Positions 1-64,000 of a DNA stretch of 64,000 nt are shown in pieces. The first letter of the stretch is position 1. Every line of letters starts with the position of its first letter. The DNA is from Antarctobacter albus (GTDB lineage Bacteria > Pseudomonadota > Alphaproteobacteria > Rhodobacterales > Rhodobacteraceae): assembly GCF_900101505.1 (NCBI RefSeq), contig NZ_FMZI01000017.1, positions 1 to 64,000 on the forward strand. Direction: 5' to 3'. Position numbers and translations under genes: made by a program. Below the pieces are notes generated by a model. The model was not told the DNA's origin, made no database searches, and saw only the letters and a list, made by a program, of their open reading frames with translations.

Positions 1-275
1 GGCGCCGGGCAATCACACAAAGTCGTCATCATAGGCGTCGCCCGAAAACTCGTTAGAAACGCGAATGTCCTCAGCCAGGCAAACGGTCCGTGGACATCAG
101 GTGCTCAGCCGTTGACCGCCCGAGACCATGATCCGGATGGAAACCAGGCGGTTTTTGCACTAACAGGGAAAATGGCTCTGGCAGACCGGAAAAATCAGAT
201 CGTCGCATCGCAAGGCTGTGCCCGGCGCCAGAACGGCCTGCCTCCGATGGCCCTTACATTCATTCCTCTGGCCGC
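1..275. other. 5' flank without a supported gene
   Basis: I see no gene with a start codon, ribosome site and credible protein here. The region precedes the LuxR-type regulator and probably holds its promoter, but no clear -35/-10 pair stands out. A short minus-strand reading near bases 1-90 is listed under the rejected items. Confidence 0.4.
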
Positions 276-2522
276 ATGAGAACAGCCGACCTTCCCTTTC
301 TGGCCGAACACAGCGCGGATTTGGTGCTGCTGATCGATGCCTTGCCGGGAACCGGCAGGGCCGAAATCCTCACGGCGATGCGCCGCAAACTGGGCGGACC
401 GGACGGGGGCTGCCAATGCTCCATGTTGTCGACAGAGGATCCGCCCGTCGTGATATCCGTCACCCCGGCGGTGATATGCGCCGGGGCCGACCAGGTGGCG
501 AACCTGTCCGCGCTACGGGACATGGGTCACGTGCAGGAGATCGGCAACCGCGACCTGTTCCTAGGACCGGGACAGGATCCGCATTTCGCCAAAACCGGCG
601 GCTGGCCCGCATTGTCCGACCACCTCGCCCAGGCGCCGCTGGATGACCGCGCACTGACAGAAAAAGCGGGCGCCCTGTTGCGGCAGACCCCCAGGGCCAT
701 TCGCGACATCGTGGCCCGGCTCTGCCGCGCCGAAGGCGGGTTTGACGACGCCGAACTGCCGGCGGAGCAGCGCAAGTTGTTGCATTGGCTGGACCCCCTC
801 TCGGAATGTCGGGGCGGCACTTGGCGGATCCGAACGCCGGGACTGGCGGCAGTCCTGCGCGCGGCGACCGACGCCTGGTCCGCGGCAGCGCTTGCGGCAC
901 CACCCGCCCCCGGCGCCGCGAAAGCCGCGCGGATCGCGGCGCTGCTGCACGCCGGGGATCGCGCCGGGGCCCTCGATCTCCTGCACCGTGAAGGTGGTCA
1001 ATATTTCATGCACTTGCACGGGATGGAGGCCGGGCGCCGGGTCGCGGATGCCTTCGGAGAGGATCCAGCGCCTGCGGTCATGGCCCTGCAGTTCATGATC
1101 GCCGTTAAATCCGGCGACATCGAACGGGCTGCCTATATCCTCTCGGGCTATGAAAACGGTGTGCTGCTCGACCTCGGGCGACGGATGCCGCGCGCCGGCG
1201 ACGTGCCGGTGCCGCTGGCGTTCTGCCGGATCGAACTAGCGGTTTTTCGTGGCGAGGCACGGGGCTATCACATCACAGACGAGGCATCGGACCTGCTGGC
1301 CAGGACCGATCCGCGCGCGCACCTGATGCGTGGCGGCATCTACAACCTTCTGCTCGACCATCACATTCGCGGAGAACGCTTTGCCGCGGCCGAAGAGGCG
1401 GCCACGCGGGCGCTGGCGCATTACGAGGCGGCGGATGCGCCCTACCTGAGTTTCTTCATTCACCTGCACCGATCCATCATCAAGGTGCGCTCTGGAGAAC
1501 CTGCCGCCGCGGCGCCGCACCTGCAGGCGGCGGAAAAGGCCCTTGCGAAAACGCCTTTTGAGATACCGCAGGACGCCCGTTTCCTGGCACTGATGCGCGC
1601 GGTCACCGCCTATGAGACGGGGGACGCGTTGCCGATGGTGGACTTTGCAGAATCCGCGTTCGAGGGGTTCGCCTACGGGGAGATCTGGCCCTCCATCGCC
1701 GCGCTGGCGCTGGCGCATGGCGCGGAGGCACTGCTTCAGGAGCGGGGGTTGCAAGCGGCGACTCATTATATCGACAGCTGGCGGGTGCCCGCCTGGCGCA
1801 CGCGGAATTTCCAGGTGATGGTGGCCCAACGCAGGGTTGCCACGCTGCAAAGCGCGCGCCGTTGGCGCGAAGCTCGCCAGCAACTAGAAAGCATGGCATC
1901 GCGGATCGGGTTCCTCTGGATGGAAAGCTCCGGCGCCAATCTCGCCGATCTGCGCGCACCAGAGGACATCTCGCAAGCCCTCCTCTGGCTGCGCCAGCAG
2001 GTCTTCGAGACGCCGCGCAACCCGGCCCTGAACGAGCGGTTGGCGGCCATGATGGACAGCACGCATGTTTCGACGCGACAAAGGCTGTGCCTGCGCATCT
2101 GGAAATCCTGGGTGGATCGCCGCCAGAACCGGCCCGGCCAGGCCAGACGCGGGCTGGCGGACCTGTTGCAGCTCTGCGCCAGCCGGAATTCCTTTGCGCC
2201 GGTTCTGGAAGAACGCGCGTTTGTGCTGCCCTTGCTGGAAGATCCACGGGTCATGCAGCGCGAGATGATCGAGGCGCCCTTGCCGCGCAACCTGCGCCGT
2301 GGCGCTGTCATGGCGTTCGGAACCGGCCCCCTGTCAAGGCAGGAATGGCGCGCATTGCTGCTGCTGGGGGAAGGCTGTTCGAACAAGGACATTGCCCGCG
2401 AGATGGCGGTCAGCCTGCCGACGGTGAAATTCCACCTCAAGAATCTGTTCAAAAAGCTCGGGGTCAGTGATCGCCGAGAGGCCGTGGAAGAAGCCCGGCA
2501 TCGCGGAATGTTGTCTGAGTAG
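276..2522 (+). CDS. Large LuxR/MalT-like transcriptional regulator
   Basis: A 748-residue cytoplasmic DNA-binding regulator. The last ~65 residues (about 683-745) form a LuxR-type helix-turn-helix: 'LSRQEWRALLLL', then 'NKDIAREMAVSLPTVKFHL' and 'LFKKLGVSDRREAV'. The middle ~500 residues are alpha-helical and alanine/leucine-rich, resembling the TPR-like sensor part of MalT-type (LAL) regulators. The N-terminus carries 'DALPGTGRAE' where these proteins have a Walker A loop; the GKT/GKS is missing, so ATP binding is doubtful. The ATG at 276 is the first in-frame start, but no good ribosome site precedes it. The gene ends just before a 14-bp direct repeat and the importer operon on the same strand, so it probably controls that operon. 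The ligand is unknown. Confidence 0.85.
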   Translation: MRTADLPFLAEHSADLVLLIDALPGTGRAEILTAMRRKLGGPDGGCQCSMLSTEDPPVVISVTPAVICAGADQVANLSALRDMGHVQEIGNRDLFLGPGQDPHFAKTGGWPALSDHLAQAPLDDRALTEKAGALLRQTPRAIRDIVARLCRAEGGFDDAELPAEQRKLLHWLDPLSECRGGTWRIRTPGLAAVLRAATDAWSAAALAAPPAPGAAKAARIAALLHAGDRAGALDLLHREGGQYFMHLHGMEAGRRVADAFGEDPAPAVMALQFMIAVKSGDIERAAYILSGYENGVLLDLGRRMPRAGDVPVPLAFCRIELAVFRGEARGYHITDEASDLLARTDPRAHLMRGGIYNLLLDHHIRGERFAAAEEAATRALAHYEAADAPYLSFFIHLHRSIIKVRSGEPAAAAPHLQAAEKALAKTPFEIPQDARFLALMRAVTAYETGDALPMVDFAESAFEGFAYGEIWPSIAALALAHGAEALLQERGLQAATHYIDSWRVPAWRTRNFQVMVAQRRVATLQSARRWREARQQLESMASRIGFLWMESSGANLADLRAPEDISQALLWLRQQVFETPRNPALNERLAAMMDSTHVSTRQRLCLRIWKSWVDRRQNRPGQARRGLADLLQLCASRNSFAPVLEERAFVLPLLEDPRVMQREMIEAPLPRNLRRGAVMAFGTGPLSRQEWRALLLLGEGCSNKDIAREMAVSLPTVKFHLKNLFKKLGVSDRREAVEEARHRGMLSE

Positions 2523-2523
2523 G

Positions 2524-2558
2524 ACAAAACCTACCCCTTTTTTTACAAAACCTACCCC
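2524..2558 (+). promoter_or_regulatory. 14-bp direct repeat, likely operator of the importer operon
   Basis: ACAAAACCTACCCC occurs at 2524-2537 and again, identical, at 2545-2558. The offset is exactly 21 bp, two helical turns, with a T-rich spacer. It begins one base after the stop of the LuxR-type gene and lies 70-100 bp upstream of the first permease. Two in-phase copies fit binding of a regulator dimer; that it is the neighbouring LuxR protein is inference. Confidence 0.5.
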
Positions 2559-2627
2559 CAACCTCTATGGATCGACTGCGGGTGCAGGCGTCAAACTGAT
2601 CCAAAGCTGGATGGGAGACCCCGCAAC

Positions 2628-3656
2628 ATGACTTCTGGATTTGCAGAGTTCTTACTTCGGCGCATCGTCGGCTTTGCCGGTGTGCTGCTGGTCCTGGCTC
2701 TGATGATTTTCATTCTCGCCCGGGTGGTCCCCGGCGACCCCGCGCGGATCGCCCTGGGACCGACGGCCAGCGCCGAACAACTGGCCGAGCTGCGCGAGGA
2801 AATGGGGCTGGATGATCCGCTGCCGCTGCAATTCGTGAATTTCCTTGGCGGGGCCATACGCGGGGATTTTGGCAATTCGCTGATCTCGGGCCGGCCAGTG
2901 GCCGAGGAAATCGCCGGACTGTTGCCCGCGACGCTTGAACTGGTGCTGGCCACCTTGATCATCATGCTGGCGCTTGGCCTGCCTCTGGGGATCCTGGCGG
3001 CGCGTTATCGAAACAGCTGGTTCGACGCCGTGCTGCGGATCGTCTCGCTTGCCGGTGTGACGATGCCAAGCTTTCTCTTCGCCATTCTGCTGCAACTCGG
3101 CGCCGCCTACTACCTGACGGACTGGCCCATCCTCGGGCGCATGTCGCGCGAGTTCTCCGATTTCTCCGGCGCGACCGGGCTCCTGATCATTGACGGCCTG
3201 CTGGCCGGACGCCTGGACATCACGCTGGACGCGCTGCGGCACCTCGCCTTCCCGGCCCTGGCGCTGTCGATGTCCGGCATCGGGCAGATCATGCGGATCA
3301 CCCGGTCCGCCATGATCGAACACCAGCGCCGCGACCATGTGCAAACCCTGCGCAGCTTTGGCGTGCCGGGCCGCATAGTCACCTTTCGCTACCTGCTCAA
3401 GCTCTCGGCCATCGCACCGCTGACCATCATGGGCCTCGAATTCGCCTCGCTGATCGGCAACGCCTTTGTCGTCGAGATGGTCTTTTCCTGGGGTGGGTTC
3501 GCCTCTGCCGGGCTGGAGGCCGTGATGCAGAAGGACCTGAACGCCGTGATGGCGGTGGTGCTGGTCTCGGGCTGCTTTTTCGTGGTGGCCAACCTGCTGA
3601 TCGACATCCTGATCGGCCTGATCGACCCCCGCCTGCGCATGAAGGAGGCCCGCTGA
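2628..3656 (+). CDS. Oligopeptide-type ABC transporter permease (DppB/OppB family)
   Basis: An inner-membrane permease of 342 residues, usual for the DppB family. The N-terminus has the family opening 'LLRRIVGFAGVLLVLAL' followed by 'VVPGDPARIALG'. About six hydrophobic segments follow. The cytoplasmic coupling (EAA) loop reads 'VQTLRSFGVPGRIVTFRYLL' at about residues 238-257. It would pair with the next gene to form the channel of a dipeptide/oligopeptide-class importer. The stop overlaps the start of the second permease by one base, so the genes are translationally coupled. First gene of the operon that runs to 11553. The substrate cannot be told from the permease alone. Confidence 0.93.
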   Translation: MTSGFAEFLLRRIVGFAGVLLVLALMIFILARVVPGDPARIALGPTASAEQLAELREEMGLDDPLPLQFVNFLGGAIRGDFGNSLISGRPVAEEIAGLLPATLELVLATLIIMLALGLPLGILAARYRNSWFDAVLRIVSLAGVTMPSFLFAILLQLGAAYYLTDWPILGRMSREFSDFSGATGLLIIDGLLAGRLDITLDALRHLAFPALALSMSGIGQIMRITRSAMIEHQRRDHVQTLRSFGVPGRIVTFRYLLKLSAIAPLTIMGLEFASLIGNAFVVEMVFSWGGFASAGLEAVMQKDLNAVMAVVLVSGCFFVVANLLIDILIGLIDPRLRMKEAR

Positions 3657-4528
3657 TGTCCGCAAGCTCCGAAGAAATCAAGGTGCTCTCCGCTCGCCGC
3701 ATGGCCTGGATGCGGTTCAGCGCCAACCCCGTGGCGATCATGGGCGCGCTGATGGTCGCCTCGGTGATCCTGGCCGCCATCTTTGCCCCGGTGATCGCCC
3801 CGTTCCCGGACCACGCCGGGGCCGTGATCGACTTTCGCAACAAGCACGCGGCCCCCGACGCCACCTATCTGCTGGGGGCCGACAAGGTCGGGCGCGACAT
3901 CCTGAGCCGGGTGATCTTCGGCTTTCGCGTCTCGCTCTTGCTGGTGGCCGGTGTCCTGATCGTCGCGGTGCCGATCGGCGGCGGCCTGGGCCTGTTGGCC
4001 GGCTATTTCTCGGGCAAGATCGAGGCCGTGATCACCGGCTTCACCAACGTGATGCTGGCGATCCCGCCGCTGGTGATGGCCCTTGCGGTGGGCAACGTGC
4101 TGACGCCCAGCCTGACCAACGCGATGATCGCGATTGCGCTGCTGTGGTGGACCTGGCACGCGCGGCTTGTCTACCGGGTGTCGAAATCCGTGGCGGCCGA
4201 GGATTTCGTCGAGGCCGCGCGCCTGGCCGGGGCCTCGCACTGGCACATCCTGACGCGAGAGATCCTGCCCAACTGCATCGCGGTGATCTCGGTCAAGACG
4301 ACGCTGGATGCGGCTTTCATCATCCTCTTCGGCGCCACGCTCTCCTTCCTTGGCCTGGGCGTGCAGCCGCCGACACCGGACCTCGGGACCATGGTCGCCG
4401 ACGGGCGGCAGTTCCTGCCGGAACGCTGGTGGGGCGTGCTGGCGCCGGGCCTGGCCATTTTCTACGCAACGCTCGGGTTCAACCTGCTTGGCGACGGGCT
4501 GCGCGACATGTTCGACGTGGAGGTCTGA
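3656..4528 (+). CDS. Oligopeptide-type ABC transporter permease (DppC/OppC family)
   Basis: A 290-residue inner-membrane permease, the DppC partner of the preceding gene. After a short cytoplasmic N-terminus there is a first membrane helix ('IMGALMVASVILAAIFAPVI'), the DppC-typical 'LLGADKVGRDILSRVIFG' stretch near residues 73-90, and further helices. The EAA coupling loop reads 'DFVEAARLAGASHWHILTRE'. The ATG overlaps the upstream stop (ATGTC reading off TGATG). It is followed after three bases by the ATPase gene. Confidence 0.93.
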   Translation: MSASSEEIKVLSARRMAWMRFSANPVAIMGALMVASVILAAIFAPVIAPFPDHAGAVIDFRNKHAAPDATYLLGADKVGRDILSRVIFGFRVSLLLVAGVLIVAVPIGGGLGLLAGYFSGKIEAVITGFTNVMLAIPPLVMALAVGNVLTPSLTNAMIAIALLWWTWHARLVYRVSKSVAAEDFVEAARLAGASHWHILTREILPNCIAVISVKTTLDAAFIILFGATLSFLGLGVQPPTPDLGTMVADGRQFLPERWWGVLAPGLAIFYATLGFNLLGDGLRDMFDVEV

Positions 4529-4531
4529 GAC

Positions 4532-6208
4532 ATGGATCTGCTTGAAATCCGCAACCTCGATCTCTCTTTCACCAGCTACAAGCAAACAGCCCATGTTCTG
4601 AAGGATGTCTCGCTGAAGATCGCCGAAGGCCAACGCGTGGCGCTGATCGGCGAGACCGGGTCAGGCAAGTCGGTGACCTCGAAGGCGGTGCTGAACACTT
4701 TGCCGGGCAATGCCTCGGTCGACGCGGGCCAGATCCTCTGGCGCGGCGAGAACCTGCTGGACAAGACCGAGGGCCAGCGCGAGGCGCTGAAGGGCATCGA
4801 GATGTCGGTGGTGATGCAGGACCCGCTGTCCTCCTTCAACCCGGTCTTTACCATCGGGCGGCACCTCGAAGACGTGCTCTACTGGGCCGACCGCCGGTCC
4901 GGCCGCAAATCCACGAGCAAAGACAGGCGAGAGCGCATCGCGCAGACTCTGCTGAAGGTTCAGCTGGCCGACCCGGAACGGGTGATGCGCGCCTACCCGT
5001 CGCAGCTCTCTGGCGGGATGCGGCAGCGCGTTCTGATCGCCCTCGCCCTGATGAACAAACCGGCGCTGCTGATCGCGGATGAACCGGGCACCGCGCTGGA
5101 CGTGACCACCCAGGACGAGATCCTGCGCCTGATCAACGAACTGGTCGCCGAAGAGGGCCTGTCGCTGCTGATGATCACCCACAACCTGGGCGTCGTCCGC
5201 ATGACCGCCGACTACGTCTACGTCATGCGCAAGGGCGAGATCGTCGAACACGGGCCTTTGAACCAGATCTTCGACAACCCGCAGACCGACTATGCGCGGG
5301 AATTGATCGGGGCCATCCCGCCGCTCTATGGCGAGGGCGTCAAGGATCAGCCCGCCTCGTCCGAGCCGCCCATGCTGCAGCTCGAAAACGTCACCAAGAC
5401 ATTCACCGCCAAACATATCCTGCGGCCCGATCACGTCACCAGGGCGGTGCAGGACGTCAGCCTCGACATTCGCAAGGGCGAGATATTCGGCCTTGCCGGC
5501 GAAAGCGGGTCCGGGAAAACGACTGTCGCGCGGATGCTGATGGGCATCATGCAGGCCAGCAGCGGGCGCATCACCATCGACGGCGTGCCGCTCGAAGCGA
5601 TGCAGGGCGGCCGCGTCGACCGCGCGCTGGCGCAGATCGTCTACCAGAATCCGGGCACCTCGCTGAACCCGAAACGCACGGTGGCGCAGACCCTGTCGGT
5701 GCCGCTGAACTTTTCGGGTCTGGAAAAGCGCGCGCACAGCCACCGCATGGAAGAACTGCTGGAGCTGGTCGGCCTGCCCCGACATTACCAGGCGCGCTAC
5801 CCGCATGAATTGTCGGGCGGGCAGAAACAGCGCGTGGCGATTGCCCGGGCGCTGGCGGCCAATCCGCGGCTGCTGGTTCTGGATGAACCGACCTCGGCGC
5901 TGGATGTCTCGGTCCAGAAGCGGGTGATCAAGCTGCTGGAGGACCTGCGCGGCGAACTGGGGCTGACCTATCTGTTCATCAGCCACGACCTCTCGCTGAT
6001 GCGCAACTTCTGCTCGCGTATTGCCATCATGCTGCGGGGCGAACTGGTTGAACAGGGCACCCCGCGCGAGGTCTTTGCCGACCCGCAGCACCCCTATACC
6101 CGCGCGTTGATCGCGGCGATCCCGGTCATCACCGATGCCGAGGAAGCCGCCAAACCGCTGGTCACACCTGAAGAAAAGCAAAGGTTCCTCGTGTCCTCGG
6201 CGGCATGA
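4532..6208 (+). CDS. Fused double-domain oligopeptide ABC transporter ATPase (DppD-DppF type)
   Basis: A 558-residue protein with two complete ABC ATPase domains in one chain. Domain 1: Walker A 'GETGSGKSVTS' (~38-48), signature 'LSGGMRQRV', Walker B 'LLIADEPGTALD'. Domain 2: Walker A 'GESGSGKTTVAR' (~325-336), signature 'LSGGQKQRV', Walker B 'LLVLDEPTSALD'. Both halves carry the C-terminal 'P(H/Q)xxYxRxLI' extension typical of peptide importers. A single fused ATPase instead of separate DppD and DppF subunits is common in alphaproteobacteria. It powers the permease pair immediately upstream (3-base gap) on the cytoplasmic side. Confidence 0.94.
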   Translation: MDLLEIRNLDLSFTSYKQTAHVLKDVSLKIAEGQRVALIGETGSGKSVTSKAVLNTLPGNASVDAGQILWRGENLLDKTEGQREALKGIEMSVVMQDPLSSFNPVFTIGRHLEDVLYWADRRSGRKSTSKDRRERIAQTLLKVQLADPERVMRAYPSQLSGGMRQRVLIALALMNKPALLIADEPGTALDVTTQDEILRLINELVAEEGLSLLMITHNLGVVRMTADYVYVMRKGEIVEHGPLNQIFDNPQTDYARELIGAIPPLYGEGVKDQPASSEPPMLQLENVTKTFTAKHILRPDHVTRAVQDVSLDIRKGEIFGLAGESGSGKTTVARMLMGIMQASSGRITIDGVPLEAMQGGRVDRALAQIVYQNPGTSLNPKRTVAQTLSVPLNFSGLEKRAHSHRMEELLELVGLPRHYQARYPHELSGGQKQRVAIARALAANPRLLVLDEPTSALDVSVQKRVIKLLEDLRGELGLTYLFISHDLSLMRNFCSRIAIMLRGELVEQGTPREVFADPQHPYTRALIAAIPVITDAEEAAKPLVTPEEKQRFLVSSAA

Positions 6209-6224
6209 GAGAAGAGGAGAAAAC

Positions 6225-7781
6225 ATGGTTTTGAGACTGGGAATCGACGTTGGCGGGACCAATACCGACGCTGTGATCCTGCGTGGCCGCGAGGTGCTGG
6301 CAGGGGTCAAGAGCGCCACCACCGAAGATGTCATGAGCGGCATTTCCAACGCGTTGGAAGCCGTGCTGGAAAAGGCGGGGGTCGCCCGCGAGGCAATCGA
6401 CGTCACGATGATCGGCACCACGCATTTCACGAATGCCGTGGTCGAACGCAAGGGGCTGGACCAGGTCGCGGCCATCCGGCTGGGCCTGCCCGCGACCGCC
6501 TGCCTGCCGCCGATGGTGGACTGGCCCGAGGACCTTGTCGAAATGGTCGGCGGGCACCGCTACCTGCTGCGCGGCGGCTATGAATTCGACGGGCGCGAGA
6601 TTGCCGCGCTGGACGAGGACGAGTTGATCCGCATCGCCGGGGAGATCACCGAGAAGGGGATCAAGGCCGCGGCCATCTCCTCGGTGTTTTCGCCGGTGAA
6701 CCGGGACATGGAGGAACGCGCCCGCGACATCCTGCAGGAACACTGCCCCGGCCTGCCGGTGGTCCTGTCCTGCGAGATCGGCCGCCTTGGCCTTCTCGAG
6801 CGGGAAAGCGCGGCGATCATGAATGCCTCGCTTCTCAGCCTGTCGGACCGCACGGTAGAGGCCTTCGGCCGCGCGCTGTCCGAGGCAGGCCTGACCTGCC
6901 CCTTCTACGTCACCCAGAATGACGGAACACTGATGGCTGCGGACATGGTGCGCCGTTTCCCGGTGCTGACCTTTGCCTCCGGCCCGACCAACTCGATGCG
7001 CGGGGCGGCCTTCCTGACGGGTGTGAAAGAGGCCATCGTGATCGACATCGGCGGCACGACGACCGATGTTGGCTCGCTGCATCACGGCTTTCCGCGGCAG
7101 GCGGCCACCGTGGTCGACGTGGGCGGTGTGCGCACCAACTTCCGGATGCCCGATGTCTTTTCCATCGGCCTGGGCGGCGGCACGATGATTACCGGCGATG
7201 CCGATAACCTTCAGATCGGTCCGAAATCCGTCGGTTACCGTCTGCCGCAAGAGGCGCTGGTCTTTGGCGGCAAGACGCTGACCACAACCGACATCGCGGT
7301 ACGGGCCGGCATGGCCGAGGTGGGCGATGCCGCCAAGGTTGCGGAAATCGACCCGGCACTGGTCGAGGCCGCAAAGGCGCAGATCGCGGAGATGCTGGAA
7401 ATGGCCGTCGAACGCAGCCGTGTCAGCCCCGATCCGATCCCGGTCATCGCCGTCGGCGGTGGCTCGATCCTGGCGCCCGACCGGATCGGCGACCTGGAGG
7501 TCCTGCGGCCCGAGAACTTTGCCGTCGCCAACGCGGTCGGCGCGGCGATTGCCCAGATCTCCGGCGAGGTCGACCGGATCTATGCGCTCGAAGGCACGAC
7601 CCGCGAGGAATGTCTTGCCAATGCCGAGCGCGAAGCAAGCGATGCCGCGGTCTCTGCGGGCGCCAAGCCGGAAACCCTGATCGTGATCGAACGCGAGGAC
7701 GTGCCGCTGGCCTACCTGCCCGGCAATGCCACCCGTATCCATCTCAAAGTCGTCGGTGAAATGGGAGAGAACCATGCGTGA
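6225..7781 (+). CDS. Hydantoinase/oxoprolinase family protein (HyuA-like)
   Basis: A 518-residue protein of the hydantoinase A/5-oxoprolinase family, which uses ATP to open cyclic amides such as hydantoins or 5-oxoproline. Visible marks are the N-terminal actin-fold phosphate loop 'GIDVGGTNTDAVIL', the matching 'IDIGGTTTDVGSL' near residue 273, and 'SGPTNSMRGAAFLTG' before it. The length fits the shorter HyuA forms that lack the fused C-terminal domain; no HyuB subunit is present. I chose ATG 6225 because it follows AGAAGAGGAG at good spacing; a longer reading begins inside the ATPase gene. It lies within the importer operon beside two DUF917 genes, a repeated neighbour pair in bacteria, so it probably acts on the imported substrate. 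Confidence 0.88.
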   Translation: MVLRLGIDVGGTNTDAVILRGREVLAGVKSATTEDVMSGISNALEAVLEKAGVAREAIDVTMIGTTHFTNAVVERKGLDQVAAIRLGLPATACLPPMVDWPEDLVEMVGGHRYLLRGGYEFDGREIAALDEDELIRIAGEITEKGIKAAAISSVFSPVNRDMEERARDILQEHCPGLPVVLSCEIGRLGLLERESAAIMNASLLSLSDRTVEAFGRALSEAGLTCPFYVTQNDGTLMAADMVRRFPVLTFASGPTNSMRGAAFLTGVKEAIVIDIGGTTTDVGSLHHGFPRQAATVVDVGGVRTNFRMPDVFSIGLGGGTMITGDADNLQIGPKSVGYRLPQEALVFGGKTLTTTDIAVRAGMAEVGDAAKVAEIDPALVEAAKAQIAEMLEMAVERSRVSPDPIPVIAVGGGSILAPDRIGDLEVLRPENFAVANAVGAAIAQISGEVDRIYALEGTTREECLANAEREASDAAVSAGAKPETLIVIEREDVPLAYLPGNATRIHLKVVGEMGENHA

Positions 7782-8877
7782 CTATCAAAGCCAATGCCGG
7801 GTCTTGACCGAAGAAGACATCGACGCGCTGGAGATCGGCTCGGGCATCCTGGGTACCGGCGGCGGCGGCAATCCCTACATCGGCAAGCTGCGAGCCCGCC
7901 AGGCGATCCGCGAAGGCCATGAGCTGAAGATCCTGCCCATCGAGGCGCTGGAGGACGATGCCAGGATCGTCGCGCTTGGCGGCATCGGCGCGCCGCTGGT
8001 CTCCTTCGAGCGCCTCAAGGAAGGGCGTGAAGGCGTCCGTTGCCTGCGCGCGCTGGAGGAACGGCTCGGGTTCAAGGCGGACGCGATCGGCTGCGAGGAG
8101 ATCGGCGGCCAGAATTCGATGGAACCGCTGATCACCGCCGCCTTTGCCGGGCTGCCTGTGGTCGACGGTGACGGCATGGGCCGCGCCTTTCCCGAGATGC
8201 AGATGACCACCTATGCGATCTACGGCCATAATTCGACGCCCTCGGTCATGTGCGACCCGCATGGAAATGCGGTCTGCTTTGAACATGCCATCACCGAGAA
8301 ATGGCATGAAACCATGGCGCGGGCCTGTGTCATTGCACAGGGCGGGGCCTCGGTTCTGGCCTCGGCCCCGATGAGCGGGGCCTTCTTCAAGGCGCACGCG
8401 ATCCCGCACAGCTACACCCAAGCCATCGGCCTTGGCCAGGCGGTGCTGGACGCGCGCCGGGCGCATGAGGACCCGATCAAGGCGATCTGCGAACGCGAGG
8501 GCGGCAAGCATGTCTTCTCGGGCAAGATCAACGACCTCAAGCGGCACTTCGAACGCGGCTTCAACGTCGGCGTGGCCAGCATCGAGGGGCTGGACGATTG
8601 CCGCGGGTCCGTGGGTGAGATCACCATTCAGAACGAATTCCTGATCTTCCGCCGCGACGGAGAGATGCAGGCCTGCGTGCCCGACCTGGTGGTTGTCCTT
8701 GACCTGGATAGCGGCCTGCCGATCACCACAGAGGTTCTGCGCTACGGCCAGCGGGTCGCGGTCCTCGCCCTGCCCTGCCACGAGCTCTTGCGCACGCAGC
8801 AGGCGCTCGACGTGATCGGCCCCGCGGCCTTCGGCTTCCCGGAACTGGTCTACCGCCCACTTGCGGAAACCGCGTGA
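7774..8877 (+). CDS. DUF917 family protein, first of two copies
   Basis: A 367-residue cytoplasmic protein of the DUF917 family. The N-terminus has 'GSGILGTGGGGNPYIGKL', a glycine-rich loop typical of the family. The middle has 'CEEIGGQNSMEPLITAA' and 'VVDGDGMGRAFPEMQM'. Start at ATG 7774, with GGGAGAG eight bases upstream; it overlaps the end of the hydantoinase gene by 8 bp. DUF917 proteins often sit beside HyuA-type genes and are thought to act with them, but their chemistry is not established. The second copy follows immediately, and the two may form a heteromer. Confidence 0.88.
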   Translation: MRDYQSQCRVLTEEDIDALEIGSGILGTGGGGNPYIGKLRARQAIREGHELKILPIEALEDDARIVALGGIGAPLVSFERLKEGREGVRCLRALEERLGFKADAIGCEEIGGQNSMEPLITAAFAGLPVVDGDGMGRAFPEMQMTTYAIYGHNSTPSVMCDPHGNAVCFEHAITEKWHETMARACVIAQGGASVLASAPMSGAFFKAHAIPHSYTQAIGLGQAVLDARRAHEDPIKAICEREGGKHVFSGKINDLKRHFERGFNVGVASIEGLDDCRGSVGEITIQNEFLIFRRDGEMQACVPDLVVVLDLDSGLPITTEVLRYGQRVAVLALPCHELLRTQQALDVIGPAAFGFPELVYRPLAETA

Positions 8878-9977
8878 TGGGGTTCACGGTATCCTCTGCC
8901 GACATGGAGGCCATCGCCCTTGGCGGTGCCTTCCTCGGCACCGGGGGCGGTGGCGATCCCTATATCGGCAAGCTGATGGCGCAGGCCGCGCTGGACGCGC
9001 ACGGCCCGGTCACCGTTACCGACGTGGCGGAAGTGCCGGACGATGCGGTTTGCGTGCCTGTCTGCATGATGGGCGCGCCGACCGTCATGGTCGAGAAACT
9101 GCCCAACGGTGAAGAGGCCGCTGCCGCGCTTACCGCGCTCGAAGCGTATCTCGGAACCAAGGTCGATTACCTGATCTGCATCGAGGCGGGCGGCCTCAAC
9201 TCGACCATTCCCTTTGCGGTCGCCGCGGCGACGGGGCTGCCGCTGCTGAACGGTGACGGCATGGGCCGCGCCTTTCCCGAATTGCAGATGGTCAGCTTTA
9301 CCCTGCATGACATCAAGGCCTCGCCGATGGCACTGGCCGATGACAAGGGCAACACCTCGATCCTGAACGCGATCAGCAACCAATGGACCGAACGTCTTGC
9401 CCGCGCGCAGACGGTCGAGATGGGCGGTGCCGCGCTGGTGGCGCTCTATCCGATGAACGGGGCGCAGGCGAAACAGGGGCTGCTGCGCGGCACCCTGGGC
9501 CTGATCCGCGAACTGGGCGAGAGTATCGCCGCCGAACGGCAGGCCAACCGCCACCCGGGTGACGCGCTGATCCGCCGCTGCGGCGGGATGCAGCTGTGCA
9601 CGGCGCGCGTGGTGGACATCGAACGCCACACTACCGGCGGTTTCGCCCGCGGACGGGCGGTTCTCAAGGGGCTGGACGAGGACCAGGGCCGCAGCTTCAC
9701 CCTGGATTTCCAGAACGAATTCCTGTGCCTCGAAGACGGAGAGGGCCAGCCGATGGCCCTGACCCCCGACCTGATCTGCGCACTGGATGCGGACGGGGGC
9801 CTGCCGGTCACCACCGAAAAGCTGCACTACGGCCTTGGCCTGCGGCTGATCGGACTGCCGGCGGATCCCCAGTGGCGCAGCGCGGGTGGGCTGGATCTCG
9901 TTGGTCCCGGCTACTTTGGCTACAGCCACGCCTTCGCACCACTCGAAACACTCAACCCAACAAATACCAACACCTGA
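8877..9977 (+). CDS. DUF917 family protein, second copy
   Basis: A 366-residue paralogue of the preceding protein. It shares 'LGTGGGGDPYIGKLM' near the N-terminus, 'IEAGGLNSTIPFAVAAA' and 'LLNGDGMGRAFPELQM' in the middle. ATG 8877 overlaps the upstream stop (TGATG); GTG at 8874 is an alternative one codon earlier. The two copies are clearly homologous but diverged outside these motifs, so they are probably an old duplication kept for different roles rather than a recent repeat. Same operon as the importer. Confidence 0.87.
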   Translation: MGFTVSSADMEAIALGGAFLGTGGGGDPYIGKLMAQAALDAHGPVTVTDVAEVPDDAVCVPVCMMGAPTVMVEKLPNGEEAAAALTALEAYLGTKVDYLICIEAGGLNSTIPFAVAAATGLPLLNGDGMGRAFPELQMVSFTLHDIKASPMALADDKGNTSILNAISNQWTERLARAQTVEMGGAALVALYPMNGAQAKQGLLRGTLGLIRELGESIAAERQANRHPGDALIRRCGGMQLCTARVVDIERHTTGGFARGRAVLKGLDEDQGRSFTLDFQNEFLCLEDGEGQPMALTPDLICALDADGGLPVTTEKLHYGLGLRLIGLPADPQWRSAGGLDLVGPGYFGYSHAFAPLETLNPTNTNT

Positions 9978-9993
9978 ACAGGAGGTCTCTGAC

Positions 9994-11553
9994 ATGAAAA
10001 ACCTACTTGCAGCAACGGCGCTTGCCGCGCTGACCGCCCTTCCGGCGGCGGCCCAGGACGACAAGGTGGCGATCACCGTCAATGCCGTGCAGATTTTCGG
10101 CACGATCGACCCGGCCAAGATCAACGACTACACGGAATACATGGCCGCCGTGAACCTTTACGACGCGCTGACCACCGTGGATGCGGCGGGCAACGTGATC
10201 CCGCAGCTTGCCGAAAGCTGGGACATCTCGGACGACAGTCTGACCTATACCTTCCACCTCAAGGACGGGGCGACCTTCTCCGACGGCACGCCGGTCGACG
10301 CGCAGGACATCCTCTATTCGATCCGCCGCCTGCTGGCGATCAACGAGGGTCCGTCCTACCTGTTCTCGGACCTGATCGACGCAGAGTCCGTGACCGCCCC
10401 CGATGACCGGACCGTGGTCATCACGCTCAACAAGGTCTATGCGCCCTTCATCTCGATCACCCCGCTGCTGCTGGCGGTGAACGAGGAGGCCGTCCAGACC
10501 AATGGCGACGATCCCTGGGGCGAGACTTTCCTCGCGGAGACCCCGGCCGGCGCCGGCCCCTACACCCTGTCCAGCTGGGACCGCGGCGCACAGATGACCC
10601 TGGCCCGCAATGAGGCCTATCACGGCGGCTGGCCCAACGCGCGGCCAATCGACGAAGTGCGCTTTGTCGTGACCCGCGACGAGGCCACGGTGCGCGCCCT
10701 GGCACAACGCGGCGATCTGGGCATCTCCTCGCAGTACCAGTCGACCGAAACCTACGAGGGCATCGCCAAGCTTGACGACTACGTCACGCTGACCACGCCC
10801 ACCGCGACCGGCCTCTACATCAAGCTGAACAATCAGGTTCCGCCGACCGATGACGTCCATGTGCGCCGTGCCATCGCGATGGCGATGGATTATGCCACCG
10901 TGCGCGAGGTGATCTATCCGGGGGCACCGCTGCGTGGGCCGCTGTCGGACATCTTTGCCGCCGCCGTGCCCGAAGACGCCGCCGAACCGGTCTTTGACAT
11001 CGCCGCGGCGCAGGCGGAACTGGCCAAGTCGAAATACGCGGGCCAGGGGCCGATTCAGCTGACCCATACCTATGTGTCCAAGACCGCCTTCGAGGAAGAA
11101 ATCGCACTGCTGCTGAAATCGACCTTGGACATGATCGGCTTTGACGTGACCATTCAGCCGGAACCCTGGAACCGGATCACGGATCTGGCCACCTCGGTCG
11201 AGACCACGCCGCATACCACACAGGTGTTCTACGGGCCGACCTACCCCTCCCCGGACTCGGTTTTCTACGTCCAATACGCCTCCAGCGCCGCAGGCAACTG
11301 GGCCAGCATGGACTGGGTGCAGGACCCCGAGATCGACCGCTTGATCGAGGTGTCGCGCGCGGAAACCGACACCGCCAAGCGCAACGGCATCTACCAGGAC
11401 ATCTACCGCAAGCTGGTGGACGATCAGCGCTCTGTCTGGCTGCTGGCACAAGAGCGCCGCTTTTCCGTTCACAAGTGCCTGAAGGGCTATGAATGGGTGC
11501 CGATGCAGAGCTGGGACTTCGACTTTTCGCGGATGAGCTGGTCCTGCGAGTGA
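9994..11553 (+). CDS. ABC transporter periplasmic substrate-binding protein, family 5 (DppA/OppA-like)
   Basis: A 519-residue solute-binding protein. A Sec signal peptide, 'MKNLLAATALAALTALPAAAQ', is cleaved after the AAAQ. Family-5 marks follow: 'IPQLAESWDISDDSLTYTFH', 'DGATFSDGTPVDAQDILYS' and 'RNEAYHGGWPNARPIDEVRF'. ATG 9994 is supported by AGGAGG at 9981-9984; a longer reading lacks a signal peptide. Being last in the operon is unusual, because binding proteins are more often first. It is followed by a 10-bp stem-loop at 11564-11598. It hands the substrate to the permeases at 2628-4528. Confidence 0.93.
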   Translation: MKNLLAATALAALTALPAAAQDDKVAITVNAVQIFGTIDPAKINDYTEYMAAVNLYDALTTVDAAGNVIPQLAESWDISDDSLTYTFHLKDGATFSDGTPVDAQDILYSIRRLLAINEGPSYLFSDLIDAESVTAPDDRTVVITLNKVYAPFISITPLLLAVNEEAVQTNGDDPWGETFLAETPAGAGPYTLSSWDRGAQMTLARNEAYHGGWPNARPIDEVRFVVTRDEATVRALAQRGDLGISSQYQSTETYEGIAKLDDYVTLTTPTATGLYIKLNNQVPPTDDVHVRRAIAMAMDYATVREVIYPGAPLRGPLSDIFAAAVPEDAAEPVFDIAAAQAELAKSKYAGQGPIQLTHTYVSKTAFEEEIALLLKSTLDMIGFDVTIQPEPWNRITDLATSVETTPHTTQVFYGPTYPSPDSVFYVQYASSAAGNWASMDWVQDPEIDRLIEVSRAETDTAKRNGIYQDIYRKLVDDQRSVWLLAQERRFSVHKCLKGYEWVPMQSWDFDFSRMSWSCE

Positions 11554-11563
11554 TCCCCAAGGT

Positions 11564-11598
11564 CTGCCCGGTCGCCAGTGAAATGCGTGACCGGGCAG
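11564..11598 (+). terminator. Stem-loop at the end of the importer operon
   Basis: A perfect 10-bp stem, CTGCCCGGTC (11564-11573) against GACCGGGCAG (11589-11598), with a 15-base loop, starts ten bases after the binding-protein stop. There is no T run, so it may be a transcript-stabilising hairpin rather than a true intrinsic terminator. Confidence 0.5.
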
Positions 11599-11753
11599 AG
11601 CCGTGACACGGCAACCGCCCCAGGGCCGAAGCCTGTGAGATCCGGTCGGCGCGAATGGCCCTTTCGCTAACAAGCGCCGCCCGGCCCCGGTCGCTGCTGC
11701 TAAGCCCCCCGCCGTGGCAAGGGGCCGCCAATGGGCAGCGACTCTGGGTCCCG

Positions 11754-12731
11754 TCAAACCGTCAGGACGATCTTCCCGATATGTGCGCCCTTGTCCATCC
11801 GGGCATGTGCCGCCCGAACGTCGTGCAATGCGAAGGTCGAATCGATCACCGGAATCGCCTTCCTGTCACGCAGCAGTGGCAAGACATGCTGCTCAAGTTC
11901 CGCGGCCAGTTCGGCCTTCATGCTCACCGGTCGGGCCCGCAGCGTCGATCCGATCAGCGCCAGCCGTTTGACCAGGATGGGGCGCAGGTCGAACGAGCCT
12001 TTCGATCCGCTGAGAAAGGCGATCTGTGCGATCCGGCCATCAACCGCCACCGCGTCGAAGTTCCTTTGCAGGTAGTCCGCCCCGACCATGTCCAAAACGA
12101 CATCGGCGCCCCGGCCTTCCGTCGCCTCCAGCGTTGCCGCGACAAAGTCCTCGGTCTTGTAAATGACCACACGATCGGCGCCCAGGCCGACCGCCGCCTG
12201 CGCCTTTTCAGCAGACCCAACGGTTGTGATGACCTTGGCGGAAAAACACTTGGCAAGCTGGATCGCCGTGGTACCGATGCCCGAGGTTCCGCCGTGGATG
12301 AGTACCGTTTCCCCCGCGGCAAGACCGGCGCGTTCGAACAGGTTACTCCAGACGGTGAAATAGGTCTCGGGAAAGGCCGCGGCTTCGACCATCGAGATGC
12401 CGTCGGGAACCGGCAGGGCGTTTGTCTGATCCACGATCGCGAATTCAGCATAGCCGCCGCCCGCCACCAGGGCCATGACCCGGTCGCCGGGCTGAAAGCG
12501 GGTCACATTTGCACCGGTACTTTCCACAATCCCGGCCAGTTCAAGGCCCAGCACGTCCGAGGCCCCCGGCGGCGGCGGATAATTTCCCTGGCGCTGAACG
12601 ACATCGGGTCGGTTGACGCCCGCCGCCGCGACTTTGACACGGATTTCGGTCGGCCCCGGTTCGGGGGTTGGGCGATCGACGAGGTCGAGAATCTCCGGCC
12701 CGCCTGCCCCGGATGCGACAACTGCTTTCAT
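11754..12731 (-). CDS. NAD(P)H:quinone oxidoreductase-like protein (zinc-free MDR family)
   Basis: A 325-residue medium-chain reductase of the quinone oxidoreductase (QOR/PIG3) type. It has the family features 'GVNRPDVVQRQGNYPPPPG' near residues 38-56, 'GLELAGIVESTG', and the nucleotide-binding 'LIHGGTSGIGTTAIQLAK' near residues 144-161. The structural and catalytic zinc ligands of alcohol dehydrogenases are absent. It would reduce quinones or enones with NADPH in the cytoplasm. AAGGAAGGACTTATC precedes the ATG. It is divergent from the catabolic cluster at 12937, and the 205-bp space between them carries an inverted repeat, so the two may share regulation. Confidence 0.9.
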   Translation of the reverse strand: MKAVVASGAGGPEILDLVDRPTPEPGPTEIRVKVAAAGVNRPDVVQRQGNYPPPPGASDVLGLELAGIVESTGANVTRFQPGDRVMALVAGGGYAEFAIVDQTNALPVPDGISMVEAAAFPETYFTVWSNLFERAGLAAGETVLIHGGTSGIGTTAIQLAKCFSAKVITTVGSAEKAQAAVGLGADRVVIYKTEDFVAATLEATEGRGADVVLDMVGADYLQRNFDAVAVDGRIAQIAFLSGSKGSFDLRPILVKRLALIGSTLRARPVSMKAELAAELEQHVLPLLRDRKAIPVIDSTFALHDVRAAHARMDKGAHIGKIVLTV

Positions 12732-12867
12732 GATAAGTCCTTCCTTGGCCTGACATACTTTTCTAACGACATGAAATCACTGAGAAAATCGACTCTCTCG
12801 GCTCGCGATAGCGCCCATTTTGACGCCCTCCGCTGCCCGACATGCCGCGTTTTTCCGCAATAATCTC

Positions 12868-12896
12868 TTGCGACGAACTATCTTGATATGATAGAT
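12868..12896 (+). promoter_or_regulatory. Candidate promoter overlapping an inverted repeat, upstream of the catabolic cluster
   Basis: TTGCGA (12868-12873) and ATAGAT (12891-12896) are separated by 17 bp and could be -35 and -10. Across this spacer lies CTATC-7-GATAG (12878-12894), an inverted repeat that would block polymerase if bound. The IclR-type gene at the far end of the cluster is the natural candidate binder. Assignment is by position only. Confidence 0.4.
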
Positions 12897-12936
12897 GTGT
12901 CAAATAATGATACATTGCGCTGACCAGGATCGCCCC

Positions 12937-14922
12937 ATGCTGAAGAAAACCGACGACGTCAATTTCTCACTGTCCGCCTATCGCAGAATGTCCCTGATCC
13001 GGGGGATCGAGCGTCTCTGCCGGGAGTTCAGCTCCGGCAAAACCCCGGTGGCGATCGGGTCGATCCACCTCTGCGCCGGGCAAGAGGCGATTCCGGTCGG
13101 AACCGCCGAAGCTTTGCATCCCGAAGACCGTATCTCGGCAACCTATCGCGGCCACGGCTGGGCGTTGGAAGCCGGCATCCCCGCGTTCGAGGTGCTAAGC
13201 GAGATCGCCCACAAGGGAACGGGCATCAACGGCGGCCGGGCCGGTTCCGCCATGATGATCGCGCCAGAGCATCGTTTCATCGGCGAAAACTCTATCGTCG
13301 GCGCCGGTTACCCGATCGCCGCGGGCGTGGCGATGGCGCAGAAAATCCAGGGAACGGGCGGCATCTCGGTCGTGAGTATTGGCGATGGCGCGATGAATCA
13401 GGGCGCCGTGCACGAGGCGATGACCTTCGCGGCGCTCAACAAGCTGCCGGTGCTCTTCATCTGCGAAAACAACGGTTGGGCGGAAATGACCCGCTCCGAC
13501 ACCGTTTCACCAATGCCGCGCCAAGCACAACGCGCGCGGGCCTATGGCATGCGCTCCGCCACGGTCGAGGGCAACGACCCTATCGCTGTCCGGGACAGCG
13601 TCGCCTCCGCCCGCACCTATATCCTTGAGAAAGACGCGCCGGTATTCCTCGAATTCAACACGGTCCGGCTATGGGGGCATTACAACAAGGACCTGCAGCA
13701 CTATCGCCCGCGGTCCGATGTCCGCGAGGCCGAAACCCGCGATCCGCTCGTCGCGCTCCGTACCCGGCTGGTGCAGGAGGGCACGATCTCCGAGGCCGAG
13801 CTGAGCCAGATCGACCAGGACCTGGAAAACGAGCTGGAACAACTGCGGACCGAGGTCATCGCCGCGCCCGAACCCGATCCGGCCACGGCGATGGATCACA
13901 TCATCGGTGCTGCCCCCTCCCCGGTTGCTGCAGTCGCCGGCAGCGATGAGCCCAGCGAAACCACCTACGGCAAGGCCGTCGCTGCCGCGTTGCAGGCCGA
14001 ACTCAACGCACGGCCCGAATTGCTGGTCTACGGCGAGGATGTCGGCGTCGGCGGCGGCATCTTCGGGTGCACCCGCAACCTGCAAAAGGAATTCGGCGCG
14101 ACGCGGGTTTTCGACACCCCGATCTCCGAAAGCGCGATCCTCGGCTCGGCACTGGGCGCGGCGATGATGGGCCAGCGCCCGGTTGTCGAGATCATGTGGG
14201 CAGATTTCATGTTGGTCGCCCTCGACCAGATCATCAATCAGATGGCCAACCTGCGCTACCTCACCCGCGGCACCTGCACAGCACCACTGGTGGTGAGGAT
14301 GCAGCAAGGGGTCACGCCGGGCTCTTGCGCGCAGCACAGCCAGAGCCTGGAAGCCCTGTTGTTCCATACCCCCGGTCTGCGCATCGGCCTGCCATCGACC
14401 GCACAGGATGCGCATGACATGCTGCGCGCGGCCATCGCATGCGACGACCCCACCATCATCATCGAATCCCGGGCGTTCTACCAACGCCAGGAAACCGTCG
14501 ATTTCTCCGCCCCGGTGCAGCCCATTGGCGGCCTGCGGACGCGGCGCACGGGCAAGGACATCGCGCTGGTCAGCTGGAGCACCGGAATGCCTGTTGTCGA
14601 ACTGGCCGCCGAACTGCTGGCCGACTCCGGCGTAGAGGCCTCGGTGATTGACCTGCGTTGGCTGTCGCCCCTGCCCGAGGCCGCGCTGATCAAAGAAATC
14701 CGCAAGGCCGGCAATGCGGCCTTCGTGATGCATGAAGCCAACCAGACCGGCGGCGTCGGCGCCGAGCTTCTGTGCCGCCTGCGCGAAGCCGGGATCGAAA
14801 ATATCGGACGCTTGGGAACCCCCGACATGCGGATGCCGGCTTCTCCGGTTCTCCAACGGCAGGTTTTGCCGAATGCGGAAACCGTGGCCGCGCGCGTGCT
14901 GACCCAACTGGGAAAGGAATGA
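12937..14922 (+). CDS. Thiamine diphosphate-dependent 2-oxoacid dehydrogenase E1, alpha and beta fused
   Basis: A 661-residue fusion of the alpha and beta subunits of a branched-chain/acetoin/pyruvate-type E1. The alpha half (~1-315) carries the thiamine diphosphate motif 'GDGAMNQGAVHEA...ENN' at about 148-176. The beta half (~335-661) carries 'YGEDVGVGGGIFG', 'DTPISESAILGSALGAAM' and a transketolase C-terminal domain with 'MHEANQTGGVGAE'. It decarboxylates a 2-oxoacid onto thiamine diphosphate. ATG 12937 has AGGA upstream; ATG 12895 would add 14 residues without a better site. No E2 or E3 gene follows, so it must borrow those subunits or work with another acceptor. First gene of the Rieske cluster. 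Confidence 0.88.
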   Translation: MLKKTDDVNFSLSAYRRMSLIRGIERLCREFSSGKTPVAIGSIHLCAGQEAIPVGTAEALHPEDRISATYRGHGWALEAGIPAFEVLSEIAHKGTGINGGRAGSAMMIAPEHRFIGENSIVGAGYPIAAGVAMAQKIQGTGGISVVSIGDGAMNQGAVHEAMTFAALNKLPVLFICENNGWAEMTRSDTVSPMPRQAQRARAYGMRSATVEGNDPIAVRDSVASARTYILEKDAPVFLEFNTVRLWGHYNKDLQHYRPRSDVREAETRDPLVALRTRLVQEGTISEAELSQIDQDLENELEQLRTEVIAAPEPDPATAMDHIIGAAPSPVAAVAGSDEPSETTYGKAVAAALQAELNARPELLVYGEDVGVGGGIFGCTRNLQKEFGATRVFDTPISESAILGSALGAAMMGQRPVVEIMWADFMLVALDQIINQMANLRYLTRGTCTAPLVVRMQQGVTPGSCAQHSQSLEALLFHTPGLRIGLPSTAQDAHDMLRAAIACDDPTIIIESRAFYQRQETVDFSAPVQPIGGLRTRRTGKDIALVSWSTGMPVVELAAELLADSGVEASVIDLRWLSPLPEAALIKEIRKAGNAAFVMHEANQTGGVGAELLCRLREAGIENIGRLGTPDMRMPASPVLQRQVLPNAETVAARVLTQLGKE

Positions 14923-14925
14923 TCC

Positions 14926-15714
14926 ATGAGCATCGCCATCGATCTGACGGGCCGTCGCGCGATTGTCTGCGCCTCAAGCAGCGGCCTCGGGCGTGGATGC
15001 GCCGAGGCCCTTGCAAGGGCCGGCGCGTCGGTTGTCCTGAACGGTCGAGACGAGACACGCCTCAAACAGACGGCGATTGACCTGGTCTCGGCCGAAACTG
15101 GCGTGGATGTAATTCCAGTTGCCGGAGACATCACGGATCCCGACACCCAGGAAAGACTGCTGGAGGCCTGCCCGGAGCCGGACATTCTGGTGAACAACAA
15201 TGGCGGCCCGCCGATCGGCGATTTCCGGACGCTCGACCGAGCCGACATGGAAGCGGGCTTGAGGGCCAACATGCTGGCGCCGATCGAGATGATCCAACGC
15301 GTGATCGACGGCATGGCCGCGCGCCGGTTCGGGCGCATCGTCAACATCACCTCGGTCACGGTGAAGATGCCTATATCGGGCCTTGACCTGTCCAGTGGCG
15401 CCCGCGCCGGGCTGACATCCTTCTTGGCGGGCATCGCGCGCGATGTGGCCGGGGACAATGTCACCATCAATCAGTTGATGCCCGGCTACTTCGACACCGA
15501 ACGGTCACGCGGGGGGCTGCGTGCCCGCGCCGAACGCCTTGGGCGCCCAATCGAGGAGCTCGCGGCCGAACGCCTTGCGACCATTCCCGCCGGGCGCCTG
15601 GGGGCGCCCGCCGAATTCGGCCACGCCTGCGCTTTCCTGTGCAGCCCGCAGGCCGGCTTCATTACTGGTCAGAACCTGCTGATGGACGGGGGGATGTTCC
15701 GCAGCGCGTTCTGA
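14926..15714 (+). CDS. Short-chain dehydrogenase/reductase family protein lacking the usual catalytic tyrosine
   Basis: A 262-residue SDR fold protein. The nucleotide loop reads 'ASSSGLGRGCAEALA' and the 'NNNGGPP' turn replaces the usual NNAG. The normal YxxxK catalytic pair is not seen: after the expected serine ('ITSVTVK') comes 'MPISGLDLSSGARAG', with no tyrosine. The same pattern is known in a divergent SDR branch annotated as 3-oxoacyl reductases, whose activity is uncertain. C-terminus 'FITGQNLLMDGGMF' is typical SDR. Three-base gap to the E1 gene; ribosome site AAAGGAATG. Probably an oxidoreductase or isomerase in the same pathway. Confidence 0.85.
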   Translation: MSIAIDLTGRRAIVCASSSGLGRGCAEALARAGASVVLNGRDETRLKQTAIDLVSAETGVDVIPVAGDITDPDTQERLLEACPEPDILVNNNGGPPIGDFRTLDRADMEAGLRANMLAPIEMIQRVIDGMAARRFGRIVNITSVTVKMPISGLDLSSGARAGLTSFLAGIARDVAGDNVTINQLMPGYFDTERSRGGLRARAERLGRPIEELAAERLATIPAGRLGAPAEFGHACAFLCSPQAGFITGQNLLMDGGMFRSAF

Positions 15715-15747
15715 GAACGACTTGAACCCTGATCTGGAGGAGAAACC

Positions 15748-16725
15748 ATGACACTAACAAGACGACAATTCGCGGGCACGGGCCTCGCCCTTGCCGCGAC
15801 ACCCTTCCTGGGCAGCAGGCCGCTCCTGGCCCAGGGCAACCGCACCAAGCTGACCTATGCGACGCTCAAGACCGGCGTCAGTGTCATCATCAACGAGAAC
15901 CTGAAGGCGAAGCGACCCGACCTGGACAACGGTCTGGAGATCGACATCACCAATGAATACACCTCGGTGTCGAGCTACTACAGCGACTTTATTTCCGGCA
16001 CTTTCGAGCTGGGGATCGGTGCCTGGGATACCTACCTGCGCATGCACCGCAAATCCGTGCCCGCGAAGATGGCGACGACCTTCACCACCGGCGACATGAT
16101 CAACATCGTCAGCCGTCAGGACGGACCGTCGAGCGTCGAAGGGCTGCACGGCAAGTCCCTGTCCGGCATCGCCGCCTCGGGCGCCTTCAACATGTGCAAG
16201 TCGGCGATCGCGAACATTTACGGCATGAAACTCGGCAAGGACGTCGTGGTCCAGAACGTGCCCAGCCCGGCCCAGGCGATGACGCTGCTGATGGCCCAGA
16301 ACGTCGACGCGGCCTTGTCGTGGGAGCCGAATGTCTCTGCCGCGATGGCGAAAATCGACACTATGCGCCCGATCTTCAACCTTGGCGACGAATACCATGC
16401 CGCCACTGGCAAGGTCCTGCCCTATTTCGGCTGCGCCGTGCGCGATGAGGCCATCGAACGGGACGGCGACATCGCGGGCAAGGTCCACGCGACCTTTGCC
16501 CAGCTGATGGATCAGATCAATGCTGACCCGATGGAGGCGTTCACAATTGCCGCGCCGCACCTGAACCTCGATCCCGAGGTGCTCATGGGCGCGCATGAGG
16601 CCGGGCGGCTCAAGTTCGAGTCCTATTCGATGCTCGCAGATACGGGCCGCGACCTGATCCGGCAGGCGCAGGCCTTCATCGACAAGGACGGTGCAGAAAT
16701 CCAAGACGGTTTCTTCGCTTCCTGA
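15748..16725 (+). CDS. ABC transporter substrate-binding protein (NMT1/TauA/SsuA-like), Tat exported
   Basis: A 325-residue periplasmic binding protein. It opens with 'MTLTRRQFAGTGLALAATPF', a twin-arginine (Tat) signal, cleaved near 'PLLAQG'. The body resembles the nitrate/sulfonate/taurine binding class: 'LKTGVSVIINENLKAK', 'SFELGIGAWD' type wording and 'AQNVDAALSWEPNVSAAM'. GGAGGAG lies six bases before the ATG. With the two following genes it forms a complete SsuABC/TauABC-like importer. The substrate is unknown; its place in a Rieske catabolic cluster suggests an aromatic acid, sulfonate or N-heterocycle. Confidence 0.88.
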   Translation: MTLTRRQFAGTGLALAATPFLGSRPLLAQGNRTKLTYATLKTGVSVIINENLKAKRPDLDNGLEIDITNEYTSVSSYYSDFISGTFELGIGAWDTYLRMHRKSVPAKMATTFTTGDMINIVSRQDGPSSVEGLHGKSLSGIAASGAFNMCKSAIANIYGMKLGKDVVVQNVPSPAQAMTLLMAQNVDAALSWEPNVSAAMAKIDTMRPIFNLGDEYHAATGKVLPYFGCAVRDEAIERDGDIAGKVHATFAQLMDQINADPMEAFTIAAPHLNLDPEVLMGAHEAGRLKFESYSMLADTGRDLIRQAQAFIDKDGAEIQDGFFAS

Positions 16726-16745
16726 TGGCATCCGTGCCAGGGCCG

Positions 16746-16765
16746 CAACCCGTTCGCGCGGGTTG
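16746..16765 (+). promoter_or_regulatory. Hairpin between binding protein and permease
   Basis: CAACCCG (16746-16752) pairs with CGGGTTG (16759-16765) around a 6-base loop, in the 67-bp gap between the binding-protein and permease genes. No T run follows. Such hairpins often lower expression of the downstream permease relative to the binding protein. Confidence 0.45.
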
Positions 16766-16792
16766 TGGTCCGGCCAAACATAGGGTGGACCA

Positions 16793-17605
16793 ATGTCATC
16801 CAACGACACCACAATGACCCGCACCACTGCGTCCGTCTTCAATTTCAGCAGTCTGATCAAGCGTGACCGTTTTGCCGGCCTCATCGTGATCCTGCTGATC
16901 ATCGCGGCCCTGCAGGTCGCCAGCCTGTTCGCGCCCGACTATATCGCGCCGCCGCCACTGCTGATCGCTGAAAAGCTCTGGACACAGATCCTTCCCCTCT
17001 GGGACGAAATCCTCGTCACCCTTATCCGGCTTCTCGTGGCCCTGGTTTTTGCCATGGTCGTCGGCACGGTGCTTGGCGTCGTCATGGGCATGCTGCCCGG
17101 ACTGCGCCCCTACATCCGTTCGCTGGTGGTCATCGACACCGGCATCCCGGCGCTGTCCTGGATGCTGATCGCGGTCTTCTGGTTCAAGGAACCGGAAATC
17201 CGGATCTTCTTCATCATGTCGGTGATCCTGATCCCCTTCTACGCGCTTAACGTCTTTGACGGCATTCGCGCGCTGCCGAAAGAATGGCTGGAAATGTGCG
17301 AAAGCTTCCGGCCCAGCCGCTGGCAGGTGCTGCGCTACCTGATCCTGCCGCATATCGTGGCCTACGTTTTCACCACCACGCGATCGGTGATCGGCTATGC
17401 TACGCGGATGGTGATCTTTGCCGAACTGATCGCGTCGGCGGTGGGGATTGGTGCCCAGATGGGGCTGGCGCAGGCCAATTTCGACATCGCCGCAGTCTTT
17501 GCCTGGACGCTGCTACTGGTGGTTCTCAACATCCTTTCCCAATCCCTGGTCGCGGTCCTTGAAAAGCGCGTCCTCAGCTACAGACCCGAAGTCGAGGTAC
17601 GGTGA
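16793..17605 (+). CDS. ABC transporter permease (SsuC/TauC family)
   Basis: A 270-residue inner-membrane permease. Hydrophobic segments start with 'FAGLIVILLIIAALQVASLF'. The conserved coupling loop reads 'WLEMCESFRPSRWQVLRYLI', followed by 'LPHIVAYVFTTTRSVIGYA', the pattern of nitrate/sulfonate/taurine permeases. The gene follows a hairpin after the binding-protein gene and overlaps the ATPase gene by one base (TGATG). Confidence 0.9.
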   Translation: MSSNDTTMTRTTASVFNFSSLIKRDRFAGLIVILLIIAALQVASLFAPDYIAPPPLLIAEKLWTQILPLWDEILVTLIRLLVALVFAMVVGTVLGVVMGMLPGLRPYIRSLVVIDTGIPALSWMLIAVFWFKEPEIRIFFIMSVILIPFYALNVFDGIRALPKEWLEMCESFRPSRWQVLRYLILPHIVAYVFTTTRSVIGYATRMVIFAELIASAVGIGAQMGLAQANFDIAAVFAWTLLLVVLNILSQSLVAVLEKRVLSYRPEVEVR

Positions 17606-18384
17606 TGAACATGCATGCAGATTTTTCGCCGGTCGAAACCCAGGAACCGGCCATCCTGATCGATCAGGTCAACAAGCAGTTCGGCGCCGTCACGGCCATC
17701 GAGAACCTGTCCTTTCACGTCAACCGCGGCGAGATCGTCTCGTTCCTGGGGCGCACTGGGGCGGGCAAGAGCACCGCGCTGAACCTGATCATGGGCAACA
17801 TGAGCCCGACCAGCGGGCGCGTGCGGGTGATGGGCATGGATCCCAACAAGGATTTCCGCAAGCTGCGGCGCACGATCTCGGTCGGGTTCCAAACCGACCG
17901 GCTGCTGCCCTGGCGCACCGCGATCGAGAACGTGGAACTGGGCCTGCAGATCCTGCACTACCACAAGGCGGAAATCCGGGAAAAGGCCCGGGAATGGCTG
18001 GCGCGCGTCAATCTGGCGGATGCCGCGGATCTCTATCCGCATGAACTGTCGGGCGGCATGCGCCAGCGGGTCAGCCTGGCCCGGGCGCTGGCCATCGACC
18101 CGGAAATCCTGCTGCTGGACGAATGTTTCAGCCAGCTGGACCACGTCACATCGCAGACCCTGCGCTCGGATGTCAGCGCGGTGATCCGTGAATACCGCAA
18201 GACCTGCCTGTTCATCACGCACCGCATCGACGACGCCATCGAGATGGCGGACCGCATTCTTGTCTTGGGGGCGCCCGCGCGCCTTCTGCTGGAGGTCAGC
18301 CCGACGCCGGAGGACCGGACGGATCGCGACAAGTTCCAGCTGTTGCACGACAAGATCGCCGACGCGCTCGGCGTGGATTCCTGA
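17605..18384 (+). CDS. ABC transporter ATP-binding protein (SsuB/TauB family)
   Basis: A 259-residue ABC ATPase. Walker A 'LGRTGAGKSTALN' (~49-61), Q-loop 'FQTDRLLPWRTAIENV', signature 'LSGGMRQRVSLARAL' and Walker B 'LLLDECFSQLDHV'. The usual DEPFxxLD Walker B is slightly altered to DECFSQLD, but the catalytic E is kept. ATG 17605 overlaps the permease stop; ATGs at 17605 and 17611 are both possible starts. It powers the importer with the previous two genes. Confidence 0.9.
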   Translation: MNMHADFSPVETQEPAILIDQVNKQFGAVTAIENLSFHVNRGEIVSFLGRTGAGKSTALNLIMGNMSPTSGRVRVMGMDPNKDFRKLRRTISVGFQTDRLLPWRTAIENVELGLQILHYHKAEIREKAREWLARVNLADAADLYPHELSGGMRQRVSLARALAIDPEILLLDECFSQLDHVTSQTLRSDVSAVIREYRKTCLFITHRIDDAIEMADRILVLGAPARLLLEVSPTPEDRTDRDKFQLLHDKIADALGVDS

Positions 18385-18408
18385 CACGGACCCGAGGAGG
18401 AGACCGAC

Positions 18409-19770
18409 ATGTTGACCGCAGAGAAAAACGCCATCCTGACCGAAACCGGCCCCGACCGCCCGATGGGCCAGCTGTTCCGCTTTTTCTGGCAGCCCGCCTT
18501 ACTGTCGCGCGAATTGCCCGAACCGGATTGCCCGCCGCGGCGGGTCAAGATCCTGGACACCGACATGGTCGCGATCCGCGATAGCGACGGGCGTGCCCAG
18601 TTGATCACCCCGACCTGCCCGCACCGCGGCGCCAACCTGTTCTTCGGGCGCGTGGAAGAAGGCGGCATTCGCTGCGCCTACCACGGCTGGAAATTCGATG
18701 TCGATGGCAACTGCCTTGATATTCCCACACTGCCCGATAACGGCCAGCGCGAGAAGATGTGCAAGAAGATCAAGCTGAAGACCTATCCGACACGCGAAGC
18801 CGGCGGGCTGGTCTGGGTCTATCTCGGACCCGAGGAACTGATGCCCGAGATGCCCCAGTTCGACTTTCTCGACATGCCCGCTGACCAGGTCTACGTCTCG
18901 AAGAAATACCAATTTTCCAACTGGGCGCAGGCCTGCGAAGGCGCGCTGGACACCGCGCATTTCTCGTTCCTGCACATGCCGCTGGTCGGCGGCAAGATCA
19001 ATTTCGGCAAAGATGCTTTCGTGGCCGAATCCTCGGCCGACGAACGGCGCATCGGCTGGATCCGAAACGACGGAGCGCCGCGCTTCTCGATCACCAAGCA
19101 CGAGGCCGGGCTGGTCATCGGAGGGGCTCGCTACGCCGATGAGGGCGACACCTACTGGCGCATCAGCCAGTTCCTGATGCCCAACCACGGGCTCGCCCCA
19201 AACGCGTTTCCGGGCGAAAACATGCACGGTCAGTGCTGGGTACCAATCGATGACGAAACCTGCTGGATCTTCAACTACACTTGGAACCCGGACCGGAAGC
19301 TGGGCGAGGACGAGGTGGAGCGGTTCCGGAACGGCGCGTCGATCCACGCGGCGACGGACGAGAACTATGTACCGCTCCGCAACATCACTAATGATTTCCT
19401 GATCGACCGCGAGGATCAGAAAACCCGGACCTATACCGGCATCAAGGGCGTGTCGGAACAGGATGCTGCCATCCAGGAAAGCATGGGGCCGATCGTCGAC
19501 CGGACCAAGGAGCATCTCAACTCCTCCGACCTGGGGGTGGTGCAGTTCCGCCGCTACATCCTCGACGCGGCCAAGGCGCTCGACAACGAAGGGCTACTGC
19601 CCACCGCCCATTCGCATCCGCAAAACTACCGCCTGCGGTCAGGCAGCCATGTCTGCAGCGACACCATCCCCTTCGACGACGTGATGGTGGAACGGTTCGG
19701 CCATAAGCTCGGTCTTGCCCCCGCCGCAGCACAGGACCAGGCAAAGGCGGCCGAGGTTGGTGCAGAATGA
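18409..19770 (+). CDS. Rieske non-heme iron oxygenase, large subunit
   Basis: A 453-residue oxygenase component of an aromatic ring-hydroxylating or demethylating system. The Rieske [2Fe-2S] ligands are 'CPHRG' and 'CAYHGW' (about residues 68-92). The catalytic iron site has the 'LDTAHFSFLH' D-x2-H-x4-H pattern near residues 181-190. The size and the lone alpha subunit fit the phthalate 4,5-dioxygenase/vanillate O-demethylase (VanA) branch, which uses a VanB-type reductase like the one encoded at 20994. GAGGAGGAG lies 10 bases upstream of the ATG. Substrate unknown; no ring-cleavage dioxygenase is encoded nearby. Confidence 0.9.
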   Translation: MLTAEKNAILTETGPDRPMGQLFRFFWQPALLSRELPEPDCPPRRVKILDTDMVAIRDSDGRAQLITPTCPHRGANLFFGRVEEGGIRCAYHGWKFDVDGNCLDIPTLPDNGQREKMCKKIKLKTYPTREAGGLVWVYLGPEELMPEMPQFDFLDMPADQVYVSKKYQFSNWAQACEGALDTAHFSFLHMPLVGGKINFGKDAFVAESSADERRIGWIRNDGAPRFSITKHEAGLVIGGARYADEGDTYWRISQFLMPNHGLAPNAFPGENMHGQCWVPIDDETCWIFNYTWNPDRKLGEDEVERFRNGASIHAATDENYVPLRNITNDFLIDREDQKTRTYTGIKGVSEQDAAIQESMGPIVDRTKEHLNSSDLGVVQFRRYILDAAKALDNEGLLPTAHSHPQNYRLRSGSHVCSDTIPFDDVMVERFGHKLGLAPAAAQDQAKAAEVGAE

Positions 19771-20567
19771 CCGGACCTGTCAGCACAGTCCCGAATGATA
19801 GCAGCTTCCGGCGGCGACTAGCCGCCGGAGAGCCGGTGCTGGGGGTCTTCAACTGCCTCCCGGCTTTCCAAGTGTCCGAGATCCTCAGCCATTCGTCTAT
19901 GGACTACATCGTCATAGAGGCAGAGCATGGCGCGACCGCCCTGCCCGCGATGCATGCGCAGGTGGCCGCCATCGCCGAGCGCAAGCCGGTCGTCGTCCGG
20001 GTCGCCTCGGACGAACCCGGAGTGATCAAGCCGATCCTCGATCTGGGCGTGACCGGGATCATGGTTCCCGACGTACGCAGTGCGGACGCCGCCCGCGACA
20101 TCGTGCGCCAGACCCGTTTCGCCCCCGAGGGCACGCGTGGGATCGGTGGCAGCATCCGGGCGTCGCGCTATGGCATGGACAAGGGCTATTTCCGCGACGG
20201 TCCCGCCGAGCCGATCACCGTGATCCTCCAGATCGAAAGCCGCGAAGGCCTCGACAACATCGCCGAGATCGCCGCGGTTGATGGTGTCGATGCAGTTTTC
20301 TTCGGGCCGATGGATCTTTCGGCCCAGCTTGGCCACCGCGGCCGACCCGATGCGCCCGAAGTGGCACAGGCCATGGACGTGGCAATCCGACAGCTCGCCG
20401 GGACGGCGTGTGTCGCCGGCTGCCTCTGCCCGCCCGCCAAGGTCGGACATTGGCGCGACAGGGGCATAAGCCTGTTTCTGCTGGGCTCCGACATCGGCGC
20501 CCTGACCGCCTCGGTCGAGGCCATGGCCAGCAGTGTGACACGACCGGACAAGGAGGACGCGGCATGA
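19767..20567 (+). CDS. HpcH/HpaI aldolase/citrate lyase family protein
   Basis: A 266-residue class II, metal-dependent pyruvate aldolase of the HpcH/HpaI family. Seen are 'VIEAEHG' (metal/substrate region) near residues 51-57, 'PILDLGVTGIMVPDVRSA' and 'GSIRASRYGM'. Such enzymes cleave 4-hydroxy-2-oxoacids to pyruvate and an aldehyde late in aromatic degradation. The start overlaps the Rieske stop by 4 bp and the stop overlaps the next start, so it is co-translated. Its pyruvate or oxoacid product could feed the E1 enzyme at the head of the cluster, which is inference. Confidence 0.88.
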   Translation: MTGPVSTVPNDSSFRRRLAAGEPVLGVFNCLPAFQVSEILSHSSMDYIVIEAEHGATALPAMHAQVAAIAERKPVVVRVASDEPGVIKPILDLGVTGIMVPDVRSADAARDIVRQTRFAPEGTRGIGGSIRASRYGMDKGYFRDGPAEPITVILQIESREGLDNIAEIAAVDGVDAVFFGPMDLSAQLGHRGRPDAPEVAQAMDVAIRQLAGTACVAGCLCPPAKVGHWRDRGISLFLLGSDIGALTASVEAMASSVTRPDKEDAA

Positions 20568-20983
20568 CGCAGGCGATGCAACTCGAAGCTCAGAAACTGT
20601 TGACCGAAGTTTACCAGGCCATCGACGAAGGCCGGTATTCCGACGCGGCAAAGCGATTTGCCGCGTCCGGCGAATGGCACCGCAAGGGCGAGGTCCTGGT
20701 GGGGCCGAAGCAGGTCGAGACCGCCTACGAGGGCCGCAGCCCGACCCTGCGCACCCGCCATATCCTCAGCAACATCCTAATCGACGAGACTCTGGACGGG
20801 GCGCGTTTCAACCTGTGCATCACGCTCTACGCGGGACAGTCGGAAACGGACGAGGTGCCGACGGTTCCTGGACCGGCGATGGTCCTGACCTCGCACGGTC
20901 AATTGACCCGCAGCGGCGGGCTTCTGAAGATCGCGCAAAAACACACTGTCCGGCAATTCGTCGTACAATCAGCCGGCGCATAA
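20564..20983 (+). CDS. Small NTF2/SnoaL-like protein
   Basis: A 139-residue cytoplasmic protein. Opening helix 'AQKLLTEVYQAIDEGRYSDA' followed by 'FAASGEWHRKGEVLVG' and beta-strand rich remainder fit a cone-shaped NTF2-like/SnoaL fold, also used by small (beta) subunits of ring-hydroxylating dioxygenases. ATG 20564 overlaps the aldolase stop (ATGA) and follows AAGGAGG. It may be an accessory subunit or an isomerase/dehydratase of the pathway. Family call is by sequence pattern only. Confidence 0.7.
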   Translation: MTQAMQLEAQKLLTEVYQAIDEGRYSDAAKRFAASGEWHRKGEVLVGPKQVETAYEGRSPTLRTRHILSNILIDETLDGARFNLCITLYAGQSETDEVPTVPGPAMVLTSHGQLTRSGGLLKIAQKHTVRQFVVQSAGA

Positions 20984-20993
20984 GGGGCAATTC

Positions 20994-21956
20994 ATGAAGG
21001 GAACTCTGGATGTTCTGGTCGAAGCGATCGACCGAGAAACCCCCGAAATCATCAGCATCACCCTAGCCCCGGCCAATGGCGGTGCCCTGCCACCGTTCGA
21101 TTGCGGATCACATATCGATCTGCACCTTTCCAACGGGTTGATCCGTCAATATTCGCTCTGGGGCTCCCCCGAAGACGGGGATCGCTACAGGATTGCGGTG
21201 AAGAAAGAGGCAAACTCCCGCGGCGGGTCACGCCATGTGCATGAAGCCCTGTCCGTGGGCGACATCCTGCCGATATCGTATCCGCGCAACAATTTCCCCA
21301 TGACACCCGGGCCCGAGCGGGTCGTCCTGCTGGCCGGCGGTGTCGGGATTACCCCGATCCTGCCGATGGCCGAAGAGCTGGAGCGCAATGACACAGACTA
21401 CGAGCTGCACTATTTCACCCGCTCCCCCGAGTTGACGGCCTTTGCTGATCACATTGCAAGTTCGCCGATCGCCGGAAGGACTTCGCATCACTTCGGCCTG
21501 GCCCCTCAAGAGGTTCAGCGCGAAATGGCGCGGATCCTTGCGCCCTATCGCCCGGGATCGCATCTTTACCTGTGCGGGCCGGGCCCGTTCATCGAGATGG
21601 TCGTGGCGGAGGCGGGCAGGAACTGGCCAAGGGATGCTGTGCATCTTGAATACTTCAGCGCCGCGCCGCCCGCGTCGACAGGCGGGCAAGAGGGCTTCGA
21701 GGTGTATCTCGCAAAGGCTGGCCAGAGCTTTGATGTGCCAGCCGACATGAGCATCGCCGAGGTCCTGCTGGAGAATGGTATCGGCATTGAACTGTCCTGC
21801 GAACAGGGCATCTGCGGGACCTGTCTCACGCGCGTTGTAGACGGTATACCTGACCATCAGGACATGTTCCTTTCGGAAGAGGAACATGCACAAAACGATC
21901 AGATGACGCTCTGCGTCTCGCGTTGCAAGGGAAACAGGCTGGTGCTGGACATATGA
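20994..21956 (+). CDS. Oxygenase reductase component, VanB/PDR type
   Basis: A 320-residue iron-sulfur flavoprotein that passes electrons from NAD(P)H to the Rieske oxygenase. N-terminal flavin domain with 'QYSLWGSPEDGDRYRIAVK' (RxYS-type FMN site is 'RQYSL'), nucleotide domain 'LLAGGVGITPILPMAEEL', and a C-terminal plant-type [2Fe-2S] ferredoxin with 'CEQGICGTC' and a further Cys in 'TLCVSRC'. This order (flavin, NAD, ferredoxin) defines the phthalate dioxygenase reductase/VanB class. Ten bases after the NTF2-like gene; overlaps the IclR start by 4 bp. Confidence 0.9.
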   Translation: MKGTLDVLVEAIDRETPEIISITLAPANGGALPPFDCGSHIDLHLSNGLIRQYSLWGSPEDGDRYRIAVKKEANSRGGSRHVHEALSVGDILPISYPRNNFPMTPGPERVVLLAGGVGITPILPMAEELERNDTDYELHYFTRSPELTAFADHIASSPIAGRTSHHFGLAPQEVQREMARILAPYRPGSHLYLCGPGPFIEMVVAEAGRNWPRDAVHLEYFSAAPPASTGGQEGFEVYLAKAGQSFDVPADMSIAEVLLENGIGIELSCEQGICGTCLTRVVDGIPDHQDMFLSEEEHAQNDQMTLCVSRCKGNRLVLDI

Positions 21957-22765
21957 ACAACGATATCAGCGAAGATACCGACGAACCGCTCGTGGGGATG
22001 CCAGCCAAGGACGGCAAGGATCAGCCCGCCGCGGTCAAGCCTCGGGTGCAATCCGTGGCGAGGGCCGCAAAGATCCTGTTTTGCGTCGCGGAAAGCGAAG
22101 CCGGGATGAGCGCGGCGGAAATCCGCGAAGCCACGGGCCTGCCGACCCAGGCGACCTATCACCTGTTGCAGACATTGCAGGCGATTTCCCTGCTGCGCCG
22201 AGGCAGCGACAATAGCTACGTTCTGGGGTTGCGCGTCGGTGACCTGATCGACGGGTTCCGCAATCATTTCTCCTGCCCGGACGAATTGCGCGGGATCGTC
22301 AAACGGGTGGCGGACAAGACCGGCGAAACCAGCTATGCCTCCGGTTGGTATGACGGTGACCTTGTCTCCCTGTCGGTCGAGACCGGTACCAATCCCATTC
22401 ACGCCTCCACCGGACAGAAGCACCTGGGCGGTTTCACGCACGCCAGGGCGTCGGGCAAGCTGTTGCTTGCTCTCTCGGACAAAGCAGCGCAGGACGCCTT
22501 TTTCAGGAGCAGCGACCTGAAGCCCTTGACCGAGAACACGCTCACGACCCAAGAGCAACTGCTCGCCGATTTCGATGAAATTCGGCAGGTGGGGTATGCC
22601 CTTGATCGCGAGGAATACGCACTGGGGCTGACGTGCCTGGCCGTGCCGATCCGCCTTGCCGGAGACACCTATGCGCTTTGCGTTTCCGGCCCGACGGCCC
22701 GCATGACAAGGGATTTTAAGAAAATTCTGCAGATCGTCGACAATGAGGTCTCCCAGTATCGGTAG
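21953..22765 (+). CDS. IclR-family transcriptional regulator
   Basis: A 270-residue repressor/activator. After a ~30-residue polar leader, the winged HTH runs at ~34-95: 'VQSVARAAKILFCVAES', 'SAAEIREATGLPTQATYHLL', 'QAISLLRRGSDNSYVLGL'. The rest is the IclR effector domain, including 'GETSYASGWYDGDLVSLS' and 'HLGGFTHARASGKLLLA'. ATG 21953 overlaps the reductase stop (ATGA); an upstream start would lie inside the reductase. Last gene of the catabolic cluster and its most likely regulator; candidate target is the inverted repeat at 12878-12894. Confidence 0.9.
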   Translation: MNNDISEDTDEPLVGMPAKDGKDQPAAVKPRVQSVARAAKILFCVAESEAGMSAAEIREATGLPTQATYHLLQTLQAISLLRRGSDNSYVLGLRVGDLIDGFRNHFSCPDELRGIVKRVADKTGETSYASGWYDGDLVSLSVETGTNPIHASTGQKHLGGFTHARASGKLLLALSDKAAQDAFFRSSDLKPLTENTLTTQEQLLADFDEIRQVGYALDREEYALGLTCLAVPIRLAGDTYALCVSGPTARMTRDFKKILQIVDNEVSQYR

Positions 22766-22905
22766 GTGGCCTTGAGTGTTTGATTTCAGCAACCACCGGA
22801 CAGATTAGGGGGGGTGAACGGCGCTAGGGATCGCCAACTTATCCAGCACTGAGCGCAAAAGACCTGTCCGGGTTCAATCACACGGTCATTTCGAGGACAT
22901 GGCCT

Positions 22906-23628
22906 GTGAACCGGCGCTTTGAGCATCTCGTGGCAGAGCTGAACCATGTCGTGCGTGGCAAGCGTTCCGAGCAGATCCTTGAAGGCTTCGATGGCATCCT
23001 GCAGTTGGACGGCTCCGGCTACGACCGGCTGGCGCGCCCTTCCCGCAATGGTGGCGCGCCGATCACGGTCGCGCATTGTTGGGGACACGCCGGGCACAAG
23101 CTCAAGGAGGTCTTCGACCGCGACGGTTCCGAGATCGCGGCAGAAGGCCTGCGCTGGATCTCCGAACTCTACCGCATCGAGACCGATATCCGAGGCATGG
23201 GTCCCGGTCAGCGCCTGTCTGCCCGCCTGGCCCACAGCGCACCTCTCGTCGCGGAGTTCGGCGACTGGCTGCAATCGCAACGCCTGCGGGTCTCTGCCAA
23301 GTCGCGCCTTGGCCGGAATCTGACCTACATCCATTGCCAGTGGGGCGGCCTGCAGACCTTCCTCCACGACGGCCGCGTCGAGATCGCCCCCAACGCAGTC
23401 GAGAACATGATCCGCCCCATCGCGCTGATCCGAACGAAAGCACTCTCCGCCGGACACGACAATGGCGGTCGAACCTTGGCTCGCATCGCTTCCTTGAGCG
23501 CAACCGTGAAAATCAACTGATGCGAACCCTTCGCCTATCTGAAAGCGCCCCACGAAGCCATTGCCGCCGGTCATCCCGCCTGCAGAATTGACGCGCTACT
23601 TTCCTGCAACTTCACCCCGTCAAGCTGA
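22906..23628 (+). pseudogene. tnpC: IS66-family transposase (tnpC) remnant with internal deletion
   Basis: A broken IS66 transposase. The first ~22 residues ('RRFEHLVAELNHVVRGKRSE') match the coiled N-terminal part of TnpC. They run straight into 'GFDGILQLDGSGYDRL', which belongs more than 200 residues further on, so the middle of the gene has been deleted in frame. The C-terminal half is recognisable ('ITVAHCWGHAGHKLKEVFD', 'DGRVEIAPNAVENMIRPIAL'). It is then cut by an in-frame TGA at 23518-23520, after which the normal tail ('EPFAYLKAPHEAIAAGHP', 'CNFTPSS') continues to a natural stop at 23626-23628. Non-functional. Confidence 0.85.
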
Positions 23629-23713
23629 ACACGTGTGAGGCAGAGACACCGCCATCACGTCTCCCCTGCCCTCTCCACCCAAATGTTCGCCGCAAAAACC
23701 ACAAGGGGCGCAC

Positions 23714-23772
23714 ATGCTGACAGGCACCATCCGCAACCAGGTTGATCAGATCTGGAACGCCTTCTGGTCCGT
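23714..23772 (+). pseudogene. 5' scrap of a type I restriction-modification methylase gene (hsdM)
   Basis: ATG 23714 with AAGGGG upstream opens 'MLTGTIRNQVDQIWNAFWS', which closely matches the conserved N-terminus of type I RM M subunits (LTG-ixxQVDxIWxAFWSGG). The reading loses this similarity at about 23772, exactly where IS3-type transposase sequence begins. The remaining ~480 codons and any hsdS/hsdR are missing, so an insertion-sequence event has deleted the system. The call rests on ~19 residues. Confidence 0.6.
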
Positions 23773-23775
23773 CGA

Positions 23776-23988
23776 GGTTTCCAAATCGCTATGCTCAACG
23801 GCGAGATCTTTTACAGCCCGCGAGAGGCGCAAATCCTGATCGAACAATGGAGGAAACAATACAACACCGAGCGACCTCACAGCGTTCTGGGCTAGCGCCC
23901 GCCGGTCCCGGACATGATTTCCCCCAATGCACCAAAGGCCGACCATAAATTGACACTCGACGCGGACCAACCAAGTGAGGCCAGTCTA
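23776..23988 (+). pseudogene. IS3-family (IS407-like) orfB 3' fragment and element end
   Basis: From ~23776 the frame of ATG 23791 reads 'LNGEIFYSPREAQILIEQW' and 'KQYNTERPHSVLG', the C-terminal end of an IS3-family OrfB integrase. A TAG at 23893-23895 replaces the tyrosine of the usual LGYRPP, then 'RPPVPDMISP' follows. The bases to ~23988 (CGGACCAACCAAGTGAGGCC) resemble the terminal repeat of IS407-type elements. Only ~70 residues of the integrase remain. Confidence 0.65.
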
Positions 23989-24051
23989 TCCGAAATTGCG
24001 CCCTCGCCGAGATGTTCAACCATAAAATGCACTTTGGGGTGCCCCTAGATT

Positions 24052-24728
24052 TGTAGACGCTTTGCCCCCTTACTTTGAGCCGAGGAGGCGACCATGGGGA
24101 CAAGCAACTACAGCGACGAGTTCAAGCGCGATGCGGTGCATCAGATAACCGTGCGCGGGTATCCTGTTCGGGAGGTGTCCCACCGTTTGGGCGTCAGCAC
24201 GTATTCTCTCTACAAGTGGCTGAAGCTGTTCGAGGAACCTGTTGCGAAGTCCGGCGTGGACCATGAGGCCGAGAACCGGCGCCTGAAGCGCGAACTGGCT
24301 CGGGTGACCGAGGAACGCGACATCCTAAAAAAGGCAACGGCGTACTTCGCGCGCGAGTCCCAATGAAGTACGCCTTCATCCGGGCGCATCGCGGGGAGTT
24401 CGGCGTCCGGGCCATGTGCCGGGTGCTACGGGTCCACTTCTCCGGCTTCTATGCACGGCTCAAGGAGCGACTGAGCCATCGCGCGCGGGAAGATGCGCGG
24501 CAGACCGAACTGATCAGGCAGGCCTGGGCAGAGAGTGGCAAGGTCTACGGCTATCGCAAGCTGACCGACGATCTGCGCGACCAGGGGGAACGGATCTCGG
24601 AGAACCGCGTGGCACGATTGGCGTCACTGGCTGAGATCGTCGCGCAGGTCGGCTACAAGCGTCGTCCCGGCCGATATGGCGGCAAGCCCGCGGTCGTTGC
24701 CGAGAACAGGCGAGCAACGGTTCGAGGG
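24052..24728 (+). mobile_element. IS3-family element, truncated at its 3' end
   Basis: The element starts near TGTAGACGCTTTG at 24052, has an intact orfA and a frameshift signal, and stops about one third of the way through orfB, where the IS66-like end GTAAGCGCCCGATAGC begins at ~24729. It therefore appears cut by the second IS66 insertion. Its own right end is absent from the window. Confidence 0.7.
24094..24366 (+). CDS. IS3-family transposase OrfA
   Basis: A 90-residue DNA-binding protein of an IS3-family element. It has a helix-turn-helix ('YPVREVSHRLGVSTYSLYKW') and a leucine-zipper-like tail ('ENRRLKRELARVTEERDIL'). The ribosome site is GAGGAGG, 7 bases upstream. At ~24328-24334 it contains the slippery heptamer A-AAA-AAG in the correct phase ('ILKKAT'), which in this family directs -1 frameshifting into orfB to make the OrfAB transposase. 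The stop overlaps the orfB start (ATGA). OrfA itself looks intact, but transposition is impossible without a full orfB. Confidence 0.88.
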   Translation: MGTSNYSDEFKRDAVHQITVRGYPVREVSHRLGVSTYSLYKWLKLFEEPVAKSGVDHEAENRRLKRELARVTEERDILKKATAYFARESQ

Positions 24729-24731
24729 TAA
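24363..24731 (+). pseudogene. IS3-family transposase OrfB, 3'-truncated
   Basis: The reading starts 'MKYAFIRAHRGEFGVRAMCR', then 'VLRVHFSGFYARLKERLSHR' and 'YGYRKLTDDLRDQGERIS', and 'VGYKRRPGRYGGKPAVVAEN'; these are the HTH_21 and linker regions of an IS3 OrfB. A full protein is ~270-290 residues with a DDE catalytic core. Here the frame runs out at 122 codons at the border of the IS66 element, so all catalytic residues are missing. It is in the -1 frame relative to orfA, as expected for the frameshift fusion. Confidence 0.88.
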
Positions 24732-24742
24732 GCGCCCGATAG

Positions 24743-25039
24743 CTACCGCAGTGGCTGGCCTTTGACGCGGGCGATGATGTCTGGCTCGCCGACGATGTCC
24801 TCAAGGAAGCGGTGCCATTCCTCAACAGAGACCCGGGCTGACAGGAGCATGTCGCGGAGTTCGTCGATGCCTTGGTCCGTCAGAGCGGTAAGGTATTCTT
24901 CGCGACCGGTCTGGACGCTGACAATGCTGCCGTAGGATAGGTTGTCGTCGGTGCTGACGATGGCCTCGAGAAGATCCGGGTCTTCTCCGAGCACGCTGGC
25001 GACATGACTGATCGCGCAGACATAGGTCGTGGCAGCCAT
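24743..25039 (-). CDS. Small accessory protein of the IS66 element, function unknown
   Basis: A 98-residue acidic protein with 'SHVASVLGEDPDLLEAIVS', 'TDDNLSYGSIVSVQTG' and 'EEYLTALTDQGIDELRDML'. Its start codon overlaps the tnpC stop, so it is translated as part of the IS66 transcript. Proteins of this kind are seen as a fourth ORF in some alphaproteobacterial IS66 elements, with no known role. No membrane segment or known motif. It appears intact. Confidence 0.6.
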   Translation of the reverse strand: MAATTYVCAISHVASVLGEDPDLLEAIVSTDDNLSYGSIVSVQTGREEYLTALTDQGIDELRDMLLSARVSVEEWHRFLEDIVGEPDIIARVKGQPLR

Positions 25040-26444
25040 CAGGCCGCCGTGCTATGCGTCTGCCCAGCCGGCCTCCATTGCCAAGGCAGCAGTTCGTCGA
25101 GCCGGTTGATCTTGTGATCGTGGATGCGGTCGAGGACATCAGCAAGCCACGCTTGCGGGTCCAGCCTGCTCATTTTCGCCGTCTCGATCAGGGTCATGGC
25201 CCGGGCGAGGGTCTCCCCGCCGCTGTCGGAGCCAGCGAAGAGCCAGTTGCGGCGGCCAACGCCAATCGGGCGCATGGCGCGCTCGGCCGGGTTGTTATCG
25301 ATCCCGATGCGACCATCCTCGAGGAACAGTTCGAATGAGGGCCAGCGGGAGAGCCCGTAGCGGAAGGCCTTCGCGGGATCGCCCTTGCCCGGGATGCGCG
25401 CCAGCTGGGCCTCGGCCCATGCCTTGAAGGCGTCGACCTGGGGGCGGGAGTGCTGCTCCCGTGCGGCCTTGCGCAGGTCGGCGGGTTGGCCGGCGATCCT
25501 CCGTTCGACATCGTAGAGCTTCCCGATCCGGTCGAGCGCCTCCCGCGCGATCTCGGACGTCGTAGCCTCCCAGACATCGTGGAAGTCACGCCGCAGATGT
25601 GCCCAGCAGGCCGCCTCACGGAACTGGCTGCTGCCGTCCGCGCGGCGCTCGTAGAGCTGGCCAAAGCCTGCATAGGCGTCCGCCTGAAGGATACCGCTGC
25701 TGTTTTGCAGGTGCTGACGCGGATGCTTGCCTTTCCGGTCCGGCGAGAAGCGGTAGACCACGCCTGGCGGCGCAGTGCCGGCCCTGGGCCTCTGGTCGGA
25801 GACATAGGCCCAGACCCGCCCCTGCTTGACCCCCTTGCCGAGGCCGCGGTCGCGACGGGAGCGGTCCAGGACGCGGATTGGCGTGTCGTCCGCATGCAGC
25901 ACGGGCGCCGCCATGACTTTGGCCTCGATCCTCTCGATGATCGGCGCGAGCACCTTCATCGCCCGGCCGCACCAGTCCAGCAGTGTGCTGTCGGGCACGT
26001 CCGCACCCATGCGCGCGTAGATCTCGTTGAGGCGATAGAGCAGGACATGGTCACCGAACTTGGAGACCAGCACATGCGCCAACAGGCCCGGTCCGGCCAT
26101 GCTGCCCGGAATCGGGCGGCTTGGCGCCGCAGGCTGCACCATCCTCTCGCAGCGGCGGGAGGTCCGGCATCCGCTTCGCCAGCCGGTTCATTGCGCTGTT
26201 CGGCGACAGCTATCAGCAGGTCTTCCAGCGCCAGCTCGAGCTGGGCGATCTCCCATTCGATCTTCTCCGAGGACTTGCCGAAGGCCTGTTTCTGCAACTT
26301 GGCGATCCGCAGGCGCAGCGCCTGGACCAGCTGTTCGTGGGCCTGAAGCGTAGCCCTCATGCGCGCATTCTCCGTCTGAAGCGCGACGATCATCGCCTTC
26401 AGAACGGTGGGGTCATCGGTGAGAATGTCGACGTCTTCGGACAT
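25039..26444 (-). pseudogene. tnpC: IS66-family transposase TnpC with internal deletion and frame loss
   Basis: The N-terminal part begins at ATG 26444 ('MSEDVDILTDDPTVLKAM', 'RLRIAKLQKQAFGKSSEKIE') and stays in frame to about 26143 ('GEADAGPPAAAR'). The sequence then jumps to 'MVQPAAPSRPIPGSMAG' in another frame, which continues without interruption to the stop at 25039, including 'LHADDTPIRVLDRS' and 'DDGRIGIDNNPAERAMRP'-type regions. Roughly 90-100 codons that should encode the zinc-finger linker between these points are missing and the frame is lost, so no full transposase can be made. The catalytic core is otherwise well kept. Confidence 0.85.
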
Positions 26445-26506
26445 GCCGACAGATACCACGCCGTGTCGTCAAGAACCAATAAAACAAGGGGAATCAGAGT
26501 GATTAA

Positions 26507-26854
26507 TCACCCCACCCGTGCCGGCGGCGCACCCCAGTCCGGACGCCGCCAGTCGATCCCTTCCCAGAGCATGGCTAGCTGTGCCGAGGTCAGTCGAGAG
26601 ATACCAGCCTCGGTGTTGGGTCAGGGGAAACGCCCGCGCTCGAGCACCTTGTAATAGAGGCAGAAGCCCTGGCCATCCCAGTAAAGCAGCTTCAGCCGGT
26701 CACCTTTGCGCCCACGGAACGCAAAGACCGCGCCGCTCGCGGGCTTCTGGCGCAGGACATCCTGGGCCATAGTCGACAGCCCCGCGATGCCCTTCCTCAT
26801 GTCGGTGGCGCCGCAGGCCAGATAGACCCGGCCCCCTGTGCCCGGCCCGATCAA
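26507..26854 (-). pseudogene. tnpB: IS66 TnpB with premature stop
   Basis: The frame opens 'MIGPGTGGRVYLACGATDMR' and 'FRGRKGDRLKLLYWDGQGF', the classic TnpB (Orf2) signature. It meets a TGA at 26621-26623 after 'LERGRFP', where family members have FPWP, so a single TGG to TGA change explains it. Beyond the stop the same frame continues 'GISRLTSAQLAMLWEGIDWR' to a natural stop at 26507. The intact form would be ~115 residues, the usual length. The start overlaps the tnpA stop by 4 bp. Confidence 0.85.
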
Positions 26855-27219
26855 GCCGCGTCCACCGCCCGGATCAACCGGGTCAGCGCCTCTTCATCGA
26901 TGCCGCTGTCGAACCTAAGGCAGCGACCGTTGCTCAGCCGCAGCTCGACCGGAACTGACCGAGACGGCGCGGGGGCGCTTCGTGGCTCCGGGCACGACCC
27001 GAAATCCACCGGCAGGAAAACGGTACCGCGATCCGGCGACCATAGGCCCTTCTTCTTCAGATCCCGCCGCCAGCCGTAGATCTGGGAGCGTGTGATCTCG
27101 TGGCACTGCGCCACCTGCGTCACCGAGGCACCGCCGAGGCCGACTTCCGACAAGATCTCCAGCTTCTCGTCTTCACTCCATCGCCGGCGCCGTTCGACAC
27201 CCAGAACCTCGCCCAGCAT
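26851..27219 (-). CDS. tnpA: IS66-family TnpA (Orf1)
   Basis: A 122-residue protein with an N-terminal transposase_8-type HTH: 'RRRRWSEDEKLEILSEVGLG' and 'EITRSQIYGWRRDLKKKGLW'. The C-terminal part ('ELRLSNGRCLRFDSGIDEEA', 'LTRLIRAVDAA') is typical of IS66 Orf1. GGAGGAG sits just upstream of the ATG. It is the only undamaged member of the three core IS66 genes in this element. Confidence 0.85.
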   Translation of the reverse strand: MLGEVLGVERRRRWSEDEKLEILSEVGLGGASVTQVAQCHEITRSQIYGWRRDLKKKGLWSPDRGTVFLPVDFGSCPEPRSAPAPSRSVPVELRLSNGRCLRFDSGIDEEALTRLIRAVDAA

Positions 27220-27268
27220 GGCTCCTCCGAATAAGACACGTCGTTAAGCACGTCGTTATGCACGTGGG

Positions 27269-28300
27269 CGCGGTCCTCCGCCTCGACATCCTCGAAATCC
27301 GGCAATTGGCCGAGGTAGTCCCGCAGGATCTCGGCGGACAGGGTGGCCTCAAAACACTGCCGGCGCAGGGCCTGCGCGGCAGGTGCGTCGCCCAGGGCCT
27401 CCAGGATGCGCGCCTCCAGGCTGACCCGTGGCGGGGACATATCCTCCTCGTCCTCAACAAGAGCGCGCCGCCCCGGCTTGCGCACCCAATCCAGCGCCTC
27501 GGCACTGCGCCCGGCCTCAAGAAGCTGCGCCGCGATCCCCTGGGTGTCCTGCATGTGCGGGCGCTTTGCCGTTTCCAGCGCACGAGCAGATCGAGATCCC
27601 CCCGCGCTGCGGCGATGGTCTGGCGCATCTCGCCCCATTGCGAGGTCATGGAGTAATACCCACCCTCCGGCGCGCGCAACGCTTCCTCGGCCTGCCGCTC
27701 CGCGATGACCTCTTTCAGGTCGGCATCCCAGCGCGCCAGGCTGTCTTGCGGCAGATGCGGCGCCACGGCGGTGGTGACATCGGCCAGGTAGCCGTGTGTG
27801 TTTTCGCCCAGGGCAGTCATGGTCTTCTCGGGCAGCTGATCCGCCTCCGCAGGTGTCAGTCGCCGGGCCAGGTCGCCGATCGCCGCGATCGCCTGGTAAT
27901 AAATGTCCTGAACACGGCCCGAGGACTCATCGACGCGCTCGAACACTTGTTCATGCGTGGCGATGAAGCGCAAAAGTCGGTCCACGGCCAACGCAGGCGC
28001 CGCGGCGCCCAGCTCGGAGGCAAGGGTATCAGTCAGGCTGCGCAGGTCATCGGCGAAGGCGCGGGCCTTGTCCCATTCAATGAAACTCCTGGCCCGCGCC
28101 AAGCCGGAGAGGCGACGGTCGACCAGCTTGGCAATCGCCTCTGGCCCGGACTTGCCGGCCAGTGCCGCCTTGACCTGCCGCCGGAACCCGGCGTTACGCT
28201 CTGCTTCATCCAGCACCAGCTGCGCGAGCTTCTCGGCGCCCAGGTCTTTCAGCTTGTCGGTGGTGAGGACGAGTTTGCGAGCCTTGGGTGGGTCTCGATG
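27269..28300 (-). pseudogene. DUF6880-family gene, frameshifted and truncated by IS66
   Basis: The protein resembles DUF6880 family members: 'KLKDLGAEKLAQLVLDEAE', 'VDRRLSGLARARSFIEWDK', 'FERVDESSGRVQDIYYQA', and, after the break, 'KRPHMQDTQGIAAQLLEAG' and 'LPDFEDVEAEDRA'. One base is missing near 27581 (GTG-CGCTG where GTG-GCGCTG would restore 'DLLVALETAKRPHMQ'). The 3' end stops at the IS66 border just after 'EDRA'; family members normally continue ~120 residues. At the 5' end no ATG or GTG is in frame after an upstream TGA, so the start may be lost too. Function of DUF6880 is unknown; no membrane segment. Confidence 0.75.
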
Positions 28301-28310
28301 TTGGGCGGTT

Positions 28311-28633
28311 TGTCAAAGTACCTGCCTTGGCCTGATCGTTGGGGCAAGTCTTGAGGTTCGACTGACGAGAAGGGGGCGGGAGGATGGCGGGGCTGCGAAC
28401 CGCAATCGAAGCTCAGGGCGATATCTGGCCGCAAGTGACACGCCGATCTGGCAGCATTTGCTTCGGCAGATGTGTGATGGCAGAGACCCAACTTGGTCCG
28501 CGACTCTTTATCGTCGCTCCGTCAGGCCCCGAGCATGTCGCATGGCGTCGTCTCCAAGCGCAAATGGCATGGCGGGAATTTTGGCGGGTGTGACCGCAAC
28601 TGCCCAACTTTTCCATTTAAACTCAATACCTCT
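28311..28633. other. Non-coding stretch between the DUF6880 remnant and tRNA-Ser
   Basis: About 320 bases without a convincing gene. Short open frames exist on both strands, but none has a start with ribosome site or a recognisable protein. It lies at the edge of the insertion-sequence region and may be debris of a lost gene. Confidence 0.4.
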
Positions 28634-28723
28634 TGGCGGAGGCTGTGGGATTCGAACCCACGGGACGCTCTCACGCCCAACGGTTTTCAAGACCGCCGCA
28701 TTCGACCACTCTGCCAAACCTCC
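28634..28723 (-). tRNA. tRNA-Ser (UGA anticodon)
   Basis: Read on the minus strand, the 90-base sequence starts GGAGGTTTGGCAGAGTGG and ends CCTCCGCCA, so CCA is encoded. The acceptor stem GGAGGTT pairs with the CCTCC end, the T arm holds GTTCGAATCC, and the anticodon loop CTTGAAA gives anticodon TGA, which reads UCA codons. The long variable arm between the anticodon and T arms is typical of tRNA-Ser. Confidence 0.97.
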
Positions 28724-28938
28724 GTGGCGCTCATCGATAGTGCGCCCGTTCCGATTCTGAAAGCGCCTCTCCGAAAATCCGCGTACAAACCCTTTGCAGG
28801 CTTTCCATGTGGGCTTTGACAGGGTATTCTTGCATGTGAATGGGGCCGTCAGAGCCCCTCTGAGGCAGTGCGCGACCGGGAAAACCCGGCGTGGGCCCGG
28901 GAAACAACCCGAGGCGCGACTAGGGCAAGAGGCAAGAC

Positions 28939-29865
28939 ATGAGCGGTAAATCTTCCAATCTTTCCAGGACTCTGCGTTTCTCTTCCGTGGGGGCCGTGCT
29001 CCTGCTGGCCTCGGGCTGTGCCGATGGGCAGATGCCGGGTTTCCTGCAGGCGAAAGACGCTGACGGCGATGTCGTTGCCCGCGCCAGCACCGCCGACAGC
29101 CCCCGCGCCGCACGCGATGTCGAGGCGCCCGAGGTCTTCGAGGCCAAGGAAGCCGGGCTCTGGGACGGGCGCCCCTCGCTGGGTGGCGTCTGGGTCGCGC
29201 ATCCCGATGCCAAGGACCCCGAACGCGTCATCATCCGCAACCAGCAGAACGGCAAGTTCGTGATCGGCGCCCTGTTCCGCAAGGAACGCGAAACACCCGG
29301 CCCCCGCCTGCAGGTCTCCTCCGATGCCGCCGCAGCACTTGGCGTCCTGGCCGGGCAGCCGACCAACCTCGACGTTGTCGCCCTGCGCCGCGAGGAAGCG
29401 CCGGAAACCGATCCCGCCGCGGGCGACCCGCTGGCCGCGGCGCCCGGAGCCATGCCCGCGGCCCCCGAAGTCAGCGAAGGTGCGCTCGACCCGGTGATCG
29501 ACGGAGCCGCCGCAGCCATCGACGGCGCCCCCCTGCCCCCGGCCCGTCCCGAACCGGCGGCACGGCCCGCCGCGAAACCCGCCGTGGTCGCCTCGGCCAA
29601 GCCGCCCGCTCCGGCACCGAAGGCCTCGAGACTGGACAAGCCCTTTATCCAGATCGGCATTTTCAGCGTTCAGCAGAACGCCAAGGACACGGCCACCTCG
29701 ATGCGCCAGGCCGGCATGGTGCCGACGATCAAGACCTTCAGCTCGAAGGGCAAGACCTTCTGGCGCGTTGTCGTCGGCCCGGCCATGTCGGTCGACGAAC
29801 GCGGCACGCTGCTCGCCAAGATCAAGAAGACCGGCTTTACCGATGCCTACGCGGTGACGGACTGA
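28939..29865 (+). CDS. SPOR-domain lipoprotein
   Basis: A 308-residue cell-envelope lipoprotein. The signal peptide ends in a lipobox, 'VLLLASGC', giving a lipid-anchored Cys at about residue 31. A linker rich in Ala, Pro and acidic residues (~60-225) follows. The C-terminal ~75 residues form a SPOR domain ('FIQIGIFSVQQNAKDTATSM' and 'TFWRVVVGPAMSVDERGTLL'), which binds denuded peptidoglycan at the division site. It lies 57 bp upstream of a damaged gene and ~1.6 kb upstream of a penicillin-binding carboxypeptidase, consistent with a cell-wall locus. Function beyond septal binding is not shown. Confidence 0.9.
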   Translation: MSGKSSNLSRTLRFSSVGAVLLLASGCADGQMPGFLQAKDADGDVVARASTADSPRAARDVEAPEVFEAKEAGLWDGRPSLGGVWVAHPDAKDPERVIIRNQQNGKFVIGALFRKERETPGPRLQVSSDAAAALGVLAGQPTNLDVVALRREEAPETDPAAGDPLAAAPGAMPAAPEVSEGALDPVIDGAAAAIDGAPLPPARPEPAARPAAKPAVVASAKPPAPAPKASRLDKPFIQIGIFSVQQNAKDTATSMRQAGMVPTIKTFSSKGKTFWRVVVGPAMSVDERGTLLAKIKKTGFTDAYAVTD

Positions 29866-29922
29866 GCCTTCTGGCGGGACGATGCACCAGTCCCGCCCGT
29901 TTCGACCAAACCCGATCCCCGC

Positions 29923-31499
29923 ATGTATTCGCACAAAGCTACTCTGTCGGCATTCTTCGTCGCGCCCCTGCCCCTTCTTTCACTGGCCTTCCTCACGCTG
30001 GCAGCGCCGACACAGGCCGCCGACATCACGATACTGAACGACCACCCCGAGGGATGCCACGCGATGCTCTCGGGGCAGATCGTGGATGGAGATACCGACC
30101 GACTGCGCGCCGTCGTTCCGCCCGGCCAAACCGCATTTGACCGCGCAGTGATCCACACACGCCTGTGTCTCGACAGCCCTGGCGGCAGCTTTCCCGAAGG
30201 GCTCGACCTGGCCGCCTATCTCCGCGAGACCGGGATCAGCACACATGTCGCCGCACAGGACAGTTGCCTGTCCACCTGCGCTTTGGCCTTCCTGGGAGGC
30301 ACGCAATTCTGGGTCGAGGACGGTCTGACCCGCAATCGCAGCCGATCGATGCATGTCACCGCGACCTTGGGTTACACGCGCCGCAACTGAACGTGCCCGC
30401 CGGACAGTTTTCGGAAACGGTCGTCGGACAGGCCTTCGACGTGGCCATCCGCGCCTCTGCCGAGATCTTCGGCAGCCTGGAAGACCTGCGGATCAGCCGG
30501 GACTTCGCGCTTTCCGTCTTCGATGTCGCGGGACAGGATTTCTATTTTGTGGATACGCCGGACCGGGCGCGCGAACTCGGTGTGACCCTGACCGGGACCG
30601 GCCCTCTGCCAGAGCGTATCGACCATGATCGTATCCGCGATCTCTGCACGGCAGAGTTTCCATCCCTCGGACCGGCAAACTACCAGCACCCGAACAGCGG
30701 CACCCGTTTCGTCGGTGACTGAATACAGGACCTGCCAGACAGCACACGCGGCGCGCGGAACTGGGACTACCTGTCCGGCACAACCGCCGAGGGCACGCTG
30801 ATGATTGATGCCTGCCAGGTCGAATGGAAGGCGCCGCACCAGATCTCTCTGCGGCTCTTTCGCGACATCCAGACGGATCGCGGCCAATGGGACGACCCGC
30901 AACCGCCCAGCGCGCGTTTCCTCGCCTCACAGCTGTCACGACAGGCCGACGGTTTCGGCAGCGCCCTGCCCGCGCTTGCCACCCCGATCGGCACGCGCCT
31001 CGACACGATTGCCGATCCCCGCCCCGGCGTGACCGACGCCCGCGTCGCCGAAGGCACCTGCGCGCCAATCGCCCAGGGCTACCGCGTGGTCGGGGTACAG
31101 ACCTTCTCCAAATTGCGCGCCAACCCCGGATTCGGCGAACCCGGCGAAATGGAAGCCGGCAGGGATCGTGTCGTTGTCCCGCTGGACCGTAGCCTCGACG
31201 GCGCCGCCCTGCTCTCGGAAAAATGCGAGGCGGCCTGCCGCCCGGCCGACAGTGGGCGCCTGACCGCCGAAACCATGTCCGCGATGAACTCTTGCGCCCG
31301 GTCGAACGATGTCTGGTGGAAGGTCCGTACCGCCTCGGGCACCACAGGCTGGATGTCGTCGAAGTTTCTCTCACCCAGAGCCGCCTGCCCCGGCGATGAG
31401 CCGCCCGTCAGGGCACGGCGCGGCGTGACACGCCCGCCGCGATACGCGATAACGGGGCAAGAGCCTGAATCGAGCACAGGACAGGAGTCCCGAACGTGA
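29923..31499 (+). pseudogene. Disrupted gene for an exported protein with a C-terminal SH3-like domain
   Basis: Three in-order pieces read as one protein of ~525 residues. Piece 1 (29923-~30374) has a signal peptide ending 'TLAAPTQAA' and a 'LCLDSPGGSFPEGLDLAAYL' stretch that recalls ClpP/SppA-like folds. A missing base near 30374 (TACACGCG where TACCACGCG is expected) shifts to the frame of 'HAPQLNVPAGQFSETVVG'. A TGA at 30720-30722 interrupts that frame, which then continues through 'NWDYLSGTTAEGTLMIDACQ' to a C-terminal SH3-like segment ('DVWWKVRTASGTTGWMSSKF'). Either a decaying gene or two sequencing errors. The end overlaps the start of the carboxypeptidase gene. Confidence 0.65.
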
Positions 31500-32665
31500 C
31501 CATCTTTGCCCGCAGCCTGCTGGCCTCCGCCGCCCTTGTGACGGCGCTTGCCACCCAGGCCCCCGCCTTCGACACCCGCGCCAAGGCGGCCTTTGTCATC
31601 GACCAGACCACGGGGACCGTTCTGTTGACCAAGCGCGCCGACGACGCGCTGCCTCCGGCCTCCATGTCCAAGCTGATGACGCTTTACATCGCGTTCGAGG
31701 CGATCCGCGAAGGCCGCCTGAAGCTTGACGAACGGCTGCCCGTCTCGGGCCACGCCATGTCCTTCGGCGGCTCGACCATGTTCCTCGATACCACCGACCG
31801 TGTCCGGGTCGAGGACCTCTTGCGCGGCATCATCGTCCTCTCGGGCAACGATGCCTGCGTCGTCCTGGCAGAGGCGCTCAGCCCCGACGGCACCGAGGCC
31901 GGCTTCGCCCGTCTCATGACCCAGCGCGCCCAGCAGCTGGGCATGACCTCCTCGACCTTCAAGAACGCCTCCGGCTGGCCCGCGCAGGGTCATGCCATGT
32001 CGATGCGCGACCTCACCCTGCTCGCCTCGCACATCATCCGCGACTTCCCCGAATTCTACCCGATGTTCTCGGAGCGCAAGTTCGAGTTCGACGGCCGCGC
32101 CCCCTCGAACGTCAACAACCGCAACCCGCTCCTTGGTCTCGTCGCGGGCGCCGACGGGCTCAAGACCGGCCACACGCAAGAGGCCGGCTACGGCCTCGTC
32201 GGCAGCGCCAAGAACGGCGAACGCCGCGTCGTCTTTGCCATCACCGGGCTGGACAGCACCCGGGCGCGCGCCGAGGAATCCGAGGCCATCGTCAACTGGG
32301 CCTTCCGCCAGTTCGCCGAACAGACCGTCGTGACCAAGGGCACCGCCATCGCCCAGGCAGAGGTCTGGATGGGCTCCGCCGAACAGGTCGGCCTCGTCTC
32401 GGACAAGGACGTCCGCCTGCTCTTGCCCACCATGACCCCCGGCGGCATCAAGGCAGAGGTCGTCTATACCGGCCCGATCCAGGCCCCCGTCACCAAGGGC
32501 CAGCAACTGGCCGAGCTCATCATCCAGCCCGAGGGCCTGCCGGAAACCCGCGTGCCGCTCTTTGCTGCCGACAAGGTGGATGCGGGCGGCTTTCTCGACC
32601 GGATGATGACCGTCAGCGGGCTGCTCATCAAACGCTTTGCGGAAGACGCCGAGGAGGCGATGTGA
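31496..32665 (+). CDS. D-alanyl-D-alanine carboxypeptidase (DacA/DacC-type, peptidase S11)
   Basis: A 389-residue periplasmic penicillin-binding protein that trims the terminal D-Ala from peptidoglycan stem peptides. A signal peptide ends 'ALATQAPAF'. The catalytic motifs are SxxK in 'PPASMSKLM' (~residue 57), SxN in 'IVLSGNDACV' (~117) and KTG in 'GLKTGHTQEAGYG' (~222). The C-terminal PBP5 stem domain and an amphipathic end ('LLIKRFAEDAEE') fit membrane association. The start is GTG 31496 with AGGAG upstream. The stop overlaps the tmk start by 4 bp. Confidence 0.93.
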   Translation: MTIFARSLLASAALVTALATQAPAFDTRAKAAFVIDQTTGTVLLTKRADDALPPASMSKLMTLYIAFEAIREGRLKLDERLPVSGHAMSFGGSTMFLDTTDRVRVEDLLRGIIVLSGNDACVVLAEALSPDGTEAGFARLMTQRAQQLGMTSSTFKNASGWPAQGHAMSMRDLTLLASHIIRDFPEFYPMFSERKFEFDGRAPSNVNNRNPLLGLVAGADGLKTGHTQEAGYGLVGSAKNGERRVVFAITGLDSTRARAEESEAIVNWAFRQFAEQTVVTKGTAIAQAEVWMGSAEQVGLVSDKDVRLLLPTMTPGGIKAEVVYTGPIQAPVTKGQQLAELIIQPEGLPETRVPLFAADKVDAGGFLDRMMTVSGLLIKRFAEDAEEAM

Positions 32666-33306
32666 CCACCCCGCCCCGGCCCTGGCCCGGTCTCTTCATC
32701 AGCTTCGAAGGCATCGACGGCTCCGGCAAGTCCACCCAGGCGCGCCAGTTGTACGAGAGCCTGCGCGCCGAGGGACATGATCCGCTGCTGACCCGCGAAC
32801 CTGGCGGCAGCCCGGGAGCAGAAGAGATCCGCGCCCTGGTGCTGCAGGGCGACCCGGACCGCTGGTCTGCGGAAACAGAGCTTCTGCTTTTCACCGCCGC
32901 CCGGCGCGACCACATGGAACGGGCGATCCTGCCCGCGCTGCAGGCGGGCCGCACCGTGATCTGCGACCGTTTCGCCGACAGCACCCGCATGTACCAGGGC
33001 CGCGGCGGATTGCGTGACAAGGTCGACGCCCTGCATGACCTGATGATCGGCATCGACCCGGACCTGACCCTCTTGATCGACATGCCGGCAGAGGCCGGGC
33101 TGGCCCGCGCGAAATCCCGCGCCACCGACGAAGAGCGGTTCGAGGATTTCGGCCTCGACCTGCAACAGCGGATGCGCGACGGCTTTCTGGCGCTGGCGGC
33201 AGAGGCCCCGGCGCGGTTTCGCGTCATCGACGGCAACCGCGACATGGACAGCGTTGCCCGCGACGTCCGCGCCACCGTGCTCCGGGAACTGGCCCCCTCA
33301 TCATGA
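32662..33306 (+). CDS. tmk: Thymidylate kinase
   Basis: A 214-residue kinase converting dTMP to dTDP with ATP. P-loop 'FEGIDGSGKSTQARQL' (~14-29), 'TREPGGSPGAEEIR' (DRE-like loop), the LID/substrate region 'VICDRFADSTRMYQG' and 'DEERFEDFG'. GTG start at 32662 overlaps the upstream stop (GTGA). It is followed by holB with a 4-bp overlap, the usual tmk-holB pair. Confidence 0.95.
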   Translation: MTTPPRPWPGLFISFEGIDGSGKSTQARQLYESLRAEGHDPLLTREPGGSPGAEEIRALVLQGDPDRWSAETELLLFTAARRDHMERAILPALQAGRTVICDRFADSTRMYQGRGGLRDKVDALHDLMIGIDPDLTLLIDMPAEAGLARAKSRATDEERFEDFGLDLQQRMRDGFLALAAEAPARFRVIDGNRDMDSVARDVRATVLRELAPSS

Positions 33307-34454
33307 GCGACACCGAAAACTTACCCGAACCCGACCGTCTCGACGGCGCGCCGCACCCGCGCGAAACCCCGCGCGTGATCGGCCAGGCCGAGGCGGAACA
33401 GGCTTTCCTGACCGCGCATAACTCCGGGCGCCTGCATCACGGCTGGCTGCTGACCGGCCCGCGCGGGCTGGGCAAGGCGACGCTGGCCTGGGAAATCGCG
33501 CGTTTCCTGCTGGCCACCCCGCCCGCCGGAGAAGATGACGGGTTGTTCGGCGCACCGCCGCCGCCCTTGTCGCTGCACATCGACCCCGAGCACCCGGTCG
33601 CCCACCGGATGCGTGCGCTCTCGGAACCCGGGCTGTTCCTGCTGCGCCGGGGGGGCGCGGGATCTGCCGACAGTGAACGCGACAAGGCCCTGCGCGAAGG
33701 CCGCTTTTCCGACTACATCCGCGTGGACGAGATCCGCAAGCTGCACGCTTTCTTCGGCCTTTCCGCCGCCGATGGCGGGCGCCGCGTCGTCATCGTCGAC
33801 AGCGCGGATGAATTGAACACCCAGGCCGCCAACGCGCTCCTCAAGATGCTCGAGGAACCGCCCGCGCGCACCACGCTCCTGCTGCTCAGTCACCAGCCCG
33901 CGCGGCTCTTGCCGACGATCCGCTCGCGGTGCCGCACCTTGCGGCTCTCGCCGCTCAGCCCCGAGGACATGGCAGAGGCACTGGCGCAGGCCGGGGCCGA
34001 GGTGCCGCCGGACCAGGTCGAACCGCTGACCATGCTGGCCGAGGGATCGGTCGGCGCCGCCATGCGGCTTCTGAACAACGACGGGCTGGCGCTCTACCGC
34101 GAGATCCTGGGCTTGCTGGGCAGCCTGCCCGCGCTCGACCGGTCCCGCCTGCTGTCGCTTTCCGAGTCCTGTGCCGGCAAGGGCAAGGACGAAAGGCTGG
34201 ACCTGCTGCTGACCCTGGCCGGACAACTGGCCGCCCGCCTCGCCCGCACCGGCGTCACCGGCCACCCGCCGCCACAGGTCCTGCCCGGCGAAGGCGAGGT
34301 GCTCAGCCGCCTCGCAGGCGATCCGGCGGCAGGCCGCCGCTGGGCCGACGTGGCCCAAGAGGCCGGCGACCGCGCCCGCCATGCCCGCGCCGTCAACATC
34401 GACCCGGCGGCCCTTGTCACCGACCTCTTCCTGCAACTGCAAAAAACCGCCTGA
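33303..34454 (+). CDS. holB: DNA polymerase III subunit delta'
   Basis: A 383-residue clamp-loader subunit. It has the AAA+ fold with 'LLTGPRGLGKATLAWEIARF' (Walker A region, ~47-66), 'VVIVDSADELNTQAANALLK' (Walker B-like region) and 'LLLLSHQPARLLPTIRSRCR' (sensor 1 with the SRC motif). The zinc-binding cysteines of the E. coli protein are not present. The start overlaps tmk. In related genomes a tatD gene usually follows; here the next gene is mrp on the other strand, so the order has changed. Confidence 0.93.
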   Translation: MSDTENLPEPDRLDGAPHPRETPRVIGQAEAEQAFLTAHNSGRLHHGWLLTGPRGLGKATLAWEIARFLLATPPAGEDDGLFGAPPPPLSLHIDPEHPVAHRMRALSEPGLFLLRRGGAGSADSERDKALREGRFSDYIRVDEIRKLHAFFGLSAADGGRRVVIVDSADELNTQAANALLKMLEEPPARTTLLLLSHQPARLLPTIRSRCRTLRLSPLSPEDMAEALAQAGAEVPPDQVEPLTMLAEGSVGAAMRLLNNDGLALYREILGLLGSLPALDRSRLLSLSESCAGKGKDERLDLLLTLAGQLAARLARTGVTGHPPPQVLPGEGEVLSRLAGDPAAGRRWADVAQEAGDRARHARAVNIDPAALVTDLFLQLQKTA

Positions 34455-34949
34455 CCAACCCGCTTTTCAGCAAAATTCGAAAGCGCTTTGGCCGGAGTGC
34501 GTCAGCCATCCTGACATTCAAGCCGCCCTTTCTGCATCGCAGCGCAAATCCGGAAAAATGTCCAGCCACGACCCAAGGCCAGCTCCGCTCATGCTGCAAG
34601 GCAGCATGAAGACACGCCTGCCGCCCGCCCTTTGGCATCGCCACGCCTCCCCCGACCCCACGAAGCCCGCATGGGGACCGGGCAAGCCCTTGCCGGGGGG
34701 CCGCCGCTCGGGAAAATGCCCCGCCCGGACCGTCTTGTACAAAATGCTGATTTCCGCGTACGTTTTGTACGTTTTGTACAAACCGGCCCCGACCCGCTCG
34801 GTCCCCGGCCTCGCATGCGCCGCGCCCTGGCCAATCTTGAAAACCGGTTGCCCATCGCGAACCGCGTCCCGGCTTCTTCTTGGCAAAAATACCCCAACAC
34901 GCGCCGCAGGCGCGCCCGCGACATCTGCCGCAGGCGCGCCCGGCGGGGA
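34455..34949. other. Intergenic region between convergent holB and mrp, with repeats
   Basis: About 495 bases with no credible gene. It contains the TTTTGTAC-type repeat cluster at 34735-34781, then at ~34871-34895 a stretch (CTTCTTCTTGGCAAAAATA) like tails seen after other genes of this group, and a 16-base duplication (GCCGCAGGCGCGCCCG at 34903-34918 and 34927-34942) just before the mrp stop. Confidence 0.5.
34735..34781. repeat. Cluster of GTAC-centred repeats
   Basis: TTGTACAAAA (34735-34744) and TTTTGTACAA (34772-34781) form an inverted repeat. Between and overlapping the right arm is a tandem GTAC-GTTTT-GTAC-GTTTT-GTAC (34758-34779) with 9-base period. In total four GTAC palindromes lie in 47 bases. 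The location between two convergent gene ends argues against an ordinary promoter operator. Role unknown. Confidence 0.6.
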
Positions 34950-36014
34950 TCAGACGATCCCCCCCTGGATCAGACGCTCGGCAAGTTGCGCATAGGCCTG
35001 GGAAATCGGCCCGTCGCCCATCGCCACCGGGGTGCCTCCGTCGCCGCCCAGCCGCGTGTCCAGGTCGATCGGCAGTTGCGCCAGCAGCGGCACGCCGATC
35101 TCTTCCGCCTCGGCCACCACGCCGCCATGACCGAAGATGTGGCTGTCCTTGCCACAATGCGGACAGGTGAACACGGCCATGTTCTCGATCAGCCCCAGCA
35201 CCGGCGTTTTCAGCGTGGCAAAGGCGTCCAGAGCCTTGCGCGCGTCCAGCAGCGCCACGTCCTGCGGCGTCGACACCACGATGGCGCCCGCCACCTCGGA
35301 TTTCTGGCACAGCGACAGCTGCACGTCGCCCGTGCCCGGCGGCAGGTCGACAATCAGCACATCCTGCGTGCCCCAGTCCACCTGCATCAACATCTGCTGA
35401 AGTGCGCCCATCAACATCGGGCCACGCCAGACCACCGCCTTGTCCTCTGCCAGCATCGACCCGATGGACATGACGGTGACCCCATGCGCCTTGAGCGGAA
35501 TGATCGTCTTGCCGTCCGGGCTGGCCGGCTTGTCCGTCAGGCCGAACATGCGCGGCTGGCTGGGCCCGTGAATATCCGCATCCAGAAGGCCGACGCGCTT
35601 GCCCGCGCGCGCCAGCGCCACGGCCAGGTTGGCAGAGACGGTGGACTTGCCCACCCCGCCCTTGCCAGAGCCCACGGCGAGGATCGTCTTGACCCCTGCC
35701 GGTTTCATCACGCTGTCCTGCGGTTTCGGATGGCCGCCCATCTTCAGTTGTGGCGGCGCCTTGGATTCGGTCGGCGCGCTCAGCACCACGCTGGCCGAGG
35801 TCACCCCGGGCACCGCTTCGGTCGCCTTCTGCGCAATGGCGCGCAGCGGCTCCATCTGCCGTGCCAGTTCCGCGCTCGGCGCCTCGATGACAAAGCGCAC
35901 CACGCCGTTTTCGACGCGCAACGCTCGAATCATGTCTCTGGAAATCAGGTTTCCCCCATCCGGCAGATCAACCCGCTCCAGCGCCGCCTCGACCGCGTCC
36001 TTCATTTCCGACAT
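34950..36014 (-). CDS. apbC: Mrp/NBP35-family iron-sulfur carrier ATPase
   Basis: A 354-residue cytoplasmic P-loop ATPase that carries and delivers Fe-S clusters. An N-terminal MIP18/DUF59 domain (~1-80) is followed by the deviant Walker A 'VGSGKGGVGKSTVSANLAVA' (~114-133), 'DADIHGPSQPRMFG', 'MGALQQMLMQVDWG' and the cluster-binding CxxC in 'AVFTCPHCGKDSHIFG'. This is the full ApbC/Mrp layout. Convergent with holB, and divergent from the DUF1127 gene and sRNA array. Confidence 0.93.
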   Translation of the reverse strand: MSEMKDAVEAALERVDLPDGGNLISRDMIRALRVENGVVRFVIEAPSAELARQMEPLRAIAQKATEAVPGVTSASVVLSAPTESKAPPQLKMGGHPKPQDSVMKPAGVKTILAVGSGKGGVGKSTVSANLAVALARAGKRVGLLDADIHGPSQPRMFGLTDKPASPDGKTIIPLKAHGVTVMSIGSMLAEDKAVVWRGPMLMGALQQMLMQVDWGTQDVLIVDLPPGTGDVQLSLCQKSEVAGAIVVSTPQDVALLDARKALDAFATLKTPVLGLIENMAVFTCPHCGKDSHIFGHGGVVAEAEEIGVPLLAQLPIDLDTRLGGDGGTPVAMGDGPISQAYAQLAERLIQGGIV

Positions 36015-36135
36015 GTCTTACCCCGTGGTTTTGCCATTTTCAGTGGCGCTTCCCTTGCGTTAGCGCAACCTCAGATCATGCAGCTGCACAGCAATCAACC
36101 TTAACTGCCAAGAATTGAACAGTTTTCATATGCAC

Positions 36136-36152
36136 TTTCTGCATAGCAGAAA
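36136..36152 (+). promoter_or_regulatory. Perfect inverted repeat upstream of the DUF1127-sRNA locus
   Basis: TTTCTGC-ATA-GCAGAAA, 7-bp arms around a 3-base centre, lies ~87 bp before the DUF1127 start in the divergent gap (36015-36238) with mrp. It may be an operator or a hairpin in the 5' leader. In Rhodobacter sphaeroides the equivalent locus is driven by RpoHI/RpoHII; I could not assign a heat-shock-type promoter here with confidence. Confidence 0.4.
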
Positions 36153-36238
36153 TGACGCCGTGGCCATTGTGCAGTCGCAGCATTTGCCCCATCTTTGTCG
36201 CAACCAAGGCAACGCACAGACACTGAGGCACGGAAATA

Positions 36239-36457
36239 ATGGCACATGCAACGGCGAACATCACCAATGCCCAAAGCGGTTTGGGCGCCCGCATTTCCGG
36301 GCTGGTCGCAACCTTTCAGGCACGCCGCGCCCGCCGCCGGGTCTTTAAACAGACCTACGCAGAGCTGGCCTCGCTGAGCAACCGCGACTTGGCCGATCTG
36401 GGTCTGGCCCGCAGCGAAATCTCTCGCATCGCGTGGCAGGCCGCCAACGAGAACTAA
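36239..36457 (+). CDS. ccaF1: DUF1127 small RNA-binding protein, CcaF1-like
   Basis: A 72-residue basic protein with the DUF1127 (YjiS-like) domain: 'RRRVFKQTYAELASLSNRDL' and 'ADLGLARSEISRIAWQAAN', arginine-rich and amphipathic. In Rhodobacter sphaeroides the DUF1127 protein CcaF1 is encoded directly upstream of the CcsR sRNAs on one transcript, binds RNA and affects sRNA maturation and RNA turnover. The gene here is the same size and sits 11 bases before the first CTCCTCC hairpin, so orthology is very likely. It is presumably co-transcribed with the whole array down to the terminator at 37113-37144, with the sRNAs cut out by RNase E-like processing. Confidence 0.88.
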   Translation: MAHATANITNAQSGLGARISGLVATFQARRARRRVFKQTYAELASLSNRDLADLGLARSEISRIAWQAANEN

Positions 36458-36468
36458 GCCTTTCAGGC

Positions 36469-36561
36469 GGGACGCTCCTCCTCCCAGTCCCTCCTGTTCT
36501 GGTGCCGGCTCCACTCTCCTCCCTTTGGAGCCGGCACCCAAAAGTTTCGGGGCATGACCCC
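36469..36561 (+). ncRNA. CcsR-like sRNA unit 1
   Basis: Hairpin 1: GGGAC (36469-36473) with GTCCC (36487-36491), loop holding CTCCTCCTCCC. Hairpin 2: a 12-bp stem GGTGCCGGCTCC (36501-36512) with GGAGCCGGCACC (36527-36538), loop ACTCTCCTCCCTTT. A small hairpin GGGG-CATGA-CCCC (36549-36561) follows. This unit is the most diverged in its loops and begins 11 bases after the DUF1127 stop. Confidence 0.8.
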
Positions 36562-36570
36562 AACACCATA

Positions 36571-36664
36571 TGCGGGTCCTCCTCCCATTCGGCCCGCAGA
36601 CAGAGCGGCGACACCTCTCCTCCTCCCTGGTGTCGCCGCACGAAATTCAAGGGTCGCATGACCC
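36571..36664 (+). ncRNA. CcsR-like sRNA unit 2
   Basis: Hairpin 1: TGCGGG (36571-36576) with CCCGCA (36593-36598), loop TCCTCCTCCCATTCGG. Hairpin 2: 11-bp stem GCGGCGACACC (36605-36615) with GGTGTCGCCGC (36629-36639), loop TCTCCTCCTCCCT. Small hairpin GGGTC-GCAT-GACCC at 36651-36664. Confidence 0.82.
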
Positions 36665-36677
36665 GAACGTGATGTCG

Positions 36678-36770
36678 GATCCCTCTCCTCCTCCCTGGGA
36701 TCTCGCATATGCGGCGGTGCCTCTCCTCCTCCCTGGCACCGCCGCGCAAGAATTCAGGGCCAAACGGCCC
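36678..36770 (+). ncRNA. CcsR-like sRNA unit 3
   Basis: Hairpin 1: GATCCC (36678-36683) with GGGATC (36697-36702). Hairpin 2: GCGGCGGTGCC (36711-36721) with GGCACCGCCGC (36735-36745). Both loops are the standard TCTCCTCCTCCCT. Small hairpin GGGCC-AAAC-GGCCC at 36757-36770. Confidence 0.85.
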
Positions 36771-36782
36771 ACAGATATGTCT

Positions 36783-36875
36783 GGTCCCTCTCCTCCTCCC
36801 TGGGACCTTTCATACGCGGCGGCACCTCTCCTCCTCCCTGGTGCCGCCGCACCAGATTTCCGGGCCTCGCGGTCC
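36783..36875 (+). ncRNA. CcsR-like sRNA unit 4
   Basis: Hairpin 1: GGTCCC (36783-36788) with GGGACC (36802-36807). Hairpin 2: GCGGCGGCACC (36816-36826) with GGTGCCGCCGC (36840-36850). Both loops standard. Small hairpin GGGCC-TCGC-GGTCC at 36862-36875, which needs one G-U pair. Confidence 0.85.
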
Positions 36876-36888
36876 GAACAACATGTCG

Positions 36889-36981
36889 GGTCCCTCTCCT
36901 CCTCCCTGGGATCTTGCATAAGCGGCGGTGCCTCTCCTCCTCCCTGGCACCGCCGCATCAGAATTCCGGGTCGCGCGACCC
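36889..36981 (+). ncRNA. CcsR-like sRNA unit 5
   Basis: Hairpin 1: GGTCCC (36889-36894) with GGGATC (36908-36913), one mismatch or wobble at the base. Hairpin 2: GCGGCGGTGCC (36922-36932) with GGCACCGCCGC (36946-36956), identical to the strong stem of unit 3. Both loops standard. Small hairpin GGGTC-GCGC-GACCC at 36968-36981. Confidence 0.85.
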
Positions 36982-36994
36982 GATCAATTTGTCA

Positions 36995-37063
36995 GGCCCC
37001 TCTCCTCCTCCCTGGGGTCTTTCAATGGCAGCGGCGCCTCTCCTCCTCCCTGGCGCCGCTGCC
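36995..37063 (+). ncRNA. CcsR-like sRNA unit 6
   Basis: Hairpin 1: GGCCCC (36995-37000) with GGGGTC (37014-37019), using a G-U pair. Hairpin 2: a 12-bp stem GGCAGCGGCGCC (37027-37038) with GGCGCCGCTGCC (37052-37063). Both loops standard. No small hairpin follows; 11 bases later the last single hairpin begins. Confidence 0.84.
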
Positions 37064-37074
37064 CAAATCAGTTT

Positions 37075-37144
37075 CGGGGCCCCTCTCCTCCTCCCTGGGG
37101 TTCCGTAGCCTCAGCCCGCGATGCACTGCATCGCGGGCTTTTTT
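37075..37144 (+). ncRNA. Terminal CcsR-like half unit with its terminator
   Basis: A thirteenth hairpin, CGGGGCCCC (37075-37083) against GGGGTTCCG (37097-37105) with G-U pairs, carries the standard loop TCTCCTCCTCCCT. Instead of a second CTCCTCC hairpin it is followed by the intrinsic terminator, so the final RNA would have one motif loop and one terminator stem. Confidence 0.75.
37113..37144 (+). terminator. Intrinsic terminator of the sRNA array
   Basis: A 12-bp perfect stem AGCCCGCGATGC (37113-37124) with GCATCGCGGGCT (37128-37139), 3-base loop, then six T residues (37139-37144). It ends the DUF1127-sRNA transcript 137 bp before valS. Confidence 0.92.
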
Positions 37145-37167
37145 CTGCGCTTTGGTCCGCCCGTAGG

Positions 37168-37185
37168 ATGGGTGCTTGCACCCAT
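37168..37185. repeat. Short palindrome ATGGGTGC-TT-GCACCCAT
   Basis: A perfect 8-bp inverted repeat with a 2-base centre lies between the array terminator and valS. Similar GGGTG-CACCC intergenic palindromes are frequent in Rhodobacteraceae genomes, so it may be a dispersed repeat rather than a valS element. Confidence 0.5.
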
Positions 37186-37281
37186 AGCCCGCTCCGCCGG
37201 GAGCACGCGGCCACCGGCCCCCTTCCCCTTGGCGCGCCCTTGTCGTAGACCCACCGCCAACACTGGACGAGGACAAGACCC

Positions 37282-40200
37282 ATGCCGCTGGAAAAGAGCT
37301 TCAACGCCGCCGAGGCCGAACCGCGCCTCACCCAGAAATGGCTCGACACCGGCGCCTTCCGCGCCGGCGCCAATAAGAGCCGCGTCGAAAGCTTTACCAT
37401 CATGATCCCGCCGCCGAACGTGACCGGCGCGCTGCATGTGGGTCATGCCTTCAACAACACCCTGCAGGACATTCTGATCCGCTGGCACCGGATGCGCGGC
37501 TTCGACACGCTCTGGCAGCCCGGACAGGACCACGCCGGCATCGCCACGCAGCTGCAGGTCGAGAAGAAGCTGAAGGCCGAAAGCAACCTGCGCCGCACAG
37601 ACCTGACGCGGCAGGAATTCCTCGACAAGGTCTGGGAATGGAAGGGCCAGTACGGCGGCACCATCGTCAACCAGCTGAAACGGCTGGGCTGTTCCTGCGA
37701 CTGGGATCGCAACGCCTTTACGATGGCCGGCGCCCCTGGAGACCCCAAGACCGGGCATGAAAACAGCCCCAACTTCCACGACGCGGTCATCAAGGTCTTT
37801 GTCGACATGTACGACAAGGGACTGATCTATCGCGGCAAGCGGCTGGTCAACTGGGATCCGCATTTCGAAACCGCGATTTCCGATCTCGAGGTTGAGAACA
37901 TCGAGGTCGCGGGCCACATGTGGCACTTCAAGTACCCGCTCGCCGGTGGCGAAACCTACGAATATGTCGAGAAGGACGAGGACGGCAACGTTACCCTGCG
38001 CGAGATGCGCGACTATATCTCGATCGCCACCACGCGCCCCGAAACCATGCTGGGCGATGGCGCCGTCGCCGTGCACCCGGACGACGAGCGTTATGCCTCC
38101 ATCGTGGGCAAGCTCTGCGAGATCCCGGTCGGCCCAAAGGACCACCGCCGCCTGATTCCGATTATCACCGATGAATATCCCGATCCGGACTTTGGCTCCG
38201 GTGCGGTCAAGATCACCGGCGCGCATGACTTCAACGACTACCTGGTGGCCAAGCGCGGCGGCATCCCGATGTACCGTCTGATGGACACCCGCGGCCAGAT
38301 GCGCGCCGACGGCGAAGCCTATGCCAAGGCTGCTGAAATCGCCATGCAGGTGGCAGAGGGCGACCGCGCCCTGACCGAGGCCGAGGCGGATTCGATCAAC
38401 CTGGTCCCGGATCACCTGCGCGGTCTGGACCGCTTCGAAGCACGCGAAAAGGTCATCGCCGAGATCACCGCCGAAGGTCTGGCGGTCATGACCACCTCCG
38501 ACGATCCGCGCCTTGGGCCGAAACCCAAGCTGAAGAAAGGCGAGGAAGAACCGCCCGTCACGCAGGTGCCGCTGGTCGAGGCCAAGCCGATCATGCAGCC
38601 CTTCGGCGACCGTTCCAAGGTGGTCATCGAACCGATGCTGACCGACCAATGGTTCGTCGATGCGGAAAAGGTCGTCGGCCCGGCGCTGGACGCCGTGCGC
38701 AACGGCGACATCAAGATCATGCCCGAGAGCGGCGAGAAGACATATTATCACTGGCTGGAAAACATCGAGCCCTGGTGCATCAGCCGCCAGCTGTGGTGGG
38801 GGCATCAGATCCCGGTCTGGTACGGGCTCGACCTCTCCGCCAGGTCCGGCAAGCAATACGACCAGGAAAACGACGGCGTGCTCGACCTCGTCGAGATGCG
38901 CGAGCTTCTGGACGACCAGCGCCTGCTGATCGGTGAAGAACGCCACCACGCCGCGCATGATTTCGACGCCGTCCGCGCGAAATTCGAGGATGTCCTGGCG
39001 GGCCTGCCCACGCCATTGAACCACGCCCGCGTGATCGAGGTCGAGGACCGGAATACCGCCGTGCACCAGTTCGCCGAGGCCCTCGCCCAGTACGAGGCGA
39101 CGCAGGACCCGACGCAGCTTATCTACCCGGTCTGGCGCGAATCCGACGTGCTCGACACCTGGTTCTCCTCCGGTCTCTGGCCGATCGGCACGCTGGGTTG
39201 GCCCGAGGACACCGAGGAAATGCGCCGCTATTTCCCGACCTCGGTTCTGATCACCGGCTTCGACATCCTGTTCTTCTGGGTTGCCCGGATGATCATGATG
39301 CAATTGGCCGTCGTGGATCAAAAACCCTTCCACACCGTCTACCTGCACCAGCTCGTCCGCGACGAGAAGGGCAAGAAGATGTCCAAGACCACTGGCAACG
39401 TCATCGACCCGCTTGAAATCGTGGACGAATACGGCGCGGACGCGCTGCGCTTCACCAATGCGGCGATGGCCTCCATCGGTGGCGTGCTGAAACTCTCAGT
39501 CGACCGGATCGCAGGCTACCGCAACTTCGGCACCAAGCTCTGGAACGCGTGCCGCTTTGCCGAGATGAACCAGGTCTTTGACACGCACAAGTCCAGCTCC
39601 GACCCGGCATTTGCCCCCACGGCCCAGCAGACGGTCAACCGCTGGATCATCGGGGAAACCGCGCGTGTGCGGGAAACCGTTGATGCGGCCCTGACCGATT
39701 ACCGGTTCAACGACGCGGCCAACGCGCTTTACAGCTTTGTCTGGGGCAAGGTCTGCGACTGGTATGTCGAGTTCTCCAAGCCGCTTTTCGGCTCTGAGGA
39801 CGCTCAGGTGGTGGCCGAGACCCGCGCCACGATGGCCTGGGTTCTGGATCAATGCCTGATCATGCTGCACCCGGTCATGCCCTTCATCACCGAAGAGCTT
39901 TGGGACACGCTGGGCACGCGCGACGGCATGCTGGTTCACACCGACTGGCCGACCTATAGCGCCGCCAAGGTCAGCGATGCCAAGGCCGATGCGGAAATGT
40001 CCTGGGTGATCTCGCTGATCGAAGGCGTGCGCTCGGCCCGGTCGCAAATGCATGTACCGGCGGGGCTTTATGTGCCGATGCTGGTCAAGGGCATCGGCGC
40101 CGAGGAACAGGCCGCCTGGGACCGCAACCAGGCGCTGATCCTGAAACTGGCCCGGATCGAGGGGCTGACCTCGGTCGATGACTTCCCCAAGGGCTGCGTG

Positions 40201-40461
40201 ACGGTTCCCGTGGGCCAGGCCACCTTTGGCCTGCCCTTGGCCGACATCATCGACGTGGGCGAAGAAAAGGCCCGGCTGGAAAAATCGCTGGGCAAGCTCG
40301 CCAAGGAGATCGGTGGCCTGAAGGGTCGGCTGAACAACCCCAAGTTCGCCGAAAGCGCCCCGCCCGAGGTGGTCGAGGAAGCACAGGAAAACCTTGCCGC
40401 CCGGATGGGCGAAGAGGCCAAGCTGAAAGAGGCACTCGCCCGGCTGGCCGAAATCGGCTGA
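37282..40461 (+). CDS. valS: Valine--tRNA ligase
   Basis: A 1059-residue class Ia aminoacyl-tRNA synthetase. HIGH-type motif '[20 protein letters not shown]' (~38-57) and KMSKS-type '[17 protein letters not shown]'. The CP1 editing domain holds '[16 protein letters not shown]'. The anticodon-binding domain follows, and a C-terminal coiled coil ('[20 protein letters not shown]') is typical of ValS. Somewhat long for the family owing to an insert of ~100 residues between ~535 and 620 ('[20 protein letters not shown]' through '[16 protein letters not shown]'), known in alphaproteobacterial ValS. Confidence 0.97.
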
Positions 40462-40476
40462 ACCGGTTTGACCGCC

Positions 40477-40501
40477 GACCGGGCGCCTCCGGTGCCCGGT
40501 C
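40477..40501 (+). terminator. Probable terminator after valS
   Basis: GACCGGGC (40477-40484) pairs with GCCCGGTC (40494-40501) around a 9-base loop, starting 15 bases after the valS stop. A T-rich but interrupted stretch (TTCTTTGGTTTTCC) follows. Confidence 0.6.
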
Positions 40502-40592
40502 ACAGCTTCTTTGGTTTTCCAAATACCTCGGGGGAGTCGACCGCAGGGAGACGGGGGCAGAGCCCCCTCTCTTCCCCGCTGCCCGCGCGAAC

Positions 40593-42182
40593 CTAGAACA
40601 GCGCCTGCGTCATCCGGATCAGCGTCGGCCCGTCCGCCTCGAAGGCCGCCGTCACCGCCCGCTGCAGCCCGGCCAGGCTCGCCGGTTCCACCGCTCCTGC
40701 CCCATAGGCCCGGGCCAACGCCAGAAAATCCGGGTTGCGCGCCACAACCGCGTTGGGCTCGATCTGGGCGCTCACCATGTTCTCACGGATCTCGCCCAGT
40801 GCACCGTTGTCCCAGACCAGGATCGGCAGCGGCAGGCCCAGTTCCACCGCCGTCCCCAGTTCAGGCAGCGTGTATTGCAGTCCATAGTCCCCGAGGATCG
40901 CACAGGTCGGCAAACCGGGTCGGCCGACGGCGCCACCGATGGCAGCAGGCAGCGCATAGCCCAGAGTGCCGAAGCCGCTGGGATGATGCCAGTGACCGGG
41001 CCGGGGCATGTCCCAGACCTCCAGCGCGCCATAGGCAAACTGGGTCATGTCGGAATAGATCATCGCCTCTGCCGGCATGACCGCCTGCAGTGCCTCTGAC
41101 AGTTCCACCACGCCGGGCCGTTCCGCCCGGACCTGTGCCTTCCAGCGCGCCCGCGCCGCCGCCACCACTTCCGCGTCCCAGCACGGCGGACGGTCATCGT
41201 TGCGCGCCGGGATAGCGATGGTCATCGCCCGGATCAGCGCCGCGGCATCCCCGACAAGCCCAAGATCCCCGGCCCGCAAATCGGACAGGACCGCCGGATC
41301 CAGGTCCACCCGGATCATTCGCCCCGAATGACCCAGCTCGTCACGCCAGAGATCGACCTCGGACAGCTCCGTCCCCAGCGCGACCACCAGATCCGCTTGC
41401 GCGGCCACTTCCGCGCTTTCGGGCCGCGCCAGCGAACTGCCGAAGAACAGCGGCTGATCCGCCGGCACGATCCCCCGGCCTGCATAGGTGACAAAGCTGG
41501 CCGCCCCGGTCTGCTGCAACAGCTCCGGCACATGCGCCGCCCCCGAGACCGCACCGCCCCCAAAGATGAACAGCGGTTTTTCCGCCTCGCTCAGCGCGTC
41601 GATCACCGCGTAGATCTGGTCGTGGGTCAGATGCGGGCGCTCTGGCCGCAGAGGCGGTTCCGGGGCAGGCTCGGCCGGCGCGCCCAGGGCCGCGATCGGC
41701 ATGTGCAGGGCCTTGGGCCGGGGCCGCGCGCTGGCGAACTCGCCAAAGGCGCGGTCGATTAAGGCATAGACAGCCGCGGGCTTCCCCGCCTCCTCGGACC
41801 AGTCGCAGACCGTGGCCCCCGCCGCGCGCTGGTCGCGCATCTGGTGCAGCTGTCCCCGCCGGGCCGCCGTTTCGTCCAGGCAGGAGGCCAGCGCCAGCAC
41901 TGAAACGCTGTCGGAATAGGCCTGTCCCAGCGCCGTCATTGCGTTCAGGAACCCGGGGCCCGTGATCAGGTAGCAGACACCGGGCCGTCCGGTCGCCCGC
42001 GCATAGCCATCGGCCATGAACCCGGCGCCCTGCTCGTGACGGGCGAGGACATGGGTGATCCCGGCCTCCTCGATGCCACGATACATCTCGATGTTGTGCA
42101 CGCCGGGGATGCCGAAGATCACCTCGACCCCGCGCGCCTTGAGAGAATGGCTGACCTGTGCGCCAAGGGGTTTCGTCATCAT
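40593..42182 (-). CDS. Thiamine diphosphate enzyme, acetolactate synthase-like (AruI-type 2-oxoacid decarboxylase)
   Basis: A 529-residue enzyme of the acetolactate synthase/benzoylformate decarboxylase superfamily. N-terminal pyrimidine domain with 'GIPGVHNIEMYRGIEEAG', 'HVLARHEQGAGFMADGYARA' (catalytic Glu in 'RHEQ'). C-terminal pyrophosphate domain with the GDG-type motif as 'AILGDYGLQYTLPEL...NNG' variant 'WDNGALGEI'. The order and wording resemble proteins annotated as 5-guanidino-2-oxopentanoate decarboxylase (AruI, arginine transaminase pathway), but that substrate is not proven and no aruH-like transaminase is near. ATG 42182 or 42179; overlaps the trkH stop. Confidence 0.82.
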   Translation of the reverse strand: MMTKPLGAQVSHSLKARGVEVIFGIPGVHNIEMYRGIEEAGITHVLARHEQGAGFMADGYARATGRPGVCYLITGPGFLNAMTALGQAYSDSVSVLALASCLDETAARRGQLHQMRDQRAAGATVCDWSEEAGKPAAVYALIDRAFGEFASARPRPKALHMPIAALGAPAEPAPEPPLRPERPHLTHDQIYAVIDALSEAEKPLFIFGGGAVSGAAHVPELLQQTGAASFVTYAGRGIVPADQPLFFGSSLARPESAEVAAQADLVVALGTELSEVDLWRDELGHSGRMIRVDLDPAVLSDLRAGDLGLVGDAAALIRAMTIAIPARNDDRPPCWDAEVVAAARARWKAQVRAERPGVVELSEALQAVMPAEAMIYSDMTQFAYGALEVWDMPRPGHWHHPSGFGTLGYALPAAIGGAVGRPGLPTCAILGDYGLQYTLPELGTAVELGLPLPILVWDNGALGEIRENMVSAQIEPNAVVARNPDFLALARAYGAGAVEPASLAGLQRAVTAAFEADGPTLIRMTQALF

Positions 42183-43627
42183 GCCCTCCAGAAGCCGATG
42201 GTAAAGAGTGCGAAGACCGCCAGGATTTCAAGCCGCCCCACCAGCATGGCAAAGCTGAGTATCCATTTCGCCGTGTCGCTGAGGCTGGAAAAATTGCCCG
42301 CCGGTCCGATCGTGTCTCCCAGTCCCGGGCCAATGTTGGCAATGGCGGTCGCTGCCCCGGACACCGAGGTGATGAAATCAAGGCCCGTCAGGCTGAGCGC
42401 GACGGACAGGACGCCCAGCGACACCACGAAAAAGACGAAGAAGCTCATGACCGAGCTCAAGACGTCCGGCCCCACCGGGCGCCCCTGGTAACGCGGCACA
42501 AAGACCCCGTGCGGCGCGCGGATGCGGCGCAACTGCACCCGGATCGAGGCAAAGAGCAACTGGTAGCGGAAGATCTTGACGGAGCAAGCCGTGGACCCGG
42601 CGCAGCCGCCGATCAGCCCGATGAAAAAGAACATGGCGATCAGGAAAGGTCCCCAACTCATGTAGTCGACGCTGGCATATCCGGTGCCCGAGATGATCGA
42701 GGTGATGTTGAACAGCGCCTCGCGCACGGCCTGTTCAGGATGATGCGGAAAGATCGACAAGAGCGTGATCGAGGTCACGACCACCAGGGTTCCGATGATG
42801 GCGAGAAAGGTCAGTACCTGGCTGTCGGACAACAGGACGAACCTGTGCCCCGCTACCATTTGGACGTAGCGCACGAATGGCAGCGCGGCGAGAATCATGA
42901 AGACAGAAGCGACATATTCCGCCGGCCCGGAGAACGTGCCGAAGCTGGCGTTGTAGTTTGAAAAACCGCCGGTCGAGACGGTGGTCATCGCATGCACCGT
43001 CGCGTCAAAGGCGTTCATGCCGCAAAGCAGGTAGCTGATCGTGCAGAACAGCGTAAGCGAGATGTAGATCGAAGAGATCGAGGCCGAAATCTGCGTCGCC
43101 CGGGGCAGGATCTTGCCCATCGTGTCGAAAGCCTCGGATCGAAAGATCTGCATCCCGCCGACCCGCAACTCCGGCAGAAAGACCATCGCGACGACGATGA
43201 TCCCGATCCCCCCCAGCCATTGCAGCAATCCCCGCCACAGCAGCAGCCCCTTGGGCAATCCGTCAAGGTTCGTCAGAACGGTCGACCCGGTGGTGGTCAG
43301 GCCCGACATCGCCTCGAAAAAGGCATCGGTATAGCTGACCCCTGTGGCCCCCAGGACAAAGGGCAGCGCCCCGAAGACCGGCAGCGCCACCCAGACGCCC
43401 GTGGTCAGCAGGAACGTCTGTTGCAGGGTCAGCCCCTTCTTGACCGCGTTGGCACAGGACAAAGACGTCAGCCCGCCCGCCAGCATGGTGATGCTTGCGC
43501 TTTCAAGGAAGACCGGCCATTCACCCCGCCCCTCTGCCAGGTCGACCACGAGCGGCAGCAACATGCAGGCACCAAGGCAGGCGACCAGCAGGCCGATCAC
43601 ATAGGCGACGGGGCGAACATCGAACAT
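42179..43627 (-). CDS. trkH: TrkH-family potassium uptake protein
   Basis: A 482-residue inner-membrane K+ channel subunit. Ten or so hydrophobic segments with pore-loop filters such as 'SGLTTTGSTVLTNLDGLPKG' (~109-128) and 'TTVSTGGFSNYNASFGTFSG'; later 'GCAGSTACSVKIFRYQLLF'. It needs a cytosolic TrkA NAD-binding partner, which is not in the window. The stop overlaps the start of the thiamine diphosphate enzyme (ATGATGA), suggesting co-transcription from upstream. Confidence 0.93.
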   Translation of the reverse strand: MFDVRPVAYVIGLLVACLGACMLLPLVVDLAEGRGEWPVFLESASITMLAGGLTSLSCANAVKKGLTLQQTFLLTTGVWVALPVFGALPFVLGATGVSYTDAFFEAMSGLTTTGSTVLTNLDGLPKGLLLWRGLLQWLGGIGIIVVAMVFLPELRVGGMQIFRSEAFDTMGKILPRATQISASISSIYISLTLFCTISYLLCGMNAFDATVHAMTTVSTGGFSNYNASFGTFSGPAEYVASVFMILAALPFVRYVQMVAGHRFVLLSDSQVLTFLAIIGTLVVVTSITLLSIFPHHPEQAVREALFNITSIISGTGYASVDYMSWGPFLIAMFFFIGLIGGCAGSTACSVKIFRYQLLFASIRVQLRRIRAPHGVFVPRYQGRPVGPDVLSSVMSFFVFFVVSLGVLSVALSLTGLDFITSVSGAATAIANIGPGLGDTIGPAGNFSSLSDTAKWILSFAMLVGRLEILAVFALFTIGFWRA

Positions 43628-43697
43628 GAGACGGAGCGTTGGCCCGCCGGTGCAGGACTGTCAAGCGCCCTGCGCACCCTTGCCGCAACGCCGTCCG

Positions 43698-43925
43698 TCA
43701 GGCGGCCAGAAGGTCGCGAAAGACGAAGGACAGGATATCGTCGCGCGCGATGCCCAGAGCGGCAAGTTCCGCGTCCGACGCGCATTCCAGGGCAATGATC
43801 TGCCGCAACTTGGCCCTGCGAAGCTGTCCCGGGTTCATCCCGAACCCCACTTCGGACAGGAAGACATCGATCCGGCTGTTGAGGGACCTGTGGCCCATCC
43901 CGATCTGAACATTGTCGCGTGTCAT
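43698..43925 (-). CDS. Small DUF1127-like protein
   Basis: A 75-residue protein whose second half reads 'LRQIIALECASDAELAALGI' and 'ARDDILSFVFRDLLA'. The 'SDAELAALGIARDDI' part is the DUF1127 hallmark seen also in the CcaF1-like protein at 36239, but this protein is less arginine-rich and has a different N-terminus. It lies 70 bp upstream of trkH on the same strand. No CTCCTCC hairpins follow it. Function unknown; a divergent DUF1127 paralogue is the best reading. Confidence 0.6.
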   Translation of the reverse strand: MTRDNVQIGMGHRSLNSRIDVFLSEVGFGMNPGQLRRAKLRQIIALECASDAELAALGIARDDILSFVFRDLLAA

Positions 43926-44046
43926 GACTGGAAACCTTATCCTGCGTGGCCGGTTTCCTCCCTGCGGTTTACCCTCTCACAAAAGAGGTAACCAATCCAT
44001 GAAAGCGCCGAACGTTGCCGTGAGGCGCCAGTCGCTGCACAAAGGC

Positions 44047-44071
44047 GCGGCAGGGCCAGCGGCCCTGCCGC
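44047..44071 (-). terminator. Probable terminator after folE2
   Basis: An 11-bp perfect stem, GCGGCAGGGCC (44047-44057) with GGCCCTGCCGC (44061-44071), 3-base loop, just downstream of the folE2 stop on the minus strand. Only a short T stretch follows, so it may be inefficient or Rho-assisted. Confidence 0.65.
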
Positions 44072-44079
44072 CTATTCCA

Positions 44080-45180
44080 TCAGCCGACGTGAAACAGGGT
44101 CGAGAAGAGCTTGGGGTCCAAGCTTTCTGCCGCGAAAAGATCGCCCTCGGTCAGGACGGAGACCGCGTCGTGGCTGTGCAGGCTTTCCTGGTGGCTGGCG
44201 ACCACGCGGTAATCCCCGACACGCGCGTCCGCCTGCAGCTGCTCCGCGAACAGACGGGCGGCATCCTCCACAAAGATCGGGTTGGCCGCGTTCAGTTCGG
44301 CAAAGGCCTGTTCGTCCTCACGCTTGACCATAACCTGCGTCTCTGTCGGGACGGCGCGGCGACACATGTCCACCACGTCCTCGAACCAGAGGCACTCCCC
44401 TTCCTTGACCTCGACGGAAATACGCGCAACCGAACGTTGCGAATGCGGCGTGGCCAGCTGCCCACGCGTCCGTCGCGCATGTTCCGACAATTCCAGAGAG
44501 CACGGGCAGGTCGAGGAATAGACATAGTCAAGGTGCATGACCTTGCGGCGCACGCCGTCCTGTTCCACCAGTTCCAGAGCAATGTCATAGTACTGGTAGC
44601 CCGACAGGCCCGACCGCAGGCTTTCGACCTTCATCGGAAAGGAGAAGCGCATGTTGATGCGGGCATCAAAGCTTTCCAGGTCACTCTTGTAATCGTCCAG
44701 CGCCGCCTCGATCACCTCGAAGCTGAAGGTCTTGTCCGCATGGGCATAGAAGGACCGCATGATGCGGCTCATGTTGATGCCCTTCTTGTCGGCCTCCAGG
44801 CTGACGGTGCCGGTCACGCTGGTTTCCAGGTGCAGGTCGCCATTGTCGCGGGTGTGATACTGGATCGGCAGGCGAAAGTTGGAAATGCCCACGTGCTGAA
44901 TGGCACGATTCGCCCCACGAATCAGCGAGGACGGCCCATTCTGCAGGTCCGGCAAACCCGCCTTGTAGTCAGAATCGACGCTGAAATTGTCCGGGTAGGC
45001 ACGCGACAGCGCCGGATAGGAATCCGGCGCCGAATCGGGTGCAAGACGAGCCACGAGGGGATCCAGCGCCTCGATCTCGGCGTCCTGCGCCTTCGAAGCC
45101 CAGCGACGCAGCAATTCCAGTGCTTCTGCCGCCTCTTCCTGGCTGGGCTTCCGATCGATTTCCGGTGTGTGGACGTTCAT
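44080..45180 (-). CDS. folE2: GTP cyclohydrolase FolE2 (type IB)
   Basis: A 366-residue enzyme making 7,8-dihydroneopterin triphosphate from GTP for folate (and queuosine) synthesis. FolE2 marks: 'QYHTRDNGDLHLETSVTG', 'GINMSRIMRSFYAHADKTFS', and the metal/catalytic Cys in 'YVYSSTCPCSLELSEHAR'. Unlike FolE1 it does not strictly need zinc and in many bacteria is induced on zinc starvation, though no clear Zur site was seen here. ATG 45180 follows GAAAGGGG; GTG 45186 would add two residues. Confidence 0.94.
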   Translation of the reverse strand: MNVHTPEIDRKPSQEEAAEALELLRRWASKAQDAEIEALDPLVARLAPDSAPDSYPALSRAYPDNFSVDSDYKAGLPDLQNGPSSLIRGANRAIQHVGISNFRLPIQYHTRDNGDLHLETSVTGTVSLEADKKGINMSRIMRSFYAHADKTFSFEVIEAALDDYKSDLESFDARINMRFSFPMKVESLRSGLSGYQYYDIALELVEQDGVRRKVMHLDYVYSSTCPCSLELSEHARRTRGQLATPHSQRSVARISVEVKEGECLWFEDVVDMCRRAVPTETQVMVKREDEQAFAELNAANPIFVEDAARLFAEQLQADARVGDYRVVASHQESLHSHDAVSVLTEGDLFAAESLDPKLFSTLFHVG

Positions 45181-45218
45181 GGCCACCCCTTTCGAGCATG
45201 TCTTCGACGCTTAACCTA

Positions 45219-45239
45219 GGAATTGTTCACATCAATTCC
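45219..45239. promoter_or_regulatory. Inverted repeat GGAATTG-7-CAATTCC between metZ and folE2
   Basis: Perfect 7-bp arms (45219-45225 and 45233-45239) with a 7-base centre, ~40 bp upstream of the folE2 start. Either an operator for folE2 or a weak stem at the end of the metZ transcript; there is no T run in the minus-strand direction. Confidence 0.4.
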
Positions 45240-45301
45240 AATCTCGAAATAGTATACGTCGCCAAGCGAAGCCCGGATCACTCGCGGGCGGCACATGGCC
45301 G

Positions 45302-46495
45302 TCAGACCGCGTCCAGCGCCTGCAGAACGTCCCGAACGAGATCCTCGGGGTCCTCGATCCCCACCGACAGCCGGATCATCCCGTCACCGATGCCCAAAGC
45401 CGCGCGTTGTTCGGGTTTCAGACGCTGGTGCGTGGTGGTCGCCGGATGGGTCGCGATGGATTTGGCATCGCCGAGGTTGTTCGAGATGATGACCACCTGC
45501 AGCGCGTTCAACATGCGAAAGGCTGCCTCCTTGCCGCCCTCGACCTCGAAGGCGATAAGGGTGCCGCCAGCGCCAAGCTGCTGTTGGGCAAGTCCGTTCT
45601 GCGGATGGCTGGCATGCCCCGGATAGATCATCCGCGATACCTTGGGATGATCCACCAATGCCTCCGCCAAGGCCACGGCGCCCTCGGTCTGGGCGCGGAC
45701 GCGCAGTTTCAGCGTCTCCAGCCCCTTCAGCATCACCCAGGCGTTGAATGGGCTCATCGAACCGCCCGTGTGCTTCATGTAGGGTTCGACCACGCCGCGA
45801 ATATGCTCACGGGTGCCAAGGATCACGCCGCCCAGGCAGCGGCCCTGCCCGTCGACATGCTTGGTCGTGGAATAGACAACCAGGTCAGCGCCTTGCGCGA
45901 TGGCCTTCGAGTAGATCGGCGTCGAAAAGACGTTGTCAACGATGACCGTGGCACCCACCTTGTGGGCCAGGTCCGCGACCCCGGCGATGTCCACCAGTTG
46001 CAGTGTCGGGTTCGACATGCTCTCGAAGAAGACCGCCTTGGTGTCGGGGCGCAGCGCCGCTTGCCACTGAGACAGGTCCTCACCATCGACAAAGGTCACT
46101 TCGACCCCGTAGCGCGTCAGCACCTCTTCGAGAACGTAGAGACAGGAACCGAACAGCGCCTTGGCGGAGACGACGTGATCGCCGGCCCGCAGCATCGAGG
46201 TCAGCGCGCCGCTGACCGCCGCCATGCCACTGGCACAGGCGAATCCGTCCTCGGCCCCTTCCAGAAGCGCCATGCGCTCTTCGAACATCGCCACGGTAGG
46301 GTTGCCGTAGCGGGCATAGATGAATTCGTCTTCGCCCGCCTTGAGAAAGCGCGCCTCCGCCGCCTCGGCAGTGTCATAGACGAATCCCTGCGTCAGGAAG
46401 ATCGCTTCGCTGACCTCGCCCCACTGGCTGCGTTTGGTGCCGCCGTGCACAAGGTTCGTCGCCTTGCCGTGCGCCTGTTTCTCTTCGATGCTCAT
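45302..46495 (-). CDS. metZ: O-succinylhomoserine sulfhydrylase
   Basis: A 397-residue PLP enzyme of trans-sulfuration, forming homocysteine from O-succinylhomoserine and sulfide. Seen: 'ATNLVHGGTKRSQWGEVSEA', 'YARYGNPTVAMFEERMALLE', the PLP lysine in 'VVYSTTKHVDGQGRCLGG', and 'YPGHASHPQNGLAQQQLG'. The start is ATG 46495 with GGGAGTGG upstream; a longer reading runs through the riboswitch leader and has no protein character. It is controlled by the SAM-II riboswitch directly upstream, as in many alphaproteobacteria. Confidence 0.94.
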   Translation of the reverse strand: MSIEEKQAHGKATNLVHGGTKRSQWGEVSEAIFLTQGFVYDTAEAAEARFLKAGEDEFIYARYGNPTVAMFEERMALLEGAEDGFACASGMAAVSGALTSMLRAGDHVVSAKALFGSCLYVLEEVLTRYGVEVTFVDGEDLSQWQAALRPDTKAVFFESMSNPTLQLVDIAGVADLAHKVGATVIVDNVFSTPIYSKAIAQGADLVVYSTTKHVDGQGRCLGGVILGTREHIRGVVEPYMKHTGGSMSPFNAWVMLKGLETLKLRVRAQTEGAVALAEALVDHPKVSRMIYPGHASHPQNGLAQQQLGAGGTLIAFEVEGGKEAAFRMLNALQVVIISNNLGDAKSIATHPATTTHQRLKPEQRAALGIGDGMIRLSVGIEDPEDLVRDVLQALDAV

Positions 46496-46510
46496 GGGTC
46501 CACTCCCAAC

Positions 46511-46547
46511 AAAAAAGCCCCGATCGCGGTCAAGCGAAAGGAGCCTT
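46511..46547 (-). terminator. Possible intrinsic terminator in the metZ leader
   Basis: On the minus strand AAGGCTCC (46547-46540) can pair with GGGGCTTT (from 46521), using G-U pairs, and six T residues follow (46516-46511). It sits between the SAM-II aptamer and the metZ ribosome site, so ligand binding could favour termination. Confidence 0.5.
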
Positions 46548-46553
46548 CCGTCT

Positions 46554-46623
46554 GACCTCTTTAGCGGAATTTCAAGGGGCGATGCCCTCCGTGGCCCGCA
46601 ATCCGGTAACAAATCGCCACGGG
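46554..46623 (-). promoter_or_regulatory. SAM-II riboswitch aptamer upstream of metZ
   Basis: On the minus strand the leader reads CGTGGCGATTTG, ACCGGATTGCGG, GCCACG, then TTGAAATTCCGCTAAAGAGG. This matches the SAM-II pattern: a P1 stem (CGTGGC with GCCACG), the GATTT and ACCG-ATTGC internal segments, and the downstream pseudoknot strand ending GCTAAA-AGG. It starts right at the transcription start predicted from the promoter at 46628-46656. Binding of S-adenosylmethionine would shut off metZ, giving end-product control. Confidence 0.8.
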
Positions 46624-46627
46624 CGTT

Positions 46628-46656
46628 GGCATAGAGACGTTAAGATCACATTGCAA
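46628..46656 (-). promoter_or_regulatory. Sigma-70 type promoter of metZ
   Basis: On the minus strand TTGCAA (46656-46651) and TATGCC (46633-46628) are separated by exactly 17 bp. The predicted start, ~46621, coincides with the first stem of the SAM-II aptamer, which supports both calls. Confidence 0.65.
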
Positions 46657-46742
46657 GGGCGTCACGACGTTGTAACCCGCTCTTCACGATACCGTCGCAG
46701 CATTGAGGTAGGGCCACGCACAAGATGTAGTGGGACGCTGCC

Positions 46743-47657
46743 ATGCCAATGCTACGGATCACAGTCATCGAACATGAGGCCCGCCTGCATGGCGGCACTG
46801 CCCCCCTGCTGCCCGCGCTCGCCGATGCGCTGGCAACCGATTCCGGGCCGGTCACGATCATGGTGCATGGCTACAAGTACCAGCCCGGCCACCCCGTGCA
46901 CTGTCCACATGCCTCGTTGATGTCCCCAGCCCCGCGCGCCAAGGACCGCCGGGTCGTCAGCTGGCCCGACCGTCTGGGCCTTCAGGGGCGTGTCGCCATA
47001 TCCTTTGGCTGGCAGGCGCGCGGCTCGATCTGGGCGGCACACCGTCGCGCAGCTTTGGCGGGAGAGGCGCTGGCGGCGCTTGTGCGCGAGGTTCGCCGCC
47101 TGGCCCCGCGGCGCCCGGTCAATGTCATCGCCCACTCGCTTGGTGCCCGGGTTGCCCTTGCGGCAGTGCGTGCAGGCGCCCCCGGCACCATCACCCGCGC
47201 CGTCCTTCTGGCTGCGGCGGAATACGGCGCGGTGGCGCGTTATACGCTGGACAGCGCAAGGGGCTGTCGGACGCAGGTCCTGAACGTCACCAGCCGCGAA
47301 AACGACCTGTTCGATTTCATGCTGGAACGGTTGGTGCCTCCGACGCATCCGGGTGACCGGATGTTGGGGCATGGTGGCGTAGACCTGCCGCAAATGGTGA
47401 CGTTGCAGCTCGACGATGAACAAAGCTTAACAGCCCTGCGCCGCCTGGGCTTTCCGATCGCACCACCGCAACGCCTGATCTGCCACTGGTCGCCGTACCT
47501 GCGCGAGGGCGTCTTTCCGCTCTACCGCGCCATCCTGAGCGGCACCCTACCGATGGACGACCTTCGGGCGGTCCTGCCCACCGCCTGCGCCCCACGCTGG
47601 TCGCGTTTGCGCCCACGGTTGCCGCGCCCGCAACCACCATTGGTGCCCGCCGAGTAA
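46743..47657 (+). CDS. Alpha/beta hydrolase
   Basis: A 304-residue cytoplasmic hydrolase. It has an oxyanion-type 'TIMVHGYKYQPGHP' near residues 38-51 and the nucleophile elbow 'VNVIAHSLGARVALAAVRAG' (GxSxG as AHSLG) at ~121-140. Such DUF900/lipase-like proteins cleave esters, but the substrate cannot be guessed. It is divergent from metZ; the ATG follows GGGACGCTGCC with only a weak ribosome site. The C-terminal ~40 residues are Arg/Pro-rich. Confidence 0.8.
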   Translation: MPMLRITVIEHEARLHGGTAPLLPALADALATDSGPVTIMVHGYKYQPGHPVHCPHASLMSPAPRAKDRRVVSWPDRLGLQGRVAISFGWQARGSIWAAHRRAALAGEALAALVREVRRLAPRRPVNVIAHSLGARVALAAVRAGAPGTITRAVLLAAAEYGAVARYTLDSARGCRTQVLNVTSRENDLFDFMLERLVPPTHPGDRMLGHGGVDLPQMVTLQLDDEQSLTALRRLGFPIAPPQRLICHWSPYLREGVFPLYRAILSGTLPMDDLRAVLPTACAPRWSRLRPRLPRPQPPLVPAE

Positions 47658-47778
47658 CCCGCCGCTGCCTCATATAGGGCAACCTGCCCGTATTGCAGGC
47701 AGATTTCACATGTCTCCGGTTGCCTCTCCGGCCTTCCCCGGCCCAATATGGAAGAGTAGCCAACCAGCGGAGAAGCGT

Positions 47779-49662
47779 GTGGACTCCTTTCTTTTTCAGG
47801 CTTCTGTCTTTCTTCTTGCCGCAGTGATCGCTGTGCCTCTCGCAGCGCGCCTGGGGCTGGGCTCGGTACTTGGCTACTTGCTGGCCGGACTTGTGATCGG
47901 ACCCGGACTCGGGCTGATCGTGGCGACGGACGACATCCAGCATTTTGCCGAATTCGGCGTGGTCATGATGCTGTTCATCATCGGGCTGGAGCTGGAACCC
48001 CGCGCGCTCTGGGACATGCGGCATCGTCTGATCGGCCTCGGCGGATTGCAGATCGTGCTGACCACTTCGGCCATCCTCGCCGGGGGCATGGCGCTTGGCT
48101 TGGCCTGGCCGACGGCCCTGGCCGTGGGCCTCGCGCTGGCGCTGTCGTCGACTGCCATCGTGCTGCAGACGCTAAATGAAAAGAACCTGATGCAGACCAA
48201 TGGCGGGCGATCCGCCTTTTCGGTTCTTCTGACGCAGGACATCGCGGTGATCCCGATCCTGGTCATCCTGCCGCTTTTGTCGATACCCGCCTTCGTCAGT
48301 CCGGGAACCTTCCTGCAAGAGAACTCCGACCACGGAGATCACGGCACAGACGCGCATCACGCGGCCATGTCCCTGGTCGAAGGCCTGCCCGGCTGGGGTG
48401 CTGCGCTGGTGACGCTGGCAGTGATCGCCGCGATCATCCTTGCCGGTGTCTATGGGGCCCGCCCCCTGTTCCGTTACATCCACGCCGCGCATCTGCCCGA
48501 GATGTTCACCGCCGTCGCCCTGCTGATCGTGATCGGCATCGCCTTTCTGATGATGCTGGTCGGCCTGTCTCCGGCGCTTGGCACCTTCCTGGCAGGGGTT
48601 GTCCTTGCCAACTCCGAGTTCCGGCACGAGCTTGAATCGGACATCGAACCCTTCAAGGGTCTGCTGCTGGGGCTGTTCTTTATCACCGTGGGCGCCGGGA
48701 TCGATGTCGAGTCGCTGTTGCGCGAGCCCATGACCATCCTCGGGCTGGCGCTGGCAGTGATCCTGGTCAAGGGCATCGTGCTTTATGGTCTGGGGCGCGC
48801 CTTTGGGCTGCGCAAGCGCGGGCTGTGGCTGTTCACGCTGGGCCTGGCCCAGGCCGGCGAGTTCGGTTTTGTCCTGATCTCCTTCGGTCGTCAGCAAAGC
48901 GTCTTTTCCGCCGATCTCGGCGGTCGGCTTTTGCTGATCATCGCCATGACCATGTTGATCACCCCCCTGCTCTTCCTTCTGTTCGACTATCTCAACAAGG
49001 GGTTCAGCAAGCTCACCGAAAGCGCCGAGGAAGACGCCATCGACGAAGAAGGCCCGGTGCTGATCGCGGGGATCGGGCGCTTTGGCCAGATCGTCAATCG
49101 TCTCGTGCGTTCTGCGGGGCACCGTACCGTGGTGCTTGACCATGACATCAAGACGATCCAGCTGATCCGGCGGTTCGGGGTCAAGGGCTTCTTCGGCGAT
49201 CCCACGCGGCCCGAACTCTTGCACGCCGCCGGGATAGATTCCGCGCGTGTCTTGGTGGCAGCCCTGGACGATCCCAAGGCCACGACCAAGCTGGTGGCCT
49301 ATGCCCGCCGCATCCGCCCCGATCTGCACATCGTCGCCCGCGCACGGGACCGGACGCACGTCTATGCGCTCTACCAGGCGGGGGCAAATGACATCGTGCG
49401 CGAGATGTTCGACAGCAGTCTTCGTGCCGGCCGGTACGTTCTGGAAAACGTCGGTATGAGCGAATTCGAAGCCGCCATTGCGGAAGAAACCTTCTATCAC
49501 CATGACCGACGTACCATCCGCGAGCTGGCCCAGCTCTGGGATCCGTCGATTCCCCCGGCCGAGAACGCCGCCTATGTGGCCCGCTCGAAGGAGTTGGAAC
49601 GCGAGTTGGAGACGGAACTCTACACCGCGCTCACCGAACGCGGAAAGCAGGACGCGGCATAG
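47779..49662 (+). CDS. Monovalent cation:proton antiporter, CPA2/KefB type
   Basis: A 627-residue K+ efflux or cation/H+ antiporter. The N-terminal ~390 residues make a 12-13-helix Na+/H+ exchanger domain ('LLAGLVIGPGLGLI', 'MLFIIGLELEPRALWDMRH'), with a His/Asp-rich loop 'NSDHGDHGTDAHHAAMS' near residue 188 that could bind metal. The C-terminal TrkA_N (RCK) domain has 'VLIAGIGRFGQIVNRLVRSA' and 'VLDHDIKTIQLIRRFG', binding NAD(H) or glutathione adducts. GTG 47779 with GGAG upstream is chosen; an ATG at 47710 would add a leader unlike the family. Confidence 0.9.
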   Translation: MDSFLFQASVFLLAAVIAVPLAARLGLGSVLGYLLAGLVIGPGLGLIVATDDIQHFAEFGVVMMLFIIGLELEPRALWDMRHRLIGLGGLQIVLTTSAILAGGMALGLAWPTALAVGLALALSSTAIVLQTLNEKNLMQTNGGRSAFSVLLTQDIAVIPILVILPLLSIPAFVSPGTFLQENSDHGDHGTDAHHAAMSLVEGLPGWGAALVTLAVIAAIILAGVYGARPLFRYIHAAHLPEMFTAVALLIVIGIAFLMMLVGLSPALGTFLAGVVLANSEFRHELESDIEPFKGLLLGLFFITVGAGIDVESLLREPMTILGLALAVILVKGIVLYGLGRAFGLRKRGLWLFTLGLAQAGEFGFVLISFGRQQSVFSADLGGRLLLIIAMTMLITPLLFLLFDYLNKGFSKLTESAEEDAIDEEGPVLIAGIGRFGQIVNRLVRSAGHRTVVLDHDIKTIQLIRRFGVKGFFGDPTRPELLHAAGIDSARVLVAALDDPKATTKLVAYARRIRPDLHIVARARDRTHVYALYQAGANDIVREMFDSSLRAGRYVLENVGMSEFEAAIAEETFYHHDRRTIRELAQLWDPSIPPAENAAYVARSKELERELETELYTALTERGKQDAA

Positions 49663-49675
49663 GCGGCAACCGGAA

Positions 49676-49707
49676 ACGAAAAAACCGCGCCCCGGGGGAC
49701 GCGGTCA
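49676..49707 (-). terminator. Intrinsic terminator of carD
   Basis: On the minus strand ACCGCG and CGCGGT flank a G/C-rich centre (49707 to ~49684) and are followed by six T residues (+ strand AAAAAA). It lies between the stops of the convergent antiporter and carD genes and could serve carD. Confidence 0.75.
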
Positions 49708-49731
49708 GTTCATTTCCGTTTCGCAGGTCGC

Positions 49732-50238
49732 TTACGCGGCGCGCAGACCCAGAACTTCGTCCACCTGCTTGGCGGCGGCGGCCTCGTCGCCGGAAACGGC
49801 GGCGATTTCGCGGGTCAGACGCTCCAGCGCGGCTTCGTACAGCTGACGCTCAGAATAGCTCTGCTCGCGCTGGTCGTCGGCGCGGTGCAGGTCGCGCACC
49901 ACCTCGGCGATGGCGATCAGATCACCCGAGTTGATCTTCTGCTCATACTCCTGGGCGCGGCGCGACCACATCGCGCGCTTGACCTTGGCCTTGCCCTTGA
50001 GGGTCTTCATGGCCTCGTTCACAACGTCCGGGGACGACAGCGACCGCATTCCGACTTCGGTGGCCTTGTGCGTCGGCACGCGCAGGGTCATCTTGTCCTT
50101 CTCGAAGGAGATCACGAAGAGTTCGAGGCTGATCCCGGCGATCTCCTGCTTTTCGATGGACACGATCTGGCCTACGCCATGCGCCGGGTAAACCACATAG
50201 TCATTGGGACGGAAGTCGTTTTTCTTGGTCTTGGTCAT
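49732..50238 (-). CDS. carD: CarD-family transcriptional regulator
   Basis: A 168-residue RNA-polymerase-binding protein. The Tudor-like RNAP-interaction domain opens 'NDYVVYPAHGVGQIVSIEKQ', and the helical C-terminal domain contains 'WSRRAQEYEQKINSGDLIAI' and 'VVRDLHRADDQREQSYSERQ', the part that contacts promoter DNA near the -10. CarD stabilises open complexes, notably at rRNA and stress promoters in alphaproteobacteria. ATG 50238 follows GAGGA; an upstream start would add six residues. Confidence 0.94.
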   Translation of the reverse strand: MTKTKKNDFRPNDYVVYPAHGVGQIVSIEKQEIAGISLELFVISFEKDKMTLRVPTHKATEVGMRSLSSPDVVNEAMKTLKGKAKVKRAMWSRRAQEYEQKINSGDLIAIAEVVRDLHRADDQREQSYSERQLYEAALERLTREIAAVSGDEAAAAKQVDEVLGLRAA

Positions 50239-50514
50239 ATAGGTCGTTCCTCGCAACTCATCAGTTGACTAGGCGACAAAAAAGACGACCGGGGATCGCT
50301 GGATTCCCGCTCATCTCATGTCATACAGTCTGGTTATGCCCCGTAGGGACGTCGGGCGTTACGCCCCGAACGTGCAGTCATCATGTGAACAACATGTATA
50401 GCATAGAATACGAAAGCATCCTAGCGCCCTCACGAAGTGAGGTTTACCAGTTGAATATCAGGGATTTAGGCAAGAAATTCCATGCCCTGCCAAAAGCGAC
50501 GGAGCGAATCGTTC
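50239..50514. other. carD upstream region and fdxA downstream region
   Basis: About 275 bases without a gene. It contains a small palindrome CAACT-CATC-AGTTG (50254-50267) close to the carD start, a GGGCG-TTA-CGCCC hairpin near 50353-50366, and CCTCAC-GAA-GTGAGG (50428-50442), which could end the fdxA transcript on the minus strand. Confidence 0.4.
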
Positions 50515-50853
50515 TTAACCGCCCTCGCCCGGTGTCTCGGAGAAGTACTTCTCCAGCTTGCCGCTTTCACCGTCACGTTCCTCGGCCTCGGGCAGCGGAT
50601 CCTTCTTGGAGATGATCACCGGCCAGAGTTCCGCGTACTTGCGGTTGAACTCGACCCATTTCTCCATGTCCGGCTCGGTGTCCGGGCGGATGGCGTCGGC
50701 AGGGCATTCCGGCTCGCAGACACCGCAGTCGATACATTCGTCGGGGTGGATCACCAACATGTTCTCGCCCTCGTAGAAGCAATCCACAGGGCACACCTCG
50801 ACGCAGTCGGTGTATTTGCAGGCAATGCAAGCATCGTTGACGATGTAGGTCAT
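50515..50853 (-). CDS. fdxA: Seven-iron ferredoxin FdxA
   Basis: A 112-residue electron carrier with a [3Fe-4S] and a [4Fe-4S] cluster. The cysteine motifs are '[18 protein letters not shown]' (~9-26) and '[16 protein letters not shown]' (~40-55). The C-terminal 50 residues ('[15 protein letters not shown]') are typical of the FdxA class. It lies upstream of carD on the same strand and downstream of the S4/helicase genes, a conserved alphaproteobacterial neighbourhood. Confidence 0.95.
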
Positions 50854-50908
50854 GAGCTTCTGGTTCCTCGCGGCGCGCTTTTGCGCCTAGCTAATCCAGC
50901 GGTCCGGA

Positions 50909-51289
50909 TCATTCAAGCGCCGAGGGGCGCGACTTGTCCAATGCGCGGCGGTCTTTCTTGGTCGGGCGACCGCCGCCCTCATAGCGCGGCGCCCGCGGTT
51001 CACGCTCGCGTGGCTTGGGCGGATCGAGATCCTCGTAGAGCGCCTGCGCCTCAGGCGCAGGCCCGCGCCGCTCTCCGGGCGCGACAATTCGGATCACCCG
51101 CACGTCGCGTTCCTTGGGGAAGGTCAGGATGTCCCCCGGCCCCACCATGAAGGCAGGTTTCGCCACCGGCGAGCCGTTCACACGGCAATGACCGCCCGAT
51201 ACAAGCTTGGCCGAAAGCGAGCGCGTCTTGAAGAACCGCGCATGCCAGAGCCACTTGTCTAGGCGGATCTTGGCGGGGCCTTCCCCCAT
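50909..51289 (-). CDS. S4-domain RNA-binding protein (Hsp15/HslR-like)
   Basis: A 126-residue protein with an N-terminal S4 RNA-binding fold, 'IRLDKWLWHARFFKTRSLSA' and 'KLVSGGHCRVNGSPVAKPA', followed by a basic, Arg/Lys/Pro-rich tail. In E. coli, Hsp15 rescues stalled 50S subunits carrying peptidyl-tRNA. The ATG directly abuts the helicase stop, so the two are co-translated; the pairing with a Suv3-like helicase suggests RNA metabolism. Confidence 0.88.
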   Translation of the reverse strand: MGEGPAKIRLDKWLWHARFFKTRSLSAKLVSGGHCRVNGSPVAKPAFMVGPGDILTFPKERDVRVIRIVAPGERRGPAPEAQALYEDLDPPKPREREPRAPRYEGGGRPTKKDRRALDKSRPSALE

Positions 51290-54253
51290 TCAGGTCTTGT
51301 CCTTGAGCCCCATGAGCGCTGCCGCAAAGGGGTTGTCCGGATCAATCGGCTTGTCCTTCTTGGGCGGGCGCGCCTCGAACTTGCGGCCACCACCGTCGCG
51401 CGGCGGCTTGCCCTTCGGCTTGCCGCCCTTGCCACGGGGACGGTCGCCGCCCTTGTTGTCCTGCCGGTCGCCGCGCTGCGGACGTCCGCCGCCCTTGGCG
51501 CCGTCGCCGCCGCGCGCATCGCGCCGGGGCTTGCCCCCGCCACGCCGCTGGTTGCCGCGATTGCCGCCCCAGGTGAAGGAATAGAAGATCTCAATCTCGG
51601 GACCGGCCAGCGCCTCGTCCGGGGCCTCGCCCGGGGTCAGCTCTTCTTCGGGCGTCTCGGACACCGGGCTCTCGGCCACGGGTTCAGCGGGCTCGGCGGA
51701 AACCGGCGCCTCGCCCTCGTCTTCCAATTGCGCCACCGGCGCGGCCACATCGGCCGGCTCCGGCGTTTCACCTGCGTCCGGGCTGACGCCTGCGGGCTCT
51801 TCGCCCGCTGCGTCCATGACCGGCTTGTCGTCAGCCGGCGCCCCTGCCTCACCTGCAACCACCGCATCGGCGGGTTTGACCTTTTCGCGCTCTCCCTTTT
51901 CGGCGCGATAGCCCAGGCCCTGCATCAGGTCGGCGAACTGTTCCAGCGTCATGCCAGTGATCGACAGCATGTCGGCCTTGGCCTCGAATCCGCCGCGGCT
52001 GTCCTCGGCGCGCAGCATGTCGGCCAGACGTTCCAGCATGTCGATGCGGATCGCCCGGGCGCCGGATTTACGGTAGCCCGCCAGCGTGTAATGCTGCGCC
52101 GGCACCTCGTCCATGTTCGGCACCGTGACCAGCCCCGGCGGCGGCGCCTCGGGGAACTCGTCCAGCCCGTTGGCCAACGACCACAGCACCAGCCGCAGCC
52201 GCGTCGGCGCCGGTTTCAGCAGCAGCGGCATAAAGATCGTGTATTGACCGAACCGCACACCGTGCTTGCGCAGCGAGCCGCGCGCATCCTGGTCCAGCGC
52301 CTTGACGTCATCGGCCACCTGCGACCGCGGGATCACGCCCATCTGTTCGACCATCTGGAAGGCAAATCCGCGCGCCAACCCGGTCAGGGCCTCGTCGTCG
52401 CGCATTTTCAGCAGCGGCTCGAACAGCGCCGCGATCTTGCGGTCCATGAAATGCTGCAACCGGCGCGTGACCTTCTCGGCCACGTCATGCCCGGCCTCGT
52501 CGTCGACGAATGCCACCACGCGCGGCTTGAGCGGATCGTCGCCCTTGGCCAGTTTGCCGACCGCCTGGTCGCCCCACATCAACCCACCCTGTTCGGTAAA
52601 GTCGATCTCGGTATCGGGCGCGTTGTAGAATCGGTCGGCGCGCAGGTGGAAATGCGGTGTCAGCGCCTGCAGGCTTGCCTGGCGCAGCGTCTTGGCCTCC
52701 TGGCCTGTCGCATCCTTGTCCTGCCGGAACCGGAACCCCTCGAGCCTGCCGACGAGATGACCTTCGACGGTGACTTCACCCTGATCGTTCACTTCGGCCA
52801 AGAGGGCCTCCTTCTGTTTCAACCGGCGCAGTAGAACACTGGTGCGCCGGTCTACAAATCTCTGCGTCAGACGCTCGTGCAGGGCATCCGACAGGGCGTC
52901 TTCTACAGCGCGCGTTCGCCCGCGCCAATGGTCTTCGTCCGCGACCCAGCCCTTTCGCTGAGCCACATAAGTCCATGTGCGGATATACGCCAGCCGTTTC
53001 GACAATGTGTCAATGTCGCCATCGGTCCGGTCGATCCTGTTGACCTGTCGGGCCAGGAAATCATCGGGCACGCGTCCGTTTTGATGCAAGTGCCCAAAGA
53101 TAACGCCCAAAAGGCCCGCGTGTTCCGCCGGCGAAATTCCGCGGAAATCGGGGATTCGGCAGACATCCCACAACAGTTGCACCGATGCCGTGTCCGAAGC
53201 CCGGGCGCGCACCTCTGCCTCGGAGGCCAGGGCACGCAGCGCGCGCAGGTCATCGGCCTCGCGCGCCTTGGTCAGCATCTCGTGGTCCGGCGAGGCGTCC
53301 AGGCTGGCATCCAGCGCGTCGATGGATCCGAAGCGGAGCGCGGAACTGCGCCAGTTCAGTTTCTTCAGCGGGGTGAAGGAATGGTTGCAGATCGCCTCTG
53401 CCCATTCGTCCGGGATCGGCCCCGTATCGCCGGTGACGCCGAAGGTGCCGTTCGACATGCCGCGCCCTGCCCGCCCCGCGATCTGTGCCAGCTCGTTCGG
53501 TTGCAGCGGGCGCATCCGCCGCCCGTCGAATTTCGTCAGCGAGGAAAAGGCAACATGGTCGATGTCGAGGTTCAGGCCCATGCCGATGGCATCTGTCGCC
53601 ACCAGGTAATCCACCTCGCCATTCTGGTAGAGGTCGACCTGCGCGTTGCGTGTCCGGGGTGACAGCGCCCCCATGACCACGGCCGCCCCGCCCTTCTGCC
53701 GTTTCAGCAGTTCCGCGATGGCATAGACATTGTCGACGCTGAAACCGACGATGGCGGTCCGCGCCGGCAGGCGGCTGATCTTTTTCGAGCCGGTATAAAC
53801 AAGCTGGCTCATCCGTTCGCGACGGACGTATTCCACCCCCGGCACCAGCGCCCCGATGGGTCCGCGCATCGTGTCGGACCCCAGGAACAGGGTCTCATGC
53901 GTGCCGCGCATCCGCAGCAGGCGGTCGGTAAAGACATGGCCGCGTTCTGGATCGGCGCAAAGCTGGATCTCGTCGATTGCGACGAAATCCGTGCCCATGC
54001 CCTCGGGCATCGCCTCGACCGTGCAGACCCAGTATTTCGCCCGTGGCGGAACGATCCGTTCCTCGCCCGTCACCAGCGCCACCACAGACGGGCCGCGGAT
54101 CGCCACGATCTTGTCGAAAACCTCGCGCGCAAGCAGGCGCAGCGGCAGTCCGATCACGCCGGTGCGATAGCCAAGCATCCGCTCGATGGCGTAGTGGGTC
54201 TTGCCTGTGTTGGTCGGGCCGAGAACGGCCGCGATCCGGGAATTCTGGGCCAT
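51290..54253 (-). CDS. Suv3-like ATP-dependent RNA helicase with a long low-complexity tail
   Basis: A 987-residue helicase-related protein. The SF2 core (~1-310) has Walker A 'VLGPTNTGKTHYAIERML', DExH-box variant 'VAIDEIQLCADPERGHVFTD' and motif VI 'NELAQIAGRAGRGMSNGTFG', closest in pattern to mitochondrial Suv3/degradosome helicases. Middle domains extend to ~800. From ~810 to 900 runs an Ala/Glu/Pro-rich acidic linker, then ~85 residues rich in Gly, Arg and Lys ('GGNRGNQRRGGGKPRRDARG') like RGG RNA-binding tails. First gene of the helicase-S4 unit. Confidence 0.88.
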   Translation of the reverse strand: MAQNSRIAAVLGPTNTGKTHYAIERMLGYRTGVIGLPLRLLAREVFDKIVAIRGPSVVALVTGEERIVPPRAKYWVCTVEAMPEGMGTDFVAIDEIQLCADPERGHVFTDRLLRMRGTHETLFLGSDTMRGPIGALVPGVEYVRRERMSQLVYTGSKKISRLPARTAIVGFSVDNVYAIAELLKRQKGGAAVVMGALSPRTRNAQVDLYQNGEVDYLVATDAIGMGLNLDIDHVAFSSLTKFDGRRMRPLQPNELAQIAGRAGRGMSNGTFGVTGDTGPIPDEWAEAICNHSFTPLKKLNWRSSALRFGSIDALDASLDASPDHEMLTKAREADDLRALRALASEAEVRARASDTASVQLLWDVCRIPDFRGISPAEHAGLLGVIFGHLHQNGRVPDDFLARQVNRIDRTDGDIDTLSKRLAYIRTWTYVAQRKGWVADEDHWRGRTRAVEDALSDALHERLTQRFVDRRTSVLLRRLKQKEALLAEVNDQGEVTVEGHLVGRLEGFRFRQDKDATGQEAKTLRQASLQALTPHFHLRADRFYNAPDTEIDFTEQGGLMWGDQAVGKLAKGDDPLKPRVVAFVDDEAGHDVAEKVTRRLQHFMDRKIAALFEPLLKMRDDEALTGLARGFAFQMVEQMGVIPRSQVADDVKALDQDARGSLRKHGVRFGQYTIFMPLLLKPAPTRLRLVLWSLANGLDEFPEAPPPGLVTVPNMDEVPAQHYTLAGYRKSGARAIRIDMLERLADMLRAEDSRGGFEAKADMLSITGMTLEQFADLMQGLGYRAEKGEREKVKPADAVVAGEAGAPADDKPVMDAAGEEPAGVSPDAGETPEPADVAAPVAQLEDEGEAPVSAEPAEPVAESPVSETPEEELTPGEAPDEALAGPEIEIFYSFTWGGNRGNQRRGGGKPRRDARGGDGAKGGGRPQRGDRQDNKGGDRPRGKGGKPKGKPPRDGGGRKFEARPPKKDKPIDPDNPFAAALMGLKDKT

Positions 54254-54270
54254 TGGGCCGCCTATGTCTC

Positions 54271-54300
54271 AGGCGCCCCGCACCTGTCGGCGCGGCGCCT
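54271..54300 (-). terminator. Hairpin between the TPR gene and the helicase gene
   Basis: AGGCGCC (54271-54277) pairs with GGCGCCT (54294-54300) around a 16-base loop in the 58-bp gap downstream of the TPR protein on the minus strand. It may end that transcript, though no T run follows. Confidence 0.45.
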
Positions 54301-54311
54301 CTCTTGCCTCG

Positions 54312-54863
54312 TCAGAGCGTGATGCCGATGGCCCTGCGCTCGAGCCGCTCCATCGCCTTCTGGACGTCGGGATCATGCGGCCTGAGTTCAAGTACCTTCT
54401 CGAAGGCGCGATAGGCAAGGGCCGGTTTTCCGACCTGTTCATTGATCGCCCCGACCCCGCGCAGCGCCGCGAAATGGTTTGGATTCAGCGCCAGAACCCT
54501 TTCCAGGGCGTCCATCGCCGGGCCGAACTTCTCGGCCCCGAAATAGGCCAGCGCAAGCCCGTGCCACCCTTCGGCGAAATCCGGCGCATGGTCCGTCAGG
54601 GCGCGGAAATGCTCGATCGCGGCCTTGTGGTTCTTGACCTCCAGCGCATCACGCCCGCGCTTCAAGAGCAGGTCCATGCTGGCCGAACCTGACTTGGACC
54701 ACTCGGCGATCAGCTGGTTTTCCAGCCGCTGCGCGGCGGTCGCGGTCTCGGCCTCCTGCAGCTCTGCAAGCAGCTCTGCCGAGCGATCTTCCGCCCTCCC
54801 GAGGGAGGGTAGGGAAATCATGACTAGGGCGCAAAATGCCGCGAGGATACGTTTGTAATCCAT
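54312..54863 (-). CDS. Exported TPR protein
   Basis: A 183-residue periplasmic protein. Sec signal 'RILAAFCALVMISLPSLGRA' at the start, then at least three tetratricopeptide repeats, e.g. 'AIEHFRALTDHAPDFAEGWH', 'ALAYFGAEKFGPAMDALERV' and 'LALNPNHFAALRGVGAINEQ'. Such proteins scaffold envelope complexes. ATG 54863 has GAGG upstream; ATG 54878 and the longer reading are less well placed. Confidence 0.82.
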   Translation of the reverse strand: MDYKRILAAFCALVMISLPSLGRAEDRSAELLAELQEAETATAAQRLENQLIAEWSKSGSASMDLLLKRGRDALEVKNHKAAIEHFRALTDHAPDFAEGWHGLALAYFGAEKFGPAMDALERVLALNPNHFAALRGVGAINEQVGKPALAYRAFEKVLELRPHDPDVQKAMERLERRAIGITL

Positions 54864-54952
54864 ATGTGCCGTCCTCATAACTTGGGCTGAGTGTAGCGTC
54901 TGAACGCCAGTTGGCCAGCGCACGATTATGAGAGCAAGCTTTAGGAGCGAAA

Positions 54953-55243
54953 ATGAGCGACACAGTCAACGCGGCCGTCAAAGCCCTGAATGAAAAAATG
55001 GGCGGAAACGGGTTCGACGGAACCGCGAAAATGACCATTGAGGACGAAGGCAGCCTGATCATCGACGAAAACGGCGCACATGCCGGTGACGAGTCCGCAG
55101 ATGTGACCATGACCGCCAGCGCCGACACCTTCCTTGCCATTGTCGAAGGCGATCTGGACCCGACCTCGGCCTTCATGTCCGGCAAGCTTGCCATCGAGGG
55201 CGACATGTCCGCCGCCATGCGCCTCGCACAGGTCCTGGCCTGA
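54953..55243 (+). CDS. SCP2 sterol-binding domain protein
   Basis: A 96-residue protein that is almost entirely an SCP2 lipid-binding fold: 'GTAKMTIEDEGSLIIDENGA', 'ADVTMTASADTFLAIVEGDL' and 'DPTSAFMSGKLAIEGDMSAA'. It binds acyl chains or other hydrophobic ligands in the cytoplasm. The stop overlaps the start of the following hydrolase (TGATG), so the pair likely works on lipids. Confidence 0.9.
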   Translation: MSDTVNAAVKALNEKMGGNGFDGTAKMTIEDEGSLIIDENGAHAGDESADVTMTASADTFLAIVEGDLDPTSAFMSGKLAIEGDMSAAMRLAQVLA

Positions 55244-56205
55244 TGAACGCCGTTCCCGCGCCCTTCCACGCCGATCTTGCAGAAGGTCCGGCAGACGCCC
55301 GTGCCTGGTGGATGACCACCTCGGACGGGCTGCGTGTGCGCATCGCGCATTATGGCAGCAACGGGGCGCGGGGCACGGTTTTCATGTTCCCCGGCCGGAC
55401 CGAATACGTCGAGAAATACGGCCGTGTCAGCCGCCATCTTTCAGATGCCGGCTATCATGTCCTTGCCATCGACTGGCGCGGACAGGGGCTGGCCGACCGG
55501 ATGCTGGACGAACGCCGCACCGGCCACGTCGGCGTCTTCGAGGACTACCAGCGCGATGTCGCCAGCATGGTGCAACTGGCCGACGACCTCGGCCTGCCCG
55601 GCCCGCGCCACCTGATCGGCCATTCGATGGGCGGCTGTATCGGGCTCCGCGCTGTCTCTGACGGTCTCGACGTGGCCTCCTGCGTGTTTACCGGCCCGAT
55701 GTGGGGCATCCGCATCGCCGACCCGGTCCGCCCCGCCGCCTGGGCGATCTCGCGGATGTCGAAAACCGTGGGCCTGGGCCATCTCTTTGCACCGGGCACC
55801 GGGGCCGACAGCTACATCGCCTCCAACGCCTTTGACGACAACCTGCTGACCACCGACACCGAGCAATGGGATTACATGCGCCGCCAGGTGCTGGCGATCC
55901 CCGAACTGCAACTGGGCGGCCCCTCGTTACACTGGCTGCACGAGGCGCTTGCCGAAACCCGCCGCCTGGCCCGACGTCCCTCTCCGAAACAGCCCTGCAT
56001 CTGCTATTGCGGCACCAACGAACGTATCGTCGACATCGACCGCATCCGCTCGCGCATGGCGCGATGGCCGAACGGGCGCCTCGACATGGTCGAGGCCGGT
56101 GAGCACGAGATCCTGATGGAAAGCCCGCATATCCGCGAACGCGTCCTGTCCGAGATCGTCGCGCATTTCGACAGCGCAACAGACCGGACCGCCCTGCGCG
56201 CCTGA
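55243..56205 (+). CDS. Alpha/beta hydrolase, lysophospholipase/monoacylglycerol lipase type
   Basis: A 320-residue serine hydrolase. 'FMFPGRTEYVEKYGRVSRHL' (oxyanion region), 'LAIDWRGQGLADRM', and the nucleophile elbow 'LIGHSMGGCIGLRAV' with GHSMG at ~128. Late residues 'EAGEHEILMES' give the catalytic His. The order matches PldB-type lysophospholipases. Coupled to the SCP2 gene by a one-base overlap. Confidence 0.87.
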   Translation: MNAVPAPFHADLAEGPADARAWWMTTSDGLRVRIAHYGSNGARGTVFMFPGRTEYVEKYGRVSRHLSDAGYHVLAIDWRGQGLADRMLDERRTGHVGVFEDYQRDVASMVQLADDLGLPGPRHLIGHSMGGCIGLRAVSDGLDVASCVFTGPMWGIRIADPVRPAAWAISRMSKTVGLGHLFAPGTGADSYIASNAFDDNLLTTDTEQWDYMRRQVLAIPELQLGGPSLHWLHEALAETRRLARRPSPKQPCICYCGTNERIVDIDRIRSRMARWPNGRLDMVEAGEHEILMESPHIRERVLSEIVAHFDSATDRTALRA

Positions 56206-56264
56206 GGCAACCTCCCGAAAATCCGGCACTGGCCCGACGGCGGAAACCGCCTATCCTCAGCCGC

Positions 56265-57275
56265 ATGAGCCAGCCCGTCCTCACCTTCACAGATCGCGGC
56301 ATCTACTGCCCCGCAGGCGATTTCCATATCGACCCCTGGCGCCCGGTCGACCGTGCGCTGATCACCCACGGCCATGCCGATCACGCCCGCCCCGGCCATG
56401 CCGCCTACCTGGCCACGGACGGCGCCCTGCCCGTCATCCGCCACCGCCTGGGCGAAATCGCGGCCGAGGGCATCGCCTATGGCGAAGCGCGACAGATCGG
56501 CGGCGCGCGCGTCTCATTTCATCCCGCCGGCCACCTGCCCGGCTCGGCCCAGATCCGGGTCGAGGTGGATGGCCAGGTCTGGGTCGTCTCGGGCGATTAC
56601 AAGGTGGTGGACGACGGCCTGTCGGAACCTTTCGAGCCGGTTCCTTGCCATGCGTTCATCAGCGAATGCACCTTCGGCCTGCCCGTCTTCACCTGGCCCT
56701 CGCAGAAAGACGTCGCGGCGGAAATCAACGCCTGGTGGGCCGCCAATGCCGCCGAGGGCCGCACATCCATGCTGGGGGCTTATTCGCTGGGCAAGGCACA
56801 GCGTCTCATGTCCATGCTGGAGCCCCAGGGCCCGATCCTGACACATGGCGCTGTCGAGGCTACGAATGCCGTGCTGCGCGCGCAGGGCTACCCCTTGCCA
56901 GAGACCATTCAGGTCACGCCCGACACCGATGTAAAGGCCTTGAAAGGCGCTCTTGTCATCGCGCCGCCTTCGACCCTGGGCAGCACATGGGCGCGCAAAT
57001 TCGGCCCCGCGTCGACCGGCTTTGCCTCTGGCTGGATGCGCCTGCGCGGCATCCGCCGCCGCCGGGGCATGGACCGCGGGTTCGTCATATCCGATCATGC
57101 CGACTGGCCCGGCCTGCAAGAGGTCATCAAGTCCACGGGCGCGGAATCCATATATGTCACGCATGGTTACACGGAAATCTTCTCGCGCTGGCTGAACCAG
57201 CAGGGCTATGATGCCGCCATCATCCCGACAGAGTTCGGAGGCGAAGATGACGCCGAGGGCGGGACCGCGTCATGA
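56265..57275 (+). CDS. Ligase-associated DNA exonuclease (metallo-beta-lactamase fold)
   Basis: A 336-residue MBL/beta-CASP nuclease. The metal-binding motif is 'LITHGHADHARPGHAAYL' (~30-47), with later metal ligands in 'AGHLPGSAQIRV', 'VSGDYK' and 'ISDHADWPGLQE'. It is encoded just before an ATP-dependent ligase (4-bp overlap); this pair usually occurs with the Lhr-type helicase and MBL phosphoesterase genes of a DNA-repair module, which are not seen in the window. Confidence 0.9.
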   Translation: MSQPVLTFTDRGIYCPAGDFHIDPWRPVDRALITHGHADHARPGHAAYLATDGALPVIRHRLGEIAAEGIAYGEARQIGGARVSFHPAGHLPGSAQIRVEVDGQVWVVSGDYKVVDDGLSEPFEPVPCHAFISECTFGLPVFTWPSQKDVAAEINAWWAANAAEGRTSMLGAYSLGKAQRLMSMLEPQGPILTHGAVEATNAVLRAQGYPLPETIQVTPDTDVKALKGALVIAPPSTLGSTWARKFGPASTGFASGWMRLRGIRRRRGMDRGFVISDHADWPGLQEVIKSTGAESIYVTHGYTEIFSRWLNQQGYDAAIIPTEFGGEDDAEGGTAS

Positions 57276-58864
57276 AACGCTTTGCCCGGCTGTTCACCGA
57301 GATCGACCAAACCACGAAAACTACCGTCAAAACAAAGGCCTTGGCCGATTACTTTACCCAGGCACCCGAGGCAGACAAGCTCTGGTGCATCGCGCTTTTC
57401 TCGGGCCGCCGCCCGAAACGGGCCGTGACCACCACCAACCTGCGGGAATGGGCGGCCGAACGGGCGGGCATCCCCCTTTGGCTGCTCGAGGAATCCTATC
57501 CCATCGTCGGCGACCTGGCCGAAACCATCGCCCTGGTCCTGCCTCCTCCGGCGCAGGCCTCAGATCACAGTTTATCACATTGGATCAATGCGCTGCGCGG
57601 CCTTCATGATGTTTCCCTGGACGAGCGGAAACCGCGTATCCTGAACGCCTGGGACCAGCTCGACACCACCGAACGGTTCCTGTTCAACAAGCTCATCACC
57701 GGCGGCTTTCGGATCGGCGTCAGCCGCAAGCTGATGACCCGCGCCCTGGCCCAGGCGACCGGCCAGGACGAGGCAGTGCTGGCGCACAAGCTGATGGGCG
57801 GATGGACACCCGAAACCACCAGCTACCACGCCCTGATCGAGGCAGAGGACCCTGCCGCCGACCAGAGCCGTCCCTATCCCTTCTACCTCGCCTACCAGCT
57901 GGACGAGGCGCCAGTAACGCTTGGCGCCCCGGAAGACTGGCAGGCGGAATGGAAATGGGACGGCATCCGCGGCCAGTTGATTCTGCGCGAGCAGGCCCAT
58001 CACGTCTGGTCACGCGGCGAGGAACTGATGACCGATCGTTTCCCCGAATTTGCCCGCGCTGCCGACTTCCTGCCACCCGGCACCGTGCTGGACGGCGAGA
58101 TCGTGGCCTGGGAAGGCACGCAGCCCATGCCCTTCAGCGCATTGCAACCGCGCATCGGGCGCAAGACGGTGCCGAAGAAACTGCTGCGCGAGGCGCCGGT
58201 GATCCTGCTGGCCTACGATTTGCTGGAAGAAAACGGTGCCGACCTCCGGGATGTACCGCTCTCCACGCGCCGTGCACGGCTCGACGCGCTCTTGGCCGAC
58301 CTGCCCTCCGACGCGCCGGTGCGGGCCTCTCCCGTCGTGCCTTTCGCAGACTGGTACGCACTGGCAGTGACCCGCGCGAAGGCCCGTGATTTCCGCGCCG
58401 AGGGCCTGATGCTGAAGCGCCGCGACAGCCCCTATCTGTCGGGCCGCAAGAAGGGTGACTGGTGGAAATGGAAGTTGGACCCGCTGACCGTCGACGCGGT
58501 GATGATCTACGCCCAGCAGGGCCACGGTCGCCGCGCCAACCTGTTCACCGATTTCACCTTTGCCGTCTGGCAGGGCAACGAACTGGTCCCTTTCACCAAG
58601 GCCTATTCAGGGCTGACGGACAAGGAATTCGACGCGATCACGGCCTGGGTGCGCAAGAACACCCAGCAACGCTTTGGTCCCGTGCGGCAGGTGCGCCCCG
58701 AACATGTTTTCGAGATCGCCTTTGAGGGCATCCAGCCCAGCCCGCGCCACAAGTCGGGCCTGGCCCTGCGGTTTCCGCGCATGTCGCGCTGGCGTCACGA
58801 CAAAACCCCGCAGGACGCCAACACGCTGGACGATCTGCGGGCGCTCCTGGCAGCCTACGGCTGA
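57272..58864 (+). CDS. ATP-dependent DNA ligase
   Basis: A 530-residue bacterial ATP-dependent ligase. The nucleotidyl lysine motif is 'AEWKWDGIRGQLILREQ' (KxDG at ~229-232), preceded by an N-terminal DNA-binding domain (~1-180). Motif IV-like 'EGLMLKRRDSPYLSGRKKGD' and motif V 'WWKWKLDPLTVDAVMIYAQ' follow, then an OB-fold. It works with the upstream exonuclease in repair rather than replication, which needs the NAD-dependent LigA. Confidence 0.93.
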   Translation: MKRFARLFTEIDQTTKTTVKTKALADYFTQAPEADKLWCIALFSGRRPKRAVTTTNLREWAAERAGIPLWLLEESYPIVGDLAETIALVLPPPAQASDHSLSHWINALRGLHDVSLDERKPRILNAWDQLDTTERFLFNKLITGGFRIGVSRKLMTRALAQATGQDEAVLAHKLMGGWTPETTSYHALIEAEDPAADQSRPYPFYLAYQLDEAPVTLGAPEDWQAEWKWDGIRGQLILREQAHHVWSRGEELMTDRFPEFARAADFLPPGTVLDGEIVAWEGTQPMPFSALQPRIGRKTVPKKLLREAPVILLAYDLLEENGADLRDVPLSTRRARLDALLADLPSDAPVRASPVVPFADWYALAVTRAKARDFRAEGLMLKRRDSPYLSGRKKGDWWKWKLDPLTVDAVMIYAQQGHGRRANLFTDFTFAVWQGNELVPFTKAYSGLTDKEFDAITAWVRKNTQQRFGPVRQVRPEHVFEIAFEGIQPSPRHKSGLALRFPRMSRWRHDKTPQDANTLDDLRALLAAYG

Positions 58865-58964
58865 CGGGAAAGTCACATCAGGACCAATGTCCGGTTTTCC
58901 CGACTGGCAGCTAAAGGGACATTGTGGGTACATGGCCCGGCATTCTGAACTGGACCTTGCCGAC

Positions 58965-59831
58965 ATGCTTCGCCCCCTCCTGCTCTGCCTCGGGCTATTT
59001 GCGCCCGCTGCTGCCCATGCGCAGTCCTTCAACATCGAGGGGACCGTCGCGATCAGCGCGCATGACTACCGCAACCTGTCCGGCATCGGTGTGATCGATG
59101 CCACCGCGTCGATCCCGCTCAGCCGCAACCATCCTCTGACGCTGGAATTCGGCACCTATCTCTTTGGGCTGGATGGCAAACGGCCGCATGAGACCTACGC
59201 CGCTTTCGCCTGGAACGACACCTGGCGCGCGGGCGTCGTGCGTCCGGCCTATGACCAGGTACTGCCCTCGGTCTTTGCCCGTGCGGCGCCCTATCTCGCC
59301 TATGAGCGCGCAGAATACACCCGCGCCCATGCCACGGTCGAGGCCATGCGCCGCACCGCCGTGCCCTGGGGACTGTCCTGGCAACAGAGCTATGGCCGGA
59401 CCGATGTCGCCGTGTCGCTGCACGACGCGGTCAAGGGCAGCTTTCGTGCCGCCTCTGTGGCGGTGACCTACAACGGCGATGGCTGGCAACTGGCAGGCGC
59501 GGTGGAAACCGTGACCTCGCGCACGATGGATCACCACGGCATCAACGCCAAGCTGGGCGCGCGCTTCGACATCGGTCGCGCGGATTTCGGCGTGACCTGG
59601 CTGCACCCCGAGGTCAACGACAAACCGGACGCGATCGCGCTGGACCTCGTCTTTCCCGTGACCACGAAACTGGACATGATGGCCTTTGGCGAGTTCACCG
59701 ACGGCGGCAAGGACGATGCTTATGGCATCGCGCTGGACTACAAGCTGCGCCCCGATACAAGCGTCCTCTTCGCTGCCACCGATGGACGCGGTGGCAGCGG
59801 TATTCACCTGACGCTCGAACGGCGGTTCTGA
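58965..59831 (+). CDS. Exported beta-barrel-like protein
   Basis: A 288-residue protein with a signal peptide 'MLRPLLLCLGLFAPAAAHAQ'. The rest alternates hydrophobic and polar residues in short strands ('TLEFGTYLFGLDG', 'TDVAVSLHDAVKGSFRAASV', 'IALDYKLRPDTSVLFAATDG') and ends in a C-terminal aromatic, 'HLTLERRF', the mark of outer-membrane barrels. Probably a porin-like or small-molecule barrel; I do not recognise the family. An earlier ATG at 58932 would place a charged leader before the signal peptide. Confidence 0.7.
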   Translation: MLRPLLLCLGLFAPAAAHAQSFNIEGTVAISAHDYRNLSGIGVIDATASIPLSRNHPLTLEFGTYLFGLDGKRPHETYAAFAWNDTWRAGVVRPAYDQVLPSVFARAAPYLAYERAEYTRAHATVEAMRRTAVPWGLSWQQSYGRTDVAVSLHDAVKGSFRAASVAVTYNGDGWQLAGAVETVTSRTMDHHGINAKLGARFDIGRADFGVTWLHPEVNDKPDAIALDLVFPVTTKLDMMAFGEFTDGGKDDAYGIALDYKLRPDTSVLFAATDGRGGSGIHLTLERRF

Positions 59832-59863
59832 TCCCGCTGCATCGTCAGTTTACCCGGCAGGCC

Positions 59864-60838
59864 TCAGCCGCAGGACGCGTCGAAGCCGATCATGCCTTCG
59901 CCGATCCCGGTGACGCGCAAGGTGCACGACTGGTCCCCCACATCGACACCCAGGCTGCTGTCGGCGGCAACGCGCTGTGTCTGGACTCCGTTCACGGCGA
60001 TCCGCGCCTCCTGACCCTCGCTGTCCACGCTGGACACGAAGACACGCAGGGCACCGTCGGCAAGGCTGACCGTGTGACCCGGCAACACGCCATTATCGGG
60101 GGCCGCGACAGTCACCGCAGGCGGGATCACCCCGCAGTCAGACCCCAGCGTCACGCCCCGGTCACTCATCGACGCAACCGTGACCGAACAGTCCCGGCCA
60201 TCCATCGACACAGGGGTCGAGCCACCGGCCCCAAGCGTCACCAGCGATCCGTTCACCGACAGCCGCACGGACCCGCCCGCCGGGTCGATCCGAGACACAA
60301 AGGCCCGCACCGCGCCATCGGCGAAAAGCGCGGTATCGCCGACGCCCAGCGCATCGGCAGAAGCCATGCCGCTGTCGGGTTCCGGCACTTCCGCCGCATC
60401 GGGTCCGGCATCAGCCGGCGCGGCAACAGCGGCGGCGGCCACGCGTGTGGTTTCCTCGATCCCCTTCGACAGGTCGGCCAGCGACGTCTTGATCGTCTCG
60501 GCCTGCGCCGCCGAGGTCTTGGCAATGTCGTCCCCCAGCTTGGTCCGCAGGTCGTCCAGCTTGGTGGTCATCTCCTTCGACAAGCCCGCCGTCAGCGCCG
60601 ACATGTCGGGCGCGTTCTCGGCCAGACCCGTCTCAAGCGCGTCCAGCCGTTTCTGCAAGGCGGCCAGCTGTTCCCCATGCGCCTTGGCGGCCTTTTCGGC
60701 CGCCTCCTGCGCAGGCACCACGGTATCGTCGATGACCTTGCGCAGGTCGGCGGGGCTGTCCGACCCGCTGAAGGCGACGCCGGCAAGGACCCCGATCACG
60801 AGGCCGCCTGCACCCAAAAGCAGTGAAGCATTCGACAT
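59864..60838 (-). CDS. Membrane-anchored coiled-coil protein, function unknown
   Basis: A 324-residue protein. One membrane segment near the N-terminus ('LLLGAGGLVIGVLAGVAF'), a coiled coil at ~35-125 ('EAAEKAAKAHGEQLAALQKR', 'TKLDDLRTKLGDDIAKTSAA'), an Ala/Pro linker, then two similar beta-rich repeats ('LFADGAVRAFVSRIDPAGGS' and 'SLADGALRVFVSSVDSEGQE') each ending near a Cys-containing 'DCSVTVASMSDRG' or 'SCTLRVTGIGEG'. The second half therefore looks like a tandem duplication. ATG 60838 follows GGAGGAG. No family recognised. Confidence 0.75.
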   Translation of the reverse strand: MSNASLLLGAGGLVIGVLAGVAFSGSDSPADLRKVIDDTVVPAQEAAEKAAKAHGEQLAALQKRLDALETGLAENAPDMSALTAGLSKEMTTKLDDLRTKLGDDIAKTSAAQAETIKTSLADLSKGIEETTRVAAAAVAAPADAGPDAAEVPEPDSGMASADALGVGDTALFADGAVRAFVSRIDPAGGSVRLSVNGSLVTLGAGGSTPVSMDGRDCSVTVASMSDRGVTLGSDCGVIPPAVTVAAPDNGVLPGHTVSLADGALRVFVSSVDSEGQEARIAVNGVQTQRVAADSSLGVDVGDQSCTLRVTGIGEGMIGFDASCG

Positions 60839-61011
60839 GCTGAAATCTCCTCCCTGAATTCGATTGTTGGTTCTTTCCTGACCCAAGCTTAGCCAGACTC
60901 CGCCGCCGATCCGAAATCTTTTCTGCGTCAAGCCCTCCAAAAATATGGGGCGCCGGTTGCCTTCGCGCGGGCCTGCCCCCTATGTGAAGGGAAACGACAA
61001 GAGGGTTCTCC

Positions 61012-62835
61012 ATGCACACGTTCGCCAAAACACCGCTTTTCGACGCCAACGCCAGTGCCGGGGGCAAGAACCTGGGCGATCTGCCCGAATGGGATCTGAC
61101 CGATCTCTATGCCTCTCCCGACGCGCCCGAGCTGAAACGCGATCTCGACTGGCTCGAAGAGGCCTGCCGCAGCTTTGCCGAGGATTACGAAGGCAAGCTC
61201 GACACGCTGGATGCCGACGCCTTCCTGACCCTGGTGCAGCGCAACGAGCGGATCTCGACCATCGCCGGGCGCATCATGTCCTTTGCGGGCCTGCGCTACT
61301 ACCAGCTGACCACCGACGCTGAGCGCGCCAAGTTCCTCTCTGACTGCCAGGAGAAGATCACCAATTACACCACCCCGCTGGTCTTTTTCTCGCTCGAGGC
61401 CAACCGCCTGGGTGACGACCACTACGAGGCGCTCTTTGGCGCCAATCCCGATCTGAACCGCTACAAGCGTGCCTTCGACCGGATGCGCGCCATGAAGCCC
61501 TACCAGCTGTCGGACGAGTTGGAAAAGTTCCTGCACGACCTCGGCGTCGTCGGCGACGCCTGGGAACGGCTTTTTGATGAGACCATCGCCGGGCTGACCT
61601 TCGAGGTCGACGGCGAGGAACTCAACATCGAGGGCACGCTGAACCTGCTCACCGAGCAGGACCGCGACACGCGCGAGGCCGCCGCCCGAGAACTGGCCCG
61701 TGTCTTTGCCGAGAACCTGCGCACCTTCGCCCGCGTGCACAACACGCAGACCAAGGAGAAGGAGGTTCTGGACCGCTGGCGCGGGATGCCCACGGCGCAG
61801 ACCGGCCGCCACCTGTCGAACGACGTCGAACCCGAGGTGGTCGAGGCGCTGCGAAACGCGGTTGTCGACGCCTATCCGCGCCTGTCGCACCGCTATTACG
61901 AGCTGAAACGCAAGTGGCTGGGCCTCGACACCATGCAGGTCTGGGACCGCAACGCGCCCCTGCCGATGGAGGCCACGCGCACCGTCACCTGGGACGAGGC
62001 GCGCGAGACGGTGATGAACGCCTACAACGCCTTCGACCCCCGCATGGGAGAGATCGCCACCCCCTTCTTCGACAAGGGCTGGATCGACGCGGCGGTGAAA
62101 CCGGGCAAGGCGCCGGGTGCCTTCGCCCATCCCACGGTGACCGAGGTGCACCCCTACGTCATGCTCAATTACCTGGGCAAACCGCGCGACGTGATGACGC
62201 TGGCGCATGAACTGGGCCACGGCGTGCACCAGGTGCTGGCGGCAGGCCAGGGCGAGATGCTGTCCTCGACGCCCCTGACGCTGGCCGAGACCGCCAGTGT
62301 CTTTGGCGAGATGCTGACCTTCCAGCGGATGCTGGAGTACGCCAAGGATGATCAAGAGCGCAAGGTCCTGCTGGCCGGCAAGGTCGAGGACATGATCAAC
62401 ACGGTCGTCCGCCAGATCGCCTTCTACGACTTCGAGTGCAAGCTGCACGAGGCCCGTCGCGGCGGCGAGCTGACCCCGGACGACATCAACGCGCTCTGGA
62501 TGTCGGTTCAGGCGGAAAGCCTCGGCGGCGCCTTCGAGTTCATGGAAGGCTACGAGACCTTCTGGTGCTACATTCCGCATTTCGTCCACTCGCCCTTCTA
62601 CGTCTACGCCTATGCCTTTGGCGACGGTCTGGTGAACGCGCTTTACGCCGCCTACCAGGAGGCGCCCGAGGGCTTCCAGGACAAGTATTTCGACATGCTC
62701 AAGGCGGGCGGATCGAAGCACCACAAGGAATTGCTGGCACCCTTTGGACTGGACGCGAGCGATCCGAAGTTCTGGGACAAGGGGTTGAGCATGATCGAGG
62801 GATTCATCGATCAGCTTGAGGCGATGGAGGGGTGA
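61012..62835 (+). CDS. pepF: M3-family oligoendopeptidase (PepF-like)
   Basis: A 607-residue cytoplasmic zinc peptidase that cleaves short peptides. The zinc motif is 'MTLAHELGHGVHQVLA' (HExxH at ~401-405), with the downstream Glu ligand in 'LTLAETASVFGEML'. The N-terminal helical cap ('LPEWDLTDLYASPDAPELKR') is typical of OligoF peptidases. The stop overlaps the start of the next small ORF (GTGA). Confidence 0.93.
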   Translation: MHTFAKTPLFDANASAGGKNLGDLPEWDLTDLYASPDAPELKRDLDWLEEACRSFAEDYEGKLDTLDADAFLTLVQRNERISTIAGRIMSFAGLRYYQLTTDAERAKFLSDCQEKITNYTTPLVFFSLEANRLGDDHYEALFGANPDLNRYKRAFDRMRAMKPYQLSDELEKFLHDLGVVGDAWERLFDETIAGLTFEVDGEELNIEGTLNLLTEQDRDTREAAARELARVFAENLRTFARVHNTQTKEKEVLDRWRGMPTAQTGRHLSNDVEPEVVEALRNAVVDAYPRLSHRYYELKRKWLGLDTMQVWDRNAPLPMEATRTVTWDEARETVMNAYNAFDPRMGEIATPFFDKGWIDAAVKPGKAPGAFAHPTVTEVHPYVMLNYLGKPRDVMTLAHELGHGVHQVLAAGQGEMLSSTPLTLAETASVFGEMLTFQRMLEYAKDDQERKVLLAGKVEDMINTVVRQIAFYDFECKLHEARRGGELTPDDINALWMSVQAESLGGAFEFMEGYETFWCYIPHFVHSPFYVYAYAFGDGLVNALYAAYQEAPEGFQDKYFDMLKAGGSKHHKELLAPFGLDASDPKFWDKGLSMIEGFIDQLEAMEG

Positions 62836-63182
62836 CAGCCGGGAAACTGTTTCTGATCTGCGCGATACCGGGAATGGTTGGCATCATATGCTTCCAACAA
62901 CTGCAGGTTTGGGACAAAAAGGGCGTTGCGCGTAGCCTGGACGCGCAATTGTCCTTCTTTGCCGAGGCTGCAAATCTCAATTGTCTTCGCGCAAATCAGA
63001 TCAAAGAGTTGGCCCGTGCTCGGCGATGGCACATCGCCGAGCCGGACCCTCGGTTTTACAATAGCGGTCCCGTCCGCGCTGATGCTTCCATGCGCATTTT
63101 TACGGAACCGCCGATGCCTTTTTCCAAGGAAACTGGCATCCGGTTTCTGTTCGACGAAAACGGATGCTGGATTGTCTCTTAA
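62832..63182 (+). CDS. Small membrane-anchored protein of unknown function
   Basis: A 116-residue protein with one hydrophobic N-terminal segment ('LFLICAIPGMVGIICFQQL') and a soluble remainder containing 'AEAANLNCLRANQIKELARA' and 'IRFLFDENGCWIVS'. It may be a signal-anchored periplasmic protein. GTG 62832 overlaps the peptidase stop. Codon use fits the region only moderately, so expression is uncertain. Confidence 0.5.
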   Translation: MTAGKLFLICAIPGMVGIICFQQLQVWDKKGVARSLDAQLSFFAEAANLNCLRANQIKELARARRWHIAEPDPRFYNSGPVRADASMRIFTEPPMPFSKETGIRFLFDENGCWIVS

Positions 63183-63291
63183 CTCGACACAATCACAAAG
63201 AGCCAAAGGTGCTCTGGAGCTCGTTCAACAGGCGTGATGAGGCACATGGACTTCATTGATCCATCAATCTGTGTGCCAACTCGCCCCCCCT

Positions 63292-63594
63292 TTAATCCAG
63301 CTCCGTCCACGGCCAGGGTTTCACCTCCGACGCCCCGGTTTGGTAACGCGCCGCCTTGGCCATCCATATCCCAAGGTCCGTGCCGAATTCCGCCAGCCTT
63401 TCGTTCGGCTCGTGCTTGTTGACCAGCAGGATGCTCGCCTGCACCACCGTCGCAACGGTCAGCACCGTCTGCGCCAGGCTCAGCATCAGCCAGATCAGCA
63501 CCATGTAGAGCAGCCGCATCCCCATCGGCTCTGCCTCGACCTCCGGCTGCTCTCCGTGCAGCCGTCCCTCGATCCTGTCGTCGTCGTTCGCCAT
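63292..63594 (-). CDS. DUF4389-family small membrane protein
   Basis: A 100-residue protein, acidic at the N-terminus ('MANDDDRIEGRLHGEQPEVE') with a central membrane segment 'LLYMVLIWLMLSLAQTVLTV' and 'FGTDLGIWMAKAARYQTGAS' near the end. This pattern matches DUF4389 proteins found in many alphaproteobacteria; role unknown. ATG 63594 follows GGGGGTG; longer readings are shadows. Confidence 0.75.
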   Translation of the reverse strand: MANDDDRIEGRLHGEQPEVEAEPMGMRLLYMVLIWLMLSLAQTVLTVATVVQASILLVNKHEPNERLAEFGTDLGIWMAKAARYQTGASEVKPWPWTELD

Positions 63595-63707
63595 GACACC
63601 CCCGTTCCACCGATACGATGGGCAAAGCCTAACCACGCCTTGCCTTGCCGCCAAGAGACAAGGATCGCCCTTGCCAAGCCCGCCGCCAATCGGGTCAGAT
63701 CGCGGCC

Positions 63708-64000
63708 ATGTCCCAGCCCGAAAGTCCGCCCATGCCCATCCCCTTCTTTGACGGCCACAATGATTTCCTGTTGAGGCTGATGAAGTCCCCCGCCCCGCGC
63801 GAGGAGACTTGGCTGGGCACCTCCGCCGGGCATATGGATCTGCGGCGCATGAAACAGGCCGGGTTCGCGGGCGGGCTCTTCGCGATCTTCGTGCCGCCGG
63901 TGCCGGACGGGGCACCGCCGCCCGACTTCAAGACGCTCATGGCCGAACCGCCCTATGCCCTGCCGCTGCCACCCGAGATGGACCACGCGACCGCCCAGCC
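63708..64000 (+). CDS. Membrane dipeptidase-like protein (peptidase M19), 5' part
   Basis: 97 codons are visible before the window ends. 'IPFFDGHNDFLLRLM' holds the HxD zinc pair of renal/membrane dipeptidases, and 'HMDLRRMKQAGFAGGLFAIF' is the next conserved stretch. A full protein would be ~320-350 residues. The ATG at 63708 (MSQPESPPM) is chosen; an internal ATG eight codons on is possible. Confidence 0.8.
   Translation, partial: MSQPESPPMPIPFFDGHNDFLLRLMKSPAPREETWLGTSAGHMDLRRMKQAGFAGGLFAIFVPPVPDGAPPPDFKTLMAEPPYALPLPPEMDHATAQ

Follow-up and report, generated by a model that had tools for sequence, protein, structure and literature searches.

The window analysed here, a stretch of 64,000 nucleotides of Antarctobacter albus DNA, carries thirteen hairpins with anti-Shine-Dalgarno (anti-SD) loops directly behind a ccaF1-like DUF1127 gene. 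Our preferred account, to which we give roughly six chances in ten, is that an RpoH-type transcript holds ccaF1 and all thirteen hairpins, is cut into CcsR-type small RNAs (sRNAs) that silence selected mRNAs, and is gated by PhaR. The locus is thus best read as an RpoH/PhaR-controlled multi-copy sRNA operon that would damp acetyl-CoA production and nutrient uptake. The array itself is of a known kind; what is new are the PhaR-type boxes in its promoter, the conserved complementarity to the ribosome-binding site (RBS) of pdhA, and a series of array sizes across the family.

A sequence scan placed the thirteen hairpins at 36464-37109, 3' of the DUF1127 gene and ahead of a strong terminator (Table 1); the first begins 7 nt past the stop of the DUF1127 reading frame. 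All thirteen loops contain CTCCTCC, ten share the identical 13-mer TCTCCTCCTCCCT, and CTCCTCCTCCC lies within eleven. The window holds 11 copies of CTCCTCCTCCC (0.07 expected), every one inside the array, which accounts for 11 of the 14 copies in the genome. Folding of the array RNA gave a z of -18.4 relative to shuffled sequences. A chance origin of the hairpin array is excluded. Tandem Repeats Finder (TRF) reported periods of 106 and 211, and the hairpins within a pair are spaced by 38 nt. The five linkers between units each carry an AU-rich stretch and then a small hairpin of the GGGYC..GRCCC type; at least four Watson-Crick pairs were found in this mini hairpin in 78% of 186 linkers from 77 loci, against 30% after shuffling. 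Direct reading of the sequence and the scans therefore bear out the anatomy given in the earlier note, which had described a DUF1127 gene, thirteen hairpins with ten identical loops, a period of about 105 (106 by TRF) and a strong terminator. A protein-coding interpretation was also considered, as a 198-aa open reading frame (36570-37166) crosses the hairpins; it was rejected because the unit spacings (about 102 to 108) vary in steps not divisible by three.

Table 1. Features of the ccaF1-array locus (positions in the window)
Feature	Position	Strand	Basis or remark
Promoter dyad ATGCA-N5-TGCAT	36130..36144	+	ATGCR-N5-YGCAT in 96/108 upstream regions vs 0-1 shuffled
PhaR-type box 1, CTGCATAGCAG	36139..36149	+	fits R. 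sphaeroides PhaR site CTGCNNNGCAG
-35 (TTG) overlapped by PhaR-type box 2, TTGTGCAGTCGCAGCA	36167..36182	+	
RpoH-like -10, CCCCATCTT	36187..36195	+	position conserved; CATCTT- or TATCTT-like in relatives
ccaF1-like gene, 72-aa DUF1127 protein	36239..36457	+	Pfam PF06568, 9.5e-13
Unit 1, anti-SD hairpins 1 + 2	36464..36538	+	sequence scan
Linker with AU-rich stretch and mini hairpin GGGGCATGACCCC	36539..36570	+	candidate RNase E site
Unit 2, anti-SD hairpins 3 + 4	36571..36639	+	the set of ten identical loops starts with hairpin 4
Unit 3, anti-SD hairpins 5 + 6	36672..36746	+	scan, covariation
Unit 4, anti-SD hairpins 7 + 8	36783..36850	+	scan, covariation
Unit 5, anti-SD hairpins 9 + 10	36883..36956	+	scan, covariation
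Unit 6, anti-SD hairpins 11 + 12	36994..37063	+	Rfam ar14 match 36984-37110 covers the unit
Anti-SD hairpin 13	37071..37109	+	scan, ar14 match
Similar linkers	36640-36671, 36747-36782, 36851-36882, 36957-36993	+	candidate RNase E sites
Loop motifs of the thirteen hairpins	36475, 36516, 36579, 36617, 36685, 36723, 36790, 36828, 36896, 36934, 37002, 37040, 37085		
Intrinsic terminator	37113..37145	+	12-bp stem (37113-37139 with loop of 3), T run

Does this array belong to a known sRNA family? The Rfam covariance model ar14 (RF02344) matched its last part with 64.7 bits, above the cut-off of 58.8, and a second match (36878-36990) scored 59.0 bits; four weaker ones are spread across the array, and all six hits in the genome fall within it. 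Because the match exceeds the threshold, we assign the array to the CcsR/cuckoo/ar14 kind, as the earlier note had proposed; the variable stems and CCUCCUCCC-type loops agree with that assignment, and the CIN1 arrangement, i.e. a position directly 3' of a short DUF1127 gene, is present. Cuckoo RNAs such as NfeR1 (SmelA075) and SmelA099 likewise combine one CCUCCUCCC per loop with variable stems and several hairpins per RNA. In the rhizobial reports (PMC3927594, PMC10746234), these RNAs have three or four hairpins each and occur in several genome copies, whereas here a single long array stands behind ccaF1; NfeR1 is described there as transcribed from an RpoD-type promoter. Caulobacter crescentus SisA-D are also multiple sRNA siblings, with a common 10-mer anti-SD motif repressing many targets, but they differ in promoter and expression and are not described as one tandem array.

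The array also resembles CcsR1-4 (RSs0680a-d) of Rhodobacter sphaeroides, tandem two-hairpin RNAs with anti-SD loops that sit behind ccaF1 (RSP_6037), a DUF1127 gene (PMC10253847, PMC8625941, PMC3320616). In that species, as reported, an RpoHI/II promoter co-transcribes ccaF1 and CcsR1-4, the CcsRs are induced by stress, they are processed by RNase E/PNPase and associated with Hfq, CcaF1 binds RNA and influences CcsR maturation, and the reported effects concern flhR and the pyruvate dehydrogenase complex (PDH). The operon described there ends at a terminator, as the present array does; it comprises four sRNAs, however, and the array here six and a half units, or thirteen hairpins.

The ar14 model gave few hits across the class (9 of 190), and those outside the family had 0-2 hairpins by our detector and no adjacent ccaF1-like gene. 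The model was thus too weak for a survey, and we used CcaF1 instead. By alignment search, a CcaF1 homologue occurs in 140 of 159 family genomes (one genome per genus), and a hairpin array lies directly 3' of ccaF1 in about 100 genera. We counted hairpins at the 110 loci that had at least two behind ccaF1. As the detector demands both TCCTCC and a stem, the counts are approximate and mostly minima: they range from 2 to 24 with a median of 8, and 16 of the 110 arrays have at least 13. The thirteen-hairpin array is therefore a typical large member rather than an outlier. The earlier suggestion of an enlarged cluster holds when R. sphaeroides, with its four CcsRs, is the reference, but not with respect to the family. 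Within the genus of the window we found arrays of 11, 13, 13, 13 and 17 hairpins, plus one with an assembly gap; this variation among relatives means that copy number shifts quickly, by whole units.

Three individual arrays merit description. The largest (L025; G165:C1:332500-338500, minus strand; 24 hairpins detected) is built of near-identical three-hairpin units of about 140 nt, and one more hairpin was probably missed in a 141-nt gap. Another (L041, G395:C1), of seventeen hairpins, alternates almost exactly between two types of unit, a pattern suggesting that a double unit was recently duplicated in tandem. In a sister species (L040, G384:C118), a run of N breaks the array; short-read assemblies may therefore misstate copy number.

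To avoid circularity, loops for the analysis of stem covariation were picked by loop sequence alone and their flanks were examined at fixed geometry, giving 263 distinct loops from 72 loci. Stem positions 2-11 paired in 68-95% of cases, compared to 40-64% with shuffled partners, and pairing was mostly lower with slid partners too. Per stem pair, both sides differed from the commonest pair in 25-46% of cases, and six pair types were present at most positions. The positions flanking the anchored TCCTCC core, by contrast, were 90-99% conserved among 857 hairpins. The stems are thus kept by compensatory change around constant loops, as had been claimed from the window; a finding of uncompensated stem changes had been named beforehand as the refuting outcome, and these 72 loci gave the contrary.

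With what might such loops pair? The earlier note had offered titration of the 16S anti-SD site as one mode of action. This has the direction wrong: the loops resemble the 16S anti-SD, so complementarity to it is lacking and titration is impossible. For the same reason, only SD-type GGAGG sequences of mRNAs can pair. The genome has 43 occurrences of the pattern GGGAGGAG-N2-10-ATG; the reversed pattern has 2. One GGGAGGAG site lies at the start of pdhA (CTGGGGAGGAGTGTCATG), a gene named from its own sequence (Pfam: E1 dehydrogenase component) and from a pdhB-like gene downstream. Others precede several transporter-type proteins, as judged by inspection, and further sites belong to SBP56, panB, an ilvD-type dehydratase, a universal stress protein and more.

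Complementarity at pdhA is conserved: of 50 genera, 27 have a pdhA RBS that matches the loop complement over 7 nt or more, compared to 11 of 281 control starts (Fisher p = 1.7e-17, a value that is only indicative because some control starts share genera). Among the controls, runs of this length were found for pdhB in 7 of 47 starts, mrp in 3 of 69, valS in 0 of 17, an ftsB-like gene in 0 of 31 and a DUF465-like gene in its one start (1 of 1). The ccaF1 RBS, likewise counted among the controls, is weak and had no such run in any of 116 starts, as if the operon avoided silencing itself. On these sequence comparisons, the pdhA RBS is the best conserved predicted target of the array, in agreement with the effect on PDH reported for the R. 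sphaeroides CcsRs. A match to any strong SD is open to every anti-SD loop, pdhB also scores somewhat, and strong expression could itself favour a strong SD; regulation of pdhA is thus supported but unproven.

We then turn to the promoter, for which 108 distinct ccaF1 upstream regions were compared. In this alignment the TTG of the -35 is invariant and the CCCCATCTT-like -10 is conserved, and no sigma-70 match was found at the ccaF1 promoter. An RpoH-type transcript, as put forward in the earlier note, is plausible on these elements; as a description it was incomplete, since PhaR-type boxes and a third dyad are present as well. The strict form of box 1, CTGC-N3-GCAG, occurs in 71 of the 108 regions (0.4 in shuffles). 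TGC-rich box 2 occurs in 101 (0.6 in shuffles), and its TTGTGCA-N3-GCAGCA block is nearly invariant (102/108). ATTGTGCA-N3-GCAGCA starts 28-29 nt after the start of CTGC-N3-GCAG, and a CCCCATCTT- or CTTATCTT-like -10 comes after it. The reported binding site of R. sphaeroides PhaR is CTGCNNNGCAG, and two PhaR sites flank the -35 at the phaP promoters of S. meliloti (PMC12542648). In S. meliloti PhaR also represses the sRNA MmgR. The ccaF1 promoter thus resembles those of the PhaR/AniA regulon of alphaproteobacteria (phasins, MmgR), with CTGCN3GCAG-type boxes flanking the -35, although box 2 is spaced differently from the CTGCN3GCAG described in the literature, and its TTGTG stretch may be there for the sigma factor. 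The available excerpts of the R. sphaeroides CcsR papers describe RpoHI/II control and leave PhaR unmentioned. Among the papers searched, none connects PhaR to CcsR; "PhaR" and "DUF1127" co-occur in a single one, a Rhodovulum genome comparison.

The genome encodes PhaR (PF07879 at C21:77301, 5.3e-27), with TGC-rich repeats 5' of the phaR start. Two adjacent phasin-like genes (L217 and L219; G000:C21:241115 and 241829), whose Pfam matches of 24.2 and 22.0 bits fall just below the cut-off of 24.9, each have a PhaR-type box pair around CTTGAAA, with a box spacing that differs from that at ccaF1. The pattern TGCTGCANNGCAGCA, used to search for PhaR sites, gave two hits only, neither at the ccaF1 promoter. 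TTGTGCANNNGCAGCA, with one mismatch allowed, was not enriched genome-wide over the control; box 2 as an exact word is therefore peculiar to ccaF1 in this genome. Two of 80 survey genomes, G003 and G150, are without PhaR, and neither has box 2 (p = 0.0066). This co-absence is suggestive of PhaR control, at the level of two genomes and against five counterexamples: box 2 is missing from seven of the 80 genomes, five of which retain PhaR. The arrays of these seven genomes (G003, G079, G055, G150, G045, G093 and G069) are short, with 2, 2, 2, 2, 3, 4 and 8 hairpins, respectively. Compared to the median of 8 elsewhere, this gives p = 0.002 with lineage uncontrolled; for that reason, and because no such relation holds for strict box 1, we do not rely on a connection between box 2 and array size.

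The boxes could instead belong to some other regulator, such as a second protein that binds dyads, with the co-absence of PhaR being coincidental. This bears on the promoter only and is compatible with our preferred account of the RNAs. The dyad ATGCR-N5-YGCAT, which overlies box 1, persists in both PhaR-less genomes and must therefore belong to another factor; the small number of those genomes and the five that keep PhaR without box 2 point the same way. Such a regulator would, however, leave unexplained the exact CTGCN3GCAG in so many upstream regions, the similar box pair around the -35 at both phasin-like promoters and the repeats before phaR. We consider it unlikely, if with a real chance of being right.

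Two other possibilities concern the RNAs. The hairpins could act as a general translation brake under stress, in which free anti-SD mimics compete with the 30S subunit on all strong SDs and have no specific targets. A loop that nearly copies the anti-SD, its amplified copy number and the stress induction described in R. sphaeroides would all fit; yet extended matches are rare (the 43 GGGAGGAG sites near ATG), target strength varies strongly among genes, and the known CcsR effects concern flhR and PDH. This makes a targetless brake improbable. Still a little harder to credit is that the array serves mainly as a CcaF1 sponge, its thirteen sites titrating that protein off other RNAs in the manner of CsrB/RsmZ, with mRNA pairing secondary. 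One RNA with many identical loops has the architecture of a sponge, ccaF1 lies directly upstream in some 100 genera, and the R. sphaeroides protein binds RNA and affects CcsR maturation. A protein site, on the other hand, needs neither an invariant loop part that is exactly anti-SD nor a conserved complementarity to the pdhA RBS; moreover, ar14-like hits beyond the family have no ccaF1-like neighbour, and CcaF1 can work via protein contacts too (PMC12501420).

In the operon that we favour, a single transcript from the RpoH-type promoter would span ccaF1 and the thirteen hairpins. By analogy with R. sphaeroides, RNase E, aided by CcaF1, would cut the AU-rich linkers to yield about six two-hairpin CcsR-type sRNAs; processing by RNase E/PNPase, Hfq binding and CcaF1-assisted maturation are presumed from that species. 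The loop UCUCCUCCUCCCU, resembling the 16S anti-SD tail, would pair with the extended Shine-Dalgarno sequence GGGAGGAG of selected mRNAs, predicted to include pdhA and several transporter genes, and block their translation. More hairpins would mean a higher dose of one effector, because the loops stay identical while the stems drift. PhaR, the sensor of PHB granules, probably represses or gates the ccaF1 promoter, and the array would therefore be released when PHB is present. Taken to its end, this suggests a PHB-responsive carbon valve, a tentative idea on which we would not yet wager: filled PHB granules would cause PhaR to release the sRNAs, which would shut the pdhA RBS and nutrient uptake and so limit acetyl-CoA inflow, the array being a family-wide dose device tuned by copy number (2-24 hairpins).

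Work on CcsR RNAs has so far centred on a single species, where they figure as four stress sRNAs. The CcsR-type operon now proves common across the family, its conserved promoter carrying PhaR-type boxes. The known effect of CcsRs on PDH thereby becomes a testable question: is the enzyme that supplies PHB synthesis controlled by an sRNA which itself answers to the PHB sensor? The size series, in turn, offers natural material for the question of why identical sRNA modules are multiplied in bacteria.
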